Assembly (NCBI GenBank): GCA_035559535.1
Contig: DATMBG010000002.1
Coordinates: 1-64,000 of the forward strand
DNA: 64,000 bases
Origin: Candidatus Limnocylindrales bacterium
Lineage (GTDB): Bacteria; Moduliflexota; Moduliflexia; Moduliflexales; JAUQPW01
Direction: 5' to 3'
The translations under genes were made by a program, and so were the position numbers. A model generated the notes under the pieces. The model made no database searches. It saw only the letters and a program-made list of their open reading frames with translations, and was not told where the DNA came from. This document shows positions 1 through 64,000 of the stretch, in pieces; position 1 is the first letter of the stretch; the number at the start of each line of letters is the position of its first letter.

Positions 1-264
1 AATGGGGCTGATTTCTCGATAGCCTAACCTCTGCAGCTTCCCTTTTAAATCCCTTTGGTAAATATTGTCTCCAGGTTGAAGAACCTCCAGATCTGAATAA
101 ATACGGGAAGGTAAATCCCACCGCTTTTTATTGAATTCCTCTGTCAGGAGTTCATCTAAATACCATTCGTACCAGAAAATTAAGAGAACCTCGGAAATAG
201 CGATAACACCTAGGATACAGGACCCTACGAATAGGGGTCTACGCTGGTGAAAGAAGTAACCCAT
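1..264 (-). CDS. Bifunctional penicillin-binding protein, PBP1b-like (N-terminal part, cut by window edge)
   Basis: The first 88 codons of a minus-strand gene running off the left edge. Residues 1-12 are a short cytoplasmic stretch with two arginines, followed by one membrane anchor (about 13-34, rich in L, V, I). After it comes a segment with PSRIY, LQPGD and LGYREI, the pattern of the UB2H domain of PBP1b-type glycosyltransferase/transpeptidases, which polymerise peptidoglycan in the periplasm. The glycosyltransferase and transpeptidase domains would lie outside the window. The ATG is preceded by AAGG about seven bases upstream. The family call rests on this N-terminal domain only; another class A PBP is possible. 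Confidence 0.7.
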   Translation of the reverse strand, partial: MGYFFHQRRPLFVGSCILGVIAISEVLLIFWYEWYLDELLTEEFNKKRWDLPSRIYSDLEVLQPGDNIYQRDLKGKLQRLGYREISPI

Positions 265-625
265 TCCTCAACCTTACCCTTTAGTTTTTGGTTCTCAGGA
301 GGGATAAATTTTTTCAACCTGAAAGGTAACAAACCTCTACTGAGGGATTGGTTTAGGGAGTAGAGGATTCTTTATTTTTACCTCCCTGAACCTGAGAGCT
401 TTACCCCTCGGCCGGACCCGCTGCAGGGGGACCCTGCCAGATCATCCCATCCTTTAAGGACCCTCTTCGTGGTAAATTAGTATTTCTTTGTACCTAATTT
501 ACAATCTTTGCACTTAAAATTCCAGAATATGTAGAAGATACAGTTAAAAATTTCAACCCCTGCAATCAGGTAAAGAGAAATGAAGTGACGGATACATGGG
601 ATGAGGAAACTGGAGGAACATCAAC
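265..625. other. Intergenic, no gene seen
   Basis: 361 bases between the PBP start and the comB stop. I see no credible open frame on either strand and no clear terminator. The left part probably carries the promoter of the minus-strand PBP gene, but I find no good -35/-10 pair. Confidence 0.5.
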
Positions 626-1369
626 TCAGGGAGTGATGATTCCATTTTTAAATTGAGGTACTAAATCATAGAGATCTATTTGAGAACAGAATTTTAAATC
701 CTCGCCTAAACCGATATCTATAAGGCCCTGACCTCCTCGGGTACGTCGAAATAATCCCAACAGGTCGGTTTGATAACTTCGGTAGAGAATCTCGGCAGCT
801 TCAGCCGCCTCGCTTTTTTTTAGCTTTTCAGAAACCAGCCGATCTAATTTGTGGACCAACCCCCCTGCACAGACTAAATCTTCCAAAGAAAAATTTCCCT
901 CTGTCCCGGCACAGGCAATAAGTACCTCTCCCGGTTGAAGTGCTCCCTTTTGTATTTGGGCAGCCAGTCGCCCGGCGACGGCAGTCAGGTTAATAAAGGC
1001 GCAAATCAACACTTCCCCGGCCATTTCTACCATCTTAAGCACCCGGGTTCCGTTGGTTGTCGTTAACAAAATCTTTTTTCCCCGGACCGTTTCAGAATTA
1101 TATTCCCTTGGAGAGTTTCCAAGGTGAAATCCCGCTACTTTTCTGCCGCTCCGTTCTCCTCCGATAATCCAGGGAGAATCTGATTCCTGAAATTTCTGAA
1201 AAGCTTCTTCGGGAGTCAATACTGGAAGGATCAGTAACGATCCGTTTTGCAAGGCAGTGATGATGGTAGTGGTAGCCCGTAGTACATCTATTGCTACCGC
1301 CGTTTTACCTTCAAGCTTTTTGTGAGTCAGCTCTTCGGGAATTATCGCAATATCCAGATTCACTTTCAT
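626..1369 (-). CDS. comB: 2-phosphosulfolactate phosphatase (ComB family)
   Basis: ComB removes phosphate from (R)-2-phospho-3-sulfolactate, a step of coenzyme M synthesis in methanogens; many bacteria carry the family without making coenzyme M, so its role there is open. At 247 residues it has normal length. Family blocks are visible: IDVLRATTT (27-35), GERSG (71-75), TTTNGTRVL (103-111) and CAGTEG...SLEDLVCAG (153-169). It stands alone next to the F420 genes, and no other coenzyme M gene is visible. The family call is firm; the physiological substrate is not. Confidence 0.85.
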   Translation of the reverse strand: MKVNLDIAIIPEELTHKKLEGKTAVAIDVLRATTTIITALQNGSLLILPVLTPEEAFQKFQESDSPWIIGGERSGRKVAGFHLGNSPREYNSETVRGKKILLTTTNGTRVLKMVEMAGEVLICAFINLTAVAGRLAAQIQKGALQPGEVLIACAGTEGNFSLEDLVCAGGLVHKLDRLVSEKLKKSEAAEAAEILYRSYQTDLLGLFRRTRGGQGLIDIGLGEDLKFCSQIDLYDLVPQFKNGIITP

Positions 1370-1464
1370 TGGTGAAGACGATTTCCATGGAATCCGTTCT
1401 ACAGGTAAAGAAGTTATACCAACTGATTCTATTGATTTTTATATAATAACTAACCTCCCGACCT

Positions 1465-1485
1465 CCTTCCCCATGTAGGGGAAGG
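1465..1485. repeat. Short C/G-rich hairpin
   Basis: CCTTCCCC, a five-base loop, then GGGGAAGG. It resembles the pyrimidine/purine-rich hairpins near 17.6 kb, 44.4 kb and 57.1 kb, so it is probably a short relative of the same dispersed family. Confidence 0.5.
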
Positions 1486-1670
1486 GGAAACCGGTCGTCG
1501 CCAGACCCCTGGGTTCTCCCCTTTTCCCTTCATTTGAAAAAATACCCTTAAAAGGGGACAAGGAGGCGTCTAAACCCCAGGTTTAATCCTTAACTTGATA
1601 CCTACGGGACTGTTCCTACAGTTGAGGCGATGTTTCAATGTAGAATTTTAGGATTCTTATAAAGTCCTTC

Positions 1671-1720
1671 GGTAGGGGGAAGGTTTGAAACCTGCCCCTG
1701 TTTCATGAAACGCAAATTGA
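1671..1720. repeat. Dispersed palindromic repeat, copy 1 (GTTTGAAAC type)
   Basis: A palindromic core around GGTTTGAAACC, flanked by GGTAGGGG on the left and GCCCCTG on the right, followed by CATGAAACGCAAATTG. The same core plus CATGAAAGGCAAATGG occurs at 61376-61465, where terminal inverted repeats are clear. This copy appears to have lost its left end. Confidence 0.6.
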
Positions 1721-1727
1721 CATGGCT

Positions 1728-2963
1728 TTACCTGATGGATACCGGTAAAGCTATTTCCTCTGTATAAGCCGGGTTGGCTTCGGTAGTTACCTCTTCTTTT
1801 TGGTTGAACACCTTAAGGAGTTGATAAGTGGTCGAACGCTCGGCCGGGATCCTTCCCAGGTCCCAGATCAATCGTCGCATCTCCTCTGGAGCCAGATACT
1901 CTCCGGTTGTTGCTCCGGCTGCTTTAGAAATATTCTCTTCCATTAAAGTGCCACTGAAATCGTTGGCGCCTGCATTTAAGCATAACTGGGCGAGTTTAAT
2001 CCCCAGTTTAACCCAGGAAACCTGAATGTTTTTAATATATCCGTTCAGCATTATTCTGGAGACTGCATGCATTCTGAGTTCTTCGAGCCCGGTGGGTCCG
2101 GGTCTGGATCCATCTTTACGATACAGAAAAGTATTTTCGTGAACAAATCCCAGGGGTACGAACTCGGTAAAACCATGGGTTTCTTTTTGAATAGAACGGA
2201 TCAAGGCCAGATGGTTCGCAATATGCCACGGCTTTTCCACATGTCCATACATAATGGTAGCCGTAGAAGGAATTCCCAACTTATGAGCGGTCGTAATAAT
2301 TTTAACCCACATGGCGACTTTAAGTCGGTTCTGAGATAGGATCCTGCGAACCTCATCATCCAGGATCTCGGCGGCTGTACCCGGAATGGTTCCCAGTCCG
2401 GCTTCCTTGAGCATGAGTAAATACTCCTCCAGGCTAAGCCCGGTCCGTTCGACTCCATGAAGGATCTCCATGGGAGAATAGGCATGGATGTGGATCTGCG
2501 GGGCTTTCTTCTTAACCAGACGTAAAATGTCCCGATACAGATAACCATCCATATTTCGGGGTAATCCTCCCTGGATACAAACCTCCGTAGCACCCCGTCT
2601 TACGGCATCTTCTACCTTGGCTTCGATTTCTTCGGGAGTCCGCATGTAAGCGTCTTCTTGATCGGGTCTCCGCTTAAATCCACAAAATTTACACCCTACA
2701 TAACAGATATTGGTGAAATTGATATTTCGGTTTACAACATAGGTGACAATATTTCCAACGGCCCGCCGCCGAAGCTCATCGGCCACCAGAACCAGCGCTG
2801 TTAATTCGAAATCTCGAACTTCCAACAGCTTGATGCATTCTTCAACGGAAATTTCTTTGTCCTCCAGGGCTTTATCCAAAATCCTGGCAATAGACGGATC
2901 CATCATGTTCAAGAAACGATCCAGAAGACCGGTTAAATGAGGTATATCCGTAGCTGTTATCAT
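1728..2963 (-). CDS. cofH: FO synthase subunit 2 (CofH, radical SAM)
   Basis: CofH joins tyrosine to 5-amino-6-ribitylaminouracil, the first half of making FO, the deazaflavin core of F420. At 411 residues it has the radical SAM CX3CX2C motif at C87, C91 and C94 (CYVGCKFC), followed by ATEVCIQGG and a C-terminal block with GANDFSGTLMEENIS. MqnC and MqnE of menaquinone synthesis are close relatives. The divergent cofG and cofC next door favour CofH. It is transcribed away from cofG across a 359-base gap that presumably holds both promoters. Confidence 0.9.
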   Translation of the reverse strand: MITATDIPHLTGLLDRFLNMMDPSIARILDKALEDKEISVEECIKLLEVRDFELTALVLVADELRRRAVGNIVTYVVNRNINFTNICYVGCKFCGFKRRPDQEDAYMRTPEEIEAKVEDAVRRGATEVCIQGGLPRNMDGYLYRDILRLVKKKAPQIHIHAYSPMEILHGVERTGLSLEEYLLMLKEAGLGTIPGTAAEILDDEVRRILSQNRLKVAMWVKIITTAHKLGIPSTATIMYGHVEKPWHIANHLALIRSIQKETHGFTEFVPLGFVHENTFLYRKDGSRPGPTGLEELRMHAVSRIMLNGYIKNIQVSWVKLGIKLAQLCLNAGANDFSGTLMEENISKAAGATTGEYLAPEEMRRLIWDLGRIPAERSTTYQLLKVFNQKEEVTTEANPAYTEEIALPVSIR

Positions 2964-3322
2964 GGTCCCTATAAAACGTAAGTGATACCTTTTTCCGGTT
3001 AATAAGGAGGTTTTTTTACTCCTTCCCGCGGTCAGAATCTCAAGGTCATCTGAAGTTAAAGACTTAAACCTTGAGGTTCATCAGGAAATAAGCTAAACCA
3101 GAATATTTCCAGGTAAAAGGTATAACCCTTCACCACAAAGGTTATAACGAAAGAAGAGTGGTAAATTTTTACGTTTTATGTTTTACGTTTTTCAACAGAT
3201 TATCCCTTGTAAGTAACCACTTAAGATTTAGGTCATCGAGGAGCTCCAGTCAAGAAAAAACTCTTCTCTGAACTCCCCTGAGAGCCTTGACAAACCTTAA
3301 ATTTCATCCTAAGGTACTGGAT
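2964..3322. other. Divergent intergenic region cofH/cofG with ACGTTTT-like repeats
   Basis: The spacer between divergent cofH and cofG. At about 3169-3190 lies a run of seven-base units of the form ACGTTTT/ATGTTTT/ACGTTTT. A TTGACA at 3287-3292 sits 31 bases before the chosen cofG start and could be a -35 element, but the -10 is unclear. Confidence 0.5.
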
Positions 3323-4300
3323 ATGAAGGATCGAACGGTAACATATTCTCCATCTATAACCATTACAGTTACCCATGATTGTCCCAAACACTGTCTGTAT
3401 TGTGGATTTCGAACGGATCGGGAGGGATTGATTTCCTGGGAGAATATTCAAGCTACGCTGAACAATGCCCATCGGTTTGGTGCCACGGAAATCCTCATTA
3501 TGTCCGGAGAAGAAGTGGAAAAGTTCCCTCACATTCGAGCCCAGTTAAAGGAGCGGGGGTATAAGACTTTTGTAGATTTTGTTTATTCTGTTTGTGAGAC
3601 TGTTCTGGAAAATGGATTCCTTCCCCATACCAACATCGGTATTATGACCTATGAGGAGCTTGCCCGGTTACGGGAAGTTAACGCCTCTATGGGTCTTATG
3701 TTGGAGAACGTAGATCCCTGGGTAGCCCGGAAAGTACAACCTCAAAAAAACCTTCGGGACCGGATTCGAACCCTGGAAGATGCTGGCCGACTCAAGATTC
3801 CTTACACCAGTGGTATTCTCATCGGAATGGGAGAATCGGTAGAGAGCCGATTCGAATCTTTGCGAATCCTTGCCGACTTGCATAAACAATACGGCCATCT
3901 TCAAGAGATTATCATTCAGAATTATGTCCCTAACCGGGGTTCACGGCTTCGCCCGTATCCCCTCTCTTTAGGGGAATATAAGGAACTTATTGCCTATTCT
4001 AAGGAGATCATGCCAGAGGTAGCCGTACAGATCCCACCGAATTTAAATCCTTACTGGTTAGACTTAATCGAGGTCGGGGCGGAAGATCTGGGAGGGATTT
4101 CTCCAGAAGGGGATCACGTTAACATAGATAACCCTTGGGACCAGATAACCTTCTATGAGGAAGCCTTAACCCAGAGGGGATATCGCCTCTCCAAACGACT
4201 CCCGGTCTATGCGAAGTACTATCAGACGGTTTTGTCCTTCCCTGGAAAGATTGGAAAGTATTTGAAGGCTTTTATAAATAATGAAGTTCAGGCTGGTTGA
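3323..4300 (+). CDS. cofG: FO synthase subunit 1 (CofG, radical SAM)
   Basis: CofG closes the deazaflavin ring to give FO, acting after CofH. From ATG 3323 the protein has 325 residues. The CX3CX2C motif is at C20, C24 and C27 (CPKHCLYC). Later blocks are typical of CofG: LPHTNIG, ASMGLMLE, GRLKIPYTSGILIGMGE and IIIQNYVPNRGS. The frame is open back to a TTG at 3287, but ATG 3323 has TAAGGT about seven bases upstream and gives the usual family start (TVTYSPS). Bacteria with fused FbiC carry both halves on one chain; here they are separate, as in archaea. Confidence 0.9.
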   Translation: MKDRTVTYSPSITITVTHDCPKHCLYCGFRTDREGLISWENIQATLNNAHRFGATEILIMSGEEVEKFPHIRAQLKERGYKTFVDFVYSVCETVLENGFLPHTNIGIMTYEELARLREVNASMGLMLENVDPWVARKVQPQKNLRDRIRTLEDAGRLKIPYTSGILIGMGESVESRFESLRILADLHKQYGHLQEIIIQNYVPNRGSRLRPYPLSLGEYKELIAYSKEIMPEVAVQIPPNLNPYWLDLIEVGAEDLGGISPEGDHVNIDNPWDQITFYEEALTQRGYRLSKRLPVYAKYYQTVLSFPGKIGKYLKAFINNEVQAG

Positions 4301-4368
4301 TTTAATTTTTACCGATACCGATTAAATGAGATGTTACAAGGAGGAGGGTTCCTGGTTCAAGGTTCAGG

Positions 4369-5082
4369 ATGCTGAGTTCAGTGAACTTCGCCATTGTTCC
4401 CGTTAAGTGTTTATCCCATGCCAAGGAGCGATTAGCTTCTCTTCTTTCGCCTGCCGAAAGGCAATCTCTGGCCTTTGCCATGCTAAAAGATGTTTTAGCG
4501 GCTCTCACCCGTTCCGGAGAACTCCAGCACGTCGTGGTTGTCAGTAGCGATCTTACCGTGTGGGAAGTAGCCCGGAATTTCGGTGCTTTGATTATTAAAG
4601 AGCTATCCCAGGAAAATGAAAGTGCCTCGGTGGAGGCGGCAACGAAAATCTGTATAAGCTGGGGGGCTTCCACAGTATTGATTGTACCTTCCGATATTCC
4701 CCTTATAACCCCTGAAGATGTGGATTTTCTTATCAAGAAAAGCCGGCAAGGACTTCAACCCTGCTTACCGATTAAAGAGGATGAGCCTGGGGCGGATTCC
4801 CCCTTTGTAATTCTCGTACCTTCTTGGGATCACAAGGGAACCAACGCCTTCTTGCGAAGACCTCCGGATGTTATCCCTTCCAGCTTTGGTTATGACAGCC
4901 TTCGGATTCATATTGCCGAGGCCGAGAGACAGAAGATCCCCTATCAAATTTACGAATTACCCAGAATTGCCTTGGATATTGATTCTCCTGAGGATCTCAA
5001 GTTATTTCTCTCTGTCGAGAGTCTGACCCATACCTACCGACAGCTTGTGAAATCGGAAATACCCCATCGTCTTCGGCTTTAG
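4369..5082 (+). CDS. cofC: 2-phospho-L-lactate (or PEP) guanylyltransferase (CofC/FbiD)
   Basis: CofC/FbiD activates phospholactate or phosphoenolpyruvate with GTP to give the donor that CofD attaches to FO. The 237-residue protein shows the nucleotidyltransferase pattern: FAIVPVK near the start, KERLA, VPSDIPL in the middle, and GTNA plus SFGYDS near the C-terminus, which mark this family. It follows cofG by 68 bases on the same strand, so the two are probably cotranscribed. A strong AAGGAGGAGG lies about 21 bases upstream of the ATG and a weaker AAGG lies six bases upstream. I see no other ATG or GTG in frame between them. cofD and cofE are not in the window. Confidence 0.88.
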   Translation: MLSSVNFAIVPVKCLSHAKERLASLLSPAERQSLAFAMLKDVLAALTRSGELQHVVVVSSDLTVWEVARNFGALIIKELSQENESASVEAATKICISWGASTVLIVPSDIPLITPEDVDFLIKKSRQGLQPCLPIKEDEPGADSPFVILVPSWDHKGTNAFLRRPPDVIPSSFGYDSLRIHIAEAERQKIPYQIYELPRIALDIDSPEDLKLFLSVESLTHTYRQLVKSEIPHRLRL

Positions 5083-5103
5083 TTCTGGCTGAAGGGTATG
5101 GAA

Positions 5104-7917
5104 TTATTTTTGAATGGAAACCGCACAAAACTTGAATTCTGGAATTTTTCCATAGGGATCCAACACGTCATTGGTTAAAACATTGGCAGCCGCCTCTTTA
5201 AAATGAAAGGGAATGAAGACATTTCCTGGAGATACGCGTGTAGAAGCCCGGACCTTCAAGATAATAGTTCCCCGGCGAGAGGAAACTTTAACCTTCTCTC
5301 CGTCTTGAATCCCCAGCCTGTCCAAATCTATGGGATTCACATCCACATAGGGTTCTGGAGAGATTTCATCCAGAGCCTTGGAACGACGGGTCATGGTTCC
5401 TGTATGCCAGTGTTGGAGGACACGACCTGTATTCAGGACAAAGGGATAGTCGGCGTCGGGTAATTCTTTAGCTGGAGCAAATTCAACTGGAATGAATTTA
5501 CCTCGGCCACTGGGGAAGGTTTCGGTAAACAAAACCGAGGTGCCCGGATCCTCCGGGGTCCTAGAAGGCCAGAGAATTCCACCTTTGGTCAGGCGCTCAT
5601 AATTCAATCCAGCATAGCTGGGGGTCAGGGAGGCTATCTCCTGGAAGATTTCTTCGGCGGAAGTATAGTTCATGGGATAGCCCATACGAGTAGAAAGGTC
5701 CGCGATAATCTGCCAGTCTATACGAGCCTGTCCGGGAGAGTCTATAGCCTTTCGGGCCAGTTGAACGCGCCGATCCGTGTTGGTATAGGTCCCCTCCTTT
5801 TCGGCAAAACTGGATCCGGGTAGAATCACATCGGCAAATTCAGCGGTTTCAGTTAAGAAAATGTCTTGAACCACAAGGAACTCTAGAGAGGCCAGACACT
5901 TTTTAACTTTATTGATATTAGGATCGCTGAGGAAGGGATTTTCCCCCATCATATACATCCCTTTGATGGTTCCCTTCAAGATTTCGTTCATGATCTCCAC
6001 CACGGTTAAACCCGGCTCAGGATCCAGAGGAACCCCCCAGGCCGATTCAAATTTTTTCTTTACGGCCGGATCATTCACTTTTTGATAATCGGTATAGACA
6101 AAGGGGATAAGGCCTACATCGGAGGCGCCCTGAACGTTGTTCTGGCCTCTCAGGGGATGAAGACCGGTCCCGGGCCTGCCAATATGTCCGGTTACCAGGG
6201 CTAAGTTGACTAAATTCCTTGCGTTATCGGTCCCTGTAGAATGTTGGGAAATTCCCATTCCCCAGAAAATCATGCTTCGTTCTGCAGTTGCATAGAGGCG
6301 AGCAATCTTTCTAACCAAATCTGCGGATACCCCGGTCAATTTCTCTACTAATTCAGGTGGGTAAGCGGTAACCGTTTCCCGAAGTTTTTCAAAGCCTTCT
6401 GTCCGTTCCTGAACGAATTTCTCGTTGACCAGACCTTCCTGGATAATTACATGTAAAAATCCATTGAGGAGGGCCACATCGGTTCCAGGTTTGAATTGAA
6501 TAAAATAATCGGCATGTCGGGCTAAGTCCACATAACGTGGGTCGATTACGATAAGGGTGGTTCCCTTTTTGGCAGCCTGTTTGATAAAGGTAGCAGCAAC
6601 CGGATGGTTTTCTACCGGATTGGCTCCGATCACGAGGGCAACCTGGGCCTGTAAAACATCAGCAAAAATGTTGGAAACGGCCCCACTTCCGATGGTTTCC
6701 ATAAGGGCTGCTACAGAAGAAGCATGGCAAAGGCGGGTACAGTGATCCACATTATTTGTCCCAAATACAGCCCGAATAAGTTTCTGGAAGAGGTAATTAT
6801 CTTCATTGGAACACTTGGCAGAACCGAATCCGGCCAGAGCCTTTGATCCATAGTGTTTTTTAATCCATAGAAATTTTGAAGCTGCCAGCTCCAAGGCTTC
6901 TTCCCAAGTAGCTTCCCGAAAAGCTTCCCGTGGGGAGTATTCGGAGCTGTTGGATTTATCCAAATTCAATTGTTTAGGATATTCCGGTCTACGGATAAGC
7001 GGCACGGTTAACCGCTCGGGATGATTAATATAATCAAAACCGTAGCGACCTTTCACACAAAGACGTCCCCGATTGGCCGGTCCATCGGGTCTCCCGGTAA
7101 CTCGTACGATGGTATGATCGGCCACATGATAGGTAATACTACAACCGACTCCACAATAGGGGCACAGGGAGTGGACAGGTCGGGTATTTTTAAAATCGGT
7201 TAGGGAAGTCAAGGGCTTATCGGTCAAAGCACCGGTTGGACAATAGGCCATACACTCTCCGCAGGAAACGCAAGAAGATTTCCCCATGGGCTGATCCATA
7301 TCAAAGGAGATTTTGGTATGAATTCCTTTATACGCCCTACCAATCACCTCATTAACCTGAAGATCGGAGCAAGCCCGAAGGCAACGATCACATAAAATAC
7401 AGGCGTCGTGATCTACGGCAATAACCGGGGAGGATAAATCGAGAGAGGGGTAGGGCCGTAAGAAGGTATTCCTTTTACTCCCACCCTCCCCGACTCCCAT
7501 ACTCTCATCCTTCCCTACTCCTATTCCCCCATTCTTTCTCGCAAACCGGGATCCCTGAATCCCATAGGCTGTGGCCAGTCTTTCTAATTCACAATCTCCG
7601 GTCTGTTCTTGCTTTTTGCAGGGAGTTGGATGGTCTGTCAAAAGAAGTTCTGTCAGCATACGCCGGGATCGCTGAACGCGAGGAGAATGGGTTTGAATAA
7701 CCATGTCCTTCTCTACCTGTCGAATACAGGCCGGAACCAGAACACGGGATCCTTTCACCTCTACCACACAAATCCGACAGACCGCAATCGGATTTAAGTT
7801 TGGATGATGGCAAAGAACCGGAATATCTATACCGATGGATTGAGCCGCCTCAAAAATAGTAGTACCCGGTTGAACCGAGAGGGGACGGTCGTCGATAGCT
7901 ATTGGGATAAGATTCAT
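5104..7917 (-). CDS. fdhA: NAD-dependent formate dehydrogenase, molybdenum catalytic subunit
   Basis: Oxidises formate to CO2 and passes electrons to the diaphorase subunit encoded just upstream. Domains in its 937 residues: a NuoG-like [2Fe-2S] domain (C36, C47, C50, C64), an H96/C100/C109 cluster region, a double [4Fe-4S] ferredoxin (C173-C183 and C216-C226), the Mo-cofactor [4Fe-4S] site (C252, C255, C259, C287), then the bis-MGD domains. The molybdenum ligand is Cys397 in RLCHASS, followed by His398; no selenocysteine is used. Residues about 129-150 are a Gly/Ser/Lys-rich low-complexity insert between iron-sulfur modules that looks repeat-derived. Soluble; no Tat signal. Closest in plan to FdsA-type enzymes. 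Confidence 0.9.
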   Translation of the reverse strand: MNLIPIAIDDRPLSVQPGTTIFEAAQSIGIDIPVLCHHPNLNPIAVCRICVVEVKGSRVLVPACIRQVEKDMVIQTHSPRVQRSRRMLTELLLTDHPTPCKKQEQTGDCELERLATAYGIQGSRFARKNGGIGVGKDESMGVGEGGSKRNTFLRPYPSLDLSSPVIAVDHDACILCDRCLRACSDLQVNEVIGRAYKGIHTKISFDMDQPMGKSSCVSCGECMAYCPTGALTDKPLTSLTDFKNTRPVHSLCPYCGVGCSITYHVADHTIVRVTGRPDGPANRGRLCVKGRYGFDYINHPERLTVPLIRRPEYPKQLNLDKSNSSEYSPREAFREATWEEALELAASKFLWIKKHYGSKALAGFGSAKCSNEDNYLFQKLIRAVFGTNNVDHCTRLCHASSVAALMETIGSGAVSNIFADVLQAQVALVIGANPVENHPVAATFIKQAAKKGTTLIVIDPRYVDLARHADYFIQFKPGTDVALLNGFLHVIIQEGLVNEKFVQERTEGFEKLRETVTAYPPELVEKLTGVSADLVRKIARLYATAERSMIFWGMGISQHSTGTDNARNLVNLALVTGHIGRPGTGLHPLRGQNNVQGASDVGLIPFVYTDYQKVNDPAVKKKFESAWGVPLDPEPGLTVVEIMNEILKGTIKGMYMMGENPFLSDPNINKVKKCLASLEFLVVQDIFLTETAEFADVILPGSSFAEKEGTYTNTDRRVQLARKAIDSPGQARIDWQIIADLSTRMGYPMNYTSAEEIFQEIASLTPSYAGLNYERLTKGGILWPSRTPEDPGTSVLFTETFPSGRGKFIPVEFAPAKELPDADYPFVLNTGRVLQHWHTGTMTRRSKALDEISPEPYVDVNPIDLDRLGIQDGEKVKVSSRRGTIILKVRASTRVSPGNVFIPFHFKEAAANVLTNDVLDPYGKIPEFKFCAVSIQK
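7465..7535. repeat. Low-complexity insert inside fdhA
   Basis: On the plus strand this stretch is pyrimidine-rich with repeated ACTCCCA/CCTACTCC units, unlike the coding DNA around it. Translated on the minus strand it gives a Gly/Ser/Lys-rich linker (about residues 129-150). Similar pyrimidine-rich DNA lies just beyond the gene start at about 7925-8005. This suggests spread of one repeat into and next to the gene. Confidence 0.5.
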
Positions 7918-8009
7918 TTATCGGGAATAAAAGAATAGGAGAAGTGGGGGTAGGAGAACAAAATGGGTCTCATCCATTCCCTTCTTCTCCCACTCGGAGT
8001 CTCCATCTT

Positions 8010-9704
8010 CTAAAAACATACCCTCGAGGGACATTGTTTTTTCAAAATATGGGCCTCTATCTCTTCTGGAAAGTGTTGGATAACCGAAGTAATGGGATAA
8101 GGCGCAGCCTGGCCCAGACCACAAATGGAAGTTCCTTGCATGGTCTCAGAAAGTTCCCTAATCCAATCCAGATCCTGTTGAGAGCCTTTCCCCCAACGAA
8201 TATCATCCAGAATCTCAACCAATTTTTCAGAACCAATCCGGCAGGGAACACACTTCCCACAGGATTCATTACGGAAGAATTTAATTACGTTTCGGGCCAG
8301 GTCTACCATACAGGTTCCCTCGGCTATGGCAATGACGGCTCCGGATCCCAACATGGATCCAACCCTGGCGAGGGACTGGAAATCTAAGGGGATATCCACC
8401 ATACGGGCCGGAAGGAACCCCGAAGAGGCCCCCCCTGGTGCGAAGGCTTTGAGTTTTTTACCGTTAGAAATTCCTCTACCATAATTAAAGATCAGTTCCG
8501 CTGCCGAAATTCCCAAGGAAACTTCATAAACCCCGGGCCTTTGAACTTCCCCACTTAAAGCCAGAAACTTCAAGCCTGCTGCACCGTTTTTTCCCTGGGT
8601 TTTAAACCACTCTGCACCTTTTAGGAGAATGGCCGGAATAAAGGCAAAAGTCTCTACATTATTAATCAGGGTCGGCTTACCATAAAGTCCATGGGTTCCC
8701 GGAAAAGGAGGTTTGTTGCGAGGTTCGGCCCGCTTCCCTTCCAAAGCCTCCAATAGGGCAGTTTCCTCTCCACAGATATATCCCCCGGCACTCTCAAAGA
8801 TTTCGAGCTCAAAGGAGAAGTCTGAACCTAAAAGGTTGGGTCCTACTATACCTTTAGACCGACAGATTTGAAGAGCTTCCTCCAGAACCTCTTTTTCCCG
8901 ATGATATTCATGGCGAATAAAAATAATGCCCTTCTGCGCACCCACCACCCGTGCCCCGATAAGCATACCTTCTATCACCAGATAAGGAAATTTTTGTAAA
9001 ATTACCCGATCTTTAAAGGTTCCCGGCTCACTTTCATCGGCATTACAAATTACATACTTAGGTTCTCCTGGAGCATTACGGACAATCTCCCACTTGACTC
9101 CCGTGGGAAATCCTGCCCCTCCCATTCCCCGGAGCCCACTGTCCTTAAGCAGAGCAATATAATCCTCGAAAGCACGTTCCTGAACCACTTTTCTTAAGGC
9201 TTCAAAGGATTCCTGGTTTTTTTCAGATCTCGACTGGGTAGCGTAAGGATTTATCTGGAAAGTCTCCTGGGAATAGGCCGATGCAGGGTTTAAATCCACT
9301 TCTTTTAATTCTTCTTGTCCGGTAACCAGAGCTTCTATCCGGGCTTGTAACTCTCCTTTGGTAAGTCCTGAATAAATTCTCTCATTGACGGAAACGGCAA
9401 TGGGGGCATCACATTGTCCCAGGCAAGAAACCTCCTGGATGGAAACCACTTTAAAATTTGTAGCATTAATTGCTTTTTCGATCTGATCTCGTAATCGGGA
9501 AGCGCCTCGAAGGTGGCAGGAGATATCTGTGCAGATTTTAATTTCATGGGAGGTTCGGGGTTTTAACCGAAAATGGGGATAAAAACTGGCAACTCCATAA
9601 ATCTCATAGAGAGGTACCTTCCACTGAACTGCCAATCGACGCAATTCCTCTTCGGGAAGAAAACCATGGCGATCCTGAATCGCTTTGAGTTCCTTGAGGA
9701 TCAT
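8010..9704 (-). CDS. fdsB: NuoE-NuoF fused diaphorase subunit of formate dehydrogenase
   Basis: Passes electrons from the formate dehydrogenase to NAD+. The 564 residues fuse two complex I-like modules. A NuoE-like thioredoxin-fold [2Fe-2S] domain (C58, C63, C94, C98) comes first. A NuoF-like part follows, with the FMN/NADH signature GMGGAGFPTG (193-202), ICGEETALLEALEG, and a [4Fe-4S] site (C482, C485, C488, C528). In FdsGBA systems the two modules are separate genes (fdsG, fdsB); here they are one chain, as in HoxF-type proteins. It precedes fdhA by 92 bases on the same strand, so one operon is likely. Confidence 0.88.
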   Translation of the reverse strand: MILKELKAIQDRHGFLPEEELRRLAVQWKVPLYEIYGVASFYPHFRLKPRTSHEIKICTDISCHLRGASRLRDQIEKAINATNFKVVSIQEVSCLGQCDAPIAVSVNERIYSGLTKGELQARIEALVTGQEELKEVDLNPASAYSQETFQINPYATQSRSEKNQESFEALRKVVQERAFEDYIALLKDSGLRGMGGAGFPTGVKWEIVRNAPGEPKYVICNADESEPGTFKDRVILQKFPYLVIEGMLIGARVVGAQKGIIFIRHEYHREKEVLEEALQICRSKGIVGPNLLGSDFSFELEIFESAGGYICGEETALLEALEGKRAEPRNKPPFPGTHGLYGKPTLINNVETFAFIPAILLKGAEWFKTQGKNGAAGLKFLALSGEVQRPGVYEVSLGISAAELIFNYGRGISNGKKLKAFAPGGASSGFLPARMVDIPLDFQSLARVGSMLGSGAVIAIAEGTCMVDLARNVIKFFRNESCGKCVPCRIGSEKLVEILDDIRWGKGSQQDLDWIRELSETMQGTSICGLGQAAPYPITSVIQHFPEEIEAHILKKQCPSRVCF

Positions 9705-10089
9705 ATTTTTCCACCAACTTTCCTTTAAAATAAAATATACCCGGCTACGAATTTACTTGACAAGCTTTATTTAAGGTTCAGAATCAACGGTACCAATTTT
9801 TTCGGGACCAACCATTTATCCAGATTACTTTTTCAATTTTAAGAAAATAAGAAAGAAATTTCAGGCTAAACAGGTATAAAAATTTATCCGTATCCCTTAG
9901 GAAAAAAGGATACAAGGGTACGGAATACCTGTCTCCGTACCCTTTGAGAGGTTATAGATGAAGAGAAGATTCAGACTCCGTACCCACTCCTGGAGTTAAA
10001 CCTAAGATTAGCTCGTTACTTCTATCCTGTCAAGGCGAAACTCCTATCGTAACGAGTTTAGTAAACGATAGATATTAAAATCTATGATC

Positions 10090-10158
10090 AGCGAATACGT
10101 TCCTAATTCATAGGAAAGTTTCTGTGTCAGTGGAAAGGGAATTGTGAACGTATTCGCT
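10090..10158. repeat. 13-bp inverted repeat
   Basis: Arms AGCGAATACGTTC and GAACGTATTCGCT match perfectly across a 43-base spacer. They lie in the hairpin-rich region upstream of fdsB. Function unknown. Confidence 0.6.
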
Positions 10159-10292
10159 ATCTATTTGGATATTTTTTCTTCTTAAAAGGTTTAAAATAAA
10201 AGGCGAAAATTTCTTTCCAATTGAAATTAAGTATTCCTTTTGGGTATTTTTAAAAACATGTTGGGGAAAGTTAATTTTAGGGAGGACTTTAT

Positions 10293-10515
10293 TTAAATAC
10301 CGTCTAAGGATACAAAATCGGTTTTCACGGATACTCCCGGACCGCTAAAGTCTACAAACCATAGCTTACCCTGGGGGTAGTCAATGCGGGTTCAACTCTT
10401 GCTGTAAGCTCTGCAGTCTTACTGCCTTAGTAATCTGAGCATCTGTAATTTCAATAGGTTTAAATCTCTCCCGTCTTTTCAATTGGACCTGCCACAGATC
10501 ATTTAATCCTTTCCG
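10293..10515 (-). pseudogene. Possible frameshifted gene remnant
   Basis: On the minus strand an open frame of 44 codons without a start (from 10515 to a TGA at 10381-10383) reads like protein, with DLWQVQLKRRERF and ITDAQITKAV. Just before its stop, another frame opens and reads DYPQGKLWFVDFSGPGV, ending with TAA at 10293-10295. Together they look like one short gene broken by a frameshift. I do not recognise the family, and chance coding likeness cannot be excluded. Confidence 0.25.
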
Positions 10516-10580
10516 TTATCCCTTAAGGCTGGGAACCATGACAAGGGAGTAGTAACTTGGGGGATATTCTCTCGCCAGAC

Positions 10581-10621
10581 AAAAAAATAGCCTTATTCGG
10601 GTAACCACCCGAAATAAGGCT
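10581..10621 (-). terminator. Rho-independent terminator of the initiator tRNA gene
   Basis: A 13-14 bp stem (AGCCTTAT..CGGG paired with CCCGAAATAAGGCT) with a short loop. On the minus strand it is followed by seven T's, about 75 bases downstream of the tRNA. A T-run also follows on the plus strand, so it could work both ways. Confidence 0.8.
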
Positions 10622-10696
10622 TGTTTTTTCTCTACCTGCCGGTAGGCACAGCAGCAGGCAGATTCTTAAGGGTTACACTCTGAGACGCTAATCGAA

Positions 10697-10770
10697 TTGC
10701 GGGGGTCGGATTTGAACCGACGACCTCTGGGTTATGAGCCCAACGAGCTACCAGACTGCTCCACCCCGCG
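10697..10770 (-). tRNA. Initiator tRNA-fMet (CAT)
   Basis: A 74-base cloverleaf on the minus strand. The anticodon is CAT with three G-C pairs at the base of the anticodon stem (GGG...CCC). The first acceptor pair is a C1-A72 mismatch. Both are hallmarks of bacterial initiator tRNA rather than elongator Met. CCA is not encoded. Confidence 0.93.
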
Positions 10771-10824
10771 TTTATAAATTACATTCTGACTTATGAGATT
10801 GTCAAGCCCGTTTATGGAAATAGT

Positions 10825-12045
10825 TTAAACGGTAACTCCCATATCTTCTAATACTGCCTTAATTTTAGATCCTATTTCAGGTACCAGTTTCTCCGGCACT
10901 GCACTGATAGAAATCCGGACATAATTCTTCAGTTCTTCCTCGAACTGAAGGGCGAAATACACCCCTGGGATGTAATGTAAAGAATAACCACCAACCTCTG
11001 GATCCCACATTCTTTTGGCAAACTCGGTTTCAAAAGAGGTATCGATACCTTCCGGAAACTCCATCCAGGCATAAAAGGTATGATCCCTGTCCCATTTAAC
11101 CCCATAGGCGTGTAAAGGTTGAAGGCTGTCCATTAAGAGCCGGTGTTTGGTCAGATAAAGTTGTGTACATTGTTCCATGAGTTTGGCTAGGGATCTTTTA
11201 GACAGATACAAACTGAAGATTCCGTGTCCGGCGTTTCTTGCACAGAGACCTCCGGCCTCAGATTTAATGAAATACTTCTTGATCTGATCTTCCGAAGCTA
11301 AGGCAAATCCTATTCCAAGTCCAGGGGCCGATACCGTCTTAGAGAAAGTTCCTGCATAAATGATTCGGTTCAAAAGATCTTTACCTGCTGCCTGAATAAC
11401 CAAGAGTCTGAGTCCCTCTGGATTAAAGGGATAGGCATCATCTAAGAGTAAAGTGACATTTTTATGAGTATCCAGGGCATTCAAGATTTCATGAACTTTA
11501 CCCTTAACCGGAATCGATACAGGATTCTCATTAACGACCAGCAGTATTTTTTGTTTTCCGGCCATCTCGGACATTTCTTTTATAATATCCTCTAAACCCT
11601 TGTTCTTTCCCAGAACCGATCTCACATTCCGTTTTATGTGTTTCTGATTGAGGATATGGGTCTGTCCGTAGTAATAGGGTTCAAAAATGCCGATGAGCCC
11701 ATCCTCCTGCCAGGTAATGGCCATAGTTTCATCCAGGATCTGTTGAGAGCCCCTGTCGGAGACATAAAGCCGATAATTTTTAATTCCTTCCCTACCCAAA
11801 ATAGAGGCCAGATACTCCAAAATCTGATCTTCTAAGCCGGTTCCCTGGTGATAATTCAGATTTACGGCTTTTAACCATTCCTCCGGTGTTACTTCTTGTT
11901 GGAGGGTTTGAAGCAAATCTAGAGAAAGTGTACGAACCAATTCCTGATCTGGGGTGCCGGCAGCACTGTTAATACACTTATCTCCGTACTTGATACTTAA
12001 TTCCAAGCGCTTTTGTATAACCGTTCTAAAATCTTTCTGTGCCAT
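10825..12045 (-). CDS. PLP-dependent aminotransferase-like protein, fold type I
   Basis: A 406-residue class I/II aminotransferase-like enzyme. The expected PLP lysine is K236 in AGTFSKTVSAPG, preceded by the cofactor-binding LDDAYPF (about 201-207); the C-terminal domain has YVRISIS. The large domain lacks the usual GGxxxG motif in its standard form and instead has DRGSQQ near residue 97. The substrate cannot be told; transaminase, lyase or decarboxylase chemistry is possible. It sits alone upstream of the initiator tRNA on the same strand. Confidence 0.7.
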   Translation of the reverse strand: MAQKDFRTVIQKRLELSIKYGDKCINSAAGTPDQELVRTLSLDLLQTLQQEVTPEEWLKAVNLNYHQGTGLEDQILEYLASILGREGIKNYRLYVSDRGSQQILDETMAITWQEDGLIGIFEPYYYGQTHILNQKHIKRNVRSVLGKNKGLEDIIKEMSEMAGKQKILLVVNENPVSIPVKGKVHEILNALDTHKNVTLLLDDAYPFNPEGLRLLVIQAAGKDLLNRIIYAGTFSKTVSAPGLGIGFALASEDQIKKYFIKSEAGGLCARNAGHGIFSLYLSKRSLAKLMEQCTQLYLTKHRLLMDSLQPLHAYGVKWDRDHTFYAWMEFPEGIDTSFETEFAKRMWDPEVGGYSLHYIPGVYFALQFEEELKNYVRISISAVPEKLVPEIGSKIKAVLEDMGVTV

Positions 12046-12316
12046 TTTTTCAACCTCAGGTAAGAATTTGAATCAGATCTGGTATGGGTTTTAATTTAAA
12101 TTTTTGAATTTAAATTTGCAACCGGGAAAAATAACCCCGGCATGAAAAGATATTGACGTAGAAACCCGGTTTAGATAAATTGGCTTTCAGGGAAGACCCG
12201 GAATCATTCTTATCTTATAATTTTTCCCTATAGAAACCCCTTGCAAGGGATTTTGGCCATTCGGGGCCAATCATAAAACTCAACATGTTTATTTCCGGCA
12301 ACCCAGGAGGTAACCC

Positions 12317-13309
12317 ATGCAGATTCCAATGATCCGGAGAGTCATAGGGATTTTTATCGTAATCTTATGGATTCCCCTAGTCTATGCCGGAGAGGTGGAT
12401 GATCTCATAAGGGATCTCAAATCACCGGAGGTATCCACCCGCTTGAAAGCCATCGACAAATTGGGATCGTTAAAAAATCCTGTAGCTATTGAACCTCTTG
12501 TTGTAGCTTTAAAAGATCCCAATGCAGATGTTCGAGCCGATGCAGCTGCAACCCTGGGTCTTTTTAAAGATCCTCGGGTTGTAGAACCTCTTTTGGAAGC
12601 TTTAAAAGATGAAAGTGCCCAGGTTCGGGAGCATGCGATTTCTTCTCTGGCAACTCTACGGGATCCCAGGGCTGTAGAACCTCTCATAAGGACTTTACAA
12701 GATACCGATCCCAAGGTTCAGTGGCAAGCGGTAGAAGCTTTAGGCATGATGGGAGAAATAGCCATTCCACCGCTTATAAATATCTTAAAAAACAGACAGT
12801 CCAAAGTACGAGATCATGCCATTTCAGCTTTAGGAACCATCAAAACTCCAGCAGTGGAACCACTTCTGGCTCTTCTTCAAGATAAAGAGGCTTTTACGCG
12901 AAGCGGAGCGGCCGCAGCACTGGGACTTATTAAGGACCCTCGGGCGATAGAGCCCCTGGTTGCAGCGTTAAATGATAAAGATCCTGAAGTCAGAACCCAG
13001 GTCGCCTCTGCCCTGACGGCGATAGGGAGTCCCGCAGTGGAATCCCTTGTCAAGGGCTTGCAGGCTGCCGACCCGGGAGCAAGAGAAAGTGCTGCTTTAG
13101 TTCTAGGGATGATCCAGGATCGTCGGGCTACAGAGCCTCTTATTCTAACCCTGAAGGACCCCGAGCGGGAAGTCAGGGCCAGAGCAGCCTGGGCTTTAGG
13201 GAGGATGGGAGACAAACGGGGAATCAAACCCTTACAAGAACTCTTAGGAGGTGAAACCGACGAATATGTGAAAGCTATTGTACAGGAGGCCCTTAAACAA
13301 CTTCAGTAA
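12317..13309 (+). CDS. Exported HEAT-repeat (PBS-lyase type) protein
   Basis: 330 residues. A signal peptide (about 1-24, cleavage near VYAG) is followed by roughly nine to ten HEAT repeats of about 31 residues, each of the form EPLxxALKDxxxxVRxxAAxALG. Such solenoids bind proteins; this one should be periplasmic or outer-membrane associated. The start is firm: AGGAGGTAA lies seven bases before the ATG. The cupredoxin gene follows about 105 bases later on the same strand, so they may be cotranscribed. No catalytic motif is seen. Confidence 0.8.
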   Translation: MQIPMIRRVIGIFIVILWIPLVYAGEVDDLIRDLKSPEVSTRLKAIDKLGSLKNPVAIEPLVVALKDPNADVRADAAATLGLFKDPRVVEPLLEALKDESAQVREHAISSLATLRDPRAVEPLIRTLQDTDPKVQWQAVEALGMMGEIAIPPLINILKNRQSKVRDHAISALGTIKTPAVEPLLALLQDKEAFTRSGAAAALGLIKDPRAIEPLVAALNDKDPEVRTQVASALTAIGSPAVESLVKGLQAADPGARESAALVLGMIQDRRATEPLILTLKDPEREVRARAAWALGRMGDKRGIKPLQELLGGETDEYVKAIVQEALKQLQ

Positions 13310-13414
13310 GCGGATAGGCAGGTATTTTCACACAGGCTAAGGTTTTAGTTTTGGGCTTAGGGTGAAAGAGAGTCGTCCAAAAACTAAGACTTGTGCCCTT
13401 GGGTAAGGTTTCTT

Positions 13415-13813
13415 ATGAAATGGACCGTTTTTCTTCTAACGGCAGGATTACTTTTAATACCTCTGAATTCTTTACGAGCTCAGCAAACCGAGGGTAAAGG
13501 GGAACAGAAGGAGACAGAAAATACGGCTTCAAATGGTCCGGTTGTTCATGAAGTATCCATACTCCATATTTTTGTTCCCCAGGTTCTGGTTATCCATGTA
13601 GGAGACAGTGTCAGATGGGTCAATAAGCATGGAATTGAACATAGTGCAAAGAGCCTTGCTAAGAATAAGGAAGGTCTATCGGTATTTTTTACCGGTCAAT
13701 TAATGCCTCCCAATTCCTATGTTTTTCAGTTCAACGAACCGGGGACTTACGACTATGTTTGCGGGTTACATCCTGCCATGACCGGAACAATTATCGTTAA
13801 ACCCAAGCCATGA
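13415..13813 (+). CDS. Exported blue-copper (plastocyanin-like) protein
   Basis: 132 residues from ATG 13415 with a signal peptide (about 1-22, ending LRAQ), a charged linker, and a cupredoxin domain. Type 1 copper ligands are visible: H76 in GIEHSA, then C116, H119 and M122 in YVCGLHPAM. It should be a small periplasmic electron carrier. The frame is open from TTG 13391, but ATG 13415 has TAAGGT at good distance and gives a normal signal peptide. The redox partner is unknown. Confidence 0.82.
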   Translation: MKWTVFLLTAGLLLIPLNSLRAQQTEGKGEQKETENTASNGPVVHEVSILHIFVPQVLVIHVGDSVRWVNKHGIEHSAKSLAKNKEGLSVFFTGQLMPPNSYVFQFNEPGTYDYVCGLHPAMTGTIIVKPKP

Positions 13814-13899
13814 GAAGGCAAAGGGCCAGAGGTAGCGAGCAGAAATCGGTGGAGAGTGATCCCTGGTCTATCGTCTGCTGTTCGCTACCTATGGAGAGT

Positions 13900-14760
13900 T
13901 CATGGGGCCAGGCTTATGAGAATGGCGCCTAACCAGATAATCAAAGCACCCAGGAGCCTGGTTTTCCCATATTTTTCCTTCAAGATCAGGCTTCCCAACA
14001 AAACCCCAAAAACAATACTGATTTGTCGTAGCGCGATGACATAACTAACTTTCCCAATTCGCAGGGCAAAGAGGATGAGTAAATAGCTTAGGGTCATAAA
14101 AACCCCAACCAGGAGGATAGATTTTTTATTTTGCTGCCAGGTTTTGGAAAGGGAATTTCCCCGATGGAAGAAGAGGAGATAGAGTCCTAGCCCGAACCAG
14201 GTAACGGCAAATTCCAGATATATGTAAGGAAGGGGATGCATGTAGCTCACCCCTACTTTATCCACAACCGAGTAACCCGAAGAGGCCAGGGCGGTAAAAA
14301 GTGCCAAACCGATGGGTTGACTTTTTAACTCCGGAGAGAGCAGAGAGGTTCCCCACCTTAGAGAGACCACGAATACGCCCAAAATTACCGTTAAGATTCC
14401 TATTAAGCCTGTCCAGGAGATGTGTTCTTTTAGAAAAATAGTTGCCCAGATAGGAACAAAGATAGGGGCCGATCGAGCCAGGGGATAAACCAGAGAAAGG
14501 TCTCCCCTGGCATAGGCTTTACTCAAGCCGAGAAAGTAGGCCACCTCAAAGGTACCCCCAAAGAAAATGAACCTTCCAGCGGGTGAAAGGAGCTCCTTTT
14601 TAGAGAGGAAAGCCAGACTCAAAGGGGCATAAACAAGCAGTGAGACCCCAAAAGCCCACCATAAGAAAGGAACACCCTCTTCAACTTTTTTTGTAAGTAA
14701 ATTCCAAAAGGCATGGATAAACGAAGAACCGACAACCAGTAGAATAGCCCAGAATTCCAT
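13900..14760 (-). CDS. DMT/EamA-family transporter
   Basis: About 286 residues from the internal ATG (MEFWAILLVV), with roughly ten hydrophobic helices in two EamA halves. Conserved bits include SxxHAFWNLL in helix 1, LSLVYPLARSAPIFV after helix 4, and LKE repeated at the ends of both halves. It probably moves a small metabolite across the inner membrane. The frame stays open 23 codons upstream through G-rich repeat-like DNA; I take that part as non-coding because it gives no membrane or signal segment. Confidence 0.75.
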   Translation of the reverse strand: MEFWAILLVVGSSFIHAFWNLLTKKVEEGVPFLWWAFGVSLLVYAPLSLAFLSKKELLSPAGRFIFFGGTFEVAYFLGLSKAYARGDLSLVYPLARSAPIFVPIWATIFLKEHISWTGLIGILTVILGVFVVSLRWGTSLLSPELKSQPIGLALFTALASSGYSVVDKVGVSYMHPLPYIYLEFAVTWFGLGLYLLFFHRGNSLSKTWQQNKKSILLVGVFMTLSYLLILFALRIGKVSYVIALRQISIVFGVLLGSLILKEKYGKTRLLGALIIWLGAILISLAP

Positions 14761-14841
14761 CTGTACAGGGTGGGGTAATCCCCACCAATATCTCCACCCT
14801 TGTCTTTGTTTTGGGGGGCCAAACCTCACCCCACCAGCAAT

Positions 14842-15123
14842 TTATAACTCTTGTCTTTTAGGGGTCAGAGGAGGCGGTGCAAGCGGATCCGGGGAACGCT
14901 TGACCGGTTCTAAGTCCAGATGTCTTAAATCCTTGTCGGAATATCTGGCAAATTTAGCTGCTGTTGGGCTGGAAAAATTTTTTGTATTAATTCCAGGAGC
15001 CGAAATCAGCCTTTGAACCGATCCCTGACACCGGGGGCATGTGGAAAGAGGTTCGTCTTTCATACTTTGGCGGACTTCAAAAAAATATCCACATTGATTA
15101 CATTTATATTCATAGAACGGCAT
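14842..15123 (-). CDS. FmdB-family zinc-ribbon protein
   Basis: 93 residues. It starts MPFYEYKCNQCG, the FmdB-type start, with a second pair in CPRCQG, giving a four-cysteine zinc ribbon (C8, C11 and the CPRC pair). The tail is basic and proline-rich (PDPLAPPPLTP). The family was first linked to formylmethanofuran dehydrogenase and amide-use operons as a putative regulator, but its true role is unknown. It lies 81 bases upstream of the transporter on the same strand. Confidence 0.85.
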   Translation of the reverse strand: MPFYEYKCNQCGYFFEVRQSMKDEPLSTCPRCQGSVQRLISAPGINTKNFSSPTAAKFARYSDKDLRHLDLEPVKRSPDPLAPPPLTPKRQEL

Positions 15124-15143
15124 AATAAATTCCTCGATAAGGG

Positions 15144-15200
15144 GTAGTAACGATTTTAATCCGTTCCCCTTTGAGGAGGGGAGATTAAAATCGTTACTAC
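15144..15200. repeat. 57-bp two-tier inverted repeat
   Basis: Perfect 18-bp outer arms beginning GTAGTAACGATTTTAAT, and inner 6-bp arms TCCCCT/AGGGGA around a 6-base loop. It lies between two minus-strand genes. The very regular outer arms look like a small mobile palindromic element. There is no T-run, so it is not a standard terminator. Confidence 0.75.
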
Positions 15201-15228
15201 GAATCTGCTTACTTCTCCTTCTGGATGA

Positions 15229-16533
15229 TTAAGCTTCCCGCAGTTTAATCTCTTTCCTCTTTTCTTCGATATTAATGCCGAAGAGTTTAGCGTGGTTTTC
15301 ACCTAAGATTTTCCGTTTAATCTCATCGGTCAGTTTGGGATAACCATAGCCTTCGGCCAGTTGATCTGGAATCTGGAATTTTCGGAAAGCTTCAATTTGC
15401 CACTGGGCTTTTCCCCAGAGTGGGCTGTCAGTACCCCACAAGACCCGGTCGGCTCCCAGATCTCGAATCAAAGTTCCCAGAATATGGGCACATTCAACAG
15501 GACGATTGGTAACGGTAGCCGCAAAGGTCGAGCCGAGTTCGCACCAGAGGTTATTTCTCTGGGGTTTAAAGGCTTTAAGGGCGGCTAATTCATGATGATA
15601 GGGCCAGCCAGAATGGAAGGCAACCCAGTTGATATCCAGGAAGTCATCGGCCACTCGATCCAGATCTTCGGCATGGGAATAGCGGGCCATAAACTGACCA
15701 AAGGGGATTCCTTTATGGCATCCTATAACCTTAATTCCTTCTTTTTGACACTTCTCCCAAAGGGGATAGGCCCTGTCGTCATCAAACCACCAGCCTTTTT
15801 TCGGGGTGCTATCAAAGGTATACAATTTTAGTCCGGATATCTTCAGATCCTTAATAAAGTGATCGAGTCTTTCCAGGGTTTCATTTATACCCTGATTAAT
15901 GGTAAGTCCACCGCCTAAAAGGATGGTTCGATTTGGCCAACGATTCCGGGCTTCGGCCACCTCTTCAATGGGGTTCATGTCCATACCACCATAATCCTCT
16001 TTGAATCCAAACATATTAACGATGGCCATGGCGGTATCACTTTCCTTATAGATCAACCGCCCAAAACCGTCTACATCCATATCCCTCAACCCATTAGGTA
16101 GCCCCATAGATTTTCCCAGGTCATCCAACAATTTAACGAACCACATCCCTCTTTCTGTGGTATTTTCTTTGGTAAATCCGGCCTTCCGCCATCCCACGTG
16201 GGTGTGCATGTCTATAATGAATTCATTACCCGTGGAATATTCCATGGCAGCAGCTTCGTCGATAGCTTCGGCCTCGCTAACCTCAAAAAACTTCATCCCA
16301 CTCACTTTATTAACCGCCAACATGGCCGCAGCAAAGCCACTTGCAGTTTTTAGAAAAGATCTTCGATCCAACCGTCGCTTTTTAGCATACTCATCAATAA
16401 TCCCCTTAATCCGTTCTCCTAAACTCCCAAAAGTAAAAAAGGCAGCCCCTTGTTCGTGATGGGTTCTAAACTCAAACCCGGGATTTTCTTCGAGTTTTAC
16501 ATTACGAAAATGTTTTATAAAATCAAATTCCAT
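15229..16533 (-). CDS. Amidohydrolase-family protein with internal Tat signal
   Basis: 434 residues. A twin-arginine motif RRSFLK (57-62) and a hydrophobic stretch (66-75) follow an unusually long N-terminal extension of about 55 residues. The ACMSD-type amidohydrolase-2 barrel then begins with DMHTH (108-112), and later shows CHKG, FHSG and WGTDSP metal-site blocks, ending KILGENHAKLFGI. It should be a metal-dependent hydrolase or decarboxylase folded in the cytoplasm and exported or anchored by Tat. The start is supported by AAGGAGGT. The substrate is unknown. Confidence 0.8.
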   Translation of the reverse strand: MEFDFIKHFRNVKLEENPGFEFRTHHEQGAAFFTFGSLGERIKGIIDEYAKKRRLDRRSFLKTASGFAAAMLAVNKVSGMKFFEVSEAEAIDEAAAMEYSTGNEFIIDMHTHVGWRKAGFTKENTTERGMWFVKLLDDLGKSMGLPNGLRDMDVDGFGRLIYKESDTAMAIVNMFGFKEDYGGMDMNPIEEVAEARNRWPNRTILLGGGLTINQGINETLERLDHFIKDLKISGLKLYTFDSTPKKGWWFDDDRAYPLWEKCQKEGIKVIGCHKGIPFGQFMARYSHAEDLDRVADDFLDINWVAFHSGWPYHHELAALKAFKPQRNNLWCELGSTFAATVTNRPVECAHILGTLIRDLGADRVLWGTDSPLWGKAQWQIEAFRKFQIPDQLAEGYGYPKLTDEIKRKILGENHAKLFGINIEEKRKEIKLREA

Positions 16534-16794
16534 AATGGATACCTCCTTGGATTAAAGGTCCTGAGGATGAAGCTAAACCACAACAAGGGCTTTTAGTTAG
16601 AAAGAGGTATAGCATCGAATTTATCGACAAAATATGTAAAAACCCCCTTTGGATATTGTTGGAAAAGAACATCCTTCAGGTAATTTGAGTTTCCCTAAAA
16701 ATGTCAGGTATCACAGAATTTCTAAAACTTTGAGAAATTCTGATAGCCGAAATGCTAACTGGGAGTTTATTTTTTTGTCAATAAAAATCTAATT

Positions 16795-17280
16795 TTAAAC
16801 GTTTAATTCCTGGGATGGGGCTCTAGAAAGATATTTGATCATAACCAATTGGTTATATTTAGACCCTCCTGTGGCAGGGATATACAAAACTTGATCCATC
16901 AGACTGGTTATGATGAAAATTCCAAATCCTATTTCAGATAAGGAGGCGGGCCGGAAGGTGTAATTCAAGAGAGCGCCACGGGCCTGTGAAAGTATCTTCA
17001 TTTTTTCAAAGTCAAATCCTTTTCCGCAATCAAAGATCTGAACCTCAAATTTCTGAGCTTCTAAAGTTAACTGGATAATAATTTCCAATTCCGGGCGATT
17101 CAGATGGGCATGTTTTACAGCATTAGAAAATGCTTCAAAGGTGGCTATTTTAACCTGGTTTAAAGGAAAATTTTTTCCCCCAGAAATCTTATCATACTCC
17201 CCTTTTAGATAATCTAAAGCCTTCTCAATGGATTCCAGAGATTCTAACCTGCTTGGAATTTTAAGTTTAATAGTCTTCAT
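16795..17280 (-). CDS. RsbW-like ATP-binding protein (anti-sigma kinase type)
   Basis: 161 residues forming one HATPase_c_2 (GHKL) domain: N-box EAFSNAVKHAH, G1-box FDCGKGFDF, and a short G2 region SEIGFGIFII. Such proteins are serine kinases of anti-sigma-antagonist partner switches, or ATP-binding modules of them. No anti-sigma factor antagonist or phosphatase is adjacent, so the partner must be elsewhere. Signalling genes follow on the same strand upstream, but 1.2 kb away. Confidence 0.75.
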   Translation of the reverse strand: MKTIKLKIPSRLESLESIEKALDYLKGEYDKISGGKNFPLNQVKIATFEAFSNAVKHAHLNRPELEIIIQLTLEAQKFEVQIFDCGKGFDFEKMKILSQARGALLNYTFRPASLSEIGFGIFIITSLMDQVLYIPATGGSKYNQLVMIKYLSRAPSQELNV

Positions 17281-18485
17281 AAGAATCGGAATTCTCAGAT
17301 CCAGTAGTTTTATCTCCTTAGGATAAGCTCTAGAGAGATTACCAGCTTGGTTGATTCTTCACAATGACACGACTCGCTCTTCTGAATTGTAACTTGCTTG
17401 AATTAAATATGACGATGAATTAGAGCAATAGCCATGCCAACCAGCTTGTATCACTTCAGCACAGCATCTTCTAGACCGGAAGAAAGCTCCGGATTTATCC
17501 GGTAAAGGGACGGGATTGAAGAGGAAAAGGATTCTATAAAATCTCTCTGCCCTTCAGGCAGCTTCTTCAGGGTAGAGGATCTTATATCAGTAAGTGTAAA
17601 GGGTAGGGACCTACCTCCATCCTCCTTGCATGGGGGGAGGGAAGGGTTTTCAAAGGTATTTTTTGACCTCACCCCTCCAATTCCCATTCCCCACGAGGGA
17701 AGAGGAGATTGGGGATCCAAGCCATCCTCGAGTACCCCCTTCCCGATCTGGGAGGTCAGGAGGCATAGGCATCAGGATAAGGATAAAAGGTCTCATCAGA
17801 GGGTGAACAGTTGGTAACCCCCGCCGCAAGTCGGGGAATTCATAAATTTAGAATTTTTTCAAGTTCTCTGGTGGCGGTCTATTAAACAGGTTACCCCACC
17901 GGAGCTCACCTTCTTATCTTGATCTGTAGGGGGGAGCAGGGGATCAGGTGGGAAAAAACCTATCCTTGAAAGAGGGAGGGGTTATCTATTGTTGTCTATT
18001 AAGGCCCCACATGGGCACCTTTACCCAGTAGGCGGCCCTCCTCAGTGGGAATTGACAGGATACACCTCCTTCAATCCGAAGTGGCATTATTTTTGCGAGT
18101 TGTCAAGGCTTTAGGTTCATAAAGCAGAGGTATGATGAAGCTCTTCCATAAATCCAGGACAGGCCTATGGAAACAGGGGTTTATTTCCCTTCAACGCACT
18201 CAGGCAAACCAAGAGGAGGACGTAAAGTGGATGACCTATTTCAAAGAGGATTCGGTCCATAGGAATAGAGGAAGTGATCCTGGATGGCCCTGGAGAGGAG
18301 AAAAGGGAAATTTATAAAACCTATAAAGCCGTTGTAGGAGACCGGGGGAACAGGGTCTTAATGGCATTTACGGAGATTAACAATTTATGCAGAATTGGAG
18401 CTCCAGGCAGGGGTCCTAGAGAATCCTTTTTCCCTCAGGACTTTTCCCTTAACCCTCCTGTTTCGACATGGAACAAGAATCCAGC
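17281..18485. other. 1.2 kb region without a convincing gene
   Basis: It contains pyrimidine-rich, repeat-like DNA at about 17610-17760 and a GGTAACC...GGTTACC region at about 17815-17895. A sigma-54-like promoter sequence lies at 18082-18097. A 61-codon plus-strand frame starts at 18132 after AGAGG, and a second frame runs on to 18495, but neither resembles a known family and composition is poor. I do not call a gene. Confidence 0.5.
18082..18097 (+). promoter_or_regulatory. Possible sigma-54 promoter
   Basis: TGGCATTATTTTTGCG has GG and GC exactly ten bases apart, as in -24/-12 promoters. It points away from the NtrC-type activator gene at 19.6 kb and towards the unassigned 18.1-18.5 kb stretch. 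One isolated match can be chance. Confidence 0.3.
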
Positions 18486-19595
18486 TCAAGTTTGACAGAT
18501 AGGGAGTGTAAAGGAAATATGGGTCCCTTTTCCCGGAATGCTTTTAATCTCTGGTTTTGTATCGTGGAGGTCTAAAATATATTTAACGATGGTTAACCCT
18601 AAGCCGGTACCGGGGATATTTTCCGTTTCTTTGGTCTTAATGCGATAAAATTTATCAAAGATGTAGGGTAGATTGGCTTCATCGATTCCAATTCCGTTAT
18701 CTATCACGCTGATTTTGGCTTTTTTATCCTCCTGTATATTTTCTACACGAATTAGGATATCTCCGCCCTTGAAGGAGTATTTAATCGCATTACTTAAAAG
18801 ATTGGTAAGGACCAATCTTAATTGGAACTTATTTCCATAAACCCAGAGGTTGGGTTCAGAAATTTCTATTTTGATCCGATGGTTAGGCGTTTTCAATTCA
18901 CTGGTACCGGAGATTCCCAGGTTTATGAGTTCCAGCAGGAAAATTTTCTCTTTTTCGAGTTTTTCTTTGCTCGTGGTGGTTTCCAGGTAGTTCAATTCTA
19001 GAAGGTCTTTGACGAGCTCCTTAAGTCCGATGGTTTGATTTTGAAGCATATGCAAGAACTGTTGTCGATCTGCTTCTGTCATGGATTCAGTCATGAGCAT
19101 TTTACAAATACTTTCAATGGAGGCAATGGGGGTTTTAAGCTCGTGGGCTGTAATTCGTAGAAGGTTCTGCAAGTCTTCCAGTTTCTCTAAGATAGGGTCT
19201 TGAAATCCTTTTCTAAATTCTTCGGTCCTCTTGAGCCGCGCTCTAACCGCAATGATGAGATCTTCGAGCTTAAAGGGTTTCGTGATATATTCATCCACCC
19301 CAAGGGATTTTCCTTGACGGATCTCTTCCTCTCCAGTTTTGGCTGTTAAAAAGATAAAAGGGATAGGGATGAGGTTTTGATGATTATGGACTCTTTGATA
19401 CAACTCGTAGCCATCCATTTCCGGCATGATGATATCCGAAATAATTAAATCCGGTTTGAGTCCATTTTTTAAAAGCTCTAAAGCCTCCACTCCTGTTCGA
19501 GCTGTAACCACATGAAATTGTTCTTTCATTAACAACTCCATGACCAAGGTCCTCAGAGTTTCATCATCTTCTACTACTAAAATCGTAGGATGCAT
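18486..19595 (-). CDS. Receiver-histidine kinase hybrid
   Basis: 369 residues. An N-terminal receiver (phosphoacceptor D54, K106) is followed by a HisKA domain with H-box AHELKTP (H151), then HATPase_c with N-box NLLSNAIKYS, G1 DNGIGI and G2 GTGLGLTIV. No membrane segment or PAS domain, so it is a soluble kinase whose own input is a receiver: a relay node. It follows the NtrC-type regulator with 37 bases between, probably in one operon, and may act upstream or downstream of it. Confidence 0.88.
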   Translation of the reverse strand: MHPTILVVEDDETLRTLVMELLMKEQFHVVTARTGVEALELLKNGLKPDLIISDIIMPEMDGYELYQRVHNHQNLIPIPFIFLTAKTGEEEIRQGKSLGVDEYITKPFKLEDLIIAVRARLKRTEEFRKGFQDPILEKLEDLQNLLRITAHELKTPIASIESICKMLMTESMTEADRQQFLHMLQNQTIGLKELVKDLLELNYLETTTSKEKLEKEKIFLLELINLGISGTSELKTPNHRIKIEISEPNLWVYGNKFQLRLVLTNLLSNAIKYSFKGGDILIRVENIQEDKKAKISVIDNGIGIDEANLPYIFDKFYRIKTKETENIPGTGLGLTIVKYILDLHDTKPEIKSIPGKGTHISFTLPICQT

Positions 19596-19632
19596 AGTAG
19601 GTAATTTTTATTCAAGAAGACGGACACATGGT

Positions 19633-21060
19633 TTATTCTTCGGTTACAAGCTGATACTTTTCTAATTTTCTATAAAGGGTTGTTCGGCCAATACCCAACT
19701 CTTTAGCGGCTTGAGAAACATTTCCCTTTGTAAGCTTCAGGGCATGTTGGAGTACTCTTTTTTCAACCTCATCAAAGGGTAAAATTTTATCCGGTTCAAG
19801 GCCCGGTAAAGAGATTTCTGTAGAGGGAGGAGGCACCAGGATATCTTTATCTTCTTCCACCGAGGTTTTCTCCAAATCAGGTATTAAGTTTTGAATATCT
19901 CGGGGAAGGACTTCTAACTCAAGCCGCTCATTGTTACGGGATAAGATTAAGGCCCGTTGAATAACATTTTCCAGTTCCCGAATATTACCTTTCCAGGGGT
20001 GGGCCGAGAGCGCTTCCATAGCTTTAGGCGAAACACTGGAGATCTTCTTACCGAATTCCTGAGAGTACTTATTCAGGAAATGAAAGACCAGGAGAGGAAT
20101 ATCCTCTCGACGTTCTCGCAGAGGGGGCAGGTAAATGGGGAACACTGCGATTCGATAGTAAAGATCTTCTCGAAAATTTTTAGCTTTGACTTCTGCTTCT
20201 AGATCTTTATTGGTTGCGGCAATAATCCGCACATCAACCTGTACCTTTTTCTTACCCCCCACAGGATCAAAGGATTTCTCCTGAATAACACGCAGGATTT
20301 TGGCTTGAGTCACCAGGCTCATTTCGCCGATTTCATCGAGGAATAAAGTACCACCGTCCGCCTGCTCAAATTTTCCTTGCCTTCTCTCAATAGCTCCCGT
20401 AAAAGCTCCTTTCTCGTGCCCAAAGAGCTCACTTTCTAAAAGAGTTTCCGGGATAGCTGCACAATTAATATCAACAAAAGGTCCATCTCGACGATGACTA
20501 TTATAATGGATGGCTCTAGCGATAAGCTCCTTACCGGTTCCACTTTCCCCATGGATAAGAATAGATACATCGGTGTTGAGAACACTTTCAAGCTGAGCGA
20601 AGATCTCTTTCATCTTGGCACTCGAGCCTATGATATTACTAAAAACATGCTTTTCCTGGAGTTGATGTTTTAATCGTCGAAGTTCTTGGGCTAGTGTGTA
20701 CTTTTCCATGGCGTTCTGGATCAAAATTCTCAATTTATCTTCCGATATCGGTTTCAGCAGATAGTCATAAGCACCGAGTTTCATGGCTTCCACAGCCTTT
20801 TCCACCGTGTGATCCGCAGTAAGCATAATAATGGGAAGCTGGTCATCTCGTTTTTTGATTTCTTTTAAGGCATCTAATCCCTCCAGAACGGGCATCATCA
20901 CATCCATTAAAACAACATCGGGTTTTTGACTCAGGAGCTCTAAGCACTCTTCTCCATTCTGGGCTTGTATAACCTGATATCCCCATTTCTCAATCCAATA
21001 ACACAGGAGCTTTCGAAAATTGGGATCATCGTCGGCTATTAGGACTAACTTTTCCTTCAT
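19633..21060 (-). CDS. NtrC-family sigma-54 response regulator
   Basis: 475 residues: receiver (D53, K103), AAA+ domain with Walker A GESGTGKE (171-178), sigma-54 contact loop GAFTGA (218-223), Walker [12 protein letters not shown], and a C-terminal Fis-type helix-turn-helix ([20 protein letters not shown]). It activates sigma-54 promoters when phosphorylated. The neighbouring soluble hybrid kinase is the likely partner. Targets cannot be read here. Confidence 0.92.
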
Positions 21061-21484
21061 AATTCATCTCTTTAAATAAAAAGAAGACATAAGTAAAGAA
21101 AAATCTTATTAAGATTTATTTATTATTATGAAATTCTACCATAAAAAATTGTAGAATGAATTAAGAGTCCTGTCAAAGAAAAAGTAAAGCACCTTGTAAT
21201 TTTGTGTTGAAAAAGCTCACTGAGTCCTTCTCCCTTAAGACATTCAGATCTTGGGAAGACTAAAACGGTAGGAGCGTTTTAACCCATAGCCGATGAAAGT
21301 TATATCCATAAAAAACTCCCCATTCATTCAAACAAAAAATATCCAGGAGCAGAGATAAATCTGCCCCTTTGTTTTTATCGGCCAAGGAATTTTATCAGCT
21401 AAAGAAGATGAGGAATGGTTAGAAGATAAAGAAGGCAGATAAAGAAGGCAGATGATGAGGACAGCATCAGAACCCTTACAGATC
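21061..21484. other. Intergenic, nothing clear
   Basis: 424 bases between efp and the NtrC gene, both on the minus strand. It is AT-rich with a short tandem GATAAAGAAGGCA repeat near 21424-21450. I see no gene and no clear terminator. Confidence 0.5.
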
Positions 21485-22045
21485 CTATGCCCTGCTGAGA
21501 TATTTACCTTCTGTGGTATCGACTTTAATTACATCACCTTCTTGAATAAAAGGCGGCACTTGAACTACAAGTCCTGTTTCCAAAGTAGCCGGTTTACTTC
21601 CCCGATCAACCGTTGCTCCTTTTAACGTGGGTTCCGTAGAAACAACCTTTAATTCCGCCACCAAAGGTAATTCGATACCCACCGGCTTTCCTTCATAAAA
21701 CTCTACCTGGATTTTGGTATTGGGAGTCAGATAAAAGACACTATCTCCTAATATCTCTGCCGGAATACTGATCTGTTCATAAGTTTCTGTATTCATAAAG
21801 TAATAATCCGTGGCATCATTATATAAATATTCCATTTCGGTTTCTTCCAAAACCACGCGTTCCACTCGATCTTCTGAACGGAACCGGTATTCAATCAGGG
21901 AGCCCGTTTTGAGATTCCTCAGCTTGGTTTGAACCATACCCCGCCAGTTCCCGGGGGTAACATGCTGGAAACTAACTACCTTATACAGATCCCCATTATG
22001 GATGATGGTCATACCCCGTCGCAACTGAGTCGCTGGTAACATCAT
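21485..22045 (-). CDS. efp: Elongation factor P
   Basis: EF-P relieves ribosome stalling at proline runs. Length 186 and the three-domain plan (KOW-like N-terminal, two OB domains) are normal, with [14 protein letters not shown] and the C-terminal [21 protein letters not shown] region partly matching the family signature. The tip loop that normally carries the modified Lys34 (PGKG) or Arg32 reads PGNWRG, so the tip residue aligns with Asn33. Lysine beta-lysylation or arginine rhamnosylation at that place is therefore unlikely. GGAGG lies upstream of the ATG pair. Confidence 0.93.
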
Positions 22046-22348
22046 AGGTGCCCTTGCCTCCTACTTTAAATCAAACAGGTTCTTATAAGAATTCTCCTTG
22101 TAATCTGTCATCTACACAACGTTTACAAGACCAGAGTGTTAGCTAAGTAATCGATCACAAACCCGTCCTTATATATCCACGGAGGAAACGACCATAGAAA
22201 TCCTGTCATTTCTTATGACCGTTTACTTAAAAAATCGCGTTCACTAATCTAAGTTAATATACAAAACCGTCGAGTTAAAAGTCAATCTCTTTTCTTTTGA
22301 ATTGTCACTGAAAACCATCAACCAGGATCCGAGATTGCCAACCTGGTT
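22046..22348. other. Intergenic, nothing clear
   Basis: 303 bases between the cytidylate-kinase-like gene and efp, both on the minus strand. It probably holds the efp promoter, but I see no convincing element. Confidence 0.4.
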
Positions 22349-23188
22349 CTACCATCCTTGCGGCCACTCGGCCCCTGGCGGGATTTCTACGATGGCTACA
22401 TTATTGATAACTTCCCGGACTCCACGAACAGAAAGCGCCTTTTCTTCTACTTTTCGTTTTTCCTCTTCACTGCGGACGATTCCTTCCAGAGTAACGACCC
22501 CATGGGCATTGACCTGTACCCTCATATAGGAAGAGCTTGAAGCTTCATCGGTAATGACGATCTCTACTTTTTTTGCCAGGGCCAATCTTTTAAGCATTTC
22601 CATGGATTCCGAACTGGCTGCCTGTAATTCTGGAGATTTTACAGCCTGTGCAATGAAATCGGCGGCGGTTGCAATACTTATATGTTCGGTGTTGATGACC
22701 AGATCGTAAAAGTTCGGATCGGCCTCATCGATATCAAATAAATATCTCATAAAACCGGTCCTCTCCCGATCATTCTGGCGAATTAGCTCTTCGGCAGTTT
22801 CCCGGCTGACCCCCTGATCTTCCATTACGCGTTTTATTCTGAGCTCATAGGGGCTGATCATCTTGACCCGTAATACACCCGGCACATCTTTTAAGATCAT
22901 ATGCCCACCACGACCCATGATAATGACATTTCCCATACAAGCAATCTCATAGATCAAGGACTGAAGGAGGTCCAGGTAAATTTCTTGACTTCGGAAAAAT
23001 CTATCCAGGAATCCGGGTTTTTCTTCGTTAACGACCTTTTCCAACTCTGTCTTAAACCGTCCATAGTCTGAAACCATCTCATGAATTTTGGCCTTATCAA
23101 TCAGACTATAGCCTAAAATCTTCGCCAGCCTATTGGCCGTGGCATTGCCCCCACTACCTAGCTGCCTGGAGATGGTAATAATGGCCAT
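22349..23188 (-). CDS. Cytidylate-kinase-like P-loop protein with C-terminal BON domain
   Basis: 279 residues from ATG 23188 (MAIITISRQLGSGG). The first about 190 residues match the cytidylate-kinase-like family: P-loop SRQLGSGGN, a GRGGH block, and an RxxxxR lid region with ETAEELIRQNDRERTGF. The last about 80 residues form a BON domain (VQVNAHGVVTLEGIVRSEEEKRKV ... VRGVREVINNVAIV pattern), usually a periplasmic or membrane-binding module, here in a protein with no signal peptide. The upstream in-frame extension is formed by an inverted repeat, so I exclude it. Confidence 0.75.
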   Translation of the reverse strand: MAIITISRQLGSGGNATANRLAKILGYSLIDKAKIHEMVSDYGRFKTELEKVVNEEKPGFLDRFFRSQEIYLDLLQSLIYEIACMGNVIIMGRGGHMILKDVPGVLRVKMISPYELRIKRVMEDQGVSRETAEELIRQNDRERTGFMRYLFDIDEADPNFYDLVINTEHISIATAADFIAQAVKSPELQAASSESMEMLKRLALAKKVEIVITDEASSSSYMRVQVNAHGVVTLEGIVRSEEEKRKVEEKALSVRGVREVINNVAIVEIPPGAEWPQGW

Positions 23189-23200
23189 TTTTATCTGTTG

Positions 23201-23266
23201 CCCGTTGTCAGTTGTGCGTCGTTTTTCACCGTATAGGACTCCAGACAACGGACAACTGACAACGGG
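23201..23266. repeat. Inverted repeat of GTTGTCAGTTGT type
   Basis: Perfect 15-bp arms CCCGTTGTCAGTTGT and ACAACTGACAACGGG separated by 36 bases, between two minus-strand signalling genes. Similar GTTGTC heptamer units occur near 63.18 kb and 63.25 kb. Confidence 0.7.
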
Positions 23267-23269
23267 TTA

Positions 23270-24193
23270 TCAAGTTTTTCTGAGTACTTGATAATTGCTC
23301 CCCTTAATTCTCTTGGCGGTTTTCTTAACTTCTGCGATCACCTGACCAATTTCACTGGGAGAGGCAAATTCCTTATAGTCGCTTAAAACAACCGCAATGG
23401 AGATGGTGGTAATAGGAAAGTCCCGTTCGATACCCTCCCGATCAACCCCTCGAAAGCTCCCTTTTTGAAGATGCTCTGGATGATAATAAGAAAGAATTTT
23501 TTCATCGAACTCTTTGATAACCCGCTGGCAGATGACTTCAAATTTCTCAGGCGTGGAAATCACGATAAAATCGTCCCCGCCGATGTGACCCACAAAGTCA
23601 TCTTCATTCCCTTCTAACATAACCGTCCCTGCAATCACCCGGGCCGTCATTTGAATCACTTTATTGGCCATGTTAAACCCGTAATTGTCTGCATAAGCTT
23701 TAAAATTATCCAAATCCATGTAACATACCGCGTAGGTAGTTTTACTTTCAATTCGGGACTGGATCTCCCGCTCGACGGCCGCAGCCCCCGGTAAATTCGT
23801 AGAAGGATCCCGGTCCATCACCAATCGGGTTCTCCGAATCAGAGATCGAGCCCTCGCCAGAAGCTCCTTTAAATCGAAGGGTTTTCCTATATAATCATCG
23901 GCTCCCTCATCCAGTCCGTAGATGCGATCTTCAATGCTGTTTTTAGCCGTCAGTACAATGACAGGAATTTTGGATAGAAAAATATTTTTCTTAATCATGC
24001 GACAAACCTGAAACCCATCTATCTTTGGCATCATGATATCCAGTATGACGAGATCAGGAGTATACATCTTTAGCTTTTCCAGAGCATCTTCGCCATCCTC
24101 AGCCAGAATACACTCGTACCCCATATATTTAAATCCGGCGCTGAGGACCTCTCGGATCCCAGGGTTATCATCAACAATCAAAACCTTTTCCAC
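23270..24193 (-). CDS. Receiver-GGDEF response regulator
   Basis: 307 residues: receiver (D52, K104) and a GGDEF-type domain whose signature reads GGDDF (205-209) rather than GGDEF/GGEEF. The GGDEF-domain metal/substrate block DLDNFKAYADNYG is present. It may be a diguanylate cyclase, or a weak or inactive one because the fourth signature residue is Asp. The upstream minus-strand neighbours include other two-component genes. Confidence 0.82.
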   Translation of the reverse strand: MEKVLIVDDNPGIREVLSAGFKYMGYECILAEDGEDALEKLKMYTPDLVILDIMMPKIDGFQVCRMIKKNIFLSKIPVIVLTAKNSIEDRIYGLDEGADDYIGKPFDLKELLARARSLIRRTRLVMDRDPSTNLPGAAAVEREIQSRIESKTTYAVCYMDLDNFKAYADNYGFNMANKVIQMTARVIAGTVMLEGNEDDFVGHIGGDDFIVISTPEKFEVICQRVIKEFDEKILSYYHPEHLQKGSFRGVDREGIERDFPITTISIAVVLSDYKEFASPSEIGQVIAEVKKTAKRIKGSNYQVLRKT

Positions 24194-24305
24194 TTTCCAA
24201 ACCTCTTAAAGCAGTGTGGTAACAGAAAACTTTTTTCCCGGCCTGTCACTCCCACCTGCTTCCCTCCTGCTTAACTGGCCCACTCGTTATAAGTTAAGAA
24301 AGATC

Positions 24306-24334
24306 TTGACAGCTCTGTAGACAACGGATATTAT
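24306..24334 (+). promoter_or_regulatory. Sigma-70 promoter
   Basis: TTGACA (24306-24311), 17-base spacer, TATTAT (24329-24334). It lies 79 bases before the small basic protein gene at 24413. Confidence 0.75.
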
Positions 24335-24412
24335 ATAGACGTTAAATAGGAAACAAGGTTTTAAATTTATGGATAATCTCTTATAAATTTCTGACCCTGG
24401 AGGTGTTACCCT

Positions 24413-24565
24413 ATGGCGTCCCCTACAGCTCGTGTTACCAATATTAGAAAGCGTAAAAAAACCAAAATGGGAAAAGCCCGAAAGAAATGGATTCGAAAAT
24501 ACGGGACAACCCCCTCTCTAGATGCCATTCTGGATGGAGGTAAATTGCCTAAAACAGGTTCATAA
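24413..24565 (+). CDS. Small basic protein (50 aa), possibly nucleic-acid binding
   Basis: 50 residues, with very basic stretches (RKRKKTKMGKARKKW) and a tail ending LPKTGS. Strong support as a real gene: GGAGGTG at the right spacing before the ATG, and a near-consensus promoter upstream. The K/R-rich core recalls small ribosome-associated or RNA-binding proteins, but I do not recognise a named family. The final LPKTG looks like a sortase motif but lacks the hydrophobic tail and signal peptide, so it is probably chance. Confidence 0.7.
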   Translation: MASPTARVTNIRKRKKTKMGKARKKWIRKYGTTPSLDAILDGGKLPKTGS

Positions 24566-24721
24566 CCCTTTAACGTCTTCACAGGATCTGAGCCTGGATT
24601 TATTAAACCCGGAGGATCAAGGTATTACTTGATTTCATACCTTCATCTTCTCAGAAAGTCAACCCTTTTCTACAACACAAGTGCATCTTAACTTAAGTTT
24701 TTTGGCGAGGAGTAAAAATTC

Positions 24722-25708
24722 ATGGGGCGATATGACTTTGTGCGTGTTTTGAAGGTTGTTCTTTTAGCCTCGGTTCTTTATTCAGCAGGTTGTAATAATG
24801 AGAATGGAGGTCCTTCAACCCCTCCGGGGCCTGGAAACGTAATGGGAAAAATTACCGGCACCATCAGTGGCGGGCCCATTGCAGGCTCTACAGTCCGAAT
24901 TGGAGGGGCAGCAGCAACCACCACTAGTAATGGAGATTATATTATACCCGGAAGTTTTAGTGGAGTGGTAGGAATTAATGTCGATGGTCCTTCACAATAT
25001 CCTAGACAGGTCACAAAGGATTTATCCCGTAGCCTTGTGGCCAATATCGATGTCATTGAAAAAACCGGTGCCTTTAGTTTACAGTTTTACAGGCAACTGG
25101 TTCGCGATGCGGAAGAAAGCCTTTTCTTACGCCCCACCAATCGATGGGAAGGTTCGGAGCCTACCTTCTTTATCGACACCAGCCCTGAAATCGGTACCGG
25201 AGCCCCCATCCCTTCAAGCACGGTGGATACTGTAAAAAGTGTCATCCGCCAAAGCATGCCGGTTTTTACCAAGGGATTTATCACAGGCTCTCGAATTACG
25301 GTAACCAGTAATCCCCCCGCCGAATTAACTTCAGGAACCATTATTATTAAATTTGACCATACTATTCTCCAAAGAGGTGCCTTTGGGGTTACCCGAACCC
25401 AAACCTTCGGAAATCGAATCGATGCAGCGGTAACACGGTTAGTATTAAATCCTAATTTTCCCTTTGACGAGTTAACCTCCCATGAATTAGGCCATGCCGT
25501 AGGATTTTTCCATGCATCGGACCGACCTTCTGTCATGGTTGCCGTAGGAAGTTGCGGATGTGGTCTATTTACCCAGGATGATCAGGTACATATGAAAATC
25601 AACTACAGCAGACCGGCCGGAAATACCGATATCGATAACGATCCCCCGGACGCCATTACCAAATCCCTGGCTAAACGGGAAGTTATTGAAATTGTGTGCA
25701 GGAAATGA
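24722..25708 (+). CDS. Lipoprotein zinc metalloprotease, metzincin (matrixin-like)
   Basis: 328 residues. The signal ends in a lipobox (SAGC, Cys24), then a Pro/Gly-rich linker and a carboxypeptidase-regulatory-like beta domain (GTISGGPIAGSTVRI). The catalytic domain carries HELGHAVGFFH (H254, E255, H258, H264), the full metzincin zinc site, with Met272 (SVMV) as the Met-turn. A CGCG cluster follows. It should be an envelope-anchored peptidase. It shares the strand with the small protein 157 bases upstream. Confidence 0.85.
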   Translation: MGRYDFVRVLKVVLLASVLYSAGCNNENGGPSTPPGPGNVMGKITGTISGGPIAGSTVRIGGAAATTTSNGDYIIPGSFSGVVGINVDGPSQYPRQVTKDLSRSLVANIDVIEKTGAFSLQFYRQLVRDAEESLFLRPTNRWEGSEPTFFIDTSPEIGTGAPIPSSTVDTVKSVIRQSMPVFTKGFITGSRITVTSNPPAELTSGTIIIKFDHTILQRGAFGVTRTQTFGNRIDAAVTRLVLNPNFPFDELTSHELGHAVGFFHASDRPSVMVAVGSCGCGLFTQDDQVHMKINYSRPAGNTDIDNDPPDAITKSLAKREVIEIVCRK

Positions 25709-25727
25709 CTACGGACCCTTGTATTTT

Positions 25728-26291
25728 TTAATTCCTTAATTCAACACTTTGAATCACCGTGTACTCCGGCCCGGTTGGTTTTAAATCGCTTCGAATAAGA
25801 TGGATGTGATTGACCTGGAGAACACCAAATTCTGTATTTACCACCGTTTCCACCGTCCTTAACAAATTGCTTTTGTTCTTTTCGGATTTAACCCGCCCGA
25901 GGGTAATATGGGGTTTAAACACACCTTCTTCAATGGCAAATCCTAAGCCATGAAGACCCTGCTCCAGTCGGTGTTGAATTTTCTGAAGGGCTTCCTGGAC
26001 ATCCTGAACCCCCACCCAGATGACTCGCGGATATCGAAGGTTTGGAAACGCTCCTACGCGGGCTATGGAAATCTGAAAAGGACCGGTTCCTTGGGTACTT
26101 TCCTGCATCACCCGAACGATATCCTCGATCTGGGATTCAGAGGTATCTCCGAGAAACTTAAGGGTCAAGTGAATATTTTCCGGTTCAACCCATTTGACGG
26201 ATACTCCAGATTCTTTTAAGATATTTTGAACTTCTACGATCTTTTGAAGAACCTCCTCCGAAATTTTTATAGCAATGAAAGACCGGATCAT
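25728..26291 (-). CDS. thpR: RNA 2',3'-cyclic phosphodiesterase
   Basis: 187 residues of the 2H phosphoesterase family with the two catalytic motifs HLTL (H41) and HITL (H128). It opens 2',3'-cyclic phosphate ends of RNA; formerly called 2'-5' RNA ligase. It follows cinA with only two bases between, at the end of the run proA-proB-pgpA-cinA-thpR. Confidence 0.9.
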   Translation of the reverse strand: MIRSFIAIKISEEVLQKIVEVQNILKESGVSVKWVEPENIHLTLKFLGDTSESQIEDIVRVMQESTQGTGPFQISIARVGAFPNLRYPRVIWVGVQDVQEALQKIQHRLEQGLHGLGFAIEEGVFKPHITLGRVKSEKNKSNLLRTVETVVNTEFGVLQVNHIHLIRSDLKPTGPEYTVIQSVELRN

Positions 26292-26293
26292 AA

Positions 26294-27535
26294 TTATAAA
26301 CTGGTCAGGTGTCTACGAATCATATCCAGGCCCATTTGAGAAGCCCTTAATTTAATGGAATTTCGGTCTCCCGAAAAATAAAACCGCTCCGATTTAGTCT
26401 CTCTACCCTCGGCTGCCAGAGCAATATAAACCAACCCAACCGGTTTCTCCGGGGTTCCACCTGACGGCCCTGCGATTCCTGTGGTGGCTAATCCCAAAGA
26501 GGTCTGGGAGATCCATCGAACTCCTTCCGCCATTGCAATGGCCGCTTCGGCACTCACTGGGCCTTTTTCCCGAATAATCTCCGGAGAAACATCCAGTAAA
26601 CTCATCTTGGCCTCATTGCTGTAAGAGATAATCCCCCGCTCAAAATAACGAGAGCTTCCTTCTACATTGGTCAATCTATGACAAATAAGACCTCCGGTAC
26701 AGGATTCGGCCACAGCCAGGGTCTTTCGATTCAGGGCTAAAAGGGATCCGACGACTTCTTCCAAGGTCTGTTCACCGGTTCCATAGAGATAGCTTCCGAG
26801 CTTTCTTCTAAGTTTATACTCCAAATCACGCCGAAGGGCCTCTACCTCTTCCGGGGTCTCACCCTTCACTTCCATGGCGATCTCCACTTCCTCTCCATAG
26901 GGAATGAGACTGAAGGTGATATTACCCTGACTACGTACAACAGACCGGACCCATTCCTCTAAGGTAGATTCTGCAAGCCCGCAGGTCTTTAAAATCAGGG
27001 TGTCCGAGGGGACCTTTTTCAACCCTTGCAGGTCCAATCGGGGTAAAACTTCCTGGGTCCAGATGGCCTTGATTTCTACCGGATCCCCGGGCAAGGCAAT
27101 CACCACCGCATCACCTTGGTGAAACAGAAATCCAGGAGACATACCGATGGGGTTTTCTAACAATTCGGTCTCAGACAAGATGAGCGCCTGCTTTTCTTCT
27201 GAACGTGGCATAACCTCCCCACGCTTTTCAAAGCGCTGTTTGATTTTATCTAAAACTTTATAATCTAAAACCAGCCGTTTATTAAGAACCCGGGATAAGA
27301 TTTTTTTGGTAATATCATAATGATGGGAGCCTAAACCACCCAGGACAAAAATTAAACCGGAGCGAAGCAAAGCCTGACGCAGTATCTCCTCTAAGTAATC
27401 TTCTCGGTTTCCCACAAAAGTGGTATAATCGACCTCAACTCCGGCGTGCAAAAGTTCCCGGGTTACCACGGCGGCTCCTAAATTTTGGGTCTGTCCAGAA
27501 GCAAGATCCTGACCAACACTGATAATTTCAACCAC
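26294..27535 (-). CDS. cinA: CinA-like NMN deamidase / ADP-ribose pyrophosphatase
   Basis: 413 residues with both CinA domains: an N-terminal MoCF-like domain (start VEIISVGQDL, then GGLGSHHYDITKKILS and FLFHQGDAVVIALPGDPVE) and a C-terminal nicotinamide-nucleotide amidohydrolase domain with AESCTGGLI and TGIAGPSGGTPEKPVG. The usual GDELL of the first motif reads GQDLA here, so the N-terminal domain may be altered. It recycles pyridine nucleotide by-products. Neighbouring pgpA and thpR match a common bacterial cinA context. Confidence 0.9.
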   Translation of the reverse strand: MVEIISVGQDLASGQTQNLGAAVVTRELLHAGVEVDYTTFVGNREDYLEEILRQALLRSGLIFVLGGLGSHHYDITKKILSRVLNKRLVLDYKVLDKIKQRFEKRGEVMPRSEEKQALILSETELLENPIGMSPGFLFHQGDAVVIALPGDPVEIKAIWTQEVLPRLDLQGLKKVPSDTLILKTCGLAESTLEEWVRSVVRSQGNITFSLIPYGEEVEIAMEVKGETPEEVEALRRDLEYKLRRKLGSYLYGTGEQTLEEVVGSLLALNRKTLAVAESCTGGLICHRLTNVEGSSRYFERGIISYSNEAKMSLLDVSPEIIREKGPVSAEAAIAMAEGVRWISQTSLGLATTGIAGPSGGTPEKPVGLVYIALAAEGRETKSERFYFSGDRNSIKLRASQMGLDMIRRHLTSL

Positions 27536-27657
27536 TAACTACCGTTTCTTATCCATCGTCCTTTTATCCCTTGTTTGTAAGGTATCCTTTAGCGGGTCAG
27601 ATAAATCCCTCTAATTATATTACTTACAAGCAATGGACAAAGGACAAAGGATAGTTT

Positions 27658-28137
27658 TTATTTTAGAAGCAAATGAACTACCTGTAAAACAAGATTTGAA
27701 TAAATACCGGCTATGGCGTCATCTGCCATCGTTCCGAATCCAGCCAGATTCGGATTTTGATCTATTTTCCGGATACCGAAAGGTTTAAAGATATCAAATA
27801 ATCTGAAAAGGAAGAACCCTCCCACAACAAACCCGATAGTTTTAGGAAGAAGAAATAAGGTAAGAAGGTAACCCACGATCTCATCTATCACCACGATACC
27901 CGGATCTGGCTGGCCTAGTACTTTTTGAATTTCGTTTGCAGCTTTAACCCCAACTAGAAAAAGAAGAAGGGTTATCCCCAGATAGAGAGTCCAGGGAAAG
28001 GGCCGGAGGATAAAATAGAGGGGAAGGGTAGCTACTGAAGCCACTGTACCCGGAGCTACAGGGGTATATCCTACATAAAATCCCGTACCGATCATATGGT
28101 AGATTTTATAAAACTTTGTAGCGGGTTTTGTGATCAT
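27658..28137 (-). CDS. pgpA: Phosphatidylglycerophosphatase A
   Basis: 159 residues with three to four membrane helices. GTGFYVGYTPVAPGTVAS at the start and DEIVGYLL in the middle mark the PgpA family, which dephosphorylates phosphatidylglycerophosphate to phosphatidylglycerol in the inner membrane. It starts three bases after proB ends, so translation is probably coupled; cinA follows 122 bases later. Confidence 0.9.
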   Translation of the reverse strand: MITKPATKFYKIYHMIGTGFYVGYTPVAPGTVASVATLPLYFILRPFPWTLYLGITLLLFLVGVKAANEIQKVLGQPDPGIVVIDEIVGYLLTLFLLPKTIGFVVGGFFLFRLFDIFKPFGIRKIDQNPNLAGFGTMADDAIAGIYSNLVLQVVHLLLK

Positions 28138-28140
28138 TCT

Positions 28141-29301
28141 TTACACCAATAAAACCAGATTATCTCGATGAATGACTTCATCTTCACCACGTTCATAACC
28201 CAGCCGGGCTTTGATTTCCCCCGATTTGGCTCCTTTGATTTTCATGATTTCCTCTGAAGAATAACTCACCAATCCCCGGGCAATTTCATGACTTTCGAGA
28301 TCTACGACACTTACCAAATCTCCGGGGACAAAGTTTCCTTCAACTTCTTTGATTCCAGAAGGAAGCAGACTGGCTCCTTGATGGCAAATGGCCGCTTTAG
28401 CACCTGAGTCTACCTTGATTCTCCCTTTGGGAAAAAGAGCATGGGCCAGCCAATTCTTCCGATTTCTCCGACGTTGAACCTGACGCTTACCGGGTAGAAA
28501 AAGCGTACCGACCTCTTCACCATGCAGAATACGTCGCACCACGTTTTTCTCATGACCATGGGCAATGACGGTATAAATGCCGAAATTCATGGCCATTTTG
28601 CAGGCCTGAAGTTTGGTATACATGCCACCCCGACTCCCTTTTGTCATCCTGGCATGCTGCGCTGCCTGTTCCATTTCCGGGGTGATATTCTCGATAACGG
28701 GAATAAACTCCAGAGAACCTTGCTGACGGGGATCTTTTGGATCCCCACTATAAACCCCAGGGATATTAGAGAGAAAAATCAACACATCGGCCTCGATCTT
28801 GTTTGCGATAAAAGCCGCCAGGGTATCGTTTTCCCCAAACTCAATTCCCTCGGTGGAGATGGTATCATTTTCGTTAACAATGGGAATTACCTGCGGGTTT
28901 TTTAACAGGTAATTAAAGGTGTTTAGGATGTTCAAGTACTTCTCCCAGATTCTAAAATCCGATCGTGTAACCATAACCTGGGCCACCCATAATCCGAATT
29001 TTTTCAAGATTTCTTGATACTTTTGCATGAGTATAACCTGTCCTACCGCTGCCGCAGCCTGCTTTATCTGGGTATTCTGTACCGAAACCAGAGGATCATA
29101 ACCCAACTTGAAAACTCCCGTTCGAACAGCGCCAGAAGTTACCATTACGATCTCTTTACCTTCTTTCTTAAGACTACTTAAATCCTCGGCCAGGTTATTC
29201 AAAAAATCCTCGTACAATTCCCCCTGGTTATCTACCAGGATATTGGTACCCGCCTTGACAACAATTCTCTTTACATGCTCAAAATAGACTTTACGATTCA
29301 T
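28141..29301 (-). CDS. proB: Glutamate 5-kinase
   Basis: 386 residues: amino-acid kinase domain (VKAGTNILV near the start, MVTSGAV, NENDT, FGENDTLAAFIA) and C-terminal PUA domain (RIKVDSGAKAAI..., NFVPGDLVSVV). It makes glutamyl-5-phosphate, the first step of proline synthesis; the PUA domain is common in bacterial ProB. Its partner proA lies 163 bases upstream on the same strand, separated by a palindrome. Confidence 0.95.
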   Translation of the reverse strand: MNRKVYFEHVKRIVVKAGTNILVDNQGELYEDFLNNLAEDLSSLKKEGKEIVMVTSGAVRTGVFKLGYDPLVSVQNTQIKQAAAAVGQVILMQKYQEILKKFGLWVAQVMVTRSDFRIWEKYLNILNTFNYLLKNPQVIPIVNENDTISTEGIEFGENDTLAAFIANKIEADVLIFLSNIPGVYSGDPKDPRQQGSLEFIPVIENITPEMEQAAQHARMTKGSRGGMYTKLQACKMAMNFGIYTVIAHGHEKNVVRRILHGEEVGTLFLPGKRQVQRRRNRKNWLAHALFPKGRIKVDSGAKAAICHQGASLLPSGIKEVEGNFVPGDLVSVVDLESHEIARGLVSYSSEEIMKIKGAKSGEIKARLGYERGEDEVIHRDNLVLLV

Positions 29302-29324
29302 ATCTTGTCCTATCTTGAGGGCAG

Positions 29325-29344
29325 GGGCGTACGGCCGTACGCCC
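29325..29344. repeat. 20-bp perfect palindrome
   Basis: GGGCGTACGGCCGTACGCCC, in the proA-proB gap. Palindromes of this kind recur in intergenic DNA of this window. Confidence 0.7.
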
Positions 29345-29464
29345 GTACTTAGGGCCAGCTATCAGGTTCTCATCTCCGGCTTCCGGTCTTTACGCCTCTG
29401 ACTACTGAGGACACAGTCCGGGTTTTGTCCATGGAATTGGAGGTCGGTCTCTCCCCTTCGACTT

Positions 29465-30733
29465 TTACTCTCGCAGCTGCCCACTTCCGTAGATGATATA
29501 TTTTGTAGAAGTTAATTCCTTGAGTCCAACCGGTCCACGGGCGTGTAATTTCTGGGTGCTGATTCCGATTTCTGCTCCCAAGCCAAATTGATTTCCATCG
29601 GTAAATCGGGTGGAAGCATTCACATATACCGCAGCAGCATCTACTTCCCAGAGAAACCTTCTGGCTTTGGTGTAATTCTCTGTGACAATGGCCTCTGAAA
29701 GCATCGAGCCATGTTTTGTAATATGCTCGATGGCTTCATCGATGCCGGTAACTACTTTAATAGACAGGATGAGATCCAGGTATTCTGTATCCCAATCTGC
29801 TTCCGTAGCCGGTTTAATATCCGGGACTATGGCCCGGGTCTGCTCACATCCTCGAATTTCAACCCCTGCTTGTTTATATCTTTGGATCATGGCCGGGAGA
29901 AACTTTTCGGCGATATCTTGATGGACGAGTAAAGTTTCCATGGCATTACAAACTCCCGGTCGTTGAACCTTGGCATTATAAGCGATTTCTTCAGCCATTT
30001 TTAAGTCCGCGTCGTTGTCCACATATACATGGCACAATCCCTTATCATGCTTGATAACGGGAATGGTCGAGTTCTCGGTTACGGTCCGGATCAGTTCCTC
30101 CCCTCCGCGGGGAATAATCACATCAATGTATTTATCTAACTTGAGCATTTCGTAGACGGCCTGACGATCCGTAGTTTTAACCATTTGAATGGCATATTCT
30201 GGAACCCCTGCCCTTTGTGCAGATTCGGTCAAAATACCGGCGAGGTACATATTGGAGTGAATGGCTTCAGAGCCCCCTCGCAAAATAACGGCATTTCCGG
30301 CCTTGAGACAGAGTCCGGCCGTATCTACGGTGACATTGGGTCGTGACTCATAAATAATACCGATCACGCCCAGAGGGACTCGAACTTTACCGATTTCCAG
30401 ACCGTTGGGTCGACGCCACATTTCGACTACCTCTCCTACAGGATCCGGCAACAGGGCGACTTCTCGAAGTCCATCGGCCATCGCTTTTATACGTCTGTCG
30501 TTGAGGAGGAGCCGGTCAATCATAGCCGACGAGAGCCCTTTACTCCGGGCATAGGCCAGATCTTTTTCATTTTCTTGTTTGATTCGCTGCTTTTGAGCTT
30601 CGATTTCATCGGCCATGGAGTGGAGGGCGTTGTTCTTGATTGTTGTGGATAAGTTGGCCAGTTTTTTAGCTGCTTGTCTGGCTTGCCGGGCAAGCCGAAT
30701 CATCTCCTCTTTTATATCCATTTTAAAACTCAT
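29465..30733 (-). CDS. proA: Glutamate-5-semialdehyde dehydrogenase
   Basis: 422 residues of the aldehyde dehydrogenase superfamily. The catalytic cysteine lies in [25 protein letters not shown] and [18 protein letters not shown] are family blocks. It reduces glutamyl phosphate to the semialdehyde, second step of proline synthesis, using NADPH. First gene of the minus-strand run ending in thpR. An alternative start four codons in (MDIKEE) is possible. Confidence 0.95.
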
Positions 30734-31077
30734 GGGGTTAGAAATAGCCTTCAGGTTCTAAGCCCTAGGGCTACTTTTTCAAAAGTAGAAATCCCAAATC
30801 TCGGTAGGAACATACTCCCAGGTTCGCCCGGGAGATGGATACCCATCGCTTGAAAGTACATAACAATAACCCGTCTTGTCAAGGAAAAACTATCCGGGGG
30901 ACCAACCTGAGAGATTTAAAAATTTTCAGGCGCTTTTCCTCTTGCTCCCCGGGAAAAAAAGATGTATACTTGCTCCTCAAGGAAAAAAGATGTATAAATG
31001 TAAAAGCAATTTTGTGGAATATCGGTACTAACCGATCTGCTTGGTCAGCGACTATAATTATGGTTATTTGATACAAC
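30734..31077. other. Divergent intergenic proA/surE
   Basis: 344 bases with no gene. On the minus strand a TTGACA near 30870 could serve proA, with a weak -10. On the plus strand a run of AAAAAAGATGTATA units (about 30955-30995) repeats twice. Confidence 0.45.
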
Positions 31078-31851
31078 ATGCTCATCTTAATTACAAATGA
31101 TGACGGGATTTATGCCAAAGGCATTCTGGCCCTATACCAGGAATTACAGAACCTGGGAGAGGTGATCGTGGTAGCTCCGGAGCGAGAACGGAGCGCTGTC
31201 GGTCATGCTATAACTATTTCCGATCCTCTTCGGGTCTGGCAGGTGGAACGGGGTGGGAAATTTTTTGGATATGCGGTAAACGGGACTCCTGCGGATTGCG
31301 TTAAGCTGGCGGTTAATGCTTTATTGGAAGTAAAACCGGATATCCTCATCTCGGGAATTAATCATGGCCCTAACACGGGTACTAATGTCATCTACTCGGG
31401 AACGGTTTCTGCCGCTACGGAGGGAACTATTCTGGGAATCCCATCCATTGCCGTATCCCTAGATGCTTCCCATGCGGAAAACCCAGATTTCAGCTATGCA
31501 GCTAAATTTACCCATAAACTTGCTGTAAAAGTTATGGAGGAAGGGCTTCCCAAGGGGACAACCCTCAATGTAAACATTCCTTACCTCCCGGAAGATCAGA
31601 TCAAAGGCGTTGCCATCACCCGTCAGGGAAGTTTGAAATTTACCGATACCTTTCAAATGCGGACCGATCCGCGTAATCGTCTCTACTATTGGTTAACCGG
31701 CGAGAAAATCGAGGTAGAACCCAACGGAGAAGAGGAGGAAATCGACCACCTGGTTCTAAGACAACATAAAATTTCCATTACTCCCCTTCAATATGACTTA
31801 ACCGATTATAAATTGTTGGAAGAGCTCAAAAAGTGGGATTTTGATTTATAA
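31078..31851 (+). CDS. surE: 5'-nucleotidase SurE
   Basis: 257 residues. The metal site TNDDG (D8, D9) opens the protein; SGINHGPNTGTNVIYSGTVSAA is the family signature, holding further metal ligands. It dephosphorylates nucleoside monophosphates and is tied to stationary-phase survival. The Nudix gene follows 35 bases later and may be cotranscribed. Confidence 0.95.
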   Translation: MLILITNDDGIYAKGILALYQELQNLGEVIVVAPERERSAVGHAITISDPLRVWQVERGGKFFGYAVNGTPADCVKLAVNALLEVKPDILISGINHGPNTGTNVIYSGTVSAATEGTILGIPSIAVSLDASHAENPDFSYAAKFTHKLAVKVMEEGLPKGTTLNVNIPYLPEDQIKGVAITRQGSLKFTDTFQMRTDPRNRLYYWLTGEKIEVEPNGEEEEIDHLVLRQHKISITPLQYDLTDYKLLEELKKWDFDL

Positions 31852-31886
31852 TTGCCTTTTATTTTTTGACTTAGACCGTAAAACTT

Positions 31887-32453
31887 ATGGAAACCTTTGA
31901 GGTTTTTATCAAGCGGCTTACCACCAGGCTTCAAGGAGTAAAATTTTCCTCTTCGAATTTATCCGGAAAACCTGCAGCCGTCCTGATCCCCTTCTATGAG
32001 AAGGAAAGGGAGCCTCACTTACTCCTGACCAAGCGAACTCAGACGCTTCCCCATCATAAAGGACAGGTCTGTTTTCCAGGGGGTTCTCAAAAGGACGGGG
32101 AACCTCTTCAACTCACAGCCCTGCGGGAGACCTATGAAGAACTCCGGATCTCTCCTGAACAGGTCGAAATTCTAGGACAGTTAGAGTCGATTCAAACTCG
32201 AAATAGCGGTTTTCTGGTAACTCCCGTTGTAGGGGTCCTGTGGAGGTTTCCCGGTGTATATCCCAATCCCTTCGAAGTAGAGGAAGTTCTTTCGGTCCCC
32301 TGGTCCTTCCTGGCCAACCCTCTTCATCTCCGAGAACAAAGGGTGGAAGCTTCCGGCTCTACCCTATGGGTCCCTGCTTATACCTATCAAACCCATATCA
32401 TCTGGGGCCTTACGGTCCAAATTATCAAACAGTTAATAAAGCTTTTAACCTGA
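31887..32453 (+). CDS. Nudix hydrolase, CoA pyrophosphatase type
   Basis: 188 residues. Full Nudix box: the last G of CFPGG followed by REtyEEL with correct spacing (G-X5-E-X7-RE-UxEE). The preceding LLTKRTQTLPHHKGQVCFPGG block is the mark of the NudL/UPF0035 group, which hydrolyses CoA and its esters. It follows surE closely on the same strand. Confidence 0.88.
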   Translation: METFEVFIKRLTTRLQGVKFSSSNLSGKPAAVLIPFYEKEREPHLLLTKRTQTLPHHKGQVCFPGGSQKDGEPLQLTALRETYEELRISPEQVEILGQLESIQTRNSGFLVTPVVGVLWRFPGVYPNPFEVEEVLSVPWSFLANPLHLREQRVEASGSTLWVPAYTYQTHIIWGLTVQIIKQLIKLLT

Positions 32454-32528
32454 CCCATCAACCCGAGTGGTCGGTATCCGGCATACTGTGAAGATGGCTA
32501 AATTCAGGGAAAATACCAGGAAAATCCC

Positions 32529-32557
32529 TTGACATAACCCCATTTCACTGGTAGGTT
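32529..32557 (+). promoter_or_regulatory. Sigma-70-like promoter
   Basis: TTGACA (32529-32534), 17-base spacer, TAGGTT. It lies 52 bases before the gene at 32609. Confidence 0.5.
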
Positions 32558-32608
32558 TTTTTTCATCTTACGAGTTTAAATTCTTTAAAAAAGGAGGATA
32601 ATATCATT

Positions 32609-33301
32609 ATGACATTAACATTATCAGCTATTTTAAACGACCTGGGGACCAACCTCATCGAGTTTTTAAAAAGTGCCGACCCCAATATGATTCTGCTCCT
32701 GCTACTGATTAGCGGTGTTCTGTTTCTGGGTTTATTGATTCTGAGTTTTGTTTTGGCTTTTAAAATTGGAAGCCGGATAGGGAAAAAATCCAAGGAGCGG
32801 GAATTGGAAGCCAAATTGGAGGCCAGTTCCAAAGAGTTTGATTCCAAACTTCAAGAGACGATGAACGAGATCAGTATCTTCAAGAAAGCCCTCTCCGAAT
32901 TTTTCGATAACAAGGCAGGGGATATTTATAAAGAGAATCAAGAACTCAAGCACAAAGTAGATATTCTGGAGAGAAATCTTAAAAGATTTCAAGAAAAAGT
33001 GGGGAGTAGTCTGGGTCTGATGGGATTTGGGAGTGGCAAGAAAGCCCAGTTATTGGCCGACCTCATGTTGGAAAATCAACTCCTTGAGGAGAGGCTTTAT
33101 CAGCTTAATCAGCAAATCAAAGAGGAACGGGACAAAATGCTAGAACGGGATCTTCAGAACATCAGTTACAAGAAGGTTATGTTCTCGAAGTTCCTGGAAA
33201 GTGAAGAAGCTCGGGAGCAGTTTAAGCGCTTCCTACAAGACGAGAAAAACCTGGAGGCAGCTCGCCGACCGGTCCAAGAACTACCGGGTAAAACGGAGTA
33301 A
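32609..33301 (+). CDS. Membrane-anchored coiled-coil protein, unknown function
   Basis: 230 residues. One strong membrane helix at about 28-52 (LLLLLISGVLFLGLLILSFV region), then a charged helical tail with long heptad-like stretches rich in E, K, L and Q (about 60-225). It starts after a very good AAGGAGG. It looks like a cytoplasmic coiled coil tethered to the inner membrane. I do not recognise a family. The gene is single and has its own promoter. Confidence 0.7.
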   Translation: MTLTLSAILNDLGTNLIEFLKSADPNMILLLLLISGVLFLGLLILSFVLAFKIGSRIGKKSKERELEAKLEASSKEFDSKLQETMNEISIFKKALSEFFDNKAGDIYKENQELKHKVDILERNLKRFQEKVGSSLGLMGFGSGKKAQLLADLMLENQLLEERLYQLNQQIKEERDKMLERDLQNISYKKVMFSKFLESEEAREQFKRFLQDEKNLEAARRPVQELPGKTE

Positions 33302-33418
33302 AGCAGGGATAGTAGCCGATGGGCAAAAACCTTGGGATAAGTGGGCAGCAGGCGGTGGACAGCCGGTAGAAGATACCGGATAAAGGATCCACCACCCCCT
33401 GCCTACTCTCTTTTTACC

Positions 33419-35185
33419 ATGCTAGTCTTTGCCACCTATTTTGACTACTTTAGTGGAGAAAAGCAAGGATTTGGGCAGTGGATTCTTCCGGCAAATTATC
33501 TGGGTCTGGGCAATCCAGAAAGGAATGCAAGACCGATACCCGGGGCGGAACCCTGGAAGCGTAATATCTGGGTGGGGACTCCAGGAGATTATCCTTTTAT
33601 TGGGCCTTACAACAGCCTAGACCCTGAAGTCATGCGCTGGCATATCCGGTGTGCAAAGGCGGCAGGCATCGATGGATTTTTACTTTATGTTTTGGAATGG
33701 GAGGAACGAAAGCCCCAGGGGAACCCTCAAATCGGACAGTTATTGGATCTTGCAGCCCAGGAGGGAAATTTCCACATAGGATTCATCGATCACTACACCA
33801 GTTGGGGAACCGTTCTCTTCGAACCCACGAAATTCTTGAAAAAAACCCGGGTTGTAAAAAAACTCCCGTCAGGAATCGAAGAACCCATCCTATCCTTTAA
33901 AACAGAGGGTTCCCTCTTATTTCGAAAATCCCTTCAAAAAGACCCGGCTCGACGTTCTGATACCCGATCCTCTCAGGATAATCTTAATAAATCTATCGGT
34001 CTGGGAAAAGATCGGATTGCCGAAATGCTTAACCGATACAAAGCCCATCCCGCCTATCTGCGGATTAATGGAAAGCCGGTTATTGGTATTCCTTTCATCG
34101 ATGAGAATATTACGGCTCCCCAGTTCGAGGATTTGATTCAAGGCATCAAAACCCGACTCCATCCCCCTGAAGATCTTTATGTCATAGCCATCGTCGTCCA
34201 AATTTATAATTTTGTCGATCTCAACCATTTCCCCAATACCTACCTGAGTCTTAAACCGAACCGACCCTGGGCCGAAATTGGAGTTGACTGTTATACAAGC
34301 TGGACCCCCAATGGGATGGTAGAAGCTTCCTATGCCACTAAACTGATTACTTATAAAAATTATGTGGCCGATGCTAAAAAATTTAGAAAAGATACCATGG
34401 CTCCTATGATGCCGGGTTTTAATGATGATGACTGGCGGCCTGGTTCGAATCCTGCCAAAACTTTGGATAGGGCCGGGGGTGAAAATTGGCGACAGCAGAT
34501 CAAAGCGGCAATCCAGGCCAGGTCAGATTTTATCTTAATCCAGGCCTGGAATGAATGGCATGAGGGTTCTCAAATCGAACCCTCGGTCAGTTATTACGAT
34601 ATCTACCACAACCCCTATGCCTATTTATACCTGCGAATACTCGCCGAGGAGCTGGGTAGAACCTGGGAGACTCCTCCTACGCCACCTCTAGAGAGCGTAG
34701 ATTCCTTGATGCGCCCCTTCCTTCAAGTTGTTCAACCTAAACCTCAACCTCCACCTTCGCCCCAACCTCCTTCTCCACCTTCACCGGGTCTCTTTGAATT
34801 TTCCGCTGTAAGCCTTCCCCATCAGATAGGTCGGGCAGAACTCGATGGCTGGTCTGCAATCGTTGGTCAGGATAATCCCAAGAAGTATCTCTGCTATGGA
34901 CCCTATACTGCCGGAATACCGGCCGGTATCCACCGGGCCCTTTTCAGTTTAATGATCGATAATAACCGGGCCGGCAACAGCGTGGTGGTAACCCTGGATG
35001 TTCGGGATGCAACAACCCGGAAAATCCTTGGAAAAAAGGATGTTCGACGAAGAGATTTCCGTGCCCCTTTCCAATATCAAGACTTTGAGGTCCCGTTTCG
35101 AAACTCAGCAGGCCATCAACTCGAATTCCGAACTTTATGGCATGGAAGTGCCTGGATTAAGCAGAGTAAAGTTACCATACTCTGA
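33419..35185 (+). CDS. GH99/WbsX-like glycoside hydrolase with C-terminal beta domain
   Basis: 588 residues from ATG 33419. The barrel has blocks typical of GH71/GH99/WbsX proteins: FATYFDYFSG near the start, HIRCAKAAGIDGFLLYV, and AWNEWHEGSQIEPS near residue 400. A proline-rich linker (PKPQPPPSPQPPSPPSPG) joins a 115-residue beta-rich domain, probably carbohydrate binding. There is no signal peptide, although the linker is typical of exported proteins; the open frame upstream (from 33341) does not supply one. Substrate unknown, perhaps a mannan or envelope glycan. Confidence 0.7.
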   Translation: MLVFATYFDYFSGEKQGFGQWILPANYLGLGNPERNARPIPGAEPWKRNIWVGTPGDYPFIGPYNSLDPEVMRWHIRCAKAAGIDGFLLYVLEWEERKPQGNPQIGQLLDLAAQEGNFHIGFIDHYTSWGTVLFEPTKFLKKTRVVKKLPSGIEEPILSFKTEGSLLFRKSLQKDPARRSDTRSSQDNLNKSIGLGKDRIAEMLNRYKAHPAYLRINGKPVIGIPFIDENITAPQFEDLIQGIKTRLHPPEDLYVIAIVVQIYNFVDLNHFPNTYLSLKPNRPWAEIGVDCYTSWTPNGMVEASYATKLITYKNYVADAKKFRKDTMAPMMPGFNDDDWRPGSNPAKTLDRAGGENWRQQIKAAIQARSDFILIQAWNEWHEGSQIEPSVSYYDIYHNPYAYLYLRILAEELGRTWETPPTPPLESVDSLMRPFLQVVQPKPQPPPSPQPPSPPSPGLFEFSAVSLPHQIGRAELDGWSAIVGQDNPKKYLCYGPYTAGIPAGIHRALFSLMIDNNRAGNSVVVTLDVRDATTRKILGKKDVRRRDFRAPFQYQDFEVPFRNSAGHQLEFRTLWHGSAWIKQSKVTIL

Positions 35186-35409
35186 AAATACTTGAGAGTA
35201 GCCGGATTTCGTAGGGTATCGAGAGGGTTTACCCAGGAAGAGACACGAAGAAAAGGGAAGGGGAAGTAGTGGAGAAATTATTTTATACCGGCACCTCCTT
35301 ACTTCCATACCCTCTCCAGCCCTTCGTAAGTTACTATTTAAAAACCGTAAAAAATATGGCCAACTATCCGGAGAAATAATATTTTCAATGTTCCCCGGGA
35401 TCCCTCAAT

Positions 35410-36033
35410 TCACGAAGGACGTATCCCAATATGATAGGCCGAGTAAGGGTCCCCATTACGAATGCAGTGGGTTCGGATAACCTCGGTATCTAAAAGCTTC
35501 GATAAAAAACGAAAAACCATGTTACAGACATAGGGATACTTTATTGCAATTCGGTGGGAAGGACAGTTGTATTCCCGCAGGATGTAGCCGTCGGCATTTT
35601 TCTCGAGCTCCGGAAGGAATCCCTGCTCGTCCAGAATCTTGACCATCTCCCGAATACGCCCCTGCAAATCTTTCCCTTTCATTCGGTCCTGGTGATTTGC
35701 AATCCAGGTCTGGCCGATCTGTTCAAAAACCCGATCAATTCCTTCCTCCCCATACAGAGCTTTCACGGCGTCAATCAAGGAATCGGCAAGGATATGATAA
35801 GATTTTGGGAAAATATCATGGGCCTCTTCCGTCAAAGCATAAACGAACCGGGGCCGGCCGATCTCCTGTCTTAATTCTTTAAACTCAACCAATCCATCAT
35901 TAAGAAGTCCGGCCATATGCTGACGGACGGCAGTCGGACCTATTCCCAATACCTTACAGAGCTCATCTACCGTCATCCCGCCTCGTTTTTGTAAGTGGGT
36001 TAGAATTTTATATCGTGTGGTGGTTTTCTTCAT
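35410..36033 (-). CDS. SufR-like (COG2345) winged-helix regulator
   Basis: 207 residues. N-terminal winged helix (KILTHLQKRGGMTVDELCKVLGIGPTAVRQH) with wing GRPRFVY. The C-terminal region has cysteines in YNCPSH, YVCNM and HCIRNGD, matching three of the four iron-sulfur ligands of SufR; the fourth position reads Ser in DPYSAY. It may sense iron-sulfur status or bind a modified cluster. No suf genes are adjacent; the target is not evident. Confidence 0.72.
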   Translation of the reverse strand: MKKTTTRYKILTHLQKRGGMTVDELCKVLGIGPTAVRQHMAGLLNDGLVEFKELRQEIGRPRFVYALTEEAHDIFPKSYHILADSLIDAVKALYGEEGIDRVFEQIGQTWIANHQDRMKGKDLQGRIREMVKILDEQGFLPELEKNADGYILREYNCPSHRIAIKYPYVCNMVFRFLSKLLDTEVIRTHCIRNGDPYSAYHIGIRPS

Positions 36034-36424
36034 GAACGTTTCTCTTTCCTATAAAATAAAAAGCTGCTTTGACGACTCGTTTTTCCTCCAGAAAGAAAAA
36101 TCTTCTCTTTCATTAACGATAGGAAATTCCCCCGAAATAGTCAAAGAATTTCTTGAAAAATTTAAAAAATCCCCATCTGTTGAAGGCTTCAATTACAACT
36201 TTCTAGATATTTAATCTATTTTTTCTGTTTAAACAAAAAAAATAGATTGACATTTTATGATCTCGACTATATGGTTAAAAGTAGGTTAAAACCTGCTCCC
36301 AAAAAGCTTTGGGAAGGTGTAAAAGTCCGGTCACTGAATCTAACTTTACCGATTTCCCAACAGGAGAAGATTAAAAGTCACTGCTTCTTTTCAGAAGCAG
36401 GTACTTTTAATCCAGAATTATTCT
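36034..36424. other. Intergenic with promoter and large hairpin
   Basis: 391 bases between the SufR-like gene and the secreted protein gene. It holds a TTGACA at 36247-36252, with TATGGT 17 bases on, and a 40-base hairpin at 36371-36410. Two short open frames here start at weak codons and resemble nothing. Confidence 0.5.
36371..36410. repeat. 40-base hairpin before the secreted-protein gene
   Basis: TTAAAAGT and ACTTTTAA form the outer stem, CTGCTTCT and AGAAGCAG the inner stem, with a 2x2 mismatch between and a four-base loop. It ends 14 bases before the start codon, so it could be an operator or an RNA element covering the leader. Confidence 0.6.
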
Positions 36425-36829
36425 ATGGAAGGGTATAAGAAATGGAGTTTTATAGCCACAGTTATCTTTTTAAGCATGATCATTATAAACAGCTCGGGGA
36501 CGGCTGCAGAACAGTCCTCTGTTAAGATTGTCTCACCTAAAGAGGGGGAAACGGTTCAGGGACCCAAGGTTAAAGCAGTTATCAAGACGGAAAATTTCAA
36601 GTTATGTGAAGAGTGTATTGGAAAGACGAGCAAACCGGGTGAAGGACATGCTCACTTTTTCCTGGACGGTAAGCTGCAGGTTCACGGGGGGGATAGCTTT
36701 GAATTTGAGGGAGTTAAACCAGGACCCCATACTCTGCTGGTAGAAATCCGAAATAACGATCATTCAGAACTCGGGCGTAAACCCACCGATCCCCCTTACA
36801 TAGACGTGGTACATTTTAATGTGAAATAG
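36425..36829 (+). CDS. Small exported protein, beta-domain (DUF4399-like)
   Basis: 134 residues with a signal peptide (about 1-28, ending GTAAEQ). The mature part is a single beta domain with GHAHFFLDG, PGPHTLLVEI and an ending DVVHFNVK, like DUF4399-type proteins. One cysteine pair (CEEC) may bind metal or form a disulfide. Periplasmic. Function unknown. Confidence 0.65.
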   Translation: MEGYKKWSFIATVIFLSMIIINSSGTAAEQSSVKIVSPKEGETVQGPKVKAVIKTENFKLCEECIGKTSKPGEGHAHFFLDGKLQVHGGDSFEFEGVKPGPHTLLVEIRNNDHSELGRKPTDPPYIDVVHFNVK

Positions 36830-37033
36830 TCCATCGGGGAAGGCAGAAGAGTTCTCGAAAAGTGTTGCACAAAGGAAAGGAAGGTGTATTTTTATTCTAA
36901 AAGTGGTAGCCGGTTCAAATTTTATTTGCGAGAAGTTGTCAAGTTTTGCTGGATAGAAGGCGCCAGGCTGCAGGAAGCTATCCCGAACCCGGGGGTAGCC
37001 TGCAGCCCGGTTTTAGAATGAGGGAATGGTAAG

Positions 37034-37555
37034 ATGGAAGTTCGGACGACCCGGGACATGTGGAACCGACAGTCCACCCAGCGACTCCTCTGGTTGGCAG
37101 TTCTCATCACGGTGTTGGGGGTCTTCCATCATCTGGATCATATAGTTCGGGGCAATCATATCGGCTGGCCGATCACCAGCCGGGTAACTTCCTTCACACT
37201 GAGTCTGCTAATCTATGCATGGCTTCTTCCGGGACTTTATTTCACGACGCGTGGAAAGGTAGGTTCGGGTTACTGGGTTGGTACGGCTATTCCCTTGTTA
37301 CTGTTAGTGGTGTTTGTACATTTTAATCCCTCACCGAAGGGTGAGTCCTGGCGGGATATTTACTTACCTTACGCTAATCCGGCGGCTTATTGTGGGAAAC
37401 AGTTATCGATAAACCCTCCCGTAGAAGGGGCAAGCTGGTTATGTAACTCCCAACCGGCACCATCCAGACCCTGGCTGGGTGTGCTTGCGGTGGCAAATAC
37501 CCTGGGATTGGTGGTTGCGGTGGCCGGATTACTGGTAACCGCTGTCTTCAGTTAG
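37034..37555 (+). CDS. Hypothetical membrane protein
   Basis: 173 residues with four predicted helices (about 18-36, 50-68, 79-95, 148-170). The second half has a loop with two cysteines (AAYCGKQ, WLCNSQ) that could form a disulfide. HHLDHI sits just after the first helix. The family is not recognised. The stop overlaps the minus-strand isomerase stop by four bases. Confidence 0.65.
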   Translation: MEVRTTRDMWNRQSTQRLLWLAVLITVLGVFHHLDHIVRGNHIGWPITSRVTSFTLSLLIYAWLLPGLYFTTRGKVGSGYWVGTAIPLLLLVVFVHFNPSPKGESWRDIYLPYANPAAYCGKQLSINPPVEGASWLCNSQPAPSRPWLGVLAVANTLGLVVAVAGLLVTAVFS

Positions 37556-38409
37556 GAGGAGCTGTTCAAGCTTTTCTTAAGAAAAGCCAGGTCTTCTTCT
37601 AATCGTTCATCGATATCCCGGTAAGACTCTTCCCTTTGAGAAAGATCTTCCCCTACATAACCCTGGGTTCGCAGGGGCACTTTATAGAAATTCTCAAGGG
37701 AGATATAGCCGTTATAGCCGATTTTTTTCAATACCTGCATGATCTTCGACCAGTTCACCTGTCCACGGTCCATGGCCGTAAATTTCCACTGCCAGGAGCC
37801 ATTTTCGAAGACCCAGGAAGTATTTTTAGCATGGACATAATCCAGATAGGGTCCTATGAGTTCCAATCCCATCTGGGGAGCCTCCCAACCTTCGATGATA
37901 AGATTGGCCGGGTCGTAATTGATTCCGATATGGGAGGGATCAAAATTTTGTACCAGACGGTAAGCCAGGCTTGCACTGGGGGCAATGGTATTAAAGTGGG
38001 TTTCGATGAGAGGTTTTACCCGATACTGTGAGGTAACTTCGATGACTTTTCCTAACCTATCTACCGTACGTCGGTAAAGATCGTGATAATTTTGGGTCCC
38101 ATCATACAGGACGGCACCCGGTCTGTAACGGGGGCATCCCATGATGGCGCAGGCCTGGGCAATTTGTTCCTGAGTCGAAATATCTTCTAAGGGGGCAAAA
38201 CCCATCAGGCAAGAGACTTCCAATCCATGATCCTCCACCAATTTTTTTATGTCTCCGGCCTTTTTAAGGACCTCTGAAGGGTGGATGTGATATGCCTCGT
38301 GAAGTCGCCATTCAACCCCATCGTATCCATGCTGACTTAACTTCTTAACCACCTGTTCAACGGTCAATTCCGGTAAAACCGAGGTCTGAACACTAAATTT
38401 TATACTCAT
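37552..38409 (-). CDS. Sugar phosphate isomerase/epimerase (TIM barrel)
   Basis: 285 residues of the xylose-isomerase-like/AP-endonuclease-2 barrel. Metal-site blocks: KPLIETHF, INYDPANL, YVHAKN and ISLENFY near the C-terminus. It should isomerise or epimerise a keto-sugar or related compound. Its ATG overlaps the stop of the F420 reductase gene in an ATGA, so the two are translationally coupled. A link between the two activities is not established. Confidence 0.8.
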   Translation of the reverse strand: MSIKFSVQTSVLPELTVEQVVKKLSQHGYDGVEWRLHEAYHIHPSEVLKKAGDIKKLVEDHGLEVSCLMGFAPLEDISTQEQIAQACAIMGCPRYRPGAVLYDGTQNYHDLYRRTVDRLGKVIEVTSQYRVKPLIETHFNTIAPSASLAYRLVQNFDPSHIGINYDPANLIIEGWEAPQMGLELIGPYLDYVHAKNTSWVFENGSWQWKFTAMDRGQVNWSKIMQVLKKIGYNGYISLENFYKVPLRTQGYVGEDLSQREESYRDIDERLEEDLAFLKKSLNSSS

Positions 38410-39083
38410 AGTCCGGTAAAGTGCAAACTAATATCCTTTTTCTGATATCGTTTATTAAGCCAAACCAGAAGAGCCGGTAATCGCTCGATGGTCCTACCTG
38501 TACGCAAAGGACCGCAGTCCAGGGCCCTGAATCCGATTAACTCGGCCAGTTGGATAACGGTTTCTTTGGCCTGGGAATGATCGCTAAAAACCAATACATC
38601 GCTATCCGGTTTCTGATCCAGTTTTTTTAAACTCGCCGAAGAAATGGTATGAAAAGCTCCTACAACCGGCGTTTTTGAACCCAGAAAGGCCTGGGTTTCT
38701 TCGGCCACAGATCCTATTTCCGGCATTTTTACCTGGGTTGGGTCATCGGGATCTAAAGGTACCGTAACTTCCACAACGATTTTTCCCTGGACACTTTCCC
38801 GAATAGCCGGTAGAATCAGTTCATGACCTTGATAGGGAATGGAAAGGAGTACCAAATCCCCTTCCCGGGCTGCCAGAGCGTTAGAGGTTCCCATAGCCAG
38901 GGCCTGACCTAACTGGGTGTTAATTTTCTCGGCTGCAGCCTGGGCTTTCTCCTCGCTTCGGGACCCTATCAGGATCGACTTACCTGCCTTTGCCCAACGA
39001 AGGGCTAATCCGAAACCTTCTCGTCCGGTCCCACCAATAACGGCAATTTTCTTTATTTCGTCCATAACCTCCTTAATTTCCAC
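38406..39083 (-). CDS. npdG: NADPH-dependent F420 reductase
   Basis: 225 residues with an N-terminal Rossmann GGTGREGFGLALRWA, then SIPYQGH, and the family block PVVGAFHTISS in the middle. Fno/NpdG moves hydride between F420 and NADP+. With cofH, cofG and cofC in the same window it supports an active F420 system. It overlaps the isomerase gene by four bases (ATGA). It sits 6 bases downstream of the TPR protein gene on the same strand. Confidence 0.85.
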   Translation of the reverse strand: MEIKEVMDEIKKIAVIGGTGREGFGLALRWAKAGKSILIGSRSEEKAQAAAEKINTQLGQALAMGTSNALAAREGDLVLLSIPYQGHELILPAIRESVQGKIVVEVTVPLDPDDPTQVKMPEIGSVAEETQAFLGSKTPVVGAFHTISSASLKKLDQKPDSDVLVFSDHSQAKETVIQLAELIGFRALDCGPLRTGRTIERLPALLVWLNKRYQKKDISLHFTGL

Positions 39084-39088
39084 AGGGT

Positions 39089-40495
39089 TTAAGAAACCTC
39101 CTCTTTCCCCTGGCTTAATTCCGGGAGAATCTTCTGAAGGACCCCTCGAGCCTTGGGATTGGATTCTTTCTTAAATAAGTCTATCAGTTCTTTGATCCCT
39201 TCATCCATATCTGGAACCAACTGCAAGTAAATTCTTAAACTACGAAGGGCTTTATCGGAATTGTCTTGTCCTGCGTAGATATACCCCAGGTTTTTCCAGG
39301 CCTTAGCCTGATCGGGAGCCAATCCGATCAGCTTTATGGTATAGGTTTCGGCCTGCTGGTAATCTCCTTTGGCCAGATAAGCCTGAATAAGATTGGTGAG
39401 GAGGTCTGGGGATTTAGGATCCCATTGAACCGCTTGAGTTAACTCCTCGATAGCTTCAGGGACTCGGTTTTGCTTGAGTAAAGACACCCCCTTTTCGTTA
39501 TGACGGGCGGCCTGAAGGGGGTTAATACCCTGATCCGGAATTTGTTGCAGGACAATTTGCTCGGCCTTACGAATCAGGTTTATTCGATCTTGAATCACAT
39601 CGGTGGCCCCTTTTATATCTTCTGCATAACCGAGAATCTGGGAGATATAATAGGGAATCAATTCCTTCTCAAAATAGGCGGTATATTCTGCATTGGCGGT
39701 CTCATAACGGGTACCGTTCCACTTATAAATATCCGTCCATCCGGCCCACTCGGAATGAGGTCCTGCAGTTCCCCCCACAGAATCTACCAAAAGTTGAAAA
39801 ATCCCATTGGAATCAAAATCCCGTAGCCGAATCCACTGGTTAAAGACCTGGGAATTTAAATTCTTTCCATCATGCCAGAAAACCTCTGAAGCGTCTCTAT
39901 AGCTACTGGCCCCTGAAGAACTCTGGAGGATAAAATCTAAACGTCCGTCCCCATTAAGATCTCGAATATCCCTGACTTCATAGTAATCCCCTGTAATCTC
40001 GGCCACTTTCAGCGGCTTGTAATGGGAACCTACTTTTTTTAAAATCGTAGGACGATAGGAACTTCCAAAGGTCAGATTAGGTAAAATAAGGAGTTCGTCT
40101 GTATCTATCTTAAAAATTCGAACCGCCTCTTGGGGTTTTACTGGATGACCCTCTAAGTCCTTCATCTGGGTGATGGAAACAAAACCCCCCTGGGAAGGAT
40201 CTTTGAAATTATCCTGCCAGATAACCAAAGTGTTGGTTTTTATAAGATGTCGCAGTTTTGCCGATGTCAGTTCGTATCCTTCCCCTTCGTTAAGGGGATA
40301 GTCGGTTAGATTTATGGGCTTATCGAAGGAGTTTTTAACAGGTAAGGGGGGATTATTCGGAGTAGTTTGTCGAAATAATGGACGCAGAAGTTCATTCTGT
40401 TCTTTTTGGATGTAAAAGGTCTTCCATCCGGTAGTGAAGAACAGGCATAGGAAAATAACTCCGGTCCACACTTTACGAAGGTTTTCAGGCGACAT
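39089..40495 (-). CDS. Membrane-anchored FG-GAP/TPR protein
   Basis: About 468 residues from ATG 40495, which has AAGGTGG at good distance. A signal anchor (about 9-26) is followed by a beta region with VCBS/FG-GAP-like DLNGDGRLDF and DFDSNGIFQL blocks. C-terminal TPRs follow (AIEELTQAVQWDPKSP, ALRSLRIYLQLVPDM). This plan suits an envelope scaffolding protein. Function unknown. Part of the run towards npdG. Confidence 0.7.
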   Translation of the reverse strand: MSPENLRKVWTGVIFLCLFFTTGWKTFYIQKEQNELLRPLFRQTTPNNPPLPVKNSFDKPINLTDYPLNEGEGYELTSAKLRHLIKTNTLVIWQDNFKDPSQGGFVSITQMKDLEGHPVKPQEAVRIFKIDTDELLILPNLTFGSSYRPTILKKVGSHYKPLKVAEITGDYYEVRDIRDLNGDGRLDFILQSSSGASSYRDASEVFWHDGKNLNSQVFNQWIRLRDFDSNGIFQLLVDSVGGTAGPHSEWAGWTDIYKWNGTRYETANAEYTAYFEKELIPYYISQILGYAEDIKGATDVIQDRINLIRKAEQIVLQQIPDQGINPLQAARHNEKGVSLLKQNRVPEAIEELTQAVQWDPKSPDLLTNLIQAYLAKGDYQQAETYTIKLIGLAPDQAKAWKNLGYIYAGQDNSDKALRSLRIYLQLVPDMDEGIKELIDLFKKESNPKARGVLQKILPELSQGKEEVS

Positions 40496-40642
40496 AACTG
40501 CCACCTTTTTTTTCTGAATCGGTGAGAATTCGAAAATTTTAGCCTTTTACTATTAAGATAGAGCGAAGGGGCCAAGATAGCAAGGAAAGAATTTACCTGT
40601 TGGGTGGAGGTGAGAAATAAGATCATGAAAAAATATCCTGGA

Positions 40643-42235
40643 TTAGGGAGAGTTAGCTCTATAAAGCGTTAAGTGACCTATTTTTCCTTCCTCGTGGTAA
40701 TTTTTCATCAGAAAAGTTTTTAATTCTGAAAATTCTTCCAACAAGGTTTTCGAATCCTCCGATCTTCCTGTGGTCCATAACATTCCATCTTTCTCTGCCA
40801 CGAGGATATATCGAGGTCGAGAACGGGTTAAATCGTGTAAGAGTTCCTCTCGCCAGGAGGCCTTTCCCCAAGAGACGACCAGAGGAACATTAAAAGTATA
40901 ACGAGTGGGGGTGGCCCGATCCGCCAGAAAATAAATCAAAGGCTCAGATCCCCAGATATAAATGGTATCTTCTGGATTTGTCCTTTGCTGCAAATAATCC
41001 ACCACGGCCAATGTTGTCCTCAAAGAGGTGTCTCCCTGAAGAAAATCCAGGCGCGCATAATAATCCTCTAGGGATAAGGTTCCTTTGAAAAGATCTATAA
41101 AAGTTCTAGCCATCTGTTGATAGGAATTCAAAGTCGGAAGAATCAGGATGAAGAGCGCCGCAAGGGCAAAGATCCTTTGCTCATTTTTAAAGTAAAATCC
41201 CCGAAGACAAAAACCTTGAAAGATTTCGGTGAGTCCCAGGGCAGACAAAATCGAAAAAGGGGCCAACAGACCCATCCACTGGTAGTAATAAAATTTAGCC
41301 TGAATCACAACCCCCAGCAAGCTGGCGAAGAACCAGATCCTGACCAGGTGATTCTCTGAAGTCTTGTATTTGAAGCAATAAACCAGCCCGGCCGCTGCCA
41401 GGACACTAAAAAAGGCTTTGTAATACACGTACCGACTCAGTTGAACCAGGATGGTGGACAGGAAGGCTCTGAAACCTTCGTGAAGAGCGAGTCTGGTGTA
41501 ACCGGTATTAAAAACCCATTGAGTTTCCACAAGAGGATAGAGAGCCCCTCTTTGAAAGAGATAAAGAGCGATCAAAAGAAGTCCCAGGATAAAACCCAAC
41601 ATCAGGAATCCGGCATTTAGCCAGGATTGAAATTTATCCCAATGATTTGAAGGGGAGGCAACCCTTGAAGGCTTTGATTTCAGTAAGTAGAGAGCAAACC
41701 CTAATACAACCAGCAAAGACGGGTATTTGATGATGAAGGCGAGACTGCAAAAGAACCCGGCGAGGAACAGGAGGGTCTTTTTTCTACGGCCCTGTCCCAC
41801 GTAGCACAGATAAGCAGCGGCTATCAAAGGTAAATTTAAGAATCCATCCACATGAGCTATATTGAAATAATTGTTCTGAACAAAATACGATAGGCTATAC
41901 AACCCACCGGCCCAAAAAGCGACGGACGTATGGTAGAGGGTTTTGACCAGTTCAAATAAGAGGAGCACGGCAACCAGGTGATAGAGTATATCCAGGGCTC
42001 GAACAGCTTCCATAGATTTCCCAAAGAGTAGAAAGGCGAGGGCATAAAGATATGCAACTCCTGGAGGTTTTTGATCCCAGCTATCCCGGTGAGGAACCTG
42101 TCCTTTGAGAATGATACTCCCGCTATAGGCCAGGTTACCCTGATCGCGTCCCAGGGGATAATAAAAGGTAGGTACTCCCAGGCAGAGTACCAGAAAGATC
42201 AAAATCATTATAGCGGGAAGGGATCGGCGTTTCAT
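40643..42235 (-). CDS. GT39/ArnT-like membrane glycosyltransferase
   Basis: 530 residues, roughly 10-12 membrane helices, with an acidic motif GRDQG in the first outside loop and a C-terminal soluble domain (about 390-530, with IYIWGSEPLIYFLADR). It belongs to the PMT/ArnT/dolichol-phosphate-mannose group that transfers lipid-linked sugars on the outer face of the inner membrane. Acceptor unknown. It precedes the FG-GAP/TPR gene by 147 bases. Confidence 0.78.
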   Translation of the reverse strand: MKRRSLPAIMILIFLVLCLGVPTFYYPLGRDQGNLAYSGSIILKGQVPHRDSWDQKPPGVAYLYALAFLLFGKSMEAVRALDILYHLVAVLLLFELVKTLYHTSVAFWAGGLYSLSYFVQNNYFNIAHVDGFLNLPLIAAAYLCYVGQGRRKKTLLFLAGFFCSLAFIIKYPSLLVVLGFALYLLKSKPSRVASPSNHWDKFQSWLNAGFLMLGFILGLLLIALYLFQRGALYPLVETQWVFNTGYTRLALHEGFRAFLSTILVQLSRYVYYKAFFSVLAAAGLVYCFKYKTSENHLVRIWFFASLLGVVIQAKFYYYQWMGLLAPFSILSALGLTEIFQGFCLRGFYFKNEQRIFALAALFILILPTLNSYQQMARTFIDLFKGTLSLEDYYARLDFLQGDTSLRTTLAVVDYLQQRTNPEDTIYIWGSEPLIYFLADRATPTRYTFNVPLVVSWGKASWREELLHDLTRSRPRYILVAEKDGMLWTTGRSEDSKTLLEEFSELKTFLMKNYHEEGKIGHLTLYRANSP

Positions 42236-42306
42236 ATCAGGTCAAGCGTAGCAATCTTTAAAAAGAGGGTCAACAAAAATTGAAGGAAGGTCAAGGGTCT
42301 TTTTCC

Positions 42307-42335
42307 TTGACAGGGTTTCGGGTTATCCCTAAATT
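42307..42335 (+). promoter_or_regulatory. Sigma-70-like promoter of the ferredoxin gene
   Basis: TTGACA, 17-base spacer, TAAATT; 60 bases before the ferredoxin start. Confidence 0.6.
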
Positions 42336-42394
42336 GGTATTGTGGGGAAGTTTGGATTTAAAGACCTTAACTCAAAGGGGAGGTTAACGGGGAT

Positions 42395-42868
42395 ATGCCG
42401 CATTTTATAAATCAGGATTGTGTGGGTTGTACGGTATGTGAGAGGGTTTGTCCTGTAGATGCCATCTCTGGGGTACGAAAAGAGGTTTTCTATATTGATC
42501 CGGATATCTGTATCGACTGTCATGCCTGTGCCTGGTTTTGTCCTGTCTCGGCCATAGAAGGTGCGGATGGAGAGGTTATTTTAGGAATCAAGAAGAAGAA
42601 AGATATTCCCAAAGCCATTGTAATTCCTTCCGATTGTACGGGATGCGAATACTGTATTGATGTCTGTCCCTTCGATTGTATTGATCTGGTTCAATCTCCA
42701 GACAATAACTTTAACAAAATCGTTGCGGTGAATGAGAAGACCTGTGTAGGATGTAGCCTGTGCGAGGATATCTGTATCAAAGGGGCCATTTATGTACCGG
42801 ATCCAGAAGAGATGAACATTGAACGAATAGCCGTAGGATCCAAGATGGTCGGTAAGGGTGAAGATTAG
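42395..42868 (+). CDS. Polyferredoxin, four [4Fe-4S] sites
   Basis: 157 residues with four CX2CX2CX3C sets: C9-C19, C39-C49, C81-C91 and C117-C127. The first three end in CP, the last in CI. It should be a cytoplasmic electron carrier or the electron-transfer subunit of an enzyme. No catalytic partner is next to it; a small membrane protein follows 86 bases later. The ATG is preceded by GGGGAGG. Confidence 0.85.
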   Translation: MPHFINQDCVGCTVCERVCPVDAISGVRKEVFYIDPDICIDCHACAWFCPVSAIEGADGEVILGIKKKKDIPKAIVIPSDCTGCEYCIDVCPFDCIDLVQSPDNNFNKIVAVNEKTCVGCSLCEDICIKGAIYVPDPEEMNIERIAVGSKMVGKGED

Positions 42869-42954
42869 AAAGTTTTCGATCCCATCCCATAAGGAGATTC
42901 ATCCGAGAGCCCATCTGGGTCTAGTTTATTTGCCTACTATCTGAATCGGTTGTT

Positions 42955-43068
42955 ATGCCTGTATCCCATTTATTTATCGTTCCGGCAGTTGTAGCTGTAA
43001 GCCTTTTAATCGGTTTTTTTCTGGGATGGTCTCTACGAGGACGGGTAGAGCGCAGCGAAGAGGATTAA
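42955..43068 (+). CDS. Small membrane protein (37 aa)
   Basis: One hydrophobic helix (about 5-25) followed by a basic, then acidic end (LRGRVERSEED). The ribosome-binding site is weak. The next small gene starts 19 bases later after a good AAGGAAG, so they may form one transcript with the ferredoxin. Too short to classify. Confidence 0.45.
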   Translation: MPVSHLFIVPAVVAVSLLIGFFLGWSLRGRVERSEED

Positions 43069-43087
43069 GGGAAAGGAAGTTCCAGGG

Positions 43088-43255
43088 ATGTTAATTGCCA
43101 AGATCTTGCAGATTTTAGGAATGGTGGAATTGGGACACGCTCTTTACATTGGAGTTTCTCAGGATAATGCCATGAACAAGGAAATGCTTTTGTTGGGCAT
43201 AGGTGTTATTCTTTTTATCCTGGGGCGATTCTTAGAAAAGAAGTTACCGGAGTGA
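43088..43255 (+). CDS. Small membrane protein (55 aa)
   Basis: 55 residues with a mostly hydrophobic first half (KILQILGMVELGHALYIG) and a strong second helix (LLLGIGVILFILGRFL). The ATG follows AAGGAAG. It overlaps the stop end of lipB, on the other strand, by 12 bases. No family recognised. Confidence 0.5.
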   Translation: MLIAKILQILGMVELGHALYIGVSQDNAMNKEMLLLGIGVILFILGRFLEKKLPE

Positions 43256-43921
43256 GATCAAAGTATTATAGTCCGACTCGATGATCTTCACGTGAAATAT
43301 TTTCTCGAATTGTTGAAGGATGAGATCTTCTACCTGTTCTAGATTTATCTCTTTTTGAAGTAACCGTGCGATGGAGGTAACCCCTTTATGGGGAATTCCA
43401 CAAGGAATTATCTGATTAAAATAAGAAAGATCGGTATTCACATTTAAAGCAAAGCCGTGGCTGGTGATCCAACCGTTACTAATCCGAATGCCGATAGCTG
43501 CCACCTTTTCTTCTCCTACCCAGACTCCCGTTAGGCCCTTTATCCTTCCGGCTACAATTCCCAGGGTGGATAAGGTTTGTATCAAAACCTCTTCCAGCGA
43601 GCGTAAATATTTATGGGCGTCCCGCCCAAAATTCTTCAGATCCAAAATAGGATATCCTACAATTTGGCCAGGACCGTGATACGTAATATCCCCACCTCGC
43701 CGGGTACGATAAAATTCGATTCCCATTTCCCTTAACTTTTCTTCGCTTACCAACAAATTTGCCGGATTTCCGCCTTCTCCAAGGGTATAAACCGGAGGAT
43801 GTTGGAGTAAAAGAAGAACCTCTGGAATATGCCCGGTTCGTCGTAATTGTACCAGGTTCTCTTGGATGGCCAGGGCCTCTTTATATTTTACCTGGCCCAT
43901 TTTTAACGCATAACATTCCAT
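43244..43921 (-). CDS. lipB: Octanoyl-[acyl-carrier-protein]:protein octanoyltransferase
   Basis: 225 residues. LipB transfers the octanoyl group to lipoyl domains. Family blocks: RRGGDITYHGPGQIVGYPI, GLTGVWVGEEKVAAIGI, and the catalytic site IIPCGIPHKGVTS (Cys in PCGI, Lys in HKG). Length is normal. No lipA is adjacent. Confidence 0.93.
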   Translation of the reverse strand: MECYALKMGQVKYKEALAIQENLVQLRRTGHIPEVLLLLQHPPVYTLGEGGNPANLLVSEEKLREMGIEFYRTRRGGDITYHGPGQIVGYPILDLKNFGRDAHKYLRSLEEVLIQTLSTLGIVAGRIKGLTGVWVGEEKVAAIGIRISNGWITSHGFALNVNTDLSYFNQIIPCGIPHKGVTSIARLLQKEINLEQVEDLILQQFEKIFHVKIIESDYNTLISLR

Positions 43922-44600
43922 GGTATTCTGACAGATAGTTTTTTCGTGCTAATGGGCTTTGCACCGAAAATTAGCCGATTAAATCTGTCATCGGCGCAGG
44001 TAAAAGCCTTTGGTAAACAAACTTTGCCTCCAACTGTTATTTTCCCCTTGAGTTAAGGGGCTAAAACAAGGATAGTTTCCTATCAGCCAATGTACTACCA
44101 AAGTTATTATAGCACAATATGTCCCTATGCTTTTACGTAAAGAACATTATCCGAATGTAGTTCGTTAGACCAAAGGTTAGTAGGTCGCCAAAGCCTTTCA
44201 CAAGATTAGAAAGATTATCTAACCAATATAACCTTGAAGGATCTACAAAGTTAACCGGATCAGTGATCCCATACCCCTACAGATTCGTATCCCCTCCTGC
44301 ACACCCAAAGGGCTGAAATCCAGGTTGGTTATCAAAGATCACCTGCCCAAACTCATCATAATTTATCCGCTGGATAATTGCCCCTGTCGCTACCTCCCCC
44401 ACACCTCACCCTCCCCCTCTCCTGGAGCTTCAGGAGAGGGAGAAGGAGGGGGTGAGGTGGGACCAGGGATTATGATGGGGAAGTAGGGAGGTGGACGGCG
44501 AAGGATCCGACAAGGTTTGCCAATGGAAACACAAGTCTGTGTAGATCTGTGCTGAATAATTCGGTGAATGGAATAGATTCAAATGGGGGTTGTTTAAAAT
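43922..44600. other. Intergenic with large palindrome
   Basis: 679 bases between lipB and the pilin genes. It holds the palindrome at 44402-44459 and otherwise AT-rich DNA with no convincing frame. Confidence 0.55.
44402..44459. repeat. 58-base palindrome, CTCTCC...GGAGAG family
   Basis: Outer arms CACCTCACC/GGTGAGGTG and a central CTCTCCTGGAGCTTCAGG, nearly the same centre as the palindrome at 57172-57213. It looks like a dispersed element that can form a long hairpin. Confidence 0.65.
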
Positions 44601-45041
44601 TCAGGAAACTAAATATCGGGCACGGATCATAACTTTTCGGGTGGAATCTTTATCTTCAATCTGTACCACAACCCTGATTTTCTTCTCAACCTTAAGAAAT
44701 CGAGCTCCCTGTACCGTACCTGTGGACAGAATCTCTACCTGCCCGGCTGAATCTAAAGGCTTTAAGATGACAGAGAAAGTTCCATTTCCCAGTAAAGTTT
44801 CGGTTTCTCCTTGATAATTTGATTCAGATTTTGACAGTTCGTGCAAGGCCTTTTCAACTCCCGCCTCAGCTAAATTAAAGGCTACATCATTGAGGTAGCT
44901 TCGAGTGGTAAGGAAATATTCGGAACTTCCACGATTTAAGGAAACACCTATCAGGATAAACAGCGAGGAAAAAACCGCCGTAATTAAAATCAAGGCTACA
45001 CCCCGTTCACTTTTTAAAACCCTCCACCCTTGCATGGTCAT
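44601..45041 (-). CDS. PilX-like pilus assembly protein
   Basis: 146 residues. The start RGVALILITAVFSSLFILIG is the PilX/minor-pilin type N-terminal helix, without the usual Glu5; LNDVAFNLAEAGVEKALHEL follows as in PilX proteins. Last of three genes, each overlapping the next by four bases (ATGA), so translation is coupled. Confidence 0.65.
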   Translation of the reverse strand: MTMQGWRVLKSERGVALILITAVFSSLFILIGVSLNRGSSEYFLTTRSYLNDVAFNLAEAGVEKALHELSKSESNYQGETETLLGNGTFSVILKPLDSAGQVEILSTGTVQGARFLKVEKKIRVVVQIEDKDSTRKVMIRARYLVS

Positions 45042-45625
45042 TGAACTCCGGCGCGATAAGCTGAATCGATATGTAAACTTCGTGTGATCCCATACAGTTT
45101 CTTTTCCAAATCTAACTCGATTTTTACAACTGTTTGGGAAGGATTTAAAGTAAACTTTAAACTTCTCACATCCTGAGAAATTAAATCGATACCACTCTGA
45201 GAAGGAGAAGCTATCCGACGAACTTTTCCCAGAATCCCAAGGTTTTTCTCATCAGGTGGATCATAGAGATAAAGGATAGAGGCTTCTTTTCCCGGATCTC
45301 CTTCGGGTGGGCCGGGTAAGTTTAAAACCAGGACCTCTTCGGAGTTTTGAAATCCACCGCGCTGGATCGAAATTTTATAGGCACTTCGAATATCTTTACC
45401 TAGTTGGCTTAAAAACATTTGGGCCTCATGTAAAAGATCCAGATCCAGGTCGGCCCGATTAATGTTTTCATATGTGTTGGAAAAGACCGTCAGAGCCACG
45501 ATAATAAAGATCGATAAAATAAGTATGGCAACACTGACTTCAGGTAACGTAAATCCTTTTGGAGACCGATCGGATAACCCTCTGATTTTTGAATAAAAGA
45601 GTTCTATAAAATCCCTAAACCTCAT
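45038..45625 (-). CDS. Type IV prepilin-like protein (PilW/PulJ type)
   Basis: 195 residues. A 23-residue basic leader precedes a prepilin peptidase site KG-FTLPEVSVAILILS; position +5 is Glu. The rest is beta-rich with an oligomeric minor-pilin look. It overlaps both neighbours by four bases. Confidence 0.78.
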   Translation of the reverse strand: MRFRDFIELFYSKIRGLSDRSPKGFTLPEVSVAILILSIFIIVALTVFSNTYENINRADLDLDLLHEAQMFLSQLGKDIRSAYKISIQRGGFQNSEEVLVLNLPGPPEGDPGKEASILYLYDPPDEKNLGILGKVRRIASPSQSGIDLISQDVRSLKFTLNPSQTVVKIELDLEKKLYGITRSLHIDSAYRAGVQ

Positions 45626-45990
45626 CGATGGGCCCTCAGGGTCGAAAGGGATACACTTTGCATCGTACCTGCCGACCCACGCCAGGAGATAGTCACCACA
45701 ATCTTTTTCAACTCCGAGGTATTAAAATCACTGACTTCGACCTCTCCCTGACCCTCCGGGAGATCTGGAATAGAAGACAGAGAATAACTCTTTAGCTGAT
45801 TAAAGGGAATATCTTTAGATGTTTCCATGATCGTATTGGCTTTTGCATGGGCCTTGGTGAGATTTTTAGTATCCTGAATGAGGCGTTGTTCTTGAGAAAT
45901 GGAGACGGTAAAGATAACCACCAGAATACCAAGAACGGCTAAGGCAACAAGGGATTCTAAGAGAATATAGCCCTGAATCGATTTTCGCAT
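45622..45990 (-). CDS. Type IV prepilin-like protein (PilV type)
   Basis: 122 residues from ATG 45990 (MRKSIQGYILLE). The leader ends QG, then YILLESLVALAVLGIL, a type IV prepilin N-terminus with Glu at +5. Eight codons upstream are also open but add nothing. First gene of the minor-pilin operon; the major pilin and pilus motor genes are elsewhere. Confidence 0.75.
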   Translation of the reverse strand: MRKSIQGYILLESLVALAVLGILVVIFTVSISQEQRLIQDTKNLTKAHAKANTIMETSKDIPFNQLKSYSLSSIPDLPEGQGEVEVSDFNTSELKKIVVTISWRGSAGTMQSVSLSTLRAHR

Positions 45991-46146
45991 GTTAAATCCC
46001 CCTGTAAAAGTCAAAAAGGTCGGTAAATCATCTCTCTAAATCCTGCGCTATGGTTAACCTATTCTTCCTCCTTGTCAAGGAAAAAAGATTTCTTTCTTAC
46101 ACAAATTTGAGTCCCGAAACTCAGGAATCAGATTCTCAAAGCCTCT

Positions 46147-46380
46147 TTAAAGGGCAACCTCTTCCATATAAGCTACCTGGTTCAGATTAATGACAGTCTT
46201 AGTCAACGGCTGAGAAGTTGCGGCCTGAACCATGACAAAGGGTGAGGCCTGACCGGCTTCTAAAATTTGTTGAATACTCTCTTTGACACTGAGAGATATC
46301 AAACCGGACTTTTGCTCTACTCGACCTTCCATAGAACCTGAGGTAACCGTCTGAGGAATCACGAAATAAATTTTCGTCAT
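46147..46380 (-). CDS. Small hypothetical protein
   Basis: 77 residues, no signal peptide or membrane helix, mixed polar composition (TSQPLTKTVINLNQVAYMEE). A near-consensus promoter lies upstream (46477-46505). Not recognised. Confidence 0.5.
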   Translation of the reverse strand: MTKIYFVIPQTVTSGSMEGRVEQKSGLISLSVKESIQQILEAGQASPFVMVQAATSQPLTKTVINLNQVAYMEEVAL

Positions 46381-46476
46381 CCTTCCCTCTCCCTCCTCAA
46401 AACGCCAATGGCGTCAGGGTGTACCAAAAATTCCTTCTTTCTAATTGACAAAACTGGAAAGTTATTATGAAATGTC

Positions 46477-46505
46477 ATAATAATTTAGTGGATTAGCCTT
46501 GTCAA
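46477..46505 (-). promoter_or_regulatory. Sigma-70 promoter (minus strand)
   Basis: TTGACA (46500-46505), 17-base spacer, TATTAT (46477-46482). It points to the small gene at 46147-46380. Confidence 0.7.
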
Positions 46506-46518
46506 GTTGAAACCACTT

Positions 46519-46559
46519 CAATTGAAAATCGTCAATTATACCTTGACGATTTTCAATTG
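46519..46559. repeat. 17-bp perfect inverted repeat
   Basis: Arms CAATTGAAAATCGTCAA and TTGACGATTTTCAATTG around a 7-base loop, 17 bases before the protease start at 46577. It may be an operator or a leader hairpin. Confidence 0.7.
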
Positions 46560-46576
46560 TTCACCCCAATGAACTG

Positions 46577-47716
46577 ATGAAACATACGTGGGTTCTTTGT
46601 ATTTTTCTTGCTCTGCTTTTCTTAGGAGGGGAAGTTTCAGCGAAAAATTTTGAACAGATTGCTTTAGAACAAAGACCCGGCATCGTGGCGGTTATTTCCC
46701 TAAACCAGGAAACTGCTTCCTTAGGAACCGGATTTGTGGTCAACCCCAGGGGGTATGTTTTGACCAATTATCACGTGATCCAACAAGGAGACCTGATTGG
46801 AGTTAAATTCTATAATGGAGAGGTCTATGACGCTCGACCCGTCGCTTTTGATGAAGATAAAGACATAGCGGTCTTAAAAATTGATGGGGTCGGCTTTCCT
46901 ACGGTACTTCTTGGAAATTCCAGCGAATTGAAAAAAGGCGAAGCGGTCATTGCCATAGGAAATCCCCTGGGTTGGGAAGGCATTGTTACTCCGGGTCGGA
47001 TTAAAAGGATCTGCTACGTCCGATCCTCCACGGTATTGTGTGGACGTAAACCCAAGGTCTATGATTACCAGCTCATTGAAACTTCAACGCCCCTCTTACC
47101 CGGTAATAGTGGTGGACCTCTGATTAATAGCCGTGGCGAGATTATCGGAATTAATACCCTCCGTTCTAATTATCCCAGTGTAAATTTTGCAGTTCCCATT
47201 AATTATGCCAAAAGCCTGCTAAGCAAGTTGGAAAGAGAAATAGAGGGATTAGAAAAACCCATGGCTAAATCGTATCGCCGAAATGACCTGGCATCTACTA
47301 AACCGAAAGGGAGTGCGGCCATCCAAAGCATCTGGCTGGAACCGAACATCCTTTTAGATGGGGAATGGGGCCTACGCTTCCACGTAAATTTTCTCATCCG
47401 GGGATATGTGGGAGAAGAATGCTCGGTAAAGATCTTTTTCTATTACACAGATGGGCGTAAAGTCCTTAACCAAACCGAAAACTACACAGCTCCAGATAGA
47501 CAGGCCTTTGTTCAAAAGATCTTTATTCCAGAGTCTGCCGAGACCTCCCTCCAGAGTTTATCATTATTTATCCCTTACTACGCTTTACCCCCGGATCTAC
47601 CCCTTCAAGGGGAAATTGTCATTCTGGATCCTATGGGAAAAAAGCTCACCAGTAAGATGTCCAGTCCTTTTTATCTTTCAACCTCTTACTTACAAGGATG
47701 GATACCCCCTCAGTAA
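46577..47716 (+). CDS. HtrA/DegP-type exported serine protease
   Basis: 379 residues with a signal peptide (about 1-22, VSAK). Trypsin-like domain with full triad: H66 (NYHV), D96 (DEDKDIAVL), S178 (GNSGGPL). Instead of a PDZ domain the C-terminus (about 250-379) is a beta-rich region with no recognised family (CSVKIFFYYTDGRKV...). Likely periplasmic protein quality control or processing. Confidence 0.83.
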   Translation: MKHTWVLCIFLALLFLGGEVSAKNFEQIALEQRPGIVAVISLNQETASLGTGFVVNPRGYVLTNYHVIQQGDLIGVKFYNGEVYDARPVAFDEDKDIAVLKIDGVGFPTVLLGNSSELKKGEAVIAIGNPLGWEGIVTPGRIKRICYVRSSTVLCGRKPKVYDYQLIETSTPLLPGNSGGPLINSRGEIIGINTLRSNYPSVNFAVPINYAKSLLSKLEREIEGLEKPMAKSYRRNDLASTKPKGSAAIQSIWLEPNILLDGEWGLRFHVNFLIRGYVGEECSVKIFFYYTDGRKVLNQTENYTAPDRQAFVQKIFIPESAETSLQSLSLFIPYYALPPDLPLQGEIVILDPMGKKLTSKMSSPFYLSTSYLQGWIPPQ

Positions 47717-47894
47717 GGGAAGAAGGACTGGGATATTGAGATATAAGGATAACCAGACTACGGAGTGATGGAACACACAAAGGTCTGATGAATAAAAATA
47801 GAAAATCTGGAGGAACTGAAATCAGATTCGATAAGAAAAAACTGTCAGGGGTATAAGAGGTGTGAAATTTTAAGAATTCCTACATAGACCTGTT

Positions 47895-48428
47895 TTAAAG
47901 CCGTTCACTACAATACTCATAGAATTTACAACTCTGGCAGCGGCTTCGGCTTGAATGATTCCTTCGGGCCGGGGTTTTTCGTAAAAGAATGGCCCGCATT
48001 TCTTCCAGTACGGTACCCAGAGCAGGAATTAAAGTCGGATCGTACGAAACTTCAGTTTGCCCATCCCTGAATCGCAAAATACCTTGATAAGGCCGGAGTC
48101 CAAATTCTCTTTCAACAAGTAGAAAGTAAGCGGCCAGTTGCATTCGATGGGAAAGGTACAGCTCTCCAGGTTTCGTTCCTCGCTTATCTTCAATAACAAG
48201 AGCCTGGGAACGGTTCCGATAAACCCAATCGGGTTTACCGCAGAGAATAACCCCCTTAATGAAAGCCTTAAGTAACCTCCCTTCGCCTTGAGCATCGGTA
48301 TAAATCAGCTTCCAGCCTTTAGGAATACTTAATTCCCTGGAAAGTCTTCTTTTTTTCAAAAGGAGATAGGGAAGAAAGAGGAAAAAATTGAAGAAAATAA
48401 ACAGACCTAACCCTAGATTGAGATTCAT
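47895..48428 (-). CDS. Membrane-anchored Cas4-like nuclease, C-terminal half
   Basis: 177 residues. One N-terminal membrane helix (about 6-25) is followed by a PD-(D/E)XK nuclease core of the RecB/Cas4 type: GKPDWVY (D67), VIEDKRG (E80, K82), RMQLAAYFLL (Q97). Three cysteines at the end (C164, C167, C173) can hold an iron-sulfur cluster, but the usual fourth, N-terminal one is missing; it is present in the gene just upstream (Cys48), which overlaps by ATGA. The pair together make a complete Cas4-like protein. No CRISPR array or cas gene is seen here. Confidence 0.72.
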   Translation of the reverse strand: MNLNLGLGLFIFFNFFLFLPYLLLKKRRLSRELSIPKGWKLIYTDAQGEGRLLKAFIKGVILCGKPDWVYRNRSQALVIEDKRGTKPGELYLSHRMQLAAYFLLVEREFGLRPYQGILRFRDGQTEVSYDPTLIPALGTVLEEMRAILLRKTPARRNHSSRSRCQSCKFYEYCSERL

Positions 48429-48856
48429 AGCCCCCTCCAGAGTAGAAAGGTCAGAAGGATAAATCCAACCCCTATAGAAATCCAGATCAGGTTTTCCAGA
48501 TAGAAGAGGAATCTTGTTTTCCAGGAAATGCGGCTGTGATGTTGAAGTCCTTTGTTAAGAAGCTCATAGGCTTCCAGAAGGTCGAGTAAATATCGAAGCT
48601 CAACCTTTTCTTCTGGAGAAAGAAACTTTTTAGCGCGCAGTTCGTTGATCTTTCTCAGAGCCTCCGCCTGGGAGAGTATCTGACCCTGGCGTTCCCGGTA
48701 CCAGGCCAAAGGGCAGAAACTGTACTGTCCTACTTCAGATACCGTAATAAAAACAGGATTTTTAAGAAGGGATTCCATATCGGAGAATGAACCATCCGCT
48801 TCGTTCTGCGGAATCCGGGTTCCAGATAAAATCGAAGGAAGCAGGCTATACTCCAA
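48425..48856 (-). CDS. Membrane-anchored Cas4-like nuclease, N-terminal half
   Basis: 143 residues. The middle has the Cas4-type first cysteine block EVGQYSFCPLAWYRERQG (Cys48), followed by a helical linker. A C-terminal membrane helix (about 113-140) faces the N-terminal helix of the next protein. The stop overlaps the next start (ATGA). Alone it lacks every nuclease residue. In single-chain family members I would expect this region to be joined to the core. Confidence 0.65.
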   Translation of the reverse strand: MEYSLLPSILSGTRIPQNEADGSFSDMESLLKNPVFITVSEVGQYSFCPLAWYRERQGQILSQAEALRKINELRAKKFLSPEEKVELRYLLDLLEAYELLNKGLQHHSRISWKTRFLFYLENLIWISIGVGFILLTFLLWRGL

Positions 48857-48922
48857 ACCGACAGACTACTCCCCCATCAGGTGAAATCATATTTTGAATA
48901 AAGGCGAAGGAAGCTCTTTGGA

Positions 48923-49915
48923 TTATATTCCGGTAGTTTTATAGAATTTATATCGGTCCTCGCTTCGGACTGTAATTTCGTAGGTGACCCCATTACGTAA
49001 GATGGTTAACTCTAGCTTGTCACCTACGGAAGTAGACCATAACTGCTGGAGAAAATCGGCATCACTGGAAATCTCTATACCGTTCAGATGGGTAATAATA
49101 TCCCCCCGTTGAATTCCGGCTTTATCGCCAGGACCTCCAGCCACAACCCCTGCCACCGCCATTCCCTCGGCAACTAAAACATGGTAAACCCCCAGCCAGG
49201 AACGGGAAGGCCGACTGAGAACCCTGCCGAATTTTAGAAGCTCATCTTTAATGCCATGAAAGATATCAATGGGAATAGCCAGATTCATGGCTTGAGGCTC
49301 ACTGAGTTGAAGAGAAATAATCCCAATACACTCTCCTTGAAAATTAAGGAGAGGACTACCTCCAAACGCAGGATTTGGCGGAACCACCAGAATAGCTTCA
49401 TCCAACATGTACTCCCAATATCCGACAAAGGGTTGAATAGCAAAAATACGTCCATTGGTTATGACCCGGGTGTTTTCCTCCAGACTACCCATGGTAACAG
49501 TTAAGTCTCCGACGTTGGCTTCCTCGGAAGAGCCTAAAGAAATAGGCCATTGACCTACCGGTTCTAGAGCCCGAAGAACTCCAAATCCACTTTCAAGATC
49601 AACTCCTAAGAGCTTTGCCGGTACTTGCTGACCATCATCCAGAGTAATTTGAGCCGTATCTGCCTCCAAAATGAGATATCCTACCGTTAAAACATGAATC
49701 TCATCGATCAGAACCCCGGTTCCCTGACGAAAAGTCCCTAGAACCCGACTGGAAGGACTTGTCTCTGAAATACTGGCCTGCACACGTACTACAGAGGGTC
49801 GAACCTTATCTACAATCTGTAGGATCTGATCCTTAAGACCTACATGACCATTATGCTCATAAGAAAGTTGATAAACAATTTGCGCCATAGTTTCCTTAAC
49901 TTCACCTACTTCCAT
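48923..49915 (-). CDS. Inactive HtrA homologue (pseudo-protease) with PDZ domain
   Basis: 330 residues without a signal peptide. The fold matches HtrA: N-terminal protease domain and C-terminal PDZ (WLGVYHVLVAEGMAVAG...DKAGIQRGDIITHLNG). All triad places are lost: the His region reads VLTVGYLI (Tyr80), the Asp place Gly110 (VDLESGFGVL), the Ser place Gly185 (AFGGSPLL). It is probably a peptide-binding or scaffold protein. The cas4-like pair lies 66 bases downstream on the same strand, so one operon is likely. Confidence 0.78.
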   Translation of the reverse strand: MEVGEVKETMAQIVYQLSYEHNGHVGLKDQILQIVDKVRPSVVRVQASISETSPSSRVLGTFRQGTGVLIDEIHVLTVGYLILEADTAQITLDDGQQVPAKLLGVDLESGFGVLRALEPVGQWPISLGSSEEANVGDLTVTMGSLEENTRVITNGRIFAIQPFVGYWEYMLDEAILVVPPNPAFGGSPLLNFQGECIGIISLQLSEPQAMNLAIPIDIFHGIKDELLKFGRVLSRPSRSWLGVYHVLVAEGMAVAGVVAGGPGDKAGIQRGDIITHLNGIEISSDADFLQQLWSTSVGDKLELTILRNGVTYEITVRSEDRYKFYKTTGI

Positions 49916-50340
49916 TCGTCAGGAAGTTTTCTGCTTTACGAGATTACTATGTCACCAAACTTTAGAGATGTCAATCCTTAATGTAGTAAATAATACGGAA
50001 GTTTAGTCCAGGAGAAATATAACATTTTTATCTCTACCTTGTCTCCAGGCTCTATTCCCCTGTTGTTGATTTAAGGTTTAAACAGCCCCTGCAAAACCCC
50101 CTGCTTTAAATCCACAACATTAAAGCGCTGCTTCAAATTCCCCTTCCTTATGAGAAGACAGAACCTTTAGACCTGAATTCCCGGAGGAAACCTGAAAATA
50201 AGAAAAGGGAGTAAAAATCCGAAGCACCCTTGCTTATCTTAAAGGGTAGCAATATATTAAGTATTGCTTTCAAGGGATGGGAATTATGAGTTATTCTAAT
50301 TATAGAAACCCCTCTCGTTAAACTTTAAATCTAAAGGCCT
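49916..50340. other. Divergent intergenic region
   Basis: 425 bases between the pseudo-HtrA and the radical SAM gene. An AGCAATA/TATTGCT hairpin is near 50248-50268. No gene is seen. Confidence 0.45.
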
Positions 50341-51324
50341 ATGTTTCAACCTTCCTATCTTAAACTTTACGAATCCGGTGAACTTAAAGAAAGGGTCGAA
50401 AAACTAGAAGCCATGCTGGCCAGTTGTAATATTTGCCCTCGGGATTGCCGGGTAAATCGACTCAACGATGAAATTGCCGCCTGTTACTCAGGTTATAAAC
50501 CCATCGTCTCTGCTTACGTACCCCATTTCGGAGAAGAACCTCAACTGGTAGGAACCCATGGAGTTGGGAATATCTTTTTCGGTAACTGTAATCTTCGATG
50601 CGTTTACTGTCAAAATTATCAGATCAGCCAGAACTGGAGGATAGAGAGAAAAAATGAAGTTACCTTTGAGAGATTGGCCGAGATGATGATAGAACTTCAA
50701 GGAAAAGGATGCCACAGTATTGGGCTTGTTTCTCCAACCCATTTTGTTCCCCAAATAGTCAAAGCTGTTTACCTGGCCATTCCGATGGGACTTCGTCTTC
50801 CTCTCGTTTATAATACCAACGCCTACGATTCGGTCGAGGTACTCAAATTGTTGGATGGGATCATCGACATCTATCTTCCCGATTTGAAGTATAGCGAAGA
50901 TGAAATGGGCTGGCAGTATTCCAAGGTCAAGGAATACGTTCGTCACGCCCGGGCAGCCCTCAAAGAAATGTATCGTCAGATGGGAAGTGAGTTGATCCTG
51001 GGGGAAGATGGGCTGGTCAAACGGGGCCTGATTATTCGCCACCTGGTCTTACCTAATGATATTGCCGGAAGTAAAGAATCTCTTAAATTTATCCGAAACG
51101 AGCTCAGTAATCGGGTTACCCTGAGTATTATGTCCCAATATTATCCCACCCATAAAGCCAAAAATCTCCCTCTTTTAGACCGAAAAATTCGAGAAAGCGA
51201 ATACAACAAAGTCTTACAGCTTCTAGAAAAACTGGGGTTTGAAGAGGGATGGATCCAGGATTTTGAAAGTACCGACTATTACCGTCCTGATTTTGATAAT
51301 CGCGAACAACCCTTTACACGCTAA
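50341..51324 (+). CDS. PflA-like radical SAM protein (COG1313 type)
   Basis: 327 residues. An N-terminal cysteine block (CNICPRDC) precedes the radical SAM motif GNCNLRCVYCQNYQIS. It belongs to the group annotated as putative pyruvate-formate-lyase activating enzymes; the actual target is unknown. The C-terminal part lacks further clusters. No glycyl-radical enzyme is adjacent. AAAGG precedes the ATG. Confidence 0.82.
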   Translation: MFQPSYLKLYESGELKERVEKLEAMLASCNICPRDCRVNRLNDEIAACYSGYKPIVSAYVPHFGEEPQLVGTHGVGNIFFGNCNLRCVYCQNYQISQNWRIERKNEVTFERLAEMMIELQGKGCHSIGLVSPTHFVPQIVKAVYLAIPMGLRLPLVYNTNAYDSVEVLKLLDGIIDIYLPDLKYSEDEMGWQYSKVKEYVRHARAALKEMYRQMGSELILGEDGLVKRGLIIRHLVLPNDIAGSKESLKFIRNELSNRVTLSIMSQYYPTHKAKNLPLLDRKIRESEYNKVLQLLEKLGFEEGWIQDFESTDYYRPDFDNREQPFTR

Positions 51325-51335
51325 TCTGCTTTCAA

Positions 51336-51977
51336 CTATTTAATCCGCTCAAATTCTCCGGTGACCGAGTTGAAAATCACGAGATTGTAATTGGTTTGAA
51401 CGGTTGCCGTCACATCCGATACGGCTACATCGGTTACTTTTTCACCGGCCAGGAGATTCTGAGAACTCCAACGCCCCAGGGATGCAGAAAAGCCCAGAAT
51501 ACGACGGAGGGTAGCCACAAGCCCTACACTATTCCCAATCCTGGAATTAATAAGTCCTTCTCCAGCCATAAAGGAGGTCGTTGCCCAATTCAGGGCAGCC
51601 GGACTCAGGGCATGAGCCCCCAAATTGGTAATCACCAAAACTATCTGATCTCCTGCCTCAACCCCCCTGAGCGCACCCTCACCGGGTTTCAAATTTCGAA
51701 TAACCCAAATCCGGGTCCGCGCACTAAATCCCAAGATCCGACGATTCGTCAAGGCAAATCCCATGAGCCCTTCTGCTCCCGATTGAAGCACCCTCTCCCC
51801 CGGCATCAAGCGCTTAATAATGGCTCCCCCCTGACCGGAACTGATCGCAACAACTTTCTCCTCAAATACGGTTACCTGAACCTGATCGGGAATCTCCTGG
51901 GCATAGAGTCGGGAGGATAAACTAAGTAAACTGATCAGACTGAAAGTTAAAAGTTGTAAAAAGAAGGTCGAAACCAT
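51336..51977 (-). CDS. Exported protein with internal duplication
   Basis: 213 residues with a signal peptide (about 1-26, LYAQ). Two similar halves: each has RRILGFSA followed by a short hydrophobic loop and NLxxGE. The phrase TNRRILGF recalls small beta PH-like domains, but this is a weak likeness. Periplasmic; no known function. Confidence 0.6.
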   Translation of the reverse strand: MVSTFFLQLLTFSLISLLSLSSRLYAQEIPDQVQVTVFEEKVVAISSGQGGAIIKRLMPGERVLQSGAEGLMGFALTNRRILGFSARTRIWVIRNLKPGEGALRGVEAGDQIVLVITNLGAHALSPAALNWATTSFMAGEGLINSRIGNSVGLVATLRRILGFSASLGRWSSQNLLAGEKVTDVAVSDVTATVQTNYNLVIFNSVTGEFERIK

Positions 51978-52014
51978 GAAATTCAGACCTGTGGGTCCCT
52001 AAAGTTTAAATTCC

Positions 52015-52044
52015 TTGACATAAAACCTGTTTATACAACATAAT
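52015..52044 (+). promoter_or_regulatory. Sigma-70-like promoter
   Basis: TTGACA, 18-base spacer, CATAAT, 121 bases before the HEAT protein gene. Confidence 0.5.
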
Positions 52045-52164
52045 ACCCGGAGGGTAAAGAAGGCTACCTAAAACTTTAAGCTTCAACTATCCCATAAGCC
52101 CTAGGCCTATACCATAGACTACCTCTCCCCAGGGCCATTTAAATCACTTACCATTAAGGCATTT

Positions 52165-55100
52165 TTGATAACCTTTAACATCATGGACTTAAAAAAATCT
52201 AAACGCTTTCTGGTCGGAGTAATCTTCTTCGTATTTTTGACCCTACTCATCGGATACGATATCTGGACCGATGTTTTAAATTATCACTTTCGTCTAAGCC
52301 CTAAAAAGGGGATTTCGAACACCATCGAACTGTATCGAGGAAAGGTAAACAGTTGGAACCCTTTTGGATTAAAGAAATATCAGCTAGAAACCGGATATCT
52401 ACGAAACCAGATCGAAGAGGATAAGCTTTTTGCCGAAAAACCCTTGACAAATTTTGAGACCTGGAATCTGGAACTCCTGGAATATTTCCCTCTTCTAAAA
52501 AGGATCTCTGCTTACCGGGAAATCGGAGAAATAGGAAAGGCTCTGAAATTAGCAGATACGGCCATTTCCAAAGAGAATAGGGCTCAAACCCAAGAGATCC
52601 TCCATCTTCTGGGTAATTTTCATTCAGGTAAAGTAATCTCTGTTTTGAAAGCCCATTTAGAACCCTCCGAAGATTCAAGTATCCGAAGAGATATCATTCC
52701 AATCCTGGGTTCCATGAAAATTCCCGAAGCCATGGAGGTTTTAATGACCTTATTGAAGGATTCAGACAAATACGTAAAACTGGATGCAGCCCAAGAACTT
52801 GTGCCAGTGGGAAGGACGGAAGTGATTGAACCCCTACTCATCTTACTCAAGGATTCGGATAAACAGGTCCAACTCAGGGCTGCAAAAATGCTCGTACAGT
52901 TAGGACGCGTGGAGGTAATAGAACCCTTGGTGACTTTACTGAAAGATCCCAATTATCATATTCGGACCGATGCCGCCAGGTTATTACTCCAATCCAGACG
53001 GGTCGAGATGATCGAACCTCTGGTAGCCTTACTGAAAGATCCGAATTCAGAAGTACGGCGTAATGTAACGGAAATACTGCTGGGCCTGGGTCATATTGAG
53101 ATGGTCGAGCCGCTGATAGCCTTGTTAAAGGATTCCGATACTTCTCTGCAGCTTAACGTGGCCGAGATGCTGGTAGAGTTGAAGCGGACCGAAGCGGTCG
53201 GGCCTTTGATAGCCTTGTTGAAAGATCCGGATCCGGAAGTACAAACCCGGGCGGCCTTTGCGTTGGCCCGGTTGAGTCAGGTCGAAGCGATAGAACCTTT
53301 GATAACTTTACTGAGACATCCGATTCCTTTCATGCGGTTTCGGGCCGCAGAAGCCCTTGTACAATTGAACCGTGCTGAAGTCGTTGAACCCCTGGTAGCC
53401 CTCCTCCAGGACCCAGATCCGGAGATACGAGCACGTGCAGCATCGGTACTGGGACGATTGGGACGGACCGAGGCAGTAGGTCCCTTATTATCCTTATTAA
53501 AGGATGAAGATCATTTTGTTCGACGCACGGCGACATCGGCCCTTGTAAAGTTGGGTCGTGCTGAGGCGATGGAACCTTTATTGACCATGGTTAAGGATAA
53601 AGATCCCCTCGTACGACGTACGGTGACTTCTCTATTAGGAGAACTAGGGCAGGCCGAAGCAGTAGAACCTTTGATCACCCTCTTAAAGGATCCAGATTCC
53701 GATGTACGAAACCGCGCCATATCCATGTTAGAAGAGCTGGATCGTACCGAAGCAGCCAAACCGCTGGTAGTCCTGTTAAAAGATCCGAATACCTTTGTAC
53801 GAAGCCATGCAGCAGAGGCCCTAATCCAGTTAGGTCAGGTCGAGATTTTGGAGCCTCTGATCACCTTATTGAAGGATGAGGATTCGGATGTGCGTAACCG
53901 TGTCGCTTCAATACTTATAGAATCAGGTCAGGTTGAAGCGGTAGAACCTTTGAAGGTTTTGTTGAAAGATCCAGATTCCGGGGTGCGAAGCCGTGCAGCG
54001 GCTGTACTGGCGGAGTTAGGTCGTATGGAGGCCGTAGAACCGCTCCTGGCTCTGCTAAAGGACCCGGACCCGGAAGTACGAAATCGTGCGGTATTTGCGC
54101 TGGTAGAACTGGGCCGCACGGAAGCTGTTGAACCCCTGATAGCTCTGCTGAGGGGTCCGGATAAATACGTACAAAACCGGGCCATAGCTGCCCTGGTGAA
54201 ATTGGGACGGGTTGAAGCTGTGGAACCACTCCTGATTTTACTAAAGGATCGGGATCCGGTGGTACGAAGGGGTGCAGCGCTTGCATTGGGAGAGTTCAAT
54301 CATGCCGAGGCAATAGAACCTTTAATGGCCTTATTAGAAGATCAAGATCCGGAGATACGAAATCGAGCGGCCCTGCTGTTGGGTAAATTGAGGTATCCAG
54401 GAGCTCTGGAATCCTTGATAAACTTATTAAAAGATCCGGATAAATATGTACAAATGGGTGCGGCCTCTGCATTGGGAGAATTGGGACGAGAGGAGGCTGT
54501 AGAACCTTTAGAGGTCTTACTGAAGGATCCCGATAAATATCTGCGATTGAGTGCGACCTCTGCACTGATAAAACTGAGATATCCAGAACCTGTTGAACAA
54601 TTGGGAGATCTTTTAAAGGATAAAGAACCCCTGGTGCGATATAGTACGGTCCAGGCGTTTGGAGAATCGGGTCTTACACAGGCTATAGAACCCCTGGCAG
54701 TTCTACTTAACGATCCCGATCCCTCCGTACGAAGTCGTACGGCATTGACCTTGGGTAAGTTATCTGCCGGGGAAAAGTTGGGGGCTCTTCAAGCTCTCTT
54801 CCAAGATGCCAGGGAAAAATATGAAGTTAAACTGGCTACAGCAATGGCTTTATGGGAATTAAACCAGAGGGAAGGCTTAGAATTTCTAATCGAGAAATCC
54901 AGAAGTCCAAGAGCCATCCAGCGAAGAAAAGTTGCAGAGATTTTGGGAGAAGTTTCCTCAGAACCAGGAACTTCTTTGCTGATATCCCTGCTCTCCGATA
55001 AGATACGAAGGGTTAGAATTCAAGCCATAGAATCTCTGGGACGTTCAAAGGGAAAAGCCTCTCTTTCCCATTTACATAGAATTCTCGAGGAATCTGATCC

Positions 55101-55863
55101 GAAAATTCGAGAGGTTACCGTAAAGGCCCTGACAGAAATAGCTTCGCCTGAAAGTGTTGAACCCTTGAAAAAAATAGCCCTGGATCCCCAAGAACGAATT
55201 CCTACCCGCCTATCTGCCATCACGGCCCTGGGAAATATTAAAACTGAACAGGCGGTACAGACTCTTTTAGAAATCCTCCAACAATCAGAAGAGATCTATC
55301 TCTTCAGCACCCTCCAGGCCTTAGGTAAAACGCACTCTCGTCAGGCAATCCCCTTTTTACAATCCCTCTTGAAACAACAGGAAGCACGCAGGCAGATCTG
55401 GCGAAAAGTTCGGGATGAGGATACAAAATTTTATACCGAACAACAATTTGAAGATTGGAAAAAACGATTGGAAGAGGTAAAACCCGAAAAACCGATAGAA
55501 TTTGAACTGGCCTATGTCCTCAGCCAACTGGATCCTGAAATCGAGGGAATTAAACTCCTCTCCCACGATCTGGCCTCTGTAAGAGAAGGGGCTTGGATGG
55601 GATTGTCCGGAGCTGGTACAGTTCAATTAATTCGGCAACTGGATCAGGAGCGACAGAGACGAAAGGGGGGTTCTCATCTTCATTTCCAAGAAGCCAGCTA
55701 TCGGGCTATAGACCATGCCCTTATTACTCTTCAGATGCAGGGAGGAAAAAAAGAACTAGAAGAGTTGAAAAAATTCCTGCTACAGGTTCAGGACGAAGAG
55801 GGAATTTCTACCCGAGTAGAATGGACGATCAAACGATGGAAAAATCTAAAGAATAATTCCTGA
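52165..55863 (+). CDS. Giant membrane-anchored HEAT-repeat protein
   Basis: 1232 residues from TTG 52165, which has TAAGG five to six bases upstream; an ATG six codons in (52183) lacks such a site. One membrane helix (about 14-34), a helical region, then more than 20 tandem HEAT repeats of 31 residues of the form EPLIALLKDPDPEVRxRAAxALxxLGR (about 190-860). Less regular repeats follow, and the C-terminal region is helical. Neighbouring repeats are close in DNA too, which suggests recent internal duplication. It is probably a scaffold facing the periplasm. No catalytic domain is seen. Confidence 0.82.
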   Translation: MITFNIMDLKKSKRFLVGVIFFVFLTLLIGYDIWTDVLNYHFRLSPKKGISNTIELYRGKVNSWNPFGLKKYQLETGYLRNQIEEDKLFAEKPLTNFETWNLELLEYFPLLKRISAYREIGEIGKALKLADTAISKENRAQTQEILHLLGNFHSGKVISVLKAHLEPSEDSSIRRDIIPILGSMKIPEAMEVLMTLLKDSDKYVKLDAAQELVPVGRTEVIEPLLILLKDSDKQVQLRAAKMLVQLGRVEVIEPLVTLLKDPNYHIRTDAARLLLQSRRVEMIEPLVALLKDPNSEVRRNVTEILLGLGHIEMVEPLIALLKDSDTSLQLNVAEMLVELKRTEAVGPLIALLKDPDPEVQTRAAFALARLSQVEAIEPLITLLRHPIPFMRFRAAEALVQLNRAEVVEPLVALLQDPDPEIRARAASVLGRLGRTEAVGPLLSLLKDEDHFVRRTATSALVKLGRAEAMEPLLTMVKDKDPLVRRTVTSLLGELGQAEAVEPLITLLKDPDSDVRNRAISMLEELDRTEAAKPLVVLLKDPNTFVRSHAAEALIQLGQVEILEPLITLLKDEDSDVRNRVASILIESGQVEAVEPLKVLLKDPDSGVRSRAAAVLAELGRMEAVEPLLALLKDPDPEVRNRAVFALVELGRTEAVEPLIALLRGPDKYVQNRAIAALVKLGRVEAVEPLLILLKDRDPVVRRGAALALGEFNHAEAIEPLMALLEDQDPEIRNRAALLLGKLRYPGALESLINLLKDPDKYVQMGAASALGELGREEAVEPLEVLLKDPDKYLRLSATSALIKLRYPEPVEQLGDLLKDKEPLVRYSTVQAFGESGLTQAIEPLAVLLNDPDPSVRSRTALTLGKLSAGEKLGALQALFQDAREKYEVKLATAMALWELNQREGLEFLIEKSRSPRAIQRRKVAEILGEVSSEPGTSLLISLLSDKIRRVRIQAIESLGRSKGKASLSHLHRILEESDPKIREVTVKALTEIASPESVEPLKKIALDPQERIPTRLSAITALGNIKTEQAVQTLLEILQQSEEIYLFSTLQALGKTHSRQAIPFLQSLLKQQEARRQIWRKVRDEDTKFYTEQQFEDWKKRLEEVKPEKPIEFELAYVLSQLDPEIEGIKLLSHDLASVREGAWMGLSGAGTVQLIRQLDQERQRRKGGSHLHFQEASYRAIDHALITLQMQGGKKELEELKKFLLQVQDEEGISTRVEWTIKRWKNLKNNS

Positions 55864-55881
55864 AAAGTTAAGAAAAAGGTC

Positions 55882-55911
55882 TTGACAACCCCGGTAAGAT
55901 CAGCTTATTTT
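55882..55911 (+). promoter_or_regulatory. Promoter of the tRNA pair
   Basis: TTGACA, 17-18 base spacer, TTATTTT. 55 bases before tRNA-Phe. Confidence 0.6.
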
Positions 55912-55965
55912 TTTGAAGTATCTTGTGACCCAGGATGAGGTTTTTCTCTCTGGAGTCTACCCCTT

Positions 55966-56038
55966 GCCGGGGTAGCTCAGTCGGTAGAGCGAAGGACTGA
56001 AAATCCTTGCGTCCGCGGTTCGATTCCGCGCCCCGGCA
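55966..56038 (+). tRNA. tRNA-Phe (GAA)
   Basis: 73-base cloverleaf; acceptor GCCGGGG/CCCCGGC, D-loop AGCTCAGTCGGTAGAGC, anticodon loop CTGAAAA giving GAA, T-arm GGTTCGATTCC. CCA is not encoded. Confidence 0.95.
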
Positions 56039-56058
56039 TCCCAAATAAGGTCAAATAC

Positions 56059-56130
56059 GCCGGCGTAGCTCAGTGGTAGAGCAGCTGATTCGTAATCAGC
56101 GGGTCGTAGGTTCAACTCCTATCGCCGGCT
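56059..56130 (+). tRNA. tRNA-Thr (CGT)
   Basis: 72-base cloverleaf; acceptor GCCGGCG/CGCCGGC, anticodon loop TTCGTAA giving CGT, T-arm GGTTCAACTCC. It follows tRNA-Phe by 20 bases and is followed by a short T-run. CCA is not encoded. Confidence 0.93.
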
Positions 56131-56138
56131 TTTTTAAC

Positions 56139-56903
56139 TTAAGCAGGTCTAAAAGCAACTATCCGAAGTCTTCGGTAATCTGCAACCCAGATTCCATCCC
56201 GATATAATTTTGGCTTAAGCCAATCCTCCAGTTTTGTGATTACCTCGTTATGCTTCACAGGAGGAAGTTCTGTTAAAAGATGATTTCCAAACATCTCCAT
56301 CCAATGGCGAAATCCCTTTTCCCCATCTTCAAATGGGGTTGGACGATCAAAGAGAGTTGCATAGGTTACCTCAAAACCCTGTTTTTCCAGGAGGGAAGTA
56401 TATTCCCCGATACTGGGAAAATACCAGGGGATAAGTTCTGGCTTTACAGAATAACCTATCTCTTCAAAAACGTGATGGATCGCTGAAAGAATAGAGGCGA
56501 TATTTCCTTTTCCGCCTAATTCCGCAACAAAACGCCCCCCAGGTTTTAAAGCCTGCCAGATGCAGGCTATGACCCGCTCGGGTTCCTTCATCCAGTGAAG
56601 TGCTGCATTGGAAAATACGGCATCAAAAGGCTCCGGGAAGTGAAAGTCCCTTCCATCGGCTACTTCAAATCGTAGATCCGGATAATTCCTTCTGGCCTGC
56701 TCGATCATGGTAACAGCATTATCGATTCCCACAACTTCCGCTCCGACGTTGGCAATTTGCCGGGTCAGATGTCCCGTTCCGCATCCGAGATCCAGGATGC
56801 GTTCCCCTTTCTGAGGCGATAGAAGTTCGACCAAGTCCGTGGCAAACCTGGAAACGAAAGAATATTTACTGTCGTAAAGGGCCGCATTCCATTGAGTTGT
56901 CAT
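56139..56903 (-). CDS. Class I SAM methyltransferase (trans-aconitate methyltransferase-like)
   Basis: 254 residues. SAM-binding motif I ILDLGCGTGHLT, motif II VVGIDNAVTMI, then DAVFSNAALHWM, which is typical of the Tam/UbiE-like group. The C-terminal part is like trans-aconitate 2-methyltransferase (length about 250). Substrate uncertain. Confidence 0.78.
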   Translation of the reverse strand: MTTQWNAALYDSKYSFVSRFATDLVELLSPQKGERILDLGCGTGHLTRQIANVGAEVVGIDNAVTMIEQARRNYPDLRFEVADGRDFHFPEPFDAVFSNAALHWMKEPERVIACIWQALKPGGRFVAELGGKGNIASILSAIHHVFEEIGYSVKPELIPWYFPSIGEYTSLLEKQGFEVTYATLFDRPTPFEDGEKGFRHWMEMFGNHLLTELPPVKHNEVITKLEDWLKPKLYRDGIWVADYRRLRIVAFRPA

Positions 56904-57226
56904 ATCCTATAGAGCCGAGATGTCAATCTTAATCACAAAGCACACAAAGCCCTTTGGGTGCTTCGGATACATCGCGGTTTTATAAATTCCGTGACCTTTT
57001 AAAACCCGATCAAAAATTACCAAAGTATAGCCTATTACCTTTCCCTCCCTCGTTTCACAGGGGAGGGAACTTTGCTTCCAAGTCCCTTCCCCTGCAGAGC
57101 GGGGGAAGATCAGGAAGGGGGTCCCTCTTCCACGCTGGGGAGAGGGAAACTGGCAAATCTCCAGATTAACTCCCCAACTTCCTCTCCCGAAGCTTCGGGA
57201 GAGGAAGTTGGGGGTGAGGGTAGGGG
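56904..57226. other. Intergenic with several palindromes
   Basis: 323 bases between leuA (downstream side) and the methyltransferase start. Pyrimidine-rich hairpins occur at about 57040-57135 and a 42-base perfect palindrome lies at 57172-57213. No remnant of the missing LeuA C-terminal domain is seen. Confidence 0.6.
57172..57213. repeat. 42-bp perfect palindrome
   Basis: Each half begins CCCCAACTTCCTCTCCCGA and the centre is AAGCTT. It starts 14 bases past the leuA stop and can form a long hairpin in the leuA transcript, though without a T-run. Same family as 44402-44459. Confidence 0.75.
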
Positions 57227-58384
57227 TTATTCCAATCTAAACGCCTGAGCAATTCTCCTCAAATCCTCATCGACAACCTCCTTTTTCGAATCGGCTACTT
57301 CCAGAAACTTCATATGGACTTTTTCAAATACCTCATCGGTGAAGATATATCCCAATTCTCGCATTCGAAAACGGAGAGCATGCCGCCCTGAGCGGGCTGT
57401 CAGGATGATTTTGTGGGCAGGAGCTCCCACGACCTCCGGGGGGATAATCTCATAGGTTTTCCGATCCTTTAGAATCCCATCTTGATGGATACCGGAAGAG
57501 TGGGCGAAGGCATTGGCCCCGACAATCGCCTTGTTGGGTTGTACAGGAATATTCATCAATCGGCTTACAAGCTGACTGGTTGCGTAAATCTCCTGAGTAC
57601 GGATGCGAGTTTCCGCATCAAAATAATCTTTTCGGGTATAAAGCGCCATGACAACTTCTTCCAGAGAGGTATTTCCCGCACGTTCCCCAATCCCATTGAC
57701 GGTTACCTCAACCTGAGTGGCTCCATTCTCAATGGCGGTAAGAGTATTAATCGTGGCAAGACCCAAATCGTTATGGCAATGAACACTTAAAGTAACCCTA
57801 TCGGTGACCGGTACACGCTCCCGGATTTGCCGAATCAATTCCCCAAACTGTGCAGGTACTGCATAGCCAACCGTATCGGGGATATTAACCACGGTTGCAC
57901 CTGCTTTGATAACAGCTTCGATAACCCGGCAGAGATAGTCTGGATCACTTCGAGAGGCATCTTCGGTGGAGTATTCCACATCTTCGGTAAATTTCTTGGC
58001 GTATTTGACCGCCTCAACTCCCATCTCCAAACACTGTTCCCTATTTTTCCTGAGTTTTTTATCTACATGGATATCCGAAGTACCTAACACCATATGAATC
58101 CTGGGTCTTTCCGCAAAGCGTATGGCTTCCCATAAGGCATCTATATCTTTTTGAATCGTCCTGGCAAGTCCGGTAATCACGGGGCCCTTAATTTCCCGGG
58201 CGATACGCTTAACTGCTTCTAAATCGCCCGGAGAAGAAGCAGGAAAACCTGCTTCGATAACATCTACATTTAATCGAACTAATTGACGGGCTATCTCCAG
58301 TTTTTGTTCTGCGTTTAATTTGGCTCCAGGTACCTGTTCCCCATCCCGCAAAGTGGTGTCAAAAATCATGATAAATTTGCTCAT
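57227..58384 (-). CDS. leuA: 2-isopropylmalate synthase, lacking the regulatory domain
   Basis: 385 residues. The LeuA barrel is complete: DTTLRDGEQ (9-17), RIHMVLGTSDIH, VHCHNDLG (metal HxH), NGIGERAGN, and FAHSSGIHQDGILK. It condenses acetyl-CoA with 2-oxoisovalerate in leucine synthesis. Usual LeuA is about 500 residues; here the chain stops after the linker (VVDEDLRRIAQAFRLE), so the leucine-sensing C-terminal domain is absent. Homocitrate synthase is similar in length but lacks these LeuA blocks. Expression is probably controlled by the leader peptide upstream. Confidence 0.87.
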   Translation of the reverse strand: MSKFIMIFDTTLRDGEQVPGAKLNAEQKLEIARQLVRLNVDVIEAGFPASSPGDLEAVKRIAREIKGPVITGLARTIQKDIDALWEAIRFAERPRIHMVLGTSDIHVDKKLRKNREQCLEMGVEAVKYAKKFTEDVEYSTEDASRSDPDYLCRVIEAVIKAGATVVNIPDTVGYAVPAQFGELIRQIRERVPVTDRVTLSVHCHNDLGLATINTLTAIENGATQVEVTVNGIGERAGNTSLEEVVMALYTRKDYFDAETRIRTQEIYATSQLVSRLMNIPVQPNKAIVGANAFAHSSGIHQDGILKDRKTYEIIPPEVVGAPAHKIILTARSGRHALRFRMRELGYIFTDEVFEKVHMKFLEVADSKKEVVDEDLRRIAQAFRLE

Positions 58385-58469
58385 CTCTGACTAATAAAAG
58401 TCAGAACCCAGAGGTCAGAAGTCAATATTTTTTTGGACTCCTGATTCCGGTCTTCCGACTCCTGAAAAT

Positions 58470-58504
58470 AAAAAAGCCATGGACAACTTTGTTGAACCAT
58501 GGCC
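58470..58504 (-). terminator. Second terminator in the leuA leader
   Basis: GCCATGG ... CCATGGC with a shorter inner CAAC/GTTG pair, then a T-run on the minus strand. It lies right after the first terminator in the direction of transcription. Confidence 0.75.
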
Positions 58505-58538
58505 AAAAAAAATGCCATGGGTTTTTAGCCCATGGCAT
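58505..58538 (-). terminator. First terminator (attenuator) in the leuA leader
   Basis: A 10-bp perfect stem ATGCCATGGG/CCCATGGCAT with a 7-base loop, then eight T's on the minus strand. Its 5' arm partly overlaps the CTACATGC segment that can pair with GCATGTAG in the end of the leader gene, so an antiterminator is possible. Confidence 0.85.
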
Positions 58539-58563
58539 GTAGGAGAGTTAAGGGTTACACCGA

Positions 58564-58656
58564 TTACGCCCCTCTACATGCGATGGGCTTCTTAAGAAGG
58601 AGGAGCCCATCCAGAAGGCTAAGTAAAAGGGTTTGTAATCGGATTAAACCGGTCAT
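58564..58656 (-). CDS. leuL: Leucine-rich leader peptide
   Basis: 30 residues (MTGLIRLQTLLLSLLDGLLL...), 11 of them Leu, including four consecutive Leu codons. It ends 26 bases before the attenuator hairpin. GTAATCGG over and just past the stop codon can pair with CCGATTAC inside the peptide gene, giving the pause/antitermination geometry of leucine attenuators. A good ribosome site is not obvious next to the ATG. Confidence 0.8.
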   Translation of the reverse strand: MTGLIRLQTLLLSLLDGLLLLKKPIACRGA

Positions 58657-58760
58657 CTTATTTAGATCTTGATAAAATAGATAAAAAATCCCCCTCCTGG
58701 TCTGATAAGGAAGGGATAAAAACCTTTAGAATTCATCTCTTTCAGCTCTGCTCTTAATCA

Positions 58761-58790
58761 AGAGTAGAATCTCTTCCTTTATTTTGTCAA
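58761..58790 (-). promoter_or_regulatory. Promoter of the leuL-leuA unit
   Basis: On the minus strand TTGACA (58785-58790), then an 18-base spacer and TACTCT (58761-58766). It lies about 105 bases upstream of the leader gene. The -10 is imperfect. Confidence 0.55.
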
Positions 58791-59043
58791 GGATTTTTAT
58801 TTAAAATTTTTGGAAAATGGCTTGACGGCTAAGGAAGAAGCAGTTTAAGTACTATCCATCCGCTCCCATGGGGCCTCAGTCATTAACTTAACGGCCTTGG
58901 GAGGGTACATGAGGTTTTAGCAGCGCGTTCTTTCAAGGCTTTATAGAAGGATAAACCGGGTAGGGCTTACGCATAAAGATCGGAGCAGATCTTAGGCTCT
59001 TAAAATCCATCAGTAACCTTAAAATCTTAGGAGTGTCGGGATT
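58791..59043. other. Spacer between leuA promoter and DapA-like gene
   Basis: 253 bases between divergent units. Nothing convincing besides a GGAGGGTA near 58900-58910. Confidence 0.4.
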
Positions 59044-59958
59044 ATGAATTCAAATTTTGAAGGAATTTTTCCGGTTCTGGCCATTCCCTTTGATGAGAAG
59101 GGTCGGTTTGATGAAGAAAGCCTGCGGCGACTCATTGAGTTTCAGATCCGATGTGGGGTTCATGGCGTGGTTATTTTCGGATTGGCCAGTGAGGTTTATA
59201 AACTCACCGATGAGGAACGAAAAATCATTTTACAGGTCGTGGTAGATCAGGTGAAGGGACGGATACCTATCCTTGCAGGGGCAGAGCATACCGGTACGGA
59301 AGCCGCCGTTCAACGGAGTAAGACCATGGAAGACCTGGGGACTCAGGGGCTTATGCTGACTCCTCCTTCTCTGATCAAACCGGATGCCGAGGGGATTTTC
59401 GACTATTATCAGGCAGTTTCAGATGCCGTTGGTATCCCTATTATGATTCAGGATGCTCCAACCTGGACCGGGATTACCTTACCCCCTTCCCTGCTGGTTC
59501 GCATGATGAAGGAGATTGAAAAGGTGAAGTATGTAAAAGTAGAAGCCCCTCCAACCGGTCTTAAAATGTCCAGGATTATTGAATTGGGCGGGGACGCTGT
59601 AAAAGTATTCGGAGGCTATGGAGGCCTGTACTTCTTGGAAGAACTCAAACGAGGGATGTGTGGAAGCCTTCCGGGATGTGCCTTTCCGGAGGTTTTCGTC
59701 CAGATTTACAACTTCTTTAAAAAAGGTCAGGAACGAGAAGCGGAAGCTCTTTTCCACAAATATCTACCCCTGTTAGTCTTCCAACTGGCTTCTTTGGATG
59801 TTCTCATCCAGGTTCAGAAAATCATTCTCCACAAGGGAGGAATTTTCCAATCCGATTATGTTCGAAGACCTGCCACTCCCATCGATGAAATAACCCGAGC
59901 GGAACTGGATAGATTCTTGGATACACTTCCGTTAGCGGTTTTTAACCAATCTTCTTGA
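59044..59958 (+). CDS. DHDPS/NAL-family lyase
   Basis: 304 residues of the class I aldolase DapA superfamily. The Schiff-base lysine is K165 (VKYVKVEAPP). The usual catalytic Tyr (YN.P) is replaced in IQDAP (Gln136), and the GTTGE loop reads GLASE, so it is not a standard DapA; another keto-acid aldolase is likely. Its own ATG comes after AGGAGTG. Confidence 0.78.
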   Translation: MNSNFEGIFPVLAIPFDEKGRFDEESLRRLIEFQIRCGVHGVVIFGLASEVYKLTDEERKIILQVVVDQVKGRIPILAGAEHTGTEAAVQRSKTMEDLGTQGLMLTPPSLIKPDAEGIFDYYQAVSDAVGIPIMIQDAPTWTGITLPPSLLVRMMKEIEKVKYVKVEAPPTGLKMSRIIELGGDAVKVFGGYGGLYFLEELKRGMCGSLPGCAFPEVFVQIYNFFKKGQEREAEALFHKYLPLLVFQLASLDVLIQVQKIILHKGGIFQSDYVRRPATPIDEITRAELDRFLDTLPLAVFNQSS

Positions 59959-60294
59959 TAAAGTTTTCTCTTTAATTGACTAAAGGCTTTCTAGGTAATA
60001 GCAGGAAGGACCAGGGGTCTGCACCTTGGGATATGGCCGGAAAACCCAGCCTGGGTGATCGGGTTGTAACTACCTTTGTAAACCGGTAGTCGGGGAAGGG
60101 CTGAACGCGTTGAGTTCCACTCTAAAAGACCGGTTCTTATAGGCCGACTCAAAGGAATAACCTGGGCTAAATACGCGGATAAAGTCCTATTTTGTTCTTG
60201 ACATCCCTTGACGAAAGATGAGATACTTTAAAATTAGGGATATTGATTTGATCGAGACCAGGTTATTGTAACACTTTATTCAAGTGGAGGTTAC
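59959..60294. other. Intergenic with promoter
   Basis: 336 bases. A structured-looking stretch (about 59997-60160, several GG/CC pairings) might be RNA but matches no riboswitch I know. A promoter lies at 60198-60227. Confidence 0.45.
60198..60227 (+). promoter_or_regulatory. Sigma-70-like promoter
   Basis: TTGACA, 18-base spacer, GATACT; 68 bases before the metallo-hydrolase start. Confidence 0.55.
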
Positions 60295-61263
60295 ATGCTG
60301 CTAGAGATAACTCGGGATGTTTATCAGTTGACATTACCTCTTCCTTTTCGCCTTCGGGAAGTCCATGCTTACCTAATTAAAGGACGAGAAGGTTATGGTT
60401 TAATAGACTGCGGAATTAATACCCAGGAATGTTTTGAGGCTTTAGAGAAAAGTATCCTCGAAGCCGGTATCCAGTTAACCGATGTCCATTCGGTCTTCAT
60501 GACCCACTATCATTCTGATCATTGCGGCTTAGCCGGACGAATTAAAGAGGTCTCTGGAGCTTCCCTTATCATGCAATCCGGAGAAGCCGAAGCCGTGGAG
60601 GCATTTCTGGAAATACCCCCGGAACAAGTGCATGATCCCTGTTTCTATATTGAACGCGGACTCCCTACGGAAAAATTCGAAGAAATGCAACAAATATTTC
60701 CCTATCTAAAATCTCTCATTTCGCCCCTTAAAATCGATGAGCGTATCGAAGATGGGATGGAGATATGGTTGGGGGATCTTCGATTCGAGGCTATTTGGAC
60801 ACCTGGGCACACGCCCGGACATGTCTGTCTTTACCAGCCTGAGCGGAAGTGGCTTTTTTGTGGAGATCATGTTTTGATAAAGATTACGCCCCACGTTGGT
60901 CTAAACTCGCGATCCACCCTGGCAAATCCCTTGGCGCACTATTTAGATTCTCTAAAGAAGGTCATGGGATTAGACGTTAAGCTGGCTTTTCCATCCCATG
61001 GACCTCTTATTCGACAATTTAAAGAGCGGGTTCAGGAGCTTATGGTACACCATAACCAGAGAAAGGAAGCCATTCTCCATATCCTGGGAAAAGAGCGAAA
61101 GTCTGCCTACGAAATTTCCACGGCTCTTTTTGGGGTTCGCTCCACACACTTTGAAAACTGGATGGCTTTCGCCGAAACCTTAGCGCACCTGGTGCTCCTG
61201 GCTTCTGAGGATAAGCTGGAAGAGATCCGGGAGAACGGACATGTTTTATACCAAATCCGATAG
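60295..61263 (+). CDS. Metallo-beta-lactamase-fold hydrolase
   Basis: 322 residues. The metal motif THYHSDH (H71, H73, D75, H76) is complete, with TPGHTPGHV, FCGDHVL and PSHG later. The C-terminal helical part (about 230-322) is typical of the LACTB2-like/winged-helix group. GGAGGT lies just before the ATG. Probably a thioesterase or nuclease-like hydrolase; the substrate cannot be told. Confidence 0.83.
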   Translation: MLLEITRDVYQLTLPLPFRLREVHAYLIKGREGYGLIDCGINTQECFEALEKSILEAGIQLTDVHSVFMTHYHSDHCGLAGRIKEVSGASLIMQSGEAEAVEAFLEIPPEQVHDPCFYIERGLPTEKFEEMQQIFPYLKSLISPLKIDERIEDGMEIWLGDLRFEAIWTPGHTPGHVCLYQPERKWLFCGDHVLIKITPHVGLNSRSTLANPLAHYLDSLKKVMGLDVKLAFPSHGPLIRQFKERVQELMVHHNQRKEAILHILGKERKSAYEISTALFGVRSTHFENWMAFAETLAHLVLLASEDKLEEIRENGHVLYQIR

Positions 61264-61569
61264 CTTCCAGTGGACGAAGGACCACCGGGTAAAACCCGGG
61301 AAACTAGATTTTTATTACCTGGCCGAAAGGGTCATGCATAAAACCTGAGAAATTACTTAAAAATATTTTCTAATGCCAATTTGCCTTTAATATCTCACGT
61401 AGAGGCAGGTTTGAAACCTGCCTGTAGAGAAGGATTGTATCCCTGTCCCATGAAAGGCAAATGGGTATAAAACCCCAAGATCTTAAGGTTTCCGGGGTTG
61501 ATGAGATAATTGAAATAATTTCTGAAAGTTTTAGGTGGTTTCTGGTAAGTAGGTTAAACGTCTCGTTTG
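61264..61569. other. Intergenic with 90-base inverted-repeat element
   Basis: 306 bases. A weak CCGGGT/ACCCGG hairpin follows the hydrolase stop. The palindromic element lies at 61376-61465. No gene is seen. Confidence 0.5.
61376..61465. repeat. 90-bp palindromic element with terminal inverted repeats
   Basis: Terminal arms CCAATTTGCCTTT and AAAGGCAAATGGG (one mismatch in 13), and an inner near-perfect palindrome GGCAGGTTTGAAACCTGCC (61404-61422). A second, partial copy is at 1671-1720. It looks like a miniature mobile element without a gene. Confidence 0.7.
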
Positions 61570-63231
61570 ATGAGTGATAGAATTCTTTTAGCCATGAAAG
61601 TAGCTACAGCCGAAGAAATCCGGGATATTGATCGGAGGGCCATTTACGAGTATGGGATTCCGGGAGTAGTTCTTATGGAAAATGCGGGCGCCGGTACGGC
61701 CCGTATCCTGTTGGAGAAGTATGGACCCCTGTTGGGGAAGCGGGTAGGAGTGGTGTGTGGAAAAGGAAAAAATGGAGGAGACGGCTTTGTTGTGGCTCGA
61801 CATCTGGTTAATCAAGGGGTTATCACAGAAGTTGCTCTTTTGACCGAGAAATCCAAGGTTCAGGGGGATGCCCGGATCAATCTAGACATCGCAGACCGCA
61901 TGGGAATTCCTATTCTGGAGGCACCTGACCCGGAGAGTTTTTCCAGAGTTAAGGAAATTCTCCTGAGATCGGATCTTATTGTGGATGCAATTTTAGGAAC
62001 AGGTTTAACGGCAGGAGTTGCCGGGTTTTATAGGGATGTTATAGAATTGATCAATAGCCTGCAAAAACCCGTTGTAGCCGTGGATATCCCCTCGGGACTG
62101 AGCTCAGATACGGGAGAGATACCGGGAAGCTGTATCCGGGCGGATCTGACAGTAACCTTCGGATTGCCAAAGCGAGGTCTCATCCTCTACCCTGCGGCAG
62201 AGTTCGTCGGAGAACTCAAGGTAATTCCCATCGGAATTCCTGAGAAGGTGATTTCAGAGGCCGGTATCAAAGTTAATCTCCTAGAAGCCCAGGATATACA
62301 GGCTGCTTTAGCGGGTAGTCAGGTAATTAATCGTCCGGCCAACTCCCATAAAGGAACCTATGGGCATGTACTGGTCATAGCAGGTTCCAGGGGGAAGACG
62401 GGAGCGGCCTTGATGAGCTCGCGGAGTGCTCTTCGGGTGGGAGCCGGTTTGGTCACTTTAGGTTTACCTGAAAGCCTGAACGATTTCTTGGAAGCAGCGT
62501 CCTTCGAAGTGATGACCGTACCTTTGCCGGAGACCTCTGAAGGAACCTTTAGCCATAAAGCTGCTGATTGGATCTTGATGGGCGCAGAGGGTCGAGCCCC
62601 TCTATCGGCAGGAAAAAATGTCATCGCCTTGGGCCCCGGGCTTTCAACCCATCCTGAGACCCTGGAGTTGGTTTACGATCTCGTTCAGAACTCCCATCAA
62701 CCTCTGGTAATTGACGCCGATGGAATCAATGCCTTAGCCCGAAAACCTGAGATTTTACTCCAGGCCCAGGCTCCGGTGGTTATCACCCCTCATCCTGGAG
62801 AGATGGCCCGATTTCTGGGAGAGAAAAACATTCAATCCCGACGAATTGAAGTGGCCCAAGAAACAGCTAAGAAATATGGAATCTATGTAGTTTTGAAGGG
62901 AGCCCGGACGATTATCTGCGATCCAAATGGAGAAGTTTTTATTAATTTAACCGGTAACCCGGGAATGGCGACAGGAGGAACCGGAGATGTGCTCACCGGA
63001 ATTTTGGCCGGGTTAATCGCCCAGGGGCTACCCATTTTAGACGCCCTAAAAGTAGGGGTTTATCTTCACGGCCTGGCGGGGGATCTGGCCGCACAAGATA
63101 AAGGAGAACCCGGTCTAATTGCCGGGGATGTGATGGAACAAATTCCCTATGCTATTAAAAAATTGTCCTCTGTGGGTTATCCGTTGTCCGTTGTTAGAAA
63201 TTCGTTGGGAGAAGTCCTGGCTAAAAACTAA
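61570..63231 (+). CDS. nnrD: Bifunctional NAD(P)HX epimerase / dehydratase
   Basis: 553 residues from ATG 61570; an internal ATG at 61594 gives the usual start MKVATAEEIRD. N-terminal epimerase (NnrE) domain with GKGKNGGDG and VDAILGTGL; C-terminal ADP-dependent dehydratase (NnrD) domain with GSRGKTGAA, VITPHPGEMARFL and GTGDVLTGILAG. It repairs hydrated NADH and NADPH. The last about 20 residues (PLSVVRNSLGE...) are encoded by TTGTCCGTTGTT-type repeat DNA, so the natural C-terminus may have been altered. Confidence 0.92.
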   Translation: MSDRILLAMKVATAEEIRDIDRRAIYEYGIPGVVLMENAGAGTARILLEKYGPLLGKRVGVVCGKGKNGGDGFVVARHLVNQGVITEVALLTEKSKVQGDARINLDIADRMGIPILEAPDPESFSRVKEILLRSDLIVDAILGTGLTAGVAGFYRDVIELINSLQKPVVAVDIPSGLSSDTGEIPGSCIRADLTVTFGLPKRGLILYPAAEFVGELKVIPIGIPEKVISEAGIKVNLLEAQDIQAALAGSQVINRPANSHKGTYGHVLVIAGSRGKTGAALMSSRSALRVGAGLVTLGLPESLNDFLEAASFEVMTVPLPETSEGTFSHKAADWILMGAEGRAPLSAGKNVIALGPGLSTHPETLELVYDLVQNSHQPLVIDADGINALARKPEILLQAQAPVVITPHPGEMARFLGEKNIQSRRIEVAQETAKKYGIYVVLKGARTIICDPNGEVFINLTGNPGMATGGTGDVLTGILAGLIAQGLPILDALKVGVYLHGLAGDLAAQDKGEPGLIAGDVMEQIPYAIKKLSSVGYPLSVVRNSLGEVLAKN

Positions 63232-63279
63232 CTAAAATAACAAGGGACAACAGGTAATCAACAGGAGACAAAAGAGTCT

Positions 63280-64000
63280 ATGTTAAAATGGTTTGAAAAC
63301 AAATACCTTTCAATCCTCCTGCTACTCTTTGCGGTAGCTTTACTGACGGGTTGTGGGGCCGTCCTTGGTCCGAATTCACGAACGGTTTTTTTGGAAACAG
63401 GAGAAGATTACCTGGTTTCTGGAGATTATGACCAGGCCATAAAAACTTTCGATTCGATTCTAACCGATAATCCCAAAGATGTTAAAGCCCTGGTGGGTTC
63501 CGGAATTGCATATTACCAGCAAGGGAAGTATGAAAAAGCCTTAGAGAAGCTTACTCGGGCCAAAGAATTAGACCCGGATGATGAACAAGCCCGTCTCTAT
63601 CTGGGTTTAACTTACCTTAAAAAAGGAGAAGATCAGAAAGCCTTAGCAGAGTGGAAAGAATACACCGAGCTCATTTCAACCGGCAAGTTCACCGATCTCG
63701 TCCGACGGGCCATAGCTATTTTGAGTAAAGAAAATGTCACTCTGGAAGAACGCGACTTTGTAGTATCCAGTATCGAGTATGCAACCCAGCAAGAACGAAA
63801 AGTCCTTGTTCAGGATCTGGGAGTCGGTGGGGGAAGTTCCTATTCTATAGGGTCCTCAACCTTAGGCTATCCTCCTTTTGGGATCTTTAATTACAATTAC
63901 GGATACGGATCAGCTCTTCAACCGGTACCTTCGAATACTTATATCATCATCAGGACTACCCCATCTCCGACCAGGACTAATATCCGGGGTGGGATAGAGA
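63280..64000 (+). CDS. TPR lipoprotein (cut by window edge)
   Basis: 240 codons to the edge. A lipobox (LLTGC, Cys25) is followed by two to three TPR units (DYLVSGDYDQAIKTFDSIL..., ARLYLGLTYLKKGEDQKALAEW) and a Gly/Ser/Tyr-rich low-complexity tail. It starts after AGGAGA. It is likely an outer-membrane-facing scaffold. The end is not seen. Confidence 0.75.
   Translation, partial: MLKWFENKYLSILLLLFAVALLTGCGAVLGPNSRTVFLETGEDYLVSGDYDQAIKTFDSILTDNPKDVKALVGSGIAYYQQGKYEKALEKLTRAKELDPDDEQARLYLGLTYLKKGEDQKALAEWKEYTELISTGKFTDLVRRAIAILSKENVTLEERDFVVSSIEYATQQERKVLVQDLGVGGGSSYSIGSSTLGYPPFGIFNYNYGYGSALQPVPSNTYIIIRTTPSPTRTNIRGGIE

Follow-up and report, generated by a model that had tools for sequence, protein, structure and literature searches.

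Two short, overlapping open reading frames on one strand of a bacterial contig raise the question of whether a Cas4-like nuclease can exist as two membrane-bound chains. The window in which they lie is the whole stretch of DNA that was analysed, 64,000 nucleotides in length, and a sequence-only reading of it had proposed that the two proteins, here P1 and P2, together make up one Cas4-type enzyme. The comparative analysis presented below makes it quite probable that they are the two chains of one Cas4-like membrane nuclease, of the RecB-type PD-(D/E)XK, iron-sulfur kind, the complex, the cluster and the cutting of DNA being inferred. What sequence comparison itself establishes is the Cas4 homology of both parts, the predicted positive-inside orientation of their helices, the conservation of the split, the existence of single-chain forms and the co-occurrence of the two genes even where they are unlinked. 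The features of the locus are as follows.

48425 to 48778, minus strand: P1, the first chain, 117 amino acids from ATG, with Cys22, Trp26, G77-x3-H81 and a C-terminal membrane helix (predicted); it rests on the open reading frame, Cas4 N-terminus profile comparisons and a dN/dS of 0.19.
47895 to 48428, minus strand: P2, the second chain, 177 amino acids, with an N-terminal membrane helix (predicted), G64-K-P-D67, E80-x-K82, Q97, Y101 and Cys164/167/173; it rests on PF01930, PF12705, TIGR00372 and a dN/dS of 0.13.
48425 to 48428, minus strand: ATGA, the overlap of the P2 start with the P1 stop, read from the sequence.
48434 to 48438, minus strand: GGAGG, a Shine-Dalgarno-like site of P2 within the 3' end of P1, read from the sequence.
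48437 to 48493, minus strand: predicted membrane helix of P1, residues 96-114, the best 19-residue hydropathy window (2.06).
48360 to 48416, minus strand: predicted membrane helix of P2, residues 5-23, followed by KKRR, the best 19-residue hydropathy window (2.14).
48779 to 48856, minus strand: possible N-terminal extension of P1 from TTG, 26 codons, probably not coding (dN/dS 0.69).

P1 runs from YSFCPLAWY through a long linker to G77-L-Q-H-H81 and a hydrophobic stretch, the protein ending three residues later, and P2 from a hydrophobic stretch through KKRR, GKPD, EDK and RMQLAAY to C-x2-C-x5-C. All that had been pointed out beforehand is present in the minus-strand frames: the YSFCPLAWYRE cysteine motif and C-terminal hydrophobic stretch of the first protein; the hydrophobic N terminus, the three core motifs and the three end cysteines of the second; and the ATGA overlap between them. 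The GGAGG is spaced five bases ahead of the ATG of P2. Cys22 of P1 and Cys164, Cys167 and Cys173 of P2 are invariant, in 10 of 10 aligned sequences each, as are G77 and H81 of the G-x-x-x-H motif in the 10 P1 rows of alignment A3, which were read by eye. The dN/dS values come from comparison with the sister genome (G001), which has the same P1/P2 split and the same neighbours.

The extent originally given to the gene pair, 47895-48856, holds for P2 and probably not for P1. A start at TTG 48856 would give a P1 of 143 amino acids, and a purine-rich stretch lies upstream of this TTG, with none upstream of ATG 48778. The relatives of P1 start near the position matching ATG 48778, and because of this, and because the dN/dS of the extension is 0.69 against 0.19 for the rest, the sequences make ATG 48778 the more likely start.

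Whether the split is a property of this one contig can be judged from the 68 loci that were read, of which 52 are split and 14 single-chain, with one having P2 only in its flank (L050) and one unclassified (L096). The split count combines 50 loci found by script with two recognized by eye (L091 and L093). The script picked P1 by its cysteine pattern, and the conservation of the cysteine in those 50 P1s is therefore circular; in 45 of the 50 loci, a pattern-free listing of open reading frames nonetheless showed a neighbouring frame that has the motif and ends in a hydrophobic stretch. Spacing between the two genes ranges from -40 to +692 bases over the 50 pairs, with the 4-base overlap recurring in 20. 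In L036 (850-1482) and L038 (834-1466, both in reverse-complement coordinates), a 210-amino acid, helical-repeat-like frame stands between P1 and P2, and on plasmid pTK9001 a DUF4326 gene does so.

Linkage is not a requirement for the presence of both genes. In 17 further wide loci (one of them, L122, from the same genome as L050), P1 was found within 1.3 kb in 12 and not in five, and in the genomes of those five it lies elsewhere. Searching with a P1 profile (A8) turned up a single P1 in every one of 11 P2-positive genomes and none in four P2-negative ones, and in six of the 11 it lay at a place other than that of P2; when these six distant loci were fetched, the frame was seen in four, those of G590 and G658 resting on E values of 1.4e-16 and 5.5e-16. 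The largest survey covered 301 genomes in the phylum of G063, inferred from sequence to be Chloroflexota because an Anaerolineaceae metagenome-assembled genome (L005), which has the split pair, groups with L034 of that phylum (96). Both genes were found in 73 genomes, P1 alone in two, P2 alone in 11 and neither in 215, counts that are not corrected for kinship. The two P1-only genomes are G420, with a partial P2 match, and G444; the 11 P2-only genomes all belong to one family in which P1 has diverged, and P1 is readable in two loci of that family (L135 and L136), one of them from a P2-only genome. In 65 of the 73 genomes with both, the genes lie within 3 kb of one another, and in eight they are unlinked: on the same contig in G663 (0.89 Mb apart) and in G590 (2.8 Mb apart on a 3.3-Mb contig, at least 0.5 Mb if circular), and on different contigs in six, among which the P1 of G478 is at a contig edge. 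The joint occurrence of P1 and P2, unlinked cases included, is in our judgement the strongest sign that both chains serve a single enzyme.

The supposition that the two frames are one broken cas4, produced by a frameshift, a sequencing error or the decay of a single gene, can draw on the existence of single-chain relatives, and is left with next to no credibility by the presence of the split in the sister genome as well, in several more lineages and on named plasmids that are complete, by purifying selection on both genes and a ribosome-binding site belonging to P2 itself, by intergenic gaps of up to 692 bases and the frame inserted in L036 and L038, and by the eight of 73 genomes in which the genes are unlinked. 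The unlinked copies refute a frameshift or assembly error outright.

Both fused and split versions had been thought worth looking for in relatives, and both exist; an intact single gene at this place, which would have overturned the proposal, is absent, the sole sister genome having the same split. All of the single-chain forms seen belong to the class of G298. They follow the order cysteine motif, G-x-x-L-H (lost in some), helix, loop, helix, core and three cysteines; the P1 profile matches them over residues 7-83 (E 8.7e-12) and the P2 profile over residues 120-272 (E 1.7e-29), and PF12705 matched all eight that were scanned. Their existence does not make the window pair a frameshift because the helices and loop sit exactly at the split site, and because they are confined to one class and lie among split forms. 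Two further single-chain paralogs, L116 (G298:C59) and L117, have a damaged active site (IPAIIRP and IPVDRYT), and G298 has one damaged single-chain paralog besides an intact split pair.

A quick tree of the core region (141 columns and 81 rows, of which 52 were split, 16 single-chain and 13 ordinary Cas4) places ordinary Cas4 on one side of a branch with an SH-aLRT of 99. The single-chain rows fall among split rows of the same class, and the starred branches require the single-chain label to have changed at least twice. A script dropped nine further Cas4 rows, and at least one of the rows kept is partial; the finer order of the tree is unsure because of the dropped rows and because the alignment has only 141 columns. 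When a broad profile (A7) was run on 385 genomes, 11 of them gave matches of at least 108 bits with a membrane helix, and the remaining matches reached 74 bits at most and started at profile position 23 or later; L014 and L016, from this lower-scoring class, were read as ordinary Cas4 or a Cas4-Cas1 fusion. As far as can be judged from such comparisons, the membrane Cas4-like proteins do form a group apart from ordinary Cas4.

The relation of the two chains to Cas4 is of unequal strength. P2 scores above the cut-off of PF01930 (E 3e-11; 44.1 bits against 22.7) and of PF12705 (E 5.2e-7) and falls short of that of the Cas4 equivalog TIGR00372 (60.2 bits against 65). Its similarity to Cas4 spans its C-terminal two-thirds and extends to solved Cas4 chains (4r5q, E 1.6e-10; 8d3l, 1.6e-9; 4ic1, 7e-7). 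P1 has only a weak match to TIGR00372 (12 bits, E 0.14, positions 1-37) and none to PF01930 or any Pfam Cas4 family, and its two best matches among 177,635 PDB sequences, Cas4 chains at the N-terminal cysteine, are not significant (E 0.49 and 0.79). Compared as a profile with that of ordinary Cas4, it gives an E value of 1.7e-7 over 31 N-terminal columns. On the PADLOC Cas4 models, the P1s that match cover approximately positions 1-50 and the P2s 50-180, with two of the five P1s scanned giving no match. The profile searches that had been suggested thus place P2 on Cas4 and P1 on its N terminus. Structure adds little: the AlphaFold model of P2, from a two-row alignment, is poor (mean pLDDT 57), its best PDB fold match is a Cas4-family protein at a non-significant E of 0.075, and a single-chain relative (L078) searched alone had no PDB match by sequence.

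Alignment to Pcal_0546 locates the cut. P1 stops at residue 87 and P2 aligns from residue 106 on, and on these limits the cut and its hairpin would lie between the helix that bears the histidine and the strand leading toward the catalytic Asp. In the part of the Pcal_0546 report that was available (PMC4176176), four conserved cysteines, one at the N-terminal end and three at the C-terminal end, bind the cluster, His94 is a proposed metal ligand, and a conserved His lies near the metal. The G-x-x-x-H of P1 matches the metal-site His of Cas4 by position, and therefore the active site is divided, as well as the cysteine set. The Cas4 set of 1 + 3 cysteines is complete only in the pair, and so is the RecB motif set, with H81 from P1 and D67, E80, K82, Q97 and Y101 from P2. 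The claim that the two proteins jointly supply four cysteines and an active site is borne out, with one amendment: the G-x-x-x-H of P1, and with it the division of the active site itself, had been missed. For the nearness of the P1 cysteine to the cluster, alignment to solved Cas4 chains is the sole support.

These observations bear on the possibility that P1 is a separate small membrane partner or regulator and not a missing half, with P2 acting as a nuclease alone. The weakness of P1 in searches of curated profiles is compatible with it, as are the retention of activity by Pcal_0546 after loss of its cluster and the activity of some Cas4 cysteine mutants (PMC4176176, as far as that source was available). 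Set against this, the Cys and His positions missing from P2 are precisely those found in P1, P1 corresponds to the N terminus of the single-chain relatives, and the H80A variant of SSO1391 is inactive (same source, same limit). We consider a separate partner highly improbable and return to the reading in which P1 and P2 complete each other.

The hairpin proposed at the split is matched by a predicted hydrophobic helix on each chain at the cut and by the two helices and loop of the single-chain forms there. Across the 50 split pairs, the helix of P1 ends a median of three residues before the C terminus and the helix window of P2 starts at a median of residue 3. In 49 of these pairs Lys and Arg are more numerous ahead of the P1 helix than behind it, and in 48 the P2 helix shows the reverse, with more of them behind it. 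Positive charges flanking membrane helices are found preferentially on the cytosolic side (the positive-inside rule), and on this basis both soluble parts are predicted to face the cytosol. The P1 of gammaproteobacterial plasmids (L187-L190 and L192) keeps the cysteine motif and a G-x-x-x-H-like motif and ends in a CFI-box region of hydropathy 1.4-1.8 that replaces the strongly hydrophobic helix.

A mechanism can be proposed in which P1 would supply the histidine of the metal site and an N-terminal helix bearing one cysteine of the cluster, and P2 the Asp/Glu/Lys/Gln/Tyr core and the other three cysteines. With one membrane helix per chain at the cut, the pair would form a hairpin through the inner membrane with its soluble parts in the cytosol, and only when the chains meet in the membrane would the cluster and the metal site be completed. 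The completed enzyme may then cut single-stranded DNA near the inner face of the membrane. A two-chain membrane nuclease with a divided active and iron-sulfur site is well supported by sequence; that the two proteins associate, hold a cluster and act on DNA as a nuclease is inference.

The pair is widely scattered. Profile A1 gave 13 matches in 385 genomes, and the split pair was read in seven genomes beyond the genus of the window (G063, G314, G334, G108, G244, G371 and G298). Helix-including matches to profile A2, defined by a start at profile position 25 or earlier and E below 1e-23, were found in 84 of 301 genomes in the phylum of G063, one of three in that of G314 and four of seven in that of G108, and their presence is core-like in the class of G298 (39 of 45). 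Named carriers include the Bacillus subtilis plasmids NRS6107_2 and NRS6116_2 (a third B. subtilis record, CP120602, has a P2 match only), the Planctomycetota plasmids PALBO2 of Paludisphaera borealis and pSINAC03 of Singulisphaera acidiphila and, in the Gammaproteobacteria, Marinobacter (SBY-1 and VT8 pMAQU02), Vibrio tubiashii p123, Aeromonas caviae and Thioalkalivibrio pTK9001. On the plasmids, where annotation exists, P1 is called a “hypothetical protein” or a “CFI-box-CTERM” protein and P2 a “Dna2/Cas4,” “PD-(D/E)XK” or “hypothetical” protein. No relative was found in viral contigs (A1 and A7 scans) or in phage records (queried with P2 of L005 and of B. subtilis).

The statement that no CRISPR or cas gene is near stands for cas1, whose sole match in the genome is on another contig, and for CRISPR-like repeats, of which a 21-mer scan found none in the window; other cas families were outside the search. 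That cas1 stands next to a cas4 of the ordinary kind. Membership of the CRISPR-adaptation Cas4 equivalog was rejected, the TIGR00372 cut-off being missed and no cas1 being near.

In the window, the pair lies between trypsin-like and HtrA-like genes, which encode proteases and are not DNA genes, with minor pilin-like genes 2-3 kb away. The HtrA-like gene (48923-49915, minus strand), directly upstream of P1, has Trypsin_2 and PDZ domains; it seems to have lost both the His and the Ser of its catalytic site (VGY in place of NYH and FGGS in place of GNSGG), and from its sequence it is probably a pseudoprotease. The Trypsin_2 protease (46577-47716, plus strand), convergent to P2, has a signal-peptide-like start and an intact GNSGGP. 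Two genes with prepilin N-methylation motifs are found at 45038-46014 (minus strand), one with a weak ComGE match under the cut-off, and at 52165-55863 (plus strand) is a 1232-amino acid HEAT-repeat protein with 23 HEAT_2 stretches. A link of the window pair to ComEC was rejected, the comEC of this genome being on contig C40.

Elsewhere, contexts vary between lineages. In L020, genes for ComEC (PF03772, E 7e-36, near the contig end), HHH, metallo-beta-lactamase, HHH, P1, P2, methyltransferase and UvrD follow one another with overlaps or gaps of a few bases, and in L005, SSB and two small genes precede P1 and P2. Pairs on conjugative or mobilizable plasmids have SSB, RecT, TraG or relaxase genes within a few kb (SSB and RecT on p123, SSB and TraG in A. 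caviae, MobF on pSINAC03); those of B. subtilis have helicase, thermonuclease and toprim neighbours. Methyltransferase genes are beside the pair on PALBO2 and pTK9001 and, on pSINAC03, within 1 kb on the opposite strand. Three loci in the phylum of G108, at three places, lie among RhuM, GmrSD, Abi_2, AbiEii, Vsr-Dcm, DndB-like and methyltransferase genes. The other chromosomal loci adjoin RseP-like, NADK and RecN-like, or unknown genes; NADK and RecN-like genes are downstream in four to five loci of one phylum, and a translin-like gene, named by eye and without a Pfam match, is upstream in four. The clustering of neighbours omitted four loci without a script-found P2 (L020, L152, L156 and L157). 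In seven class-of-G298 loci (L138, L139, L140, L141, L147, L148 and L149), a conserved protein of approximately 165-185 amino acids is encoded just upstream of the pair or fused gene; Pfam has no match for it, nor for the recurring neighbours of 169 and 255 amino acids in that class. Separately, in L026 (3932-8264, G351), a PD-(D/E)XK-like protein that is a single membrane-anchored chain and lacks the cysteines adjoins a UvrD helicase.

What the pair does is a more open matter. A role in DNA entry is favoured because of the membrane position and the transfer, uptake and defence contexts, and we propose tentatively, as an inference that could well prove wrong, that the enzyme trims or degrades single-stranded DNA crossing or handled at the membrane, in natural uptake, conjugation or defence. 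Somewhat more speculative is the wider picture of a two-chain nuclease at the cytosolic mouth of DNA import, where it would process or destroy the single strands brought in by competence or conjugation, one widespread family linking uptake, plasmid transfer and defence. ComEC is present in 59 of 60 genomes whether or not they have the pair, and its presence is therefore uninformative on the uptake idea. The whole argument from context is suggestive only, because there was no random-locus control.

Two narrower roles remain. The pair might be a membrane-placed host DNA-repair enzyme with no part in DNA entry, given its RecN, RuvC, SSB and translin-like neighbours; the NADK/RecN-like and translin-like loci, the SSB of L005 and the near-constant presence in the class of G298 all fit, and membrane anchoring, conjugative plasmids and defence islands would go unexplained, so that this seems unlikely. 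It might also serve defence, as a nuclease breaking down phage or plasmid DNA at the membrane as it comes in. The defence-type neighbours of three loci in the phylum of G108 and the methyltransferase genes on PALBO2, pTK9001 and pSINAC03 are what one would expect of such an enzyme; the housekeeping contexts and near-universal presence elsewhere, the failure to find the pair in any phage record or viral contig searched and the lack of a random-locus control for the islands are not in its favour, and we doubt it. Handling of DNA at entry remains the role we favour, on the tentative terms given above.

Solved Cas4 proteins are soluble single chains, and to our knowledge the function of the solo-Cas4 forms is unknown. 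The Cas4 proteins of CRISPR adaptation (Pcal_0546, 4r5q; SSO0001, 4ic1; the Cas4/Cas1 fusion, 7mi4) share with P1/P2 the 1 + 3 cysteines, the His, the Asp, Glu-x-Lys and Gln-x3-Tyr, but act as soluble single chains with Cas1-Cas2, whereas P1/P2 is encoded by two genes with a hydrophobic helix each. The RecB/AddB-type and UvrD-Cas4 nucleases (PF12705) are related through the matches of P2 and of the single-chain relatives to that family, and a UvrD gene is found in L020; unlike them, P1/P2 has no helicase in the same chain and is, by prediction, membrane anchored. When the P2 model was compared by fold, the Argonaute-associated Cas4-family protein ACE1 (9iab and 9iac) came out best, without reaching significance; near P1/P2 no Argonaute gene was noticed, none having been sought.

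Closest are the solo-Cas4 genes (DUF83, PF01930; Hudaiberdiev et al. 2017, PMC5704561), which, in the part of the survey available, likewise encode a Cas4-type nuclease away from cas genes, share the core motifs and the cysteines of P1/P2 and reside on chromosomes as well as on mobile elements. P1/P2 differs from them in having two chains instead of one, with a membrane helix on each at the cut. In that part of the survey, the words “transmembrane” and “split” are absent, “membrane” occurs once, in a gene abbreviation, and short fragments were discarded. The sequence-only reading had held a two-chain, membrane-bound Cas4-like nuclease to be undescribed, and we found no description of a divided, membrane-anchored Cas4 in the open-access literature searched. 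The core enzyme type is known; its divided, membrane-anchored form is new in that it appears undescribed. It would represent a natural split nuclease that is completed by the meeting of its subunits, and named carriers are at hand for its study (B. subtilis NRS6107_2 and NRS6116_2, S. acidiphila and Marinobacter nauticus VT8). With an enzyme cut at its active site, both halves anchored in the membrane and the two genes kept in distant groups, the solo-Cas4 question gains a cellular place and a direct test.

Follow-up and report, generated by a model that had tools for sequence, protein, structure and literature searches.

Between a putative promoter and a leuA gene that ends early, a leucine-rich reading frame and two terminators stand in a row on the minus strand of the 64,000-nucleotide stretch of DNA analysed here (the window). 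This arrangement raises two questions: is transcription of leuA controlled by leucine supply, and what kind of enzyme is being controlled? By every computational test, the locus is a leucine attenuator, of a known kind and new in its lineage. We put the probability at about 0.85 that it is a ribosome-mediated leucine attenuator controlling a second, short LeuA isozyme. Two of its features are unusual: a truncated isozyme is gated beside a normal LeuA, and the two terminators are linked.

Leader reading frame and promoter

The leader frame (MTGLIRLQTLLLSLLDGLLLLKKPIACRGA) runs on the minus strand from an ATG at 58656 to a TAA at 58564 and has 30 codons, 11 of them for leucine and four of these consecutive (LLLL, codons 18–21), just as the first-pass annotation had described it. 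Such a composition is rare: among the 792 short ORFs of the window, the leader is the only one with at least 11 leucines and an LLLL run, and 3 of 33,748 shuffled ORFs were equally leucine-rich.

The promoter proposed for this frame stood in part. Its −35-like hexamer, TTGACA (58785..58790, minus strand), is perfect and is kept in the other genome of the genus, but the −10-like hexamer, TACTCT (58761..58766, minus strand, 18 nt from the −35), is weak, matching the consensus at 3/6 positions, and a consensus scan found no promoter upstream of the leader. Both hexamers come from sequence reading, and they suggest a transcription start ahead of the leader. Neither genome of the genus has a clear Shine-Dalgarno sequence at the leader ATG (58656, minus strand). 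A third terminator-like hairpin followed by T6 lies 5' of the leader frame (58716–58683, minus strand), with arms that are not kept in the second genome.

Terminators and competing RNA structures

Both terminators had been taken for perfect hairpins, which is true of the one nearer the leader. Terminator 1 (58505..58538 with its T-run, minus strand; hairpin 58538–58512) has a perfect 10-bp stem and a 7-nt loop. Terminator 2 (58470..58503 with its T-run, minus strand; hairpin 58503–58476) is strong but not strictly perfect, with a 7-bp stem, a 2x1 internal loop, four more pairs and T6. A simple terminator scan reports terminator 1 alone. The upstream neighbour gene (59044–59958, plus strand) is divergent, so the hairpins cannot terminate any upstream gene.

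The leader RNA is far more stable than its shuffles (z = −5.0), and its pairing scheme is the classic 1:2, 2:3, 3:4 layout. The antiterminator consists of AGCCCAUC-GCAUGUAG (58589–58574) paired with CUACAUGC-CAUGGGCU (58542–58527), the latter including the entire 5' arm of terminator 1. We call its 5' half element 2 (AGCCCATCGCATGTAG, 58574..58589, leader codons 23–28) and its 3' half element 3 (CTACATGCCATGGGCT, 58527..58542). Part of this helix, GCATGTAG (58581–58574) with CTACATGC (58542–58535), had been recognised before; it exists, but the antiterminator is longer than was claimed, as AGCCCATC (58589–58582), which had been overlooked, extends it over the remainder of the terminator arm. 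Also overlooked was element 1 (GATGGGCT, 58604..58611), a partner of element 2 that mimics the 5' arm of terminator 1, i.e., GAUGGGCU (58611–58604) is a competitor for AGCCCAUC. A further pairing put forward earlier, between CCGATTAC (58642–58635) and GTAATCGG (58567–58560, overlapping the leader stop codon), is likewise present when the leader is free of ribosomes.

Folding the RNA with and without a stalled ribosome had been suggested as a check, and the result agreed with attenuation. The ribosome was modelled as covering the A-site codon and 11 nt downstream. Terminator 1 forms with P = 0.98 when no ribosome is present, with P ≤ 0.05 when the A-site is at Leu codons 14, 15, 18 or 19 (also at Asp16 and Gly17), and with P of 0.97–0.98 when the ribosome is anywhere from codon 23 through the stop. 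At Leu codons 4, 7, 10–12 and 20–21, the effect of a stall is small or partial and terminator 1 mostly forms. In folding, the antiterminator excludes the terminator, and the position of the ribosome decides between them. An excess of Leu codons among the positions where the antiterminator is on was not used as evidence: it is partly mechanical, because any ribosome upstream of element 2 counts as on.

We propose that the switch would work as follows. With Leu-tRNA plentiful, a ribosome translating the leader would arrive at the stop codon and cover element 2, terminator 1 would form and transcription would stop, with terminator 2 as a backup. With Leu-tRNA scarce, the ribosome would stall at the Leu codons and cover element 1, element 2 would pair with element 3, depriving terminator 1 of its 5' arm, and transcription would reach leuA. 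A leader that is not translated would keep terminator 1 in its default fold.

The second terminator

CCATGG arms are common to both terminators, which allows the 3' arm of the first to pair with the 5' arm of the second. With the ribosome stalled, this cross-terminator hairpin has P 0.99 (0.87 at L044, the nearest other short-LeuA lineage) and in folding lasts until approximately 6 nt of the 3' arm of terminator 2 have been made. A ribosome at the stop codon prevents it altogether, and terminator 2 then has P 0.97–1.0. The 3' arm of terminator 1, once freed by a stall, would thereby hinder terminator 2, and folding suggests that one stall may disarm first one terminator and then the other. When the stalled state is folded to equilibrium, terminator 2 comes back (P ~0.73 in the window, 0.46 in G001, the other genome of the genus, and 0.49 at L044), so the chain is a kinetic possibility only and read-through is perhaps partial. 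A duplication of a terminator also yields cross-pairing automatically, so the chain need not be an adaptation.

The double terminator was called unusual in the first-pass annotation, and the comparison with relatives agrees: G000, G001 and L044 have two terminators, most deltaproteobacterial relatives have one, and there is no clean second terminator in L035 or L132.

Conservation among relatives

The sole other genome of the genus is G001 (record JAUQPW01). Its leader frame has two codon differences, both synonymous, its terminator 1 is identical, and its terminator 2 is altered in the loop region only. The RNA from the promoter to the leader is altered by indels.

The closest homologues of the short LeuA (64–75% identity) are mostly deltaproteobacterial and full length (~503 aa). 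Most have a Leu-rich ORF of 20–36 codons upstream of leuA, and in about 30 deltaproteobacterial genomes the homologous leuA has a similar layout of Leu-rich leader and terminator. The terminators are closely alike (GGCCATGGG...CCCATGGCC), and the distance from leader stop to terminator is 23–28 nt in 33 of the 34 loci that have a recognisable terminator (25 nt in the window). In all 34, the end of the leader (element 2) pairs with the 5' arm of the terminator before the 3' arm is made (P 0.67–0.99 at the best stall), and in all 34 this pairing has P 0 when the ribosome is at the stop codon. Leaders also fit their own arms better than those of other loci, with a mean of −20.4 kcal/mol for own pairs vs −16.8 kcal/mol for swapped ones; none of 20,000 permutations was as good, a count that is not a probability because the rows share ancestry. 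For the window leader, the values are −26.3 kcal/mol with its own arm and, averaged over those of other loci, −13.8 kcal/mol. The leader frame and its pairing are conserved in relatives, as the first-pass annotation would have it, and there is good support for leucine attenuation through ribosome stalling from the stall simulation, this conservation, the homologous leaders of about 30 other genomes and the co-adapted pairing.

Equilibrium terminator probability suits the window and its near relatives and was rejected as a general test. Most deltaproteobacterial loci keep the full terminator at equilibrium even when stalled, so their switch must be kinetic, and we therefore used the pre-terminator (kinetic) fold.

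Comparing the lengths of leaders and LeuAs, as had been advised, showed that Leu-rich leaders are widespread, that most of the related LeuAs are ~503 aa, and that four short ones group together. In the tree, these four come from the window, G001, L044 (a Spirochaetales MAG) and L132 (G386), with SH-aLRT 93; their sister is the full-length LeuA of G035 (SH-aLRT 95 for the set of five), and the five are nested in a 45-row clade of attenuator-type leuA. The label 'Myxococcota' on some tree rows stems from where NCBI files MAGs called 'Deltaproteobacteria bacterium' and carried no weight here. All four short leuA genes and G035 keep the Leu-rich leader and the terminator; the simplest account is therefore a single loss of the regulatory domain in this group, with the attenuator retained. 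Other short LeuAs are not part of this pattern: those of L037 (2744–3922) and L015 are ~380 aa, end at about the same point and have no Leu-rich leader, and none was found before that of L007. Among LeuAs, the regulatory domain has thus been lost more than once.

At the threshold used, 393 genomes from the Spirochaetota side (the phylum of G063, the genome of L044) contained no short-LeuA relatives besides the known one. G063 has neither a further LeuA match nor, beyond an aconitase-like protein, a LeuC; the MAG may be incomplete, or the enzyme may have another role. Within the genome of the window, the terminator pattern occurs at the short leuA locus only; it occurs in 53 of 297 sampled genomes of the phylum of Desulfacinum, and a reversed control pattern had no match in any genome. 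Joint arrival of attenuator and leuA by transfer would fit these sequence data.

The short LeuA and its full-length partner

The gene behind the terminators (57227..58384, minus strand) encodes 385 aa and, as had been noted, ends after the catalytic and linker parts. A Pfam search finds the HMGL-like and HCS_D2 domains, both complete, and no match to the regulatory domain, and a search 3' of the gene for a remnant of that domain found none, the positive control being detected. The protein scores 600.3 bits against NCBIfam leuA_bact, passing the equivalog cut-off of 598.7, and keeps 94 of 94 near-invariant positions (i.e., those unchanged in ≥98% of 64 long LeuAs). With complete domains and all of these positions kept, it is a maintained catalytic LeuA and not a decaying gene. 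It is also under strong purifying selection: it is 97% identical to its counterpart in G001, with codon differences that are synonymous in 57 cases and non-synonymous in 10 (dN 0.011, dS 0.259, dN/dS about 0.04). Just 3' of the gene (57130–57225, minus strand) is a G+C-rich inverted repeat (CCCAACTTCCTCTCCCGAAGCTTCGGGAGAGGAAGTTGGGG) that is poorly kept in G001 and could be an interspersed element.

In other LeuAs, the missing C-terminal domain binds leucine and has a regulatory role. By analogy, the short LeuA is probably leucine-insensitive, and because it retains the catalytic portion of 2-isopropylmalate synthase without the leucine-binding regulatory domain, it should work while a full-length LeuA is inhibited.

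The same genome encodes such a partner, a full-length LeuA of 513 aa (L033, 6525–8066) which lies far away in the tree. Its gene lies in an ilvB-ilvH-ilvC-psd-pssA-leuA cluster (gene names read from translations), and its C-terminal part, the extension where LeuAs of this family have their regulatory domain, matches the corresponding region of relatives. The genome also has leuB and a LeuC-like/LeuD-like pair; no Leu-rich leader was found before its long leuA, ilvB or leuC. The first-pass annotation suggested that attenuation takes the place of end-product inhibition. This may hold for the short isozyme, but it does not hold for the cell, because a full-length LeuA is also present. Our best reading is that the short LeuA is probably a leucine-insensitive isozyme made on leucine shortage. 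This suggests a division of labour in which a feedback-inhibited LeuA serves normal growth and a probably uninhibitable one is kept off by attenuation until leucine is exhausted.

Alternative explanations

The RNA switch could work as described and yet the short LeuA could make something other than 2-isopropylmalate for leucine (e.g., another chain-elongation product), in which case a leucine gene would be the source of the inherited leader. The presence of a full-length LeuA in the genome favours this, as does the Spirochaetales MAG of L044, where the only LeuC match is aconitase-like. Plant MAM synthases are relatives of 2-isopropylmalate synthase which lack the regulatory domain and have new substrates, and the best PDB match of the short LeuA, 6e1j, is presumably a plant protein of this kind, although the entry is named 2-isopropylmalate synthase. 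We nevertheless consider another product unlikely, given the 94 near-invariant positions kept, the leuA_bact cut-off passed and the conserved Leu codons of the leader, which are easiest to understand if it is leucine supply that is regulated.

Readings without a leader-peptide switch fare much worse. The weak −10 and the lack of a Shine-Dalgarno sequence at the leader would suit plain tandem terminators beside a chance Leu-rich frame, but there is no same-strand upstream gene for them to terminate, and chance accounts poorly for a leader that changed at synonymous sites alone, for the related leaders and terminators of ~30 other genomes and for pairing that is co-adapted; we regard this as very improbable. 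A T-box or other metabolite-sensing leader would explain why the 5' leader is long and strongly structured. An Rfam search of the locus gave no relevant leader, T-box or riboswitch match, however, 12 related loci had no match at gathering score, and the Leu-rich frame and stall geometry already account for the structure, leaving this the least probable of the alternatives.

The leucine attenuator can also be extended into a bolder scheme, a double-locked leucine switch. One stall would disarm both terminators in a chain, the released arm of the first capturing the 5' arm of the second; the off-state would be very tight; a leucine-insensitive emergency LeuA would stand beside the feedback-controlled one; and attenuator and short enzyme would move between phyla as a unit. 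We hold this whole only tentatively and find it somewhat doubtful.

Comparison with known systems

The enterobacterial leu attenuator (leuL) resembles that of the window in its Leu-rich leader peptide, its competing 1:2, 2:3 and 3:4 helices and its terminator before leuA. The window differs in having two terminators, no shown sequence relationship and no Rfam match (the enterobacterial family being Leu_leader, RF00512), and it gates a lone truncated leuA paralogue, whereas the enterobacterial attenuator gates leuABCD. The leu leader is cited in PMC1183508 as the paradigm for codon choice.

Closer to the window are the deltaproteobacterial leuA leaders, with a homologous leuA, a Leu-rich leader, a stop 23–28 nt before a GCCATGGG-type terminator and a leader 3' end that pairs with the 5' arm of the terminator. 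They differ in that their LeuA is ~503 aa with the regulatory domain and they mostly have one terminator, whereas the window has a short LeuA and two. Plant MAM synthases, Leptospira LeuA2 and archaeal 2-isopropylmalate synthases (IPMS) consist, like the short LeuA, of a catalytic part and linker domain without the leucine-binding domain; to our knowledge, none is controlled by a leader-peptide attenuator, and the window protein is instead closest to bacterial leuA_bact.

Tandem terminators are also described in the rimP leader, where one has a possible antiterminator (PMC2965389). Unlike in the window, the rimP antiterminator belongs to an extra terminator upstream, and the part of that source on which we draw describes no amino-acid leader peptide for rimP.

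A terminator shared beyond leucine

In the open-access literature, we found no paper on deltaproteobacterial leucine attenuators or on their shared terminator, subscription papers being outside the scope of the search. There thus appears to be an undescribed group of attenuators in Deltaproteobacteria/Desulfobacterota, common in sulfate reducers and their relatives, which uses one terminator sequence for leucine, tryptophan, other aromatic and lysine genes. None of those tested belongs to an Rfam family. Within the phylum of Desulfacinum, the GCCATGGG...CCCATGGC terminator also stands behind leader frames rich in Phe/Tyr, Trp or Lys (L101, L102, L104–L107, L109, L110, L112, L113, L119–L121, L123, L124, L129 and L130). 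Those rich in Phe/Tyr precede genes for an aminotransferase, DAHP synthase and 2-oxoacid:ferredoxin oxidoreductase, those rich in Trp precede trpE, trpD and a trpB-like gene, and the Lys-rich leader precedes the gene for dihydrodipicolinate synthase (DHDPS).
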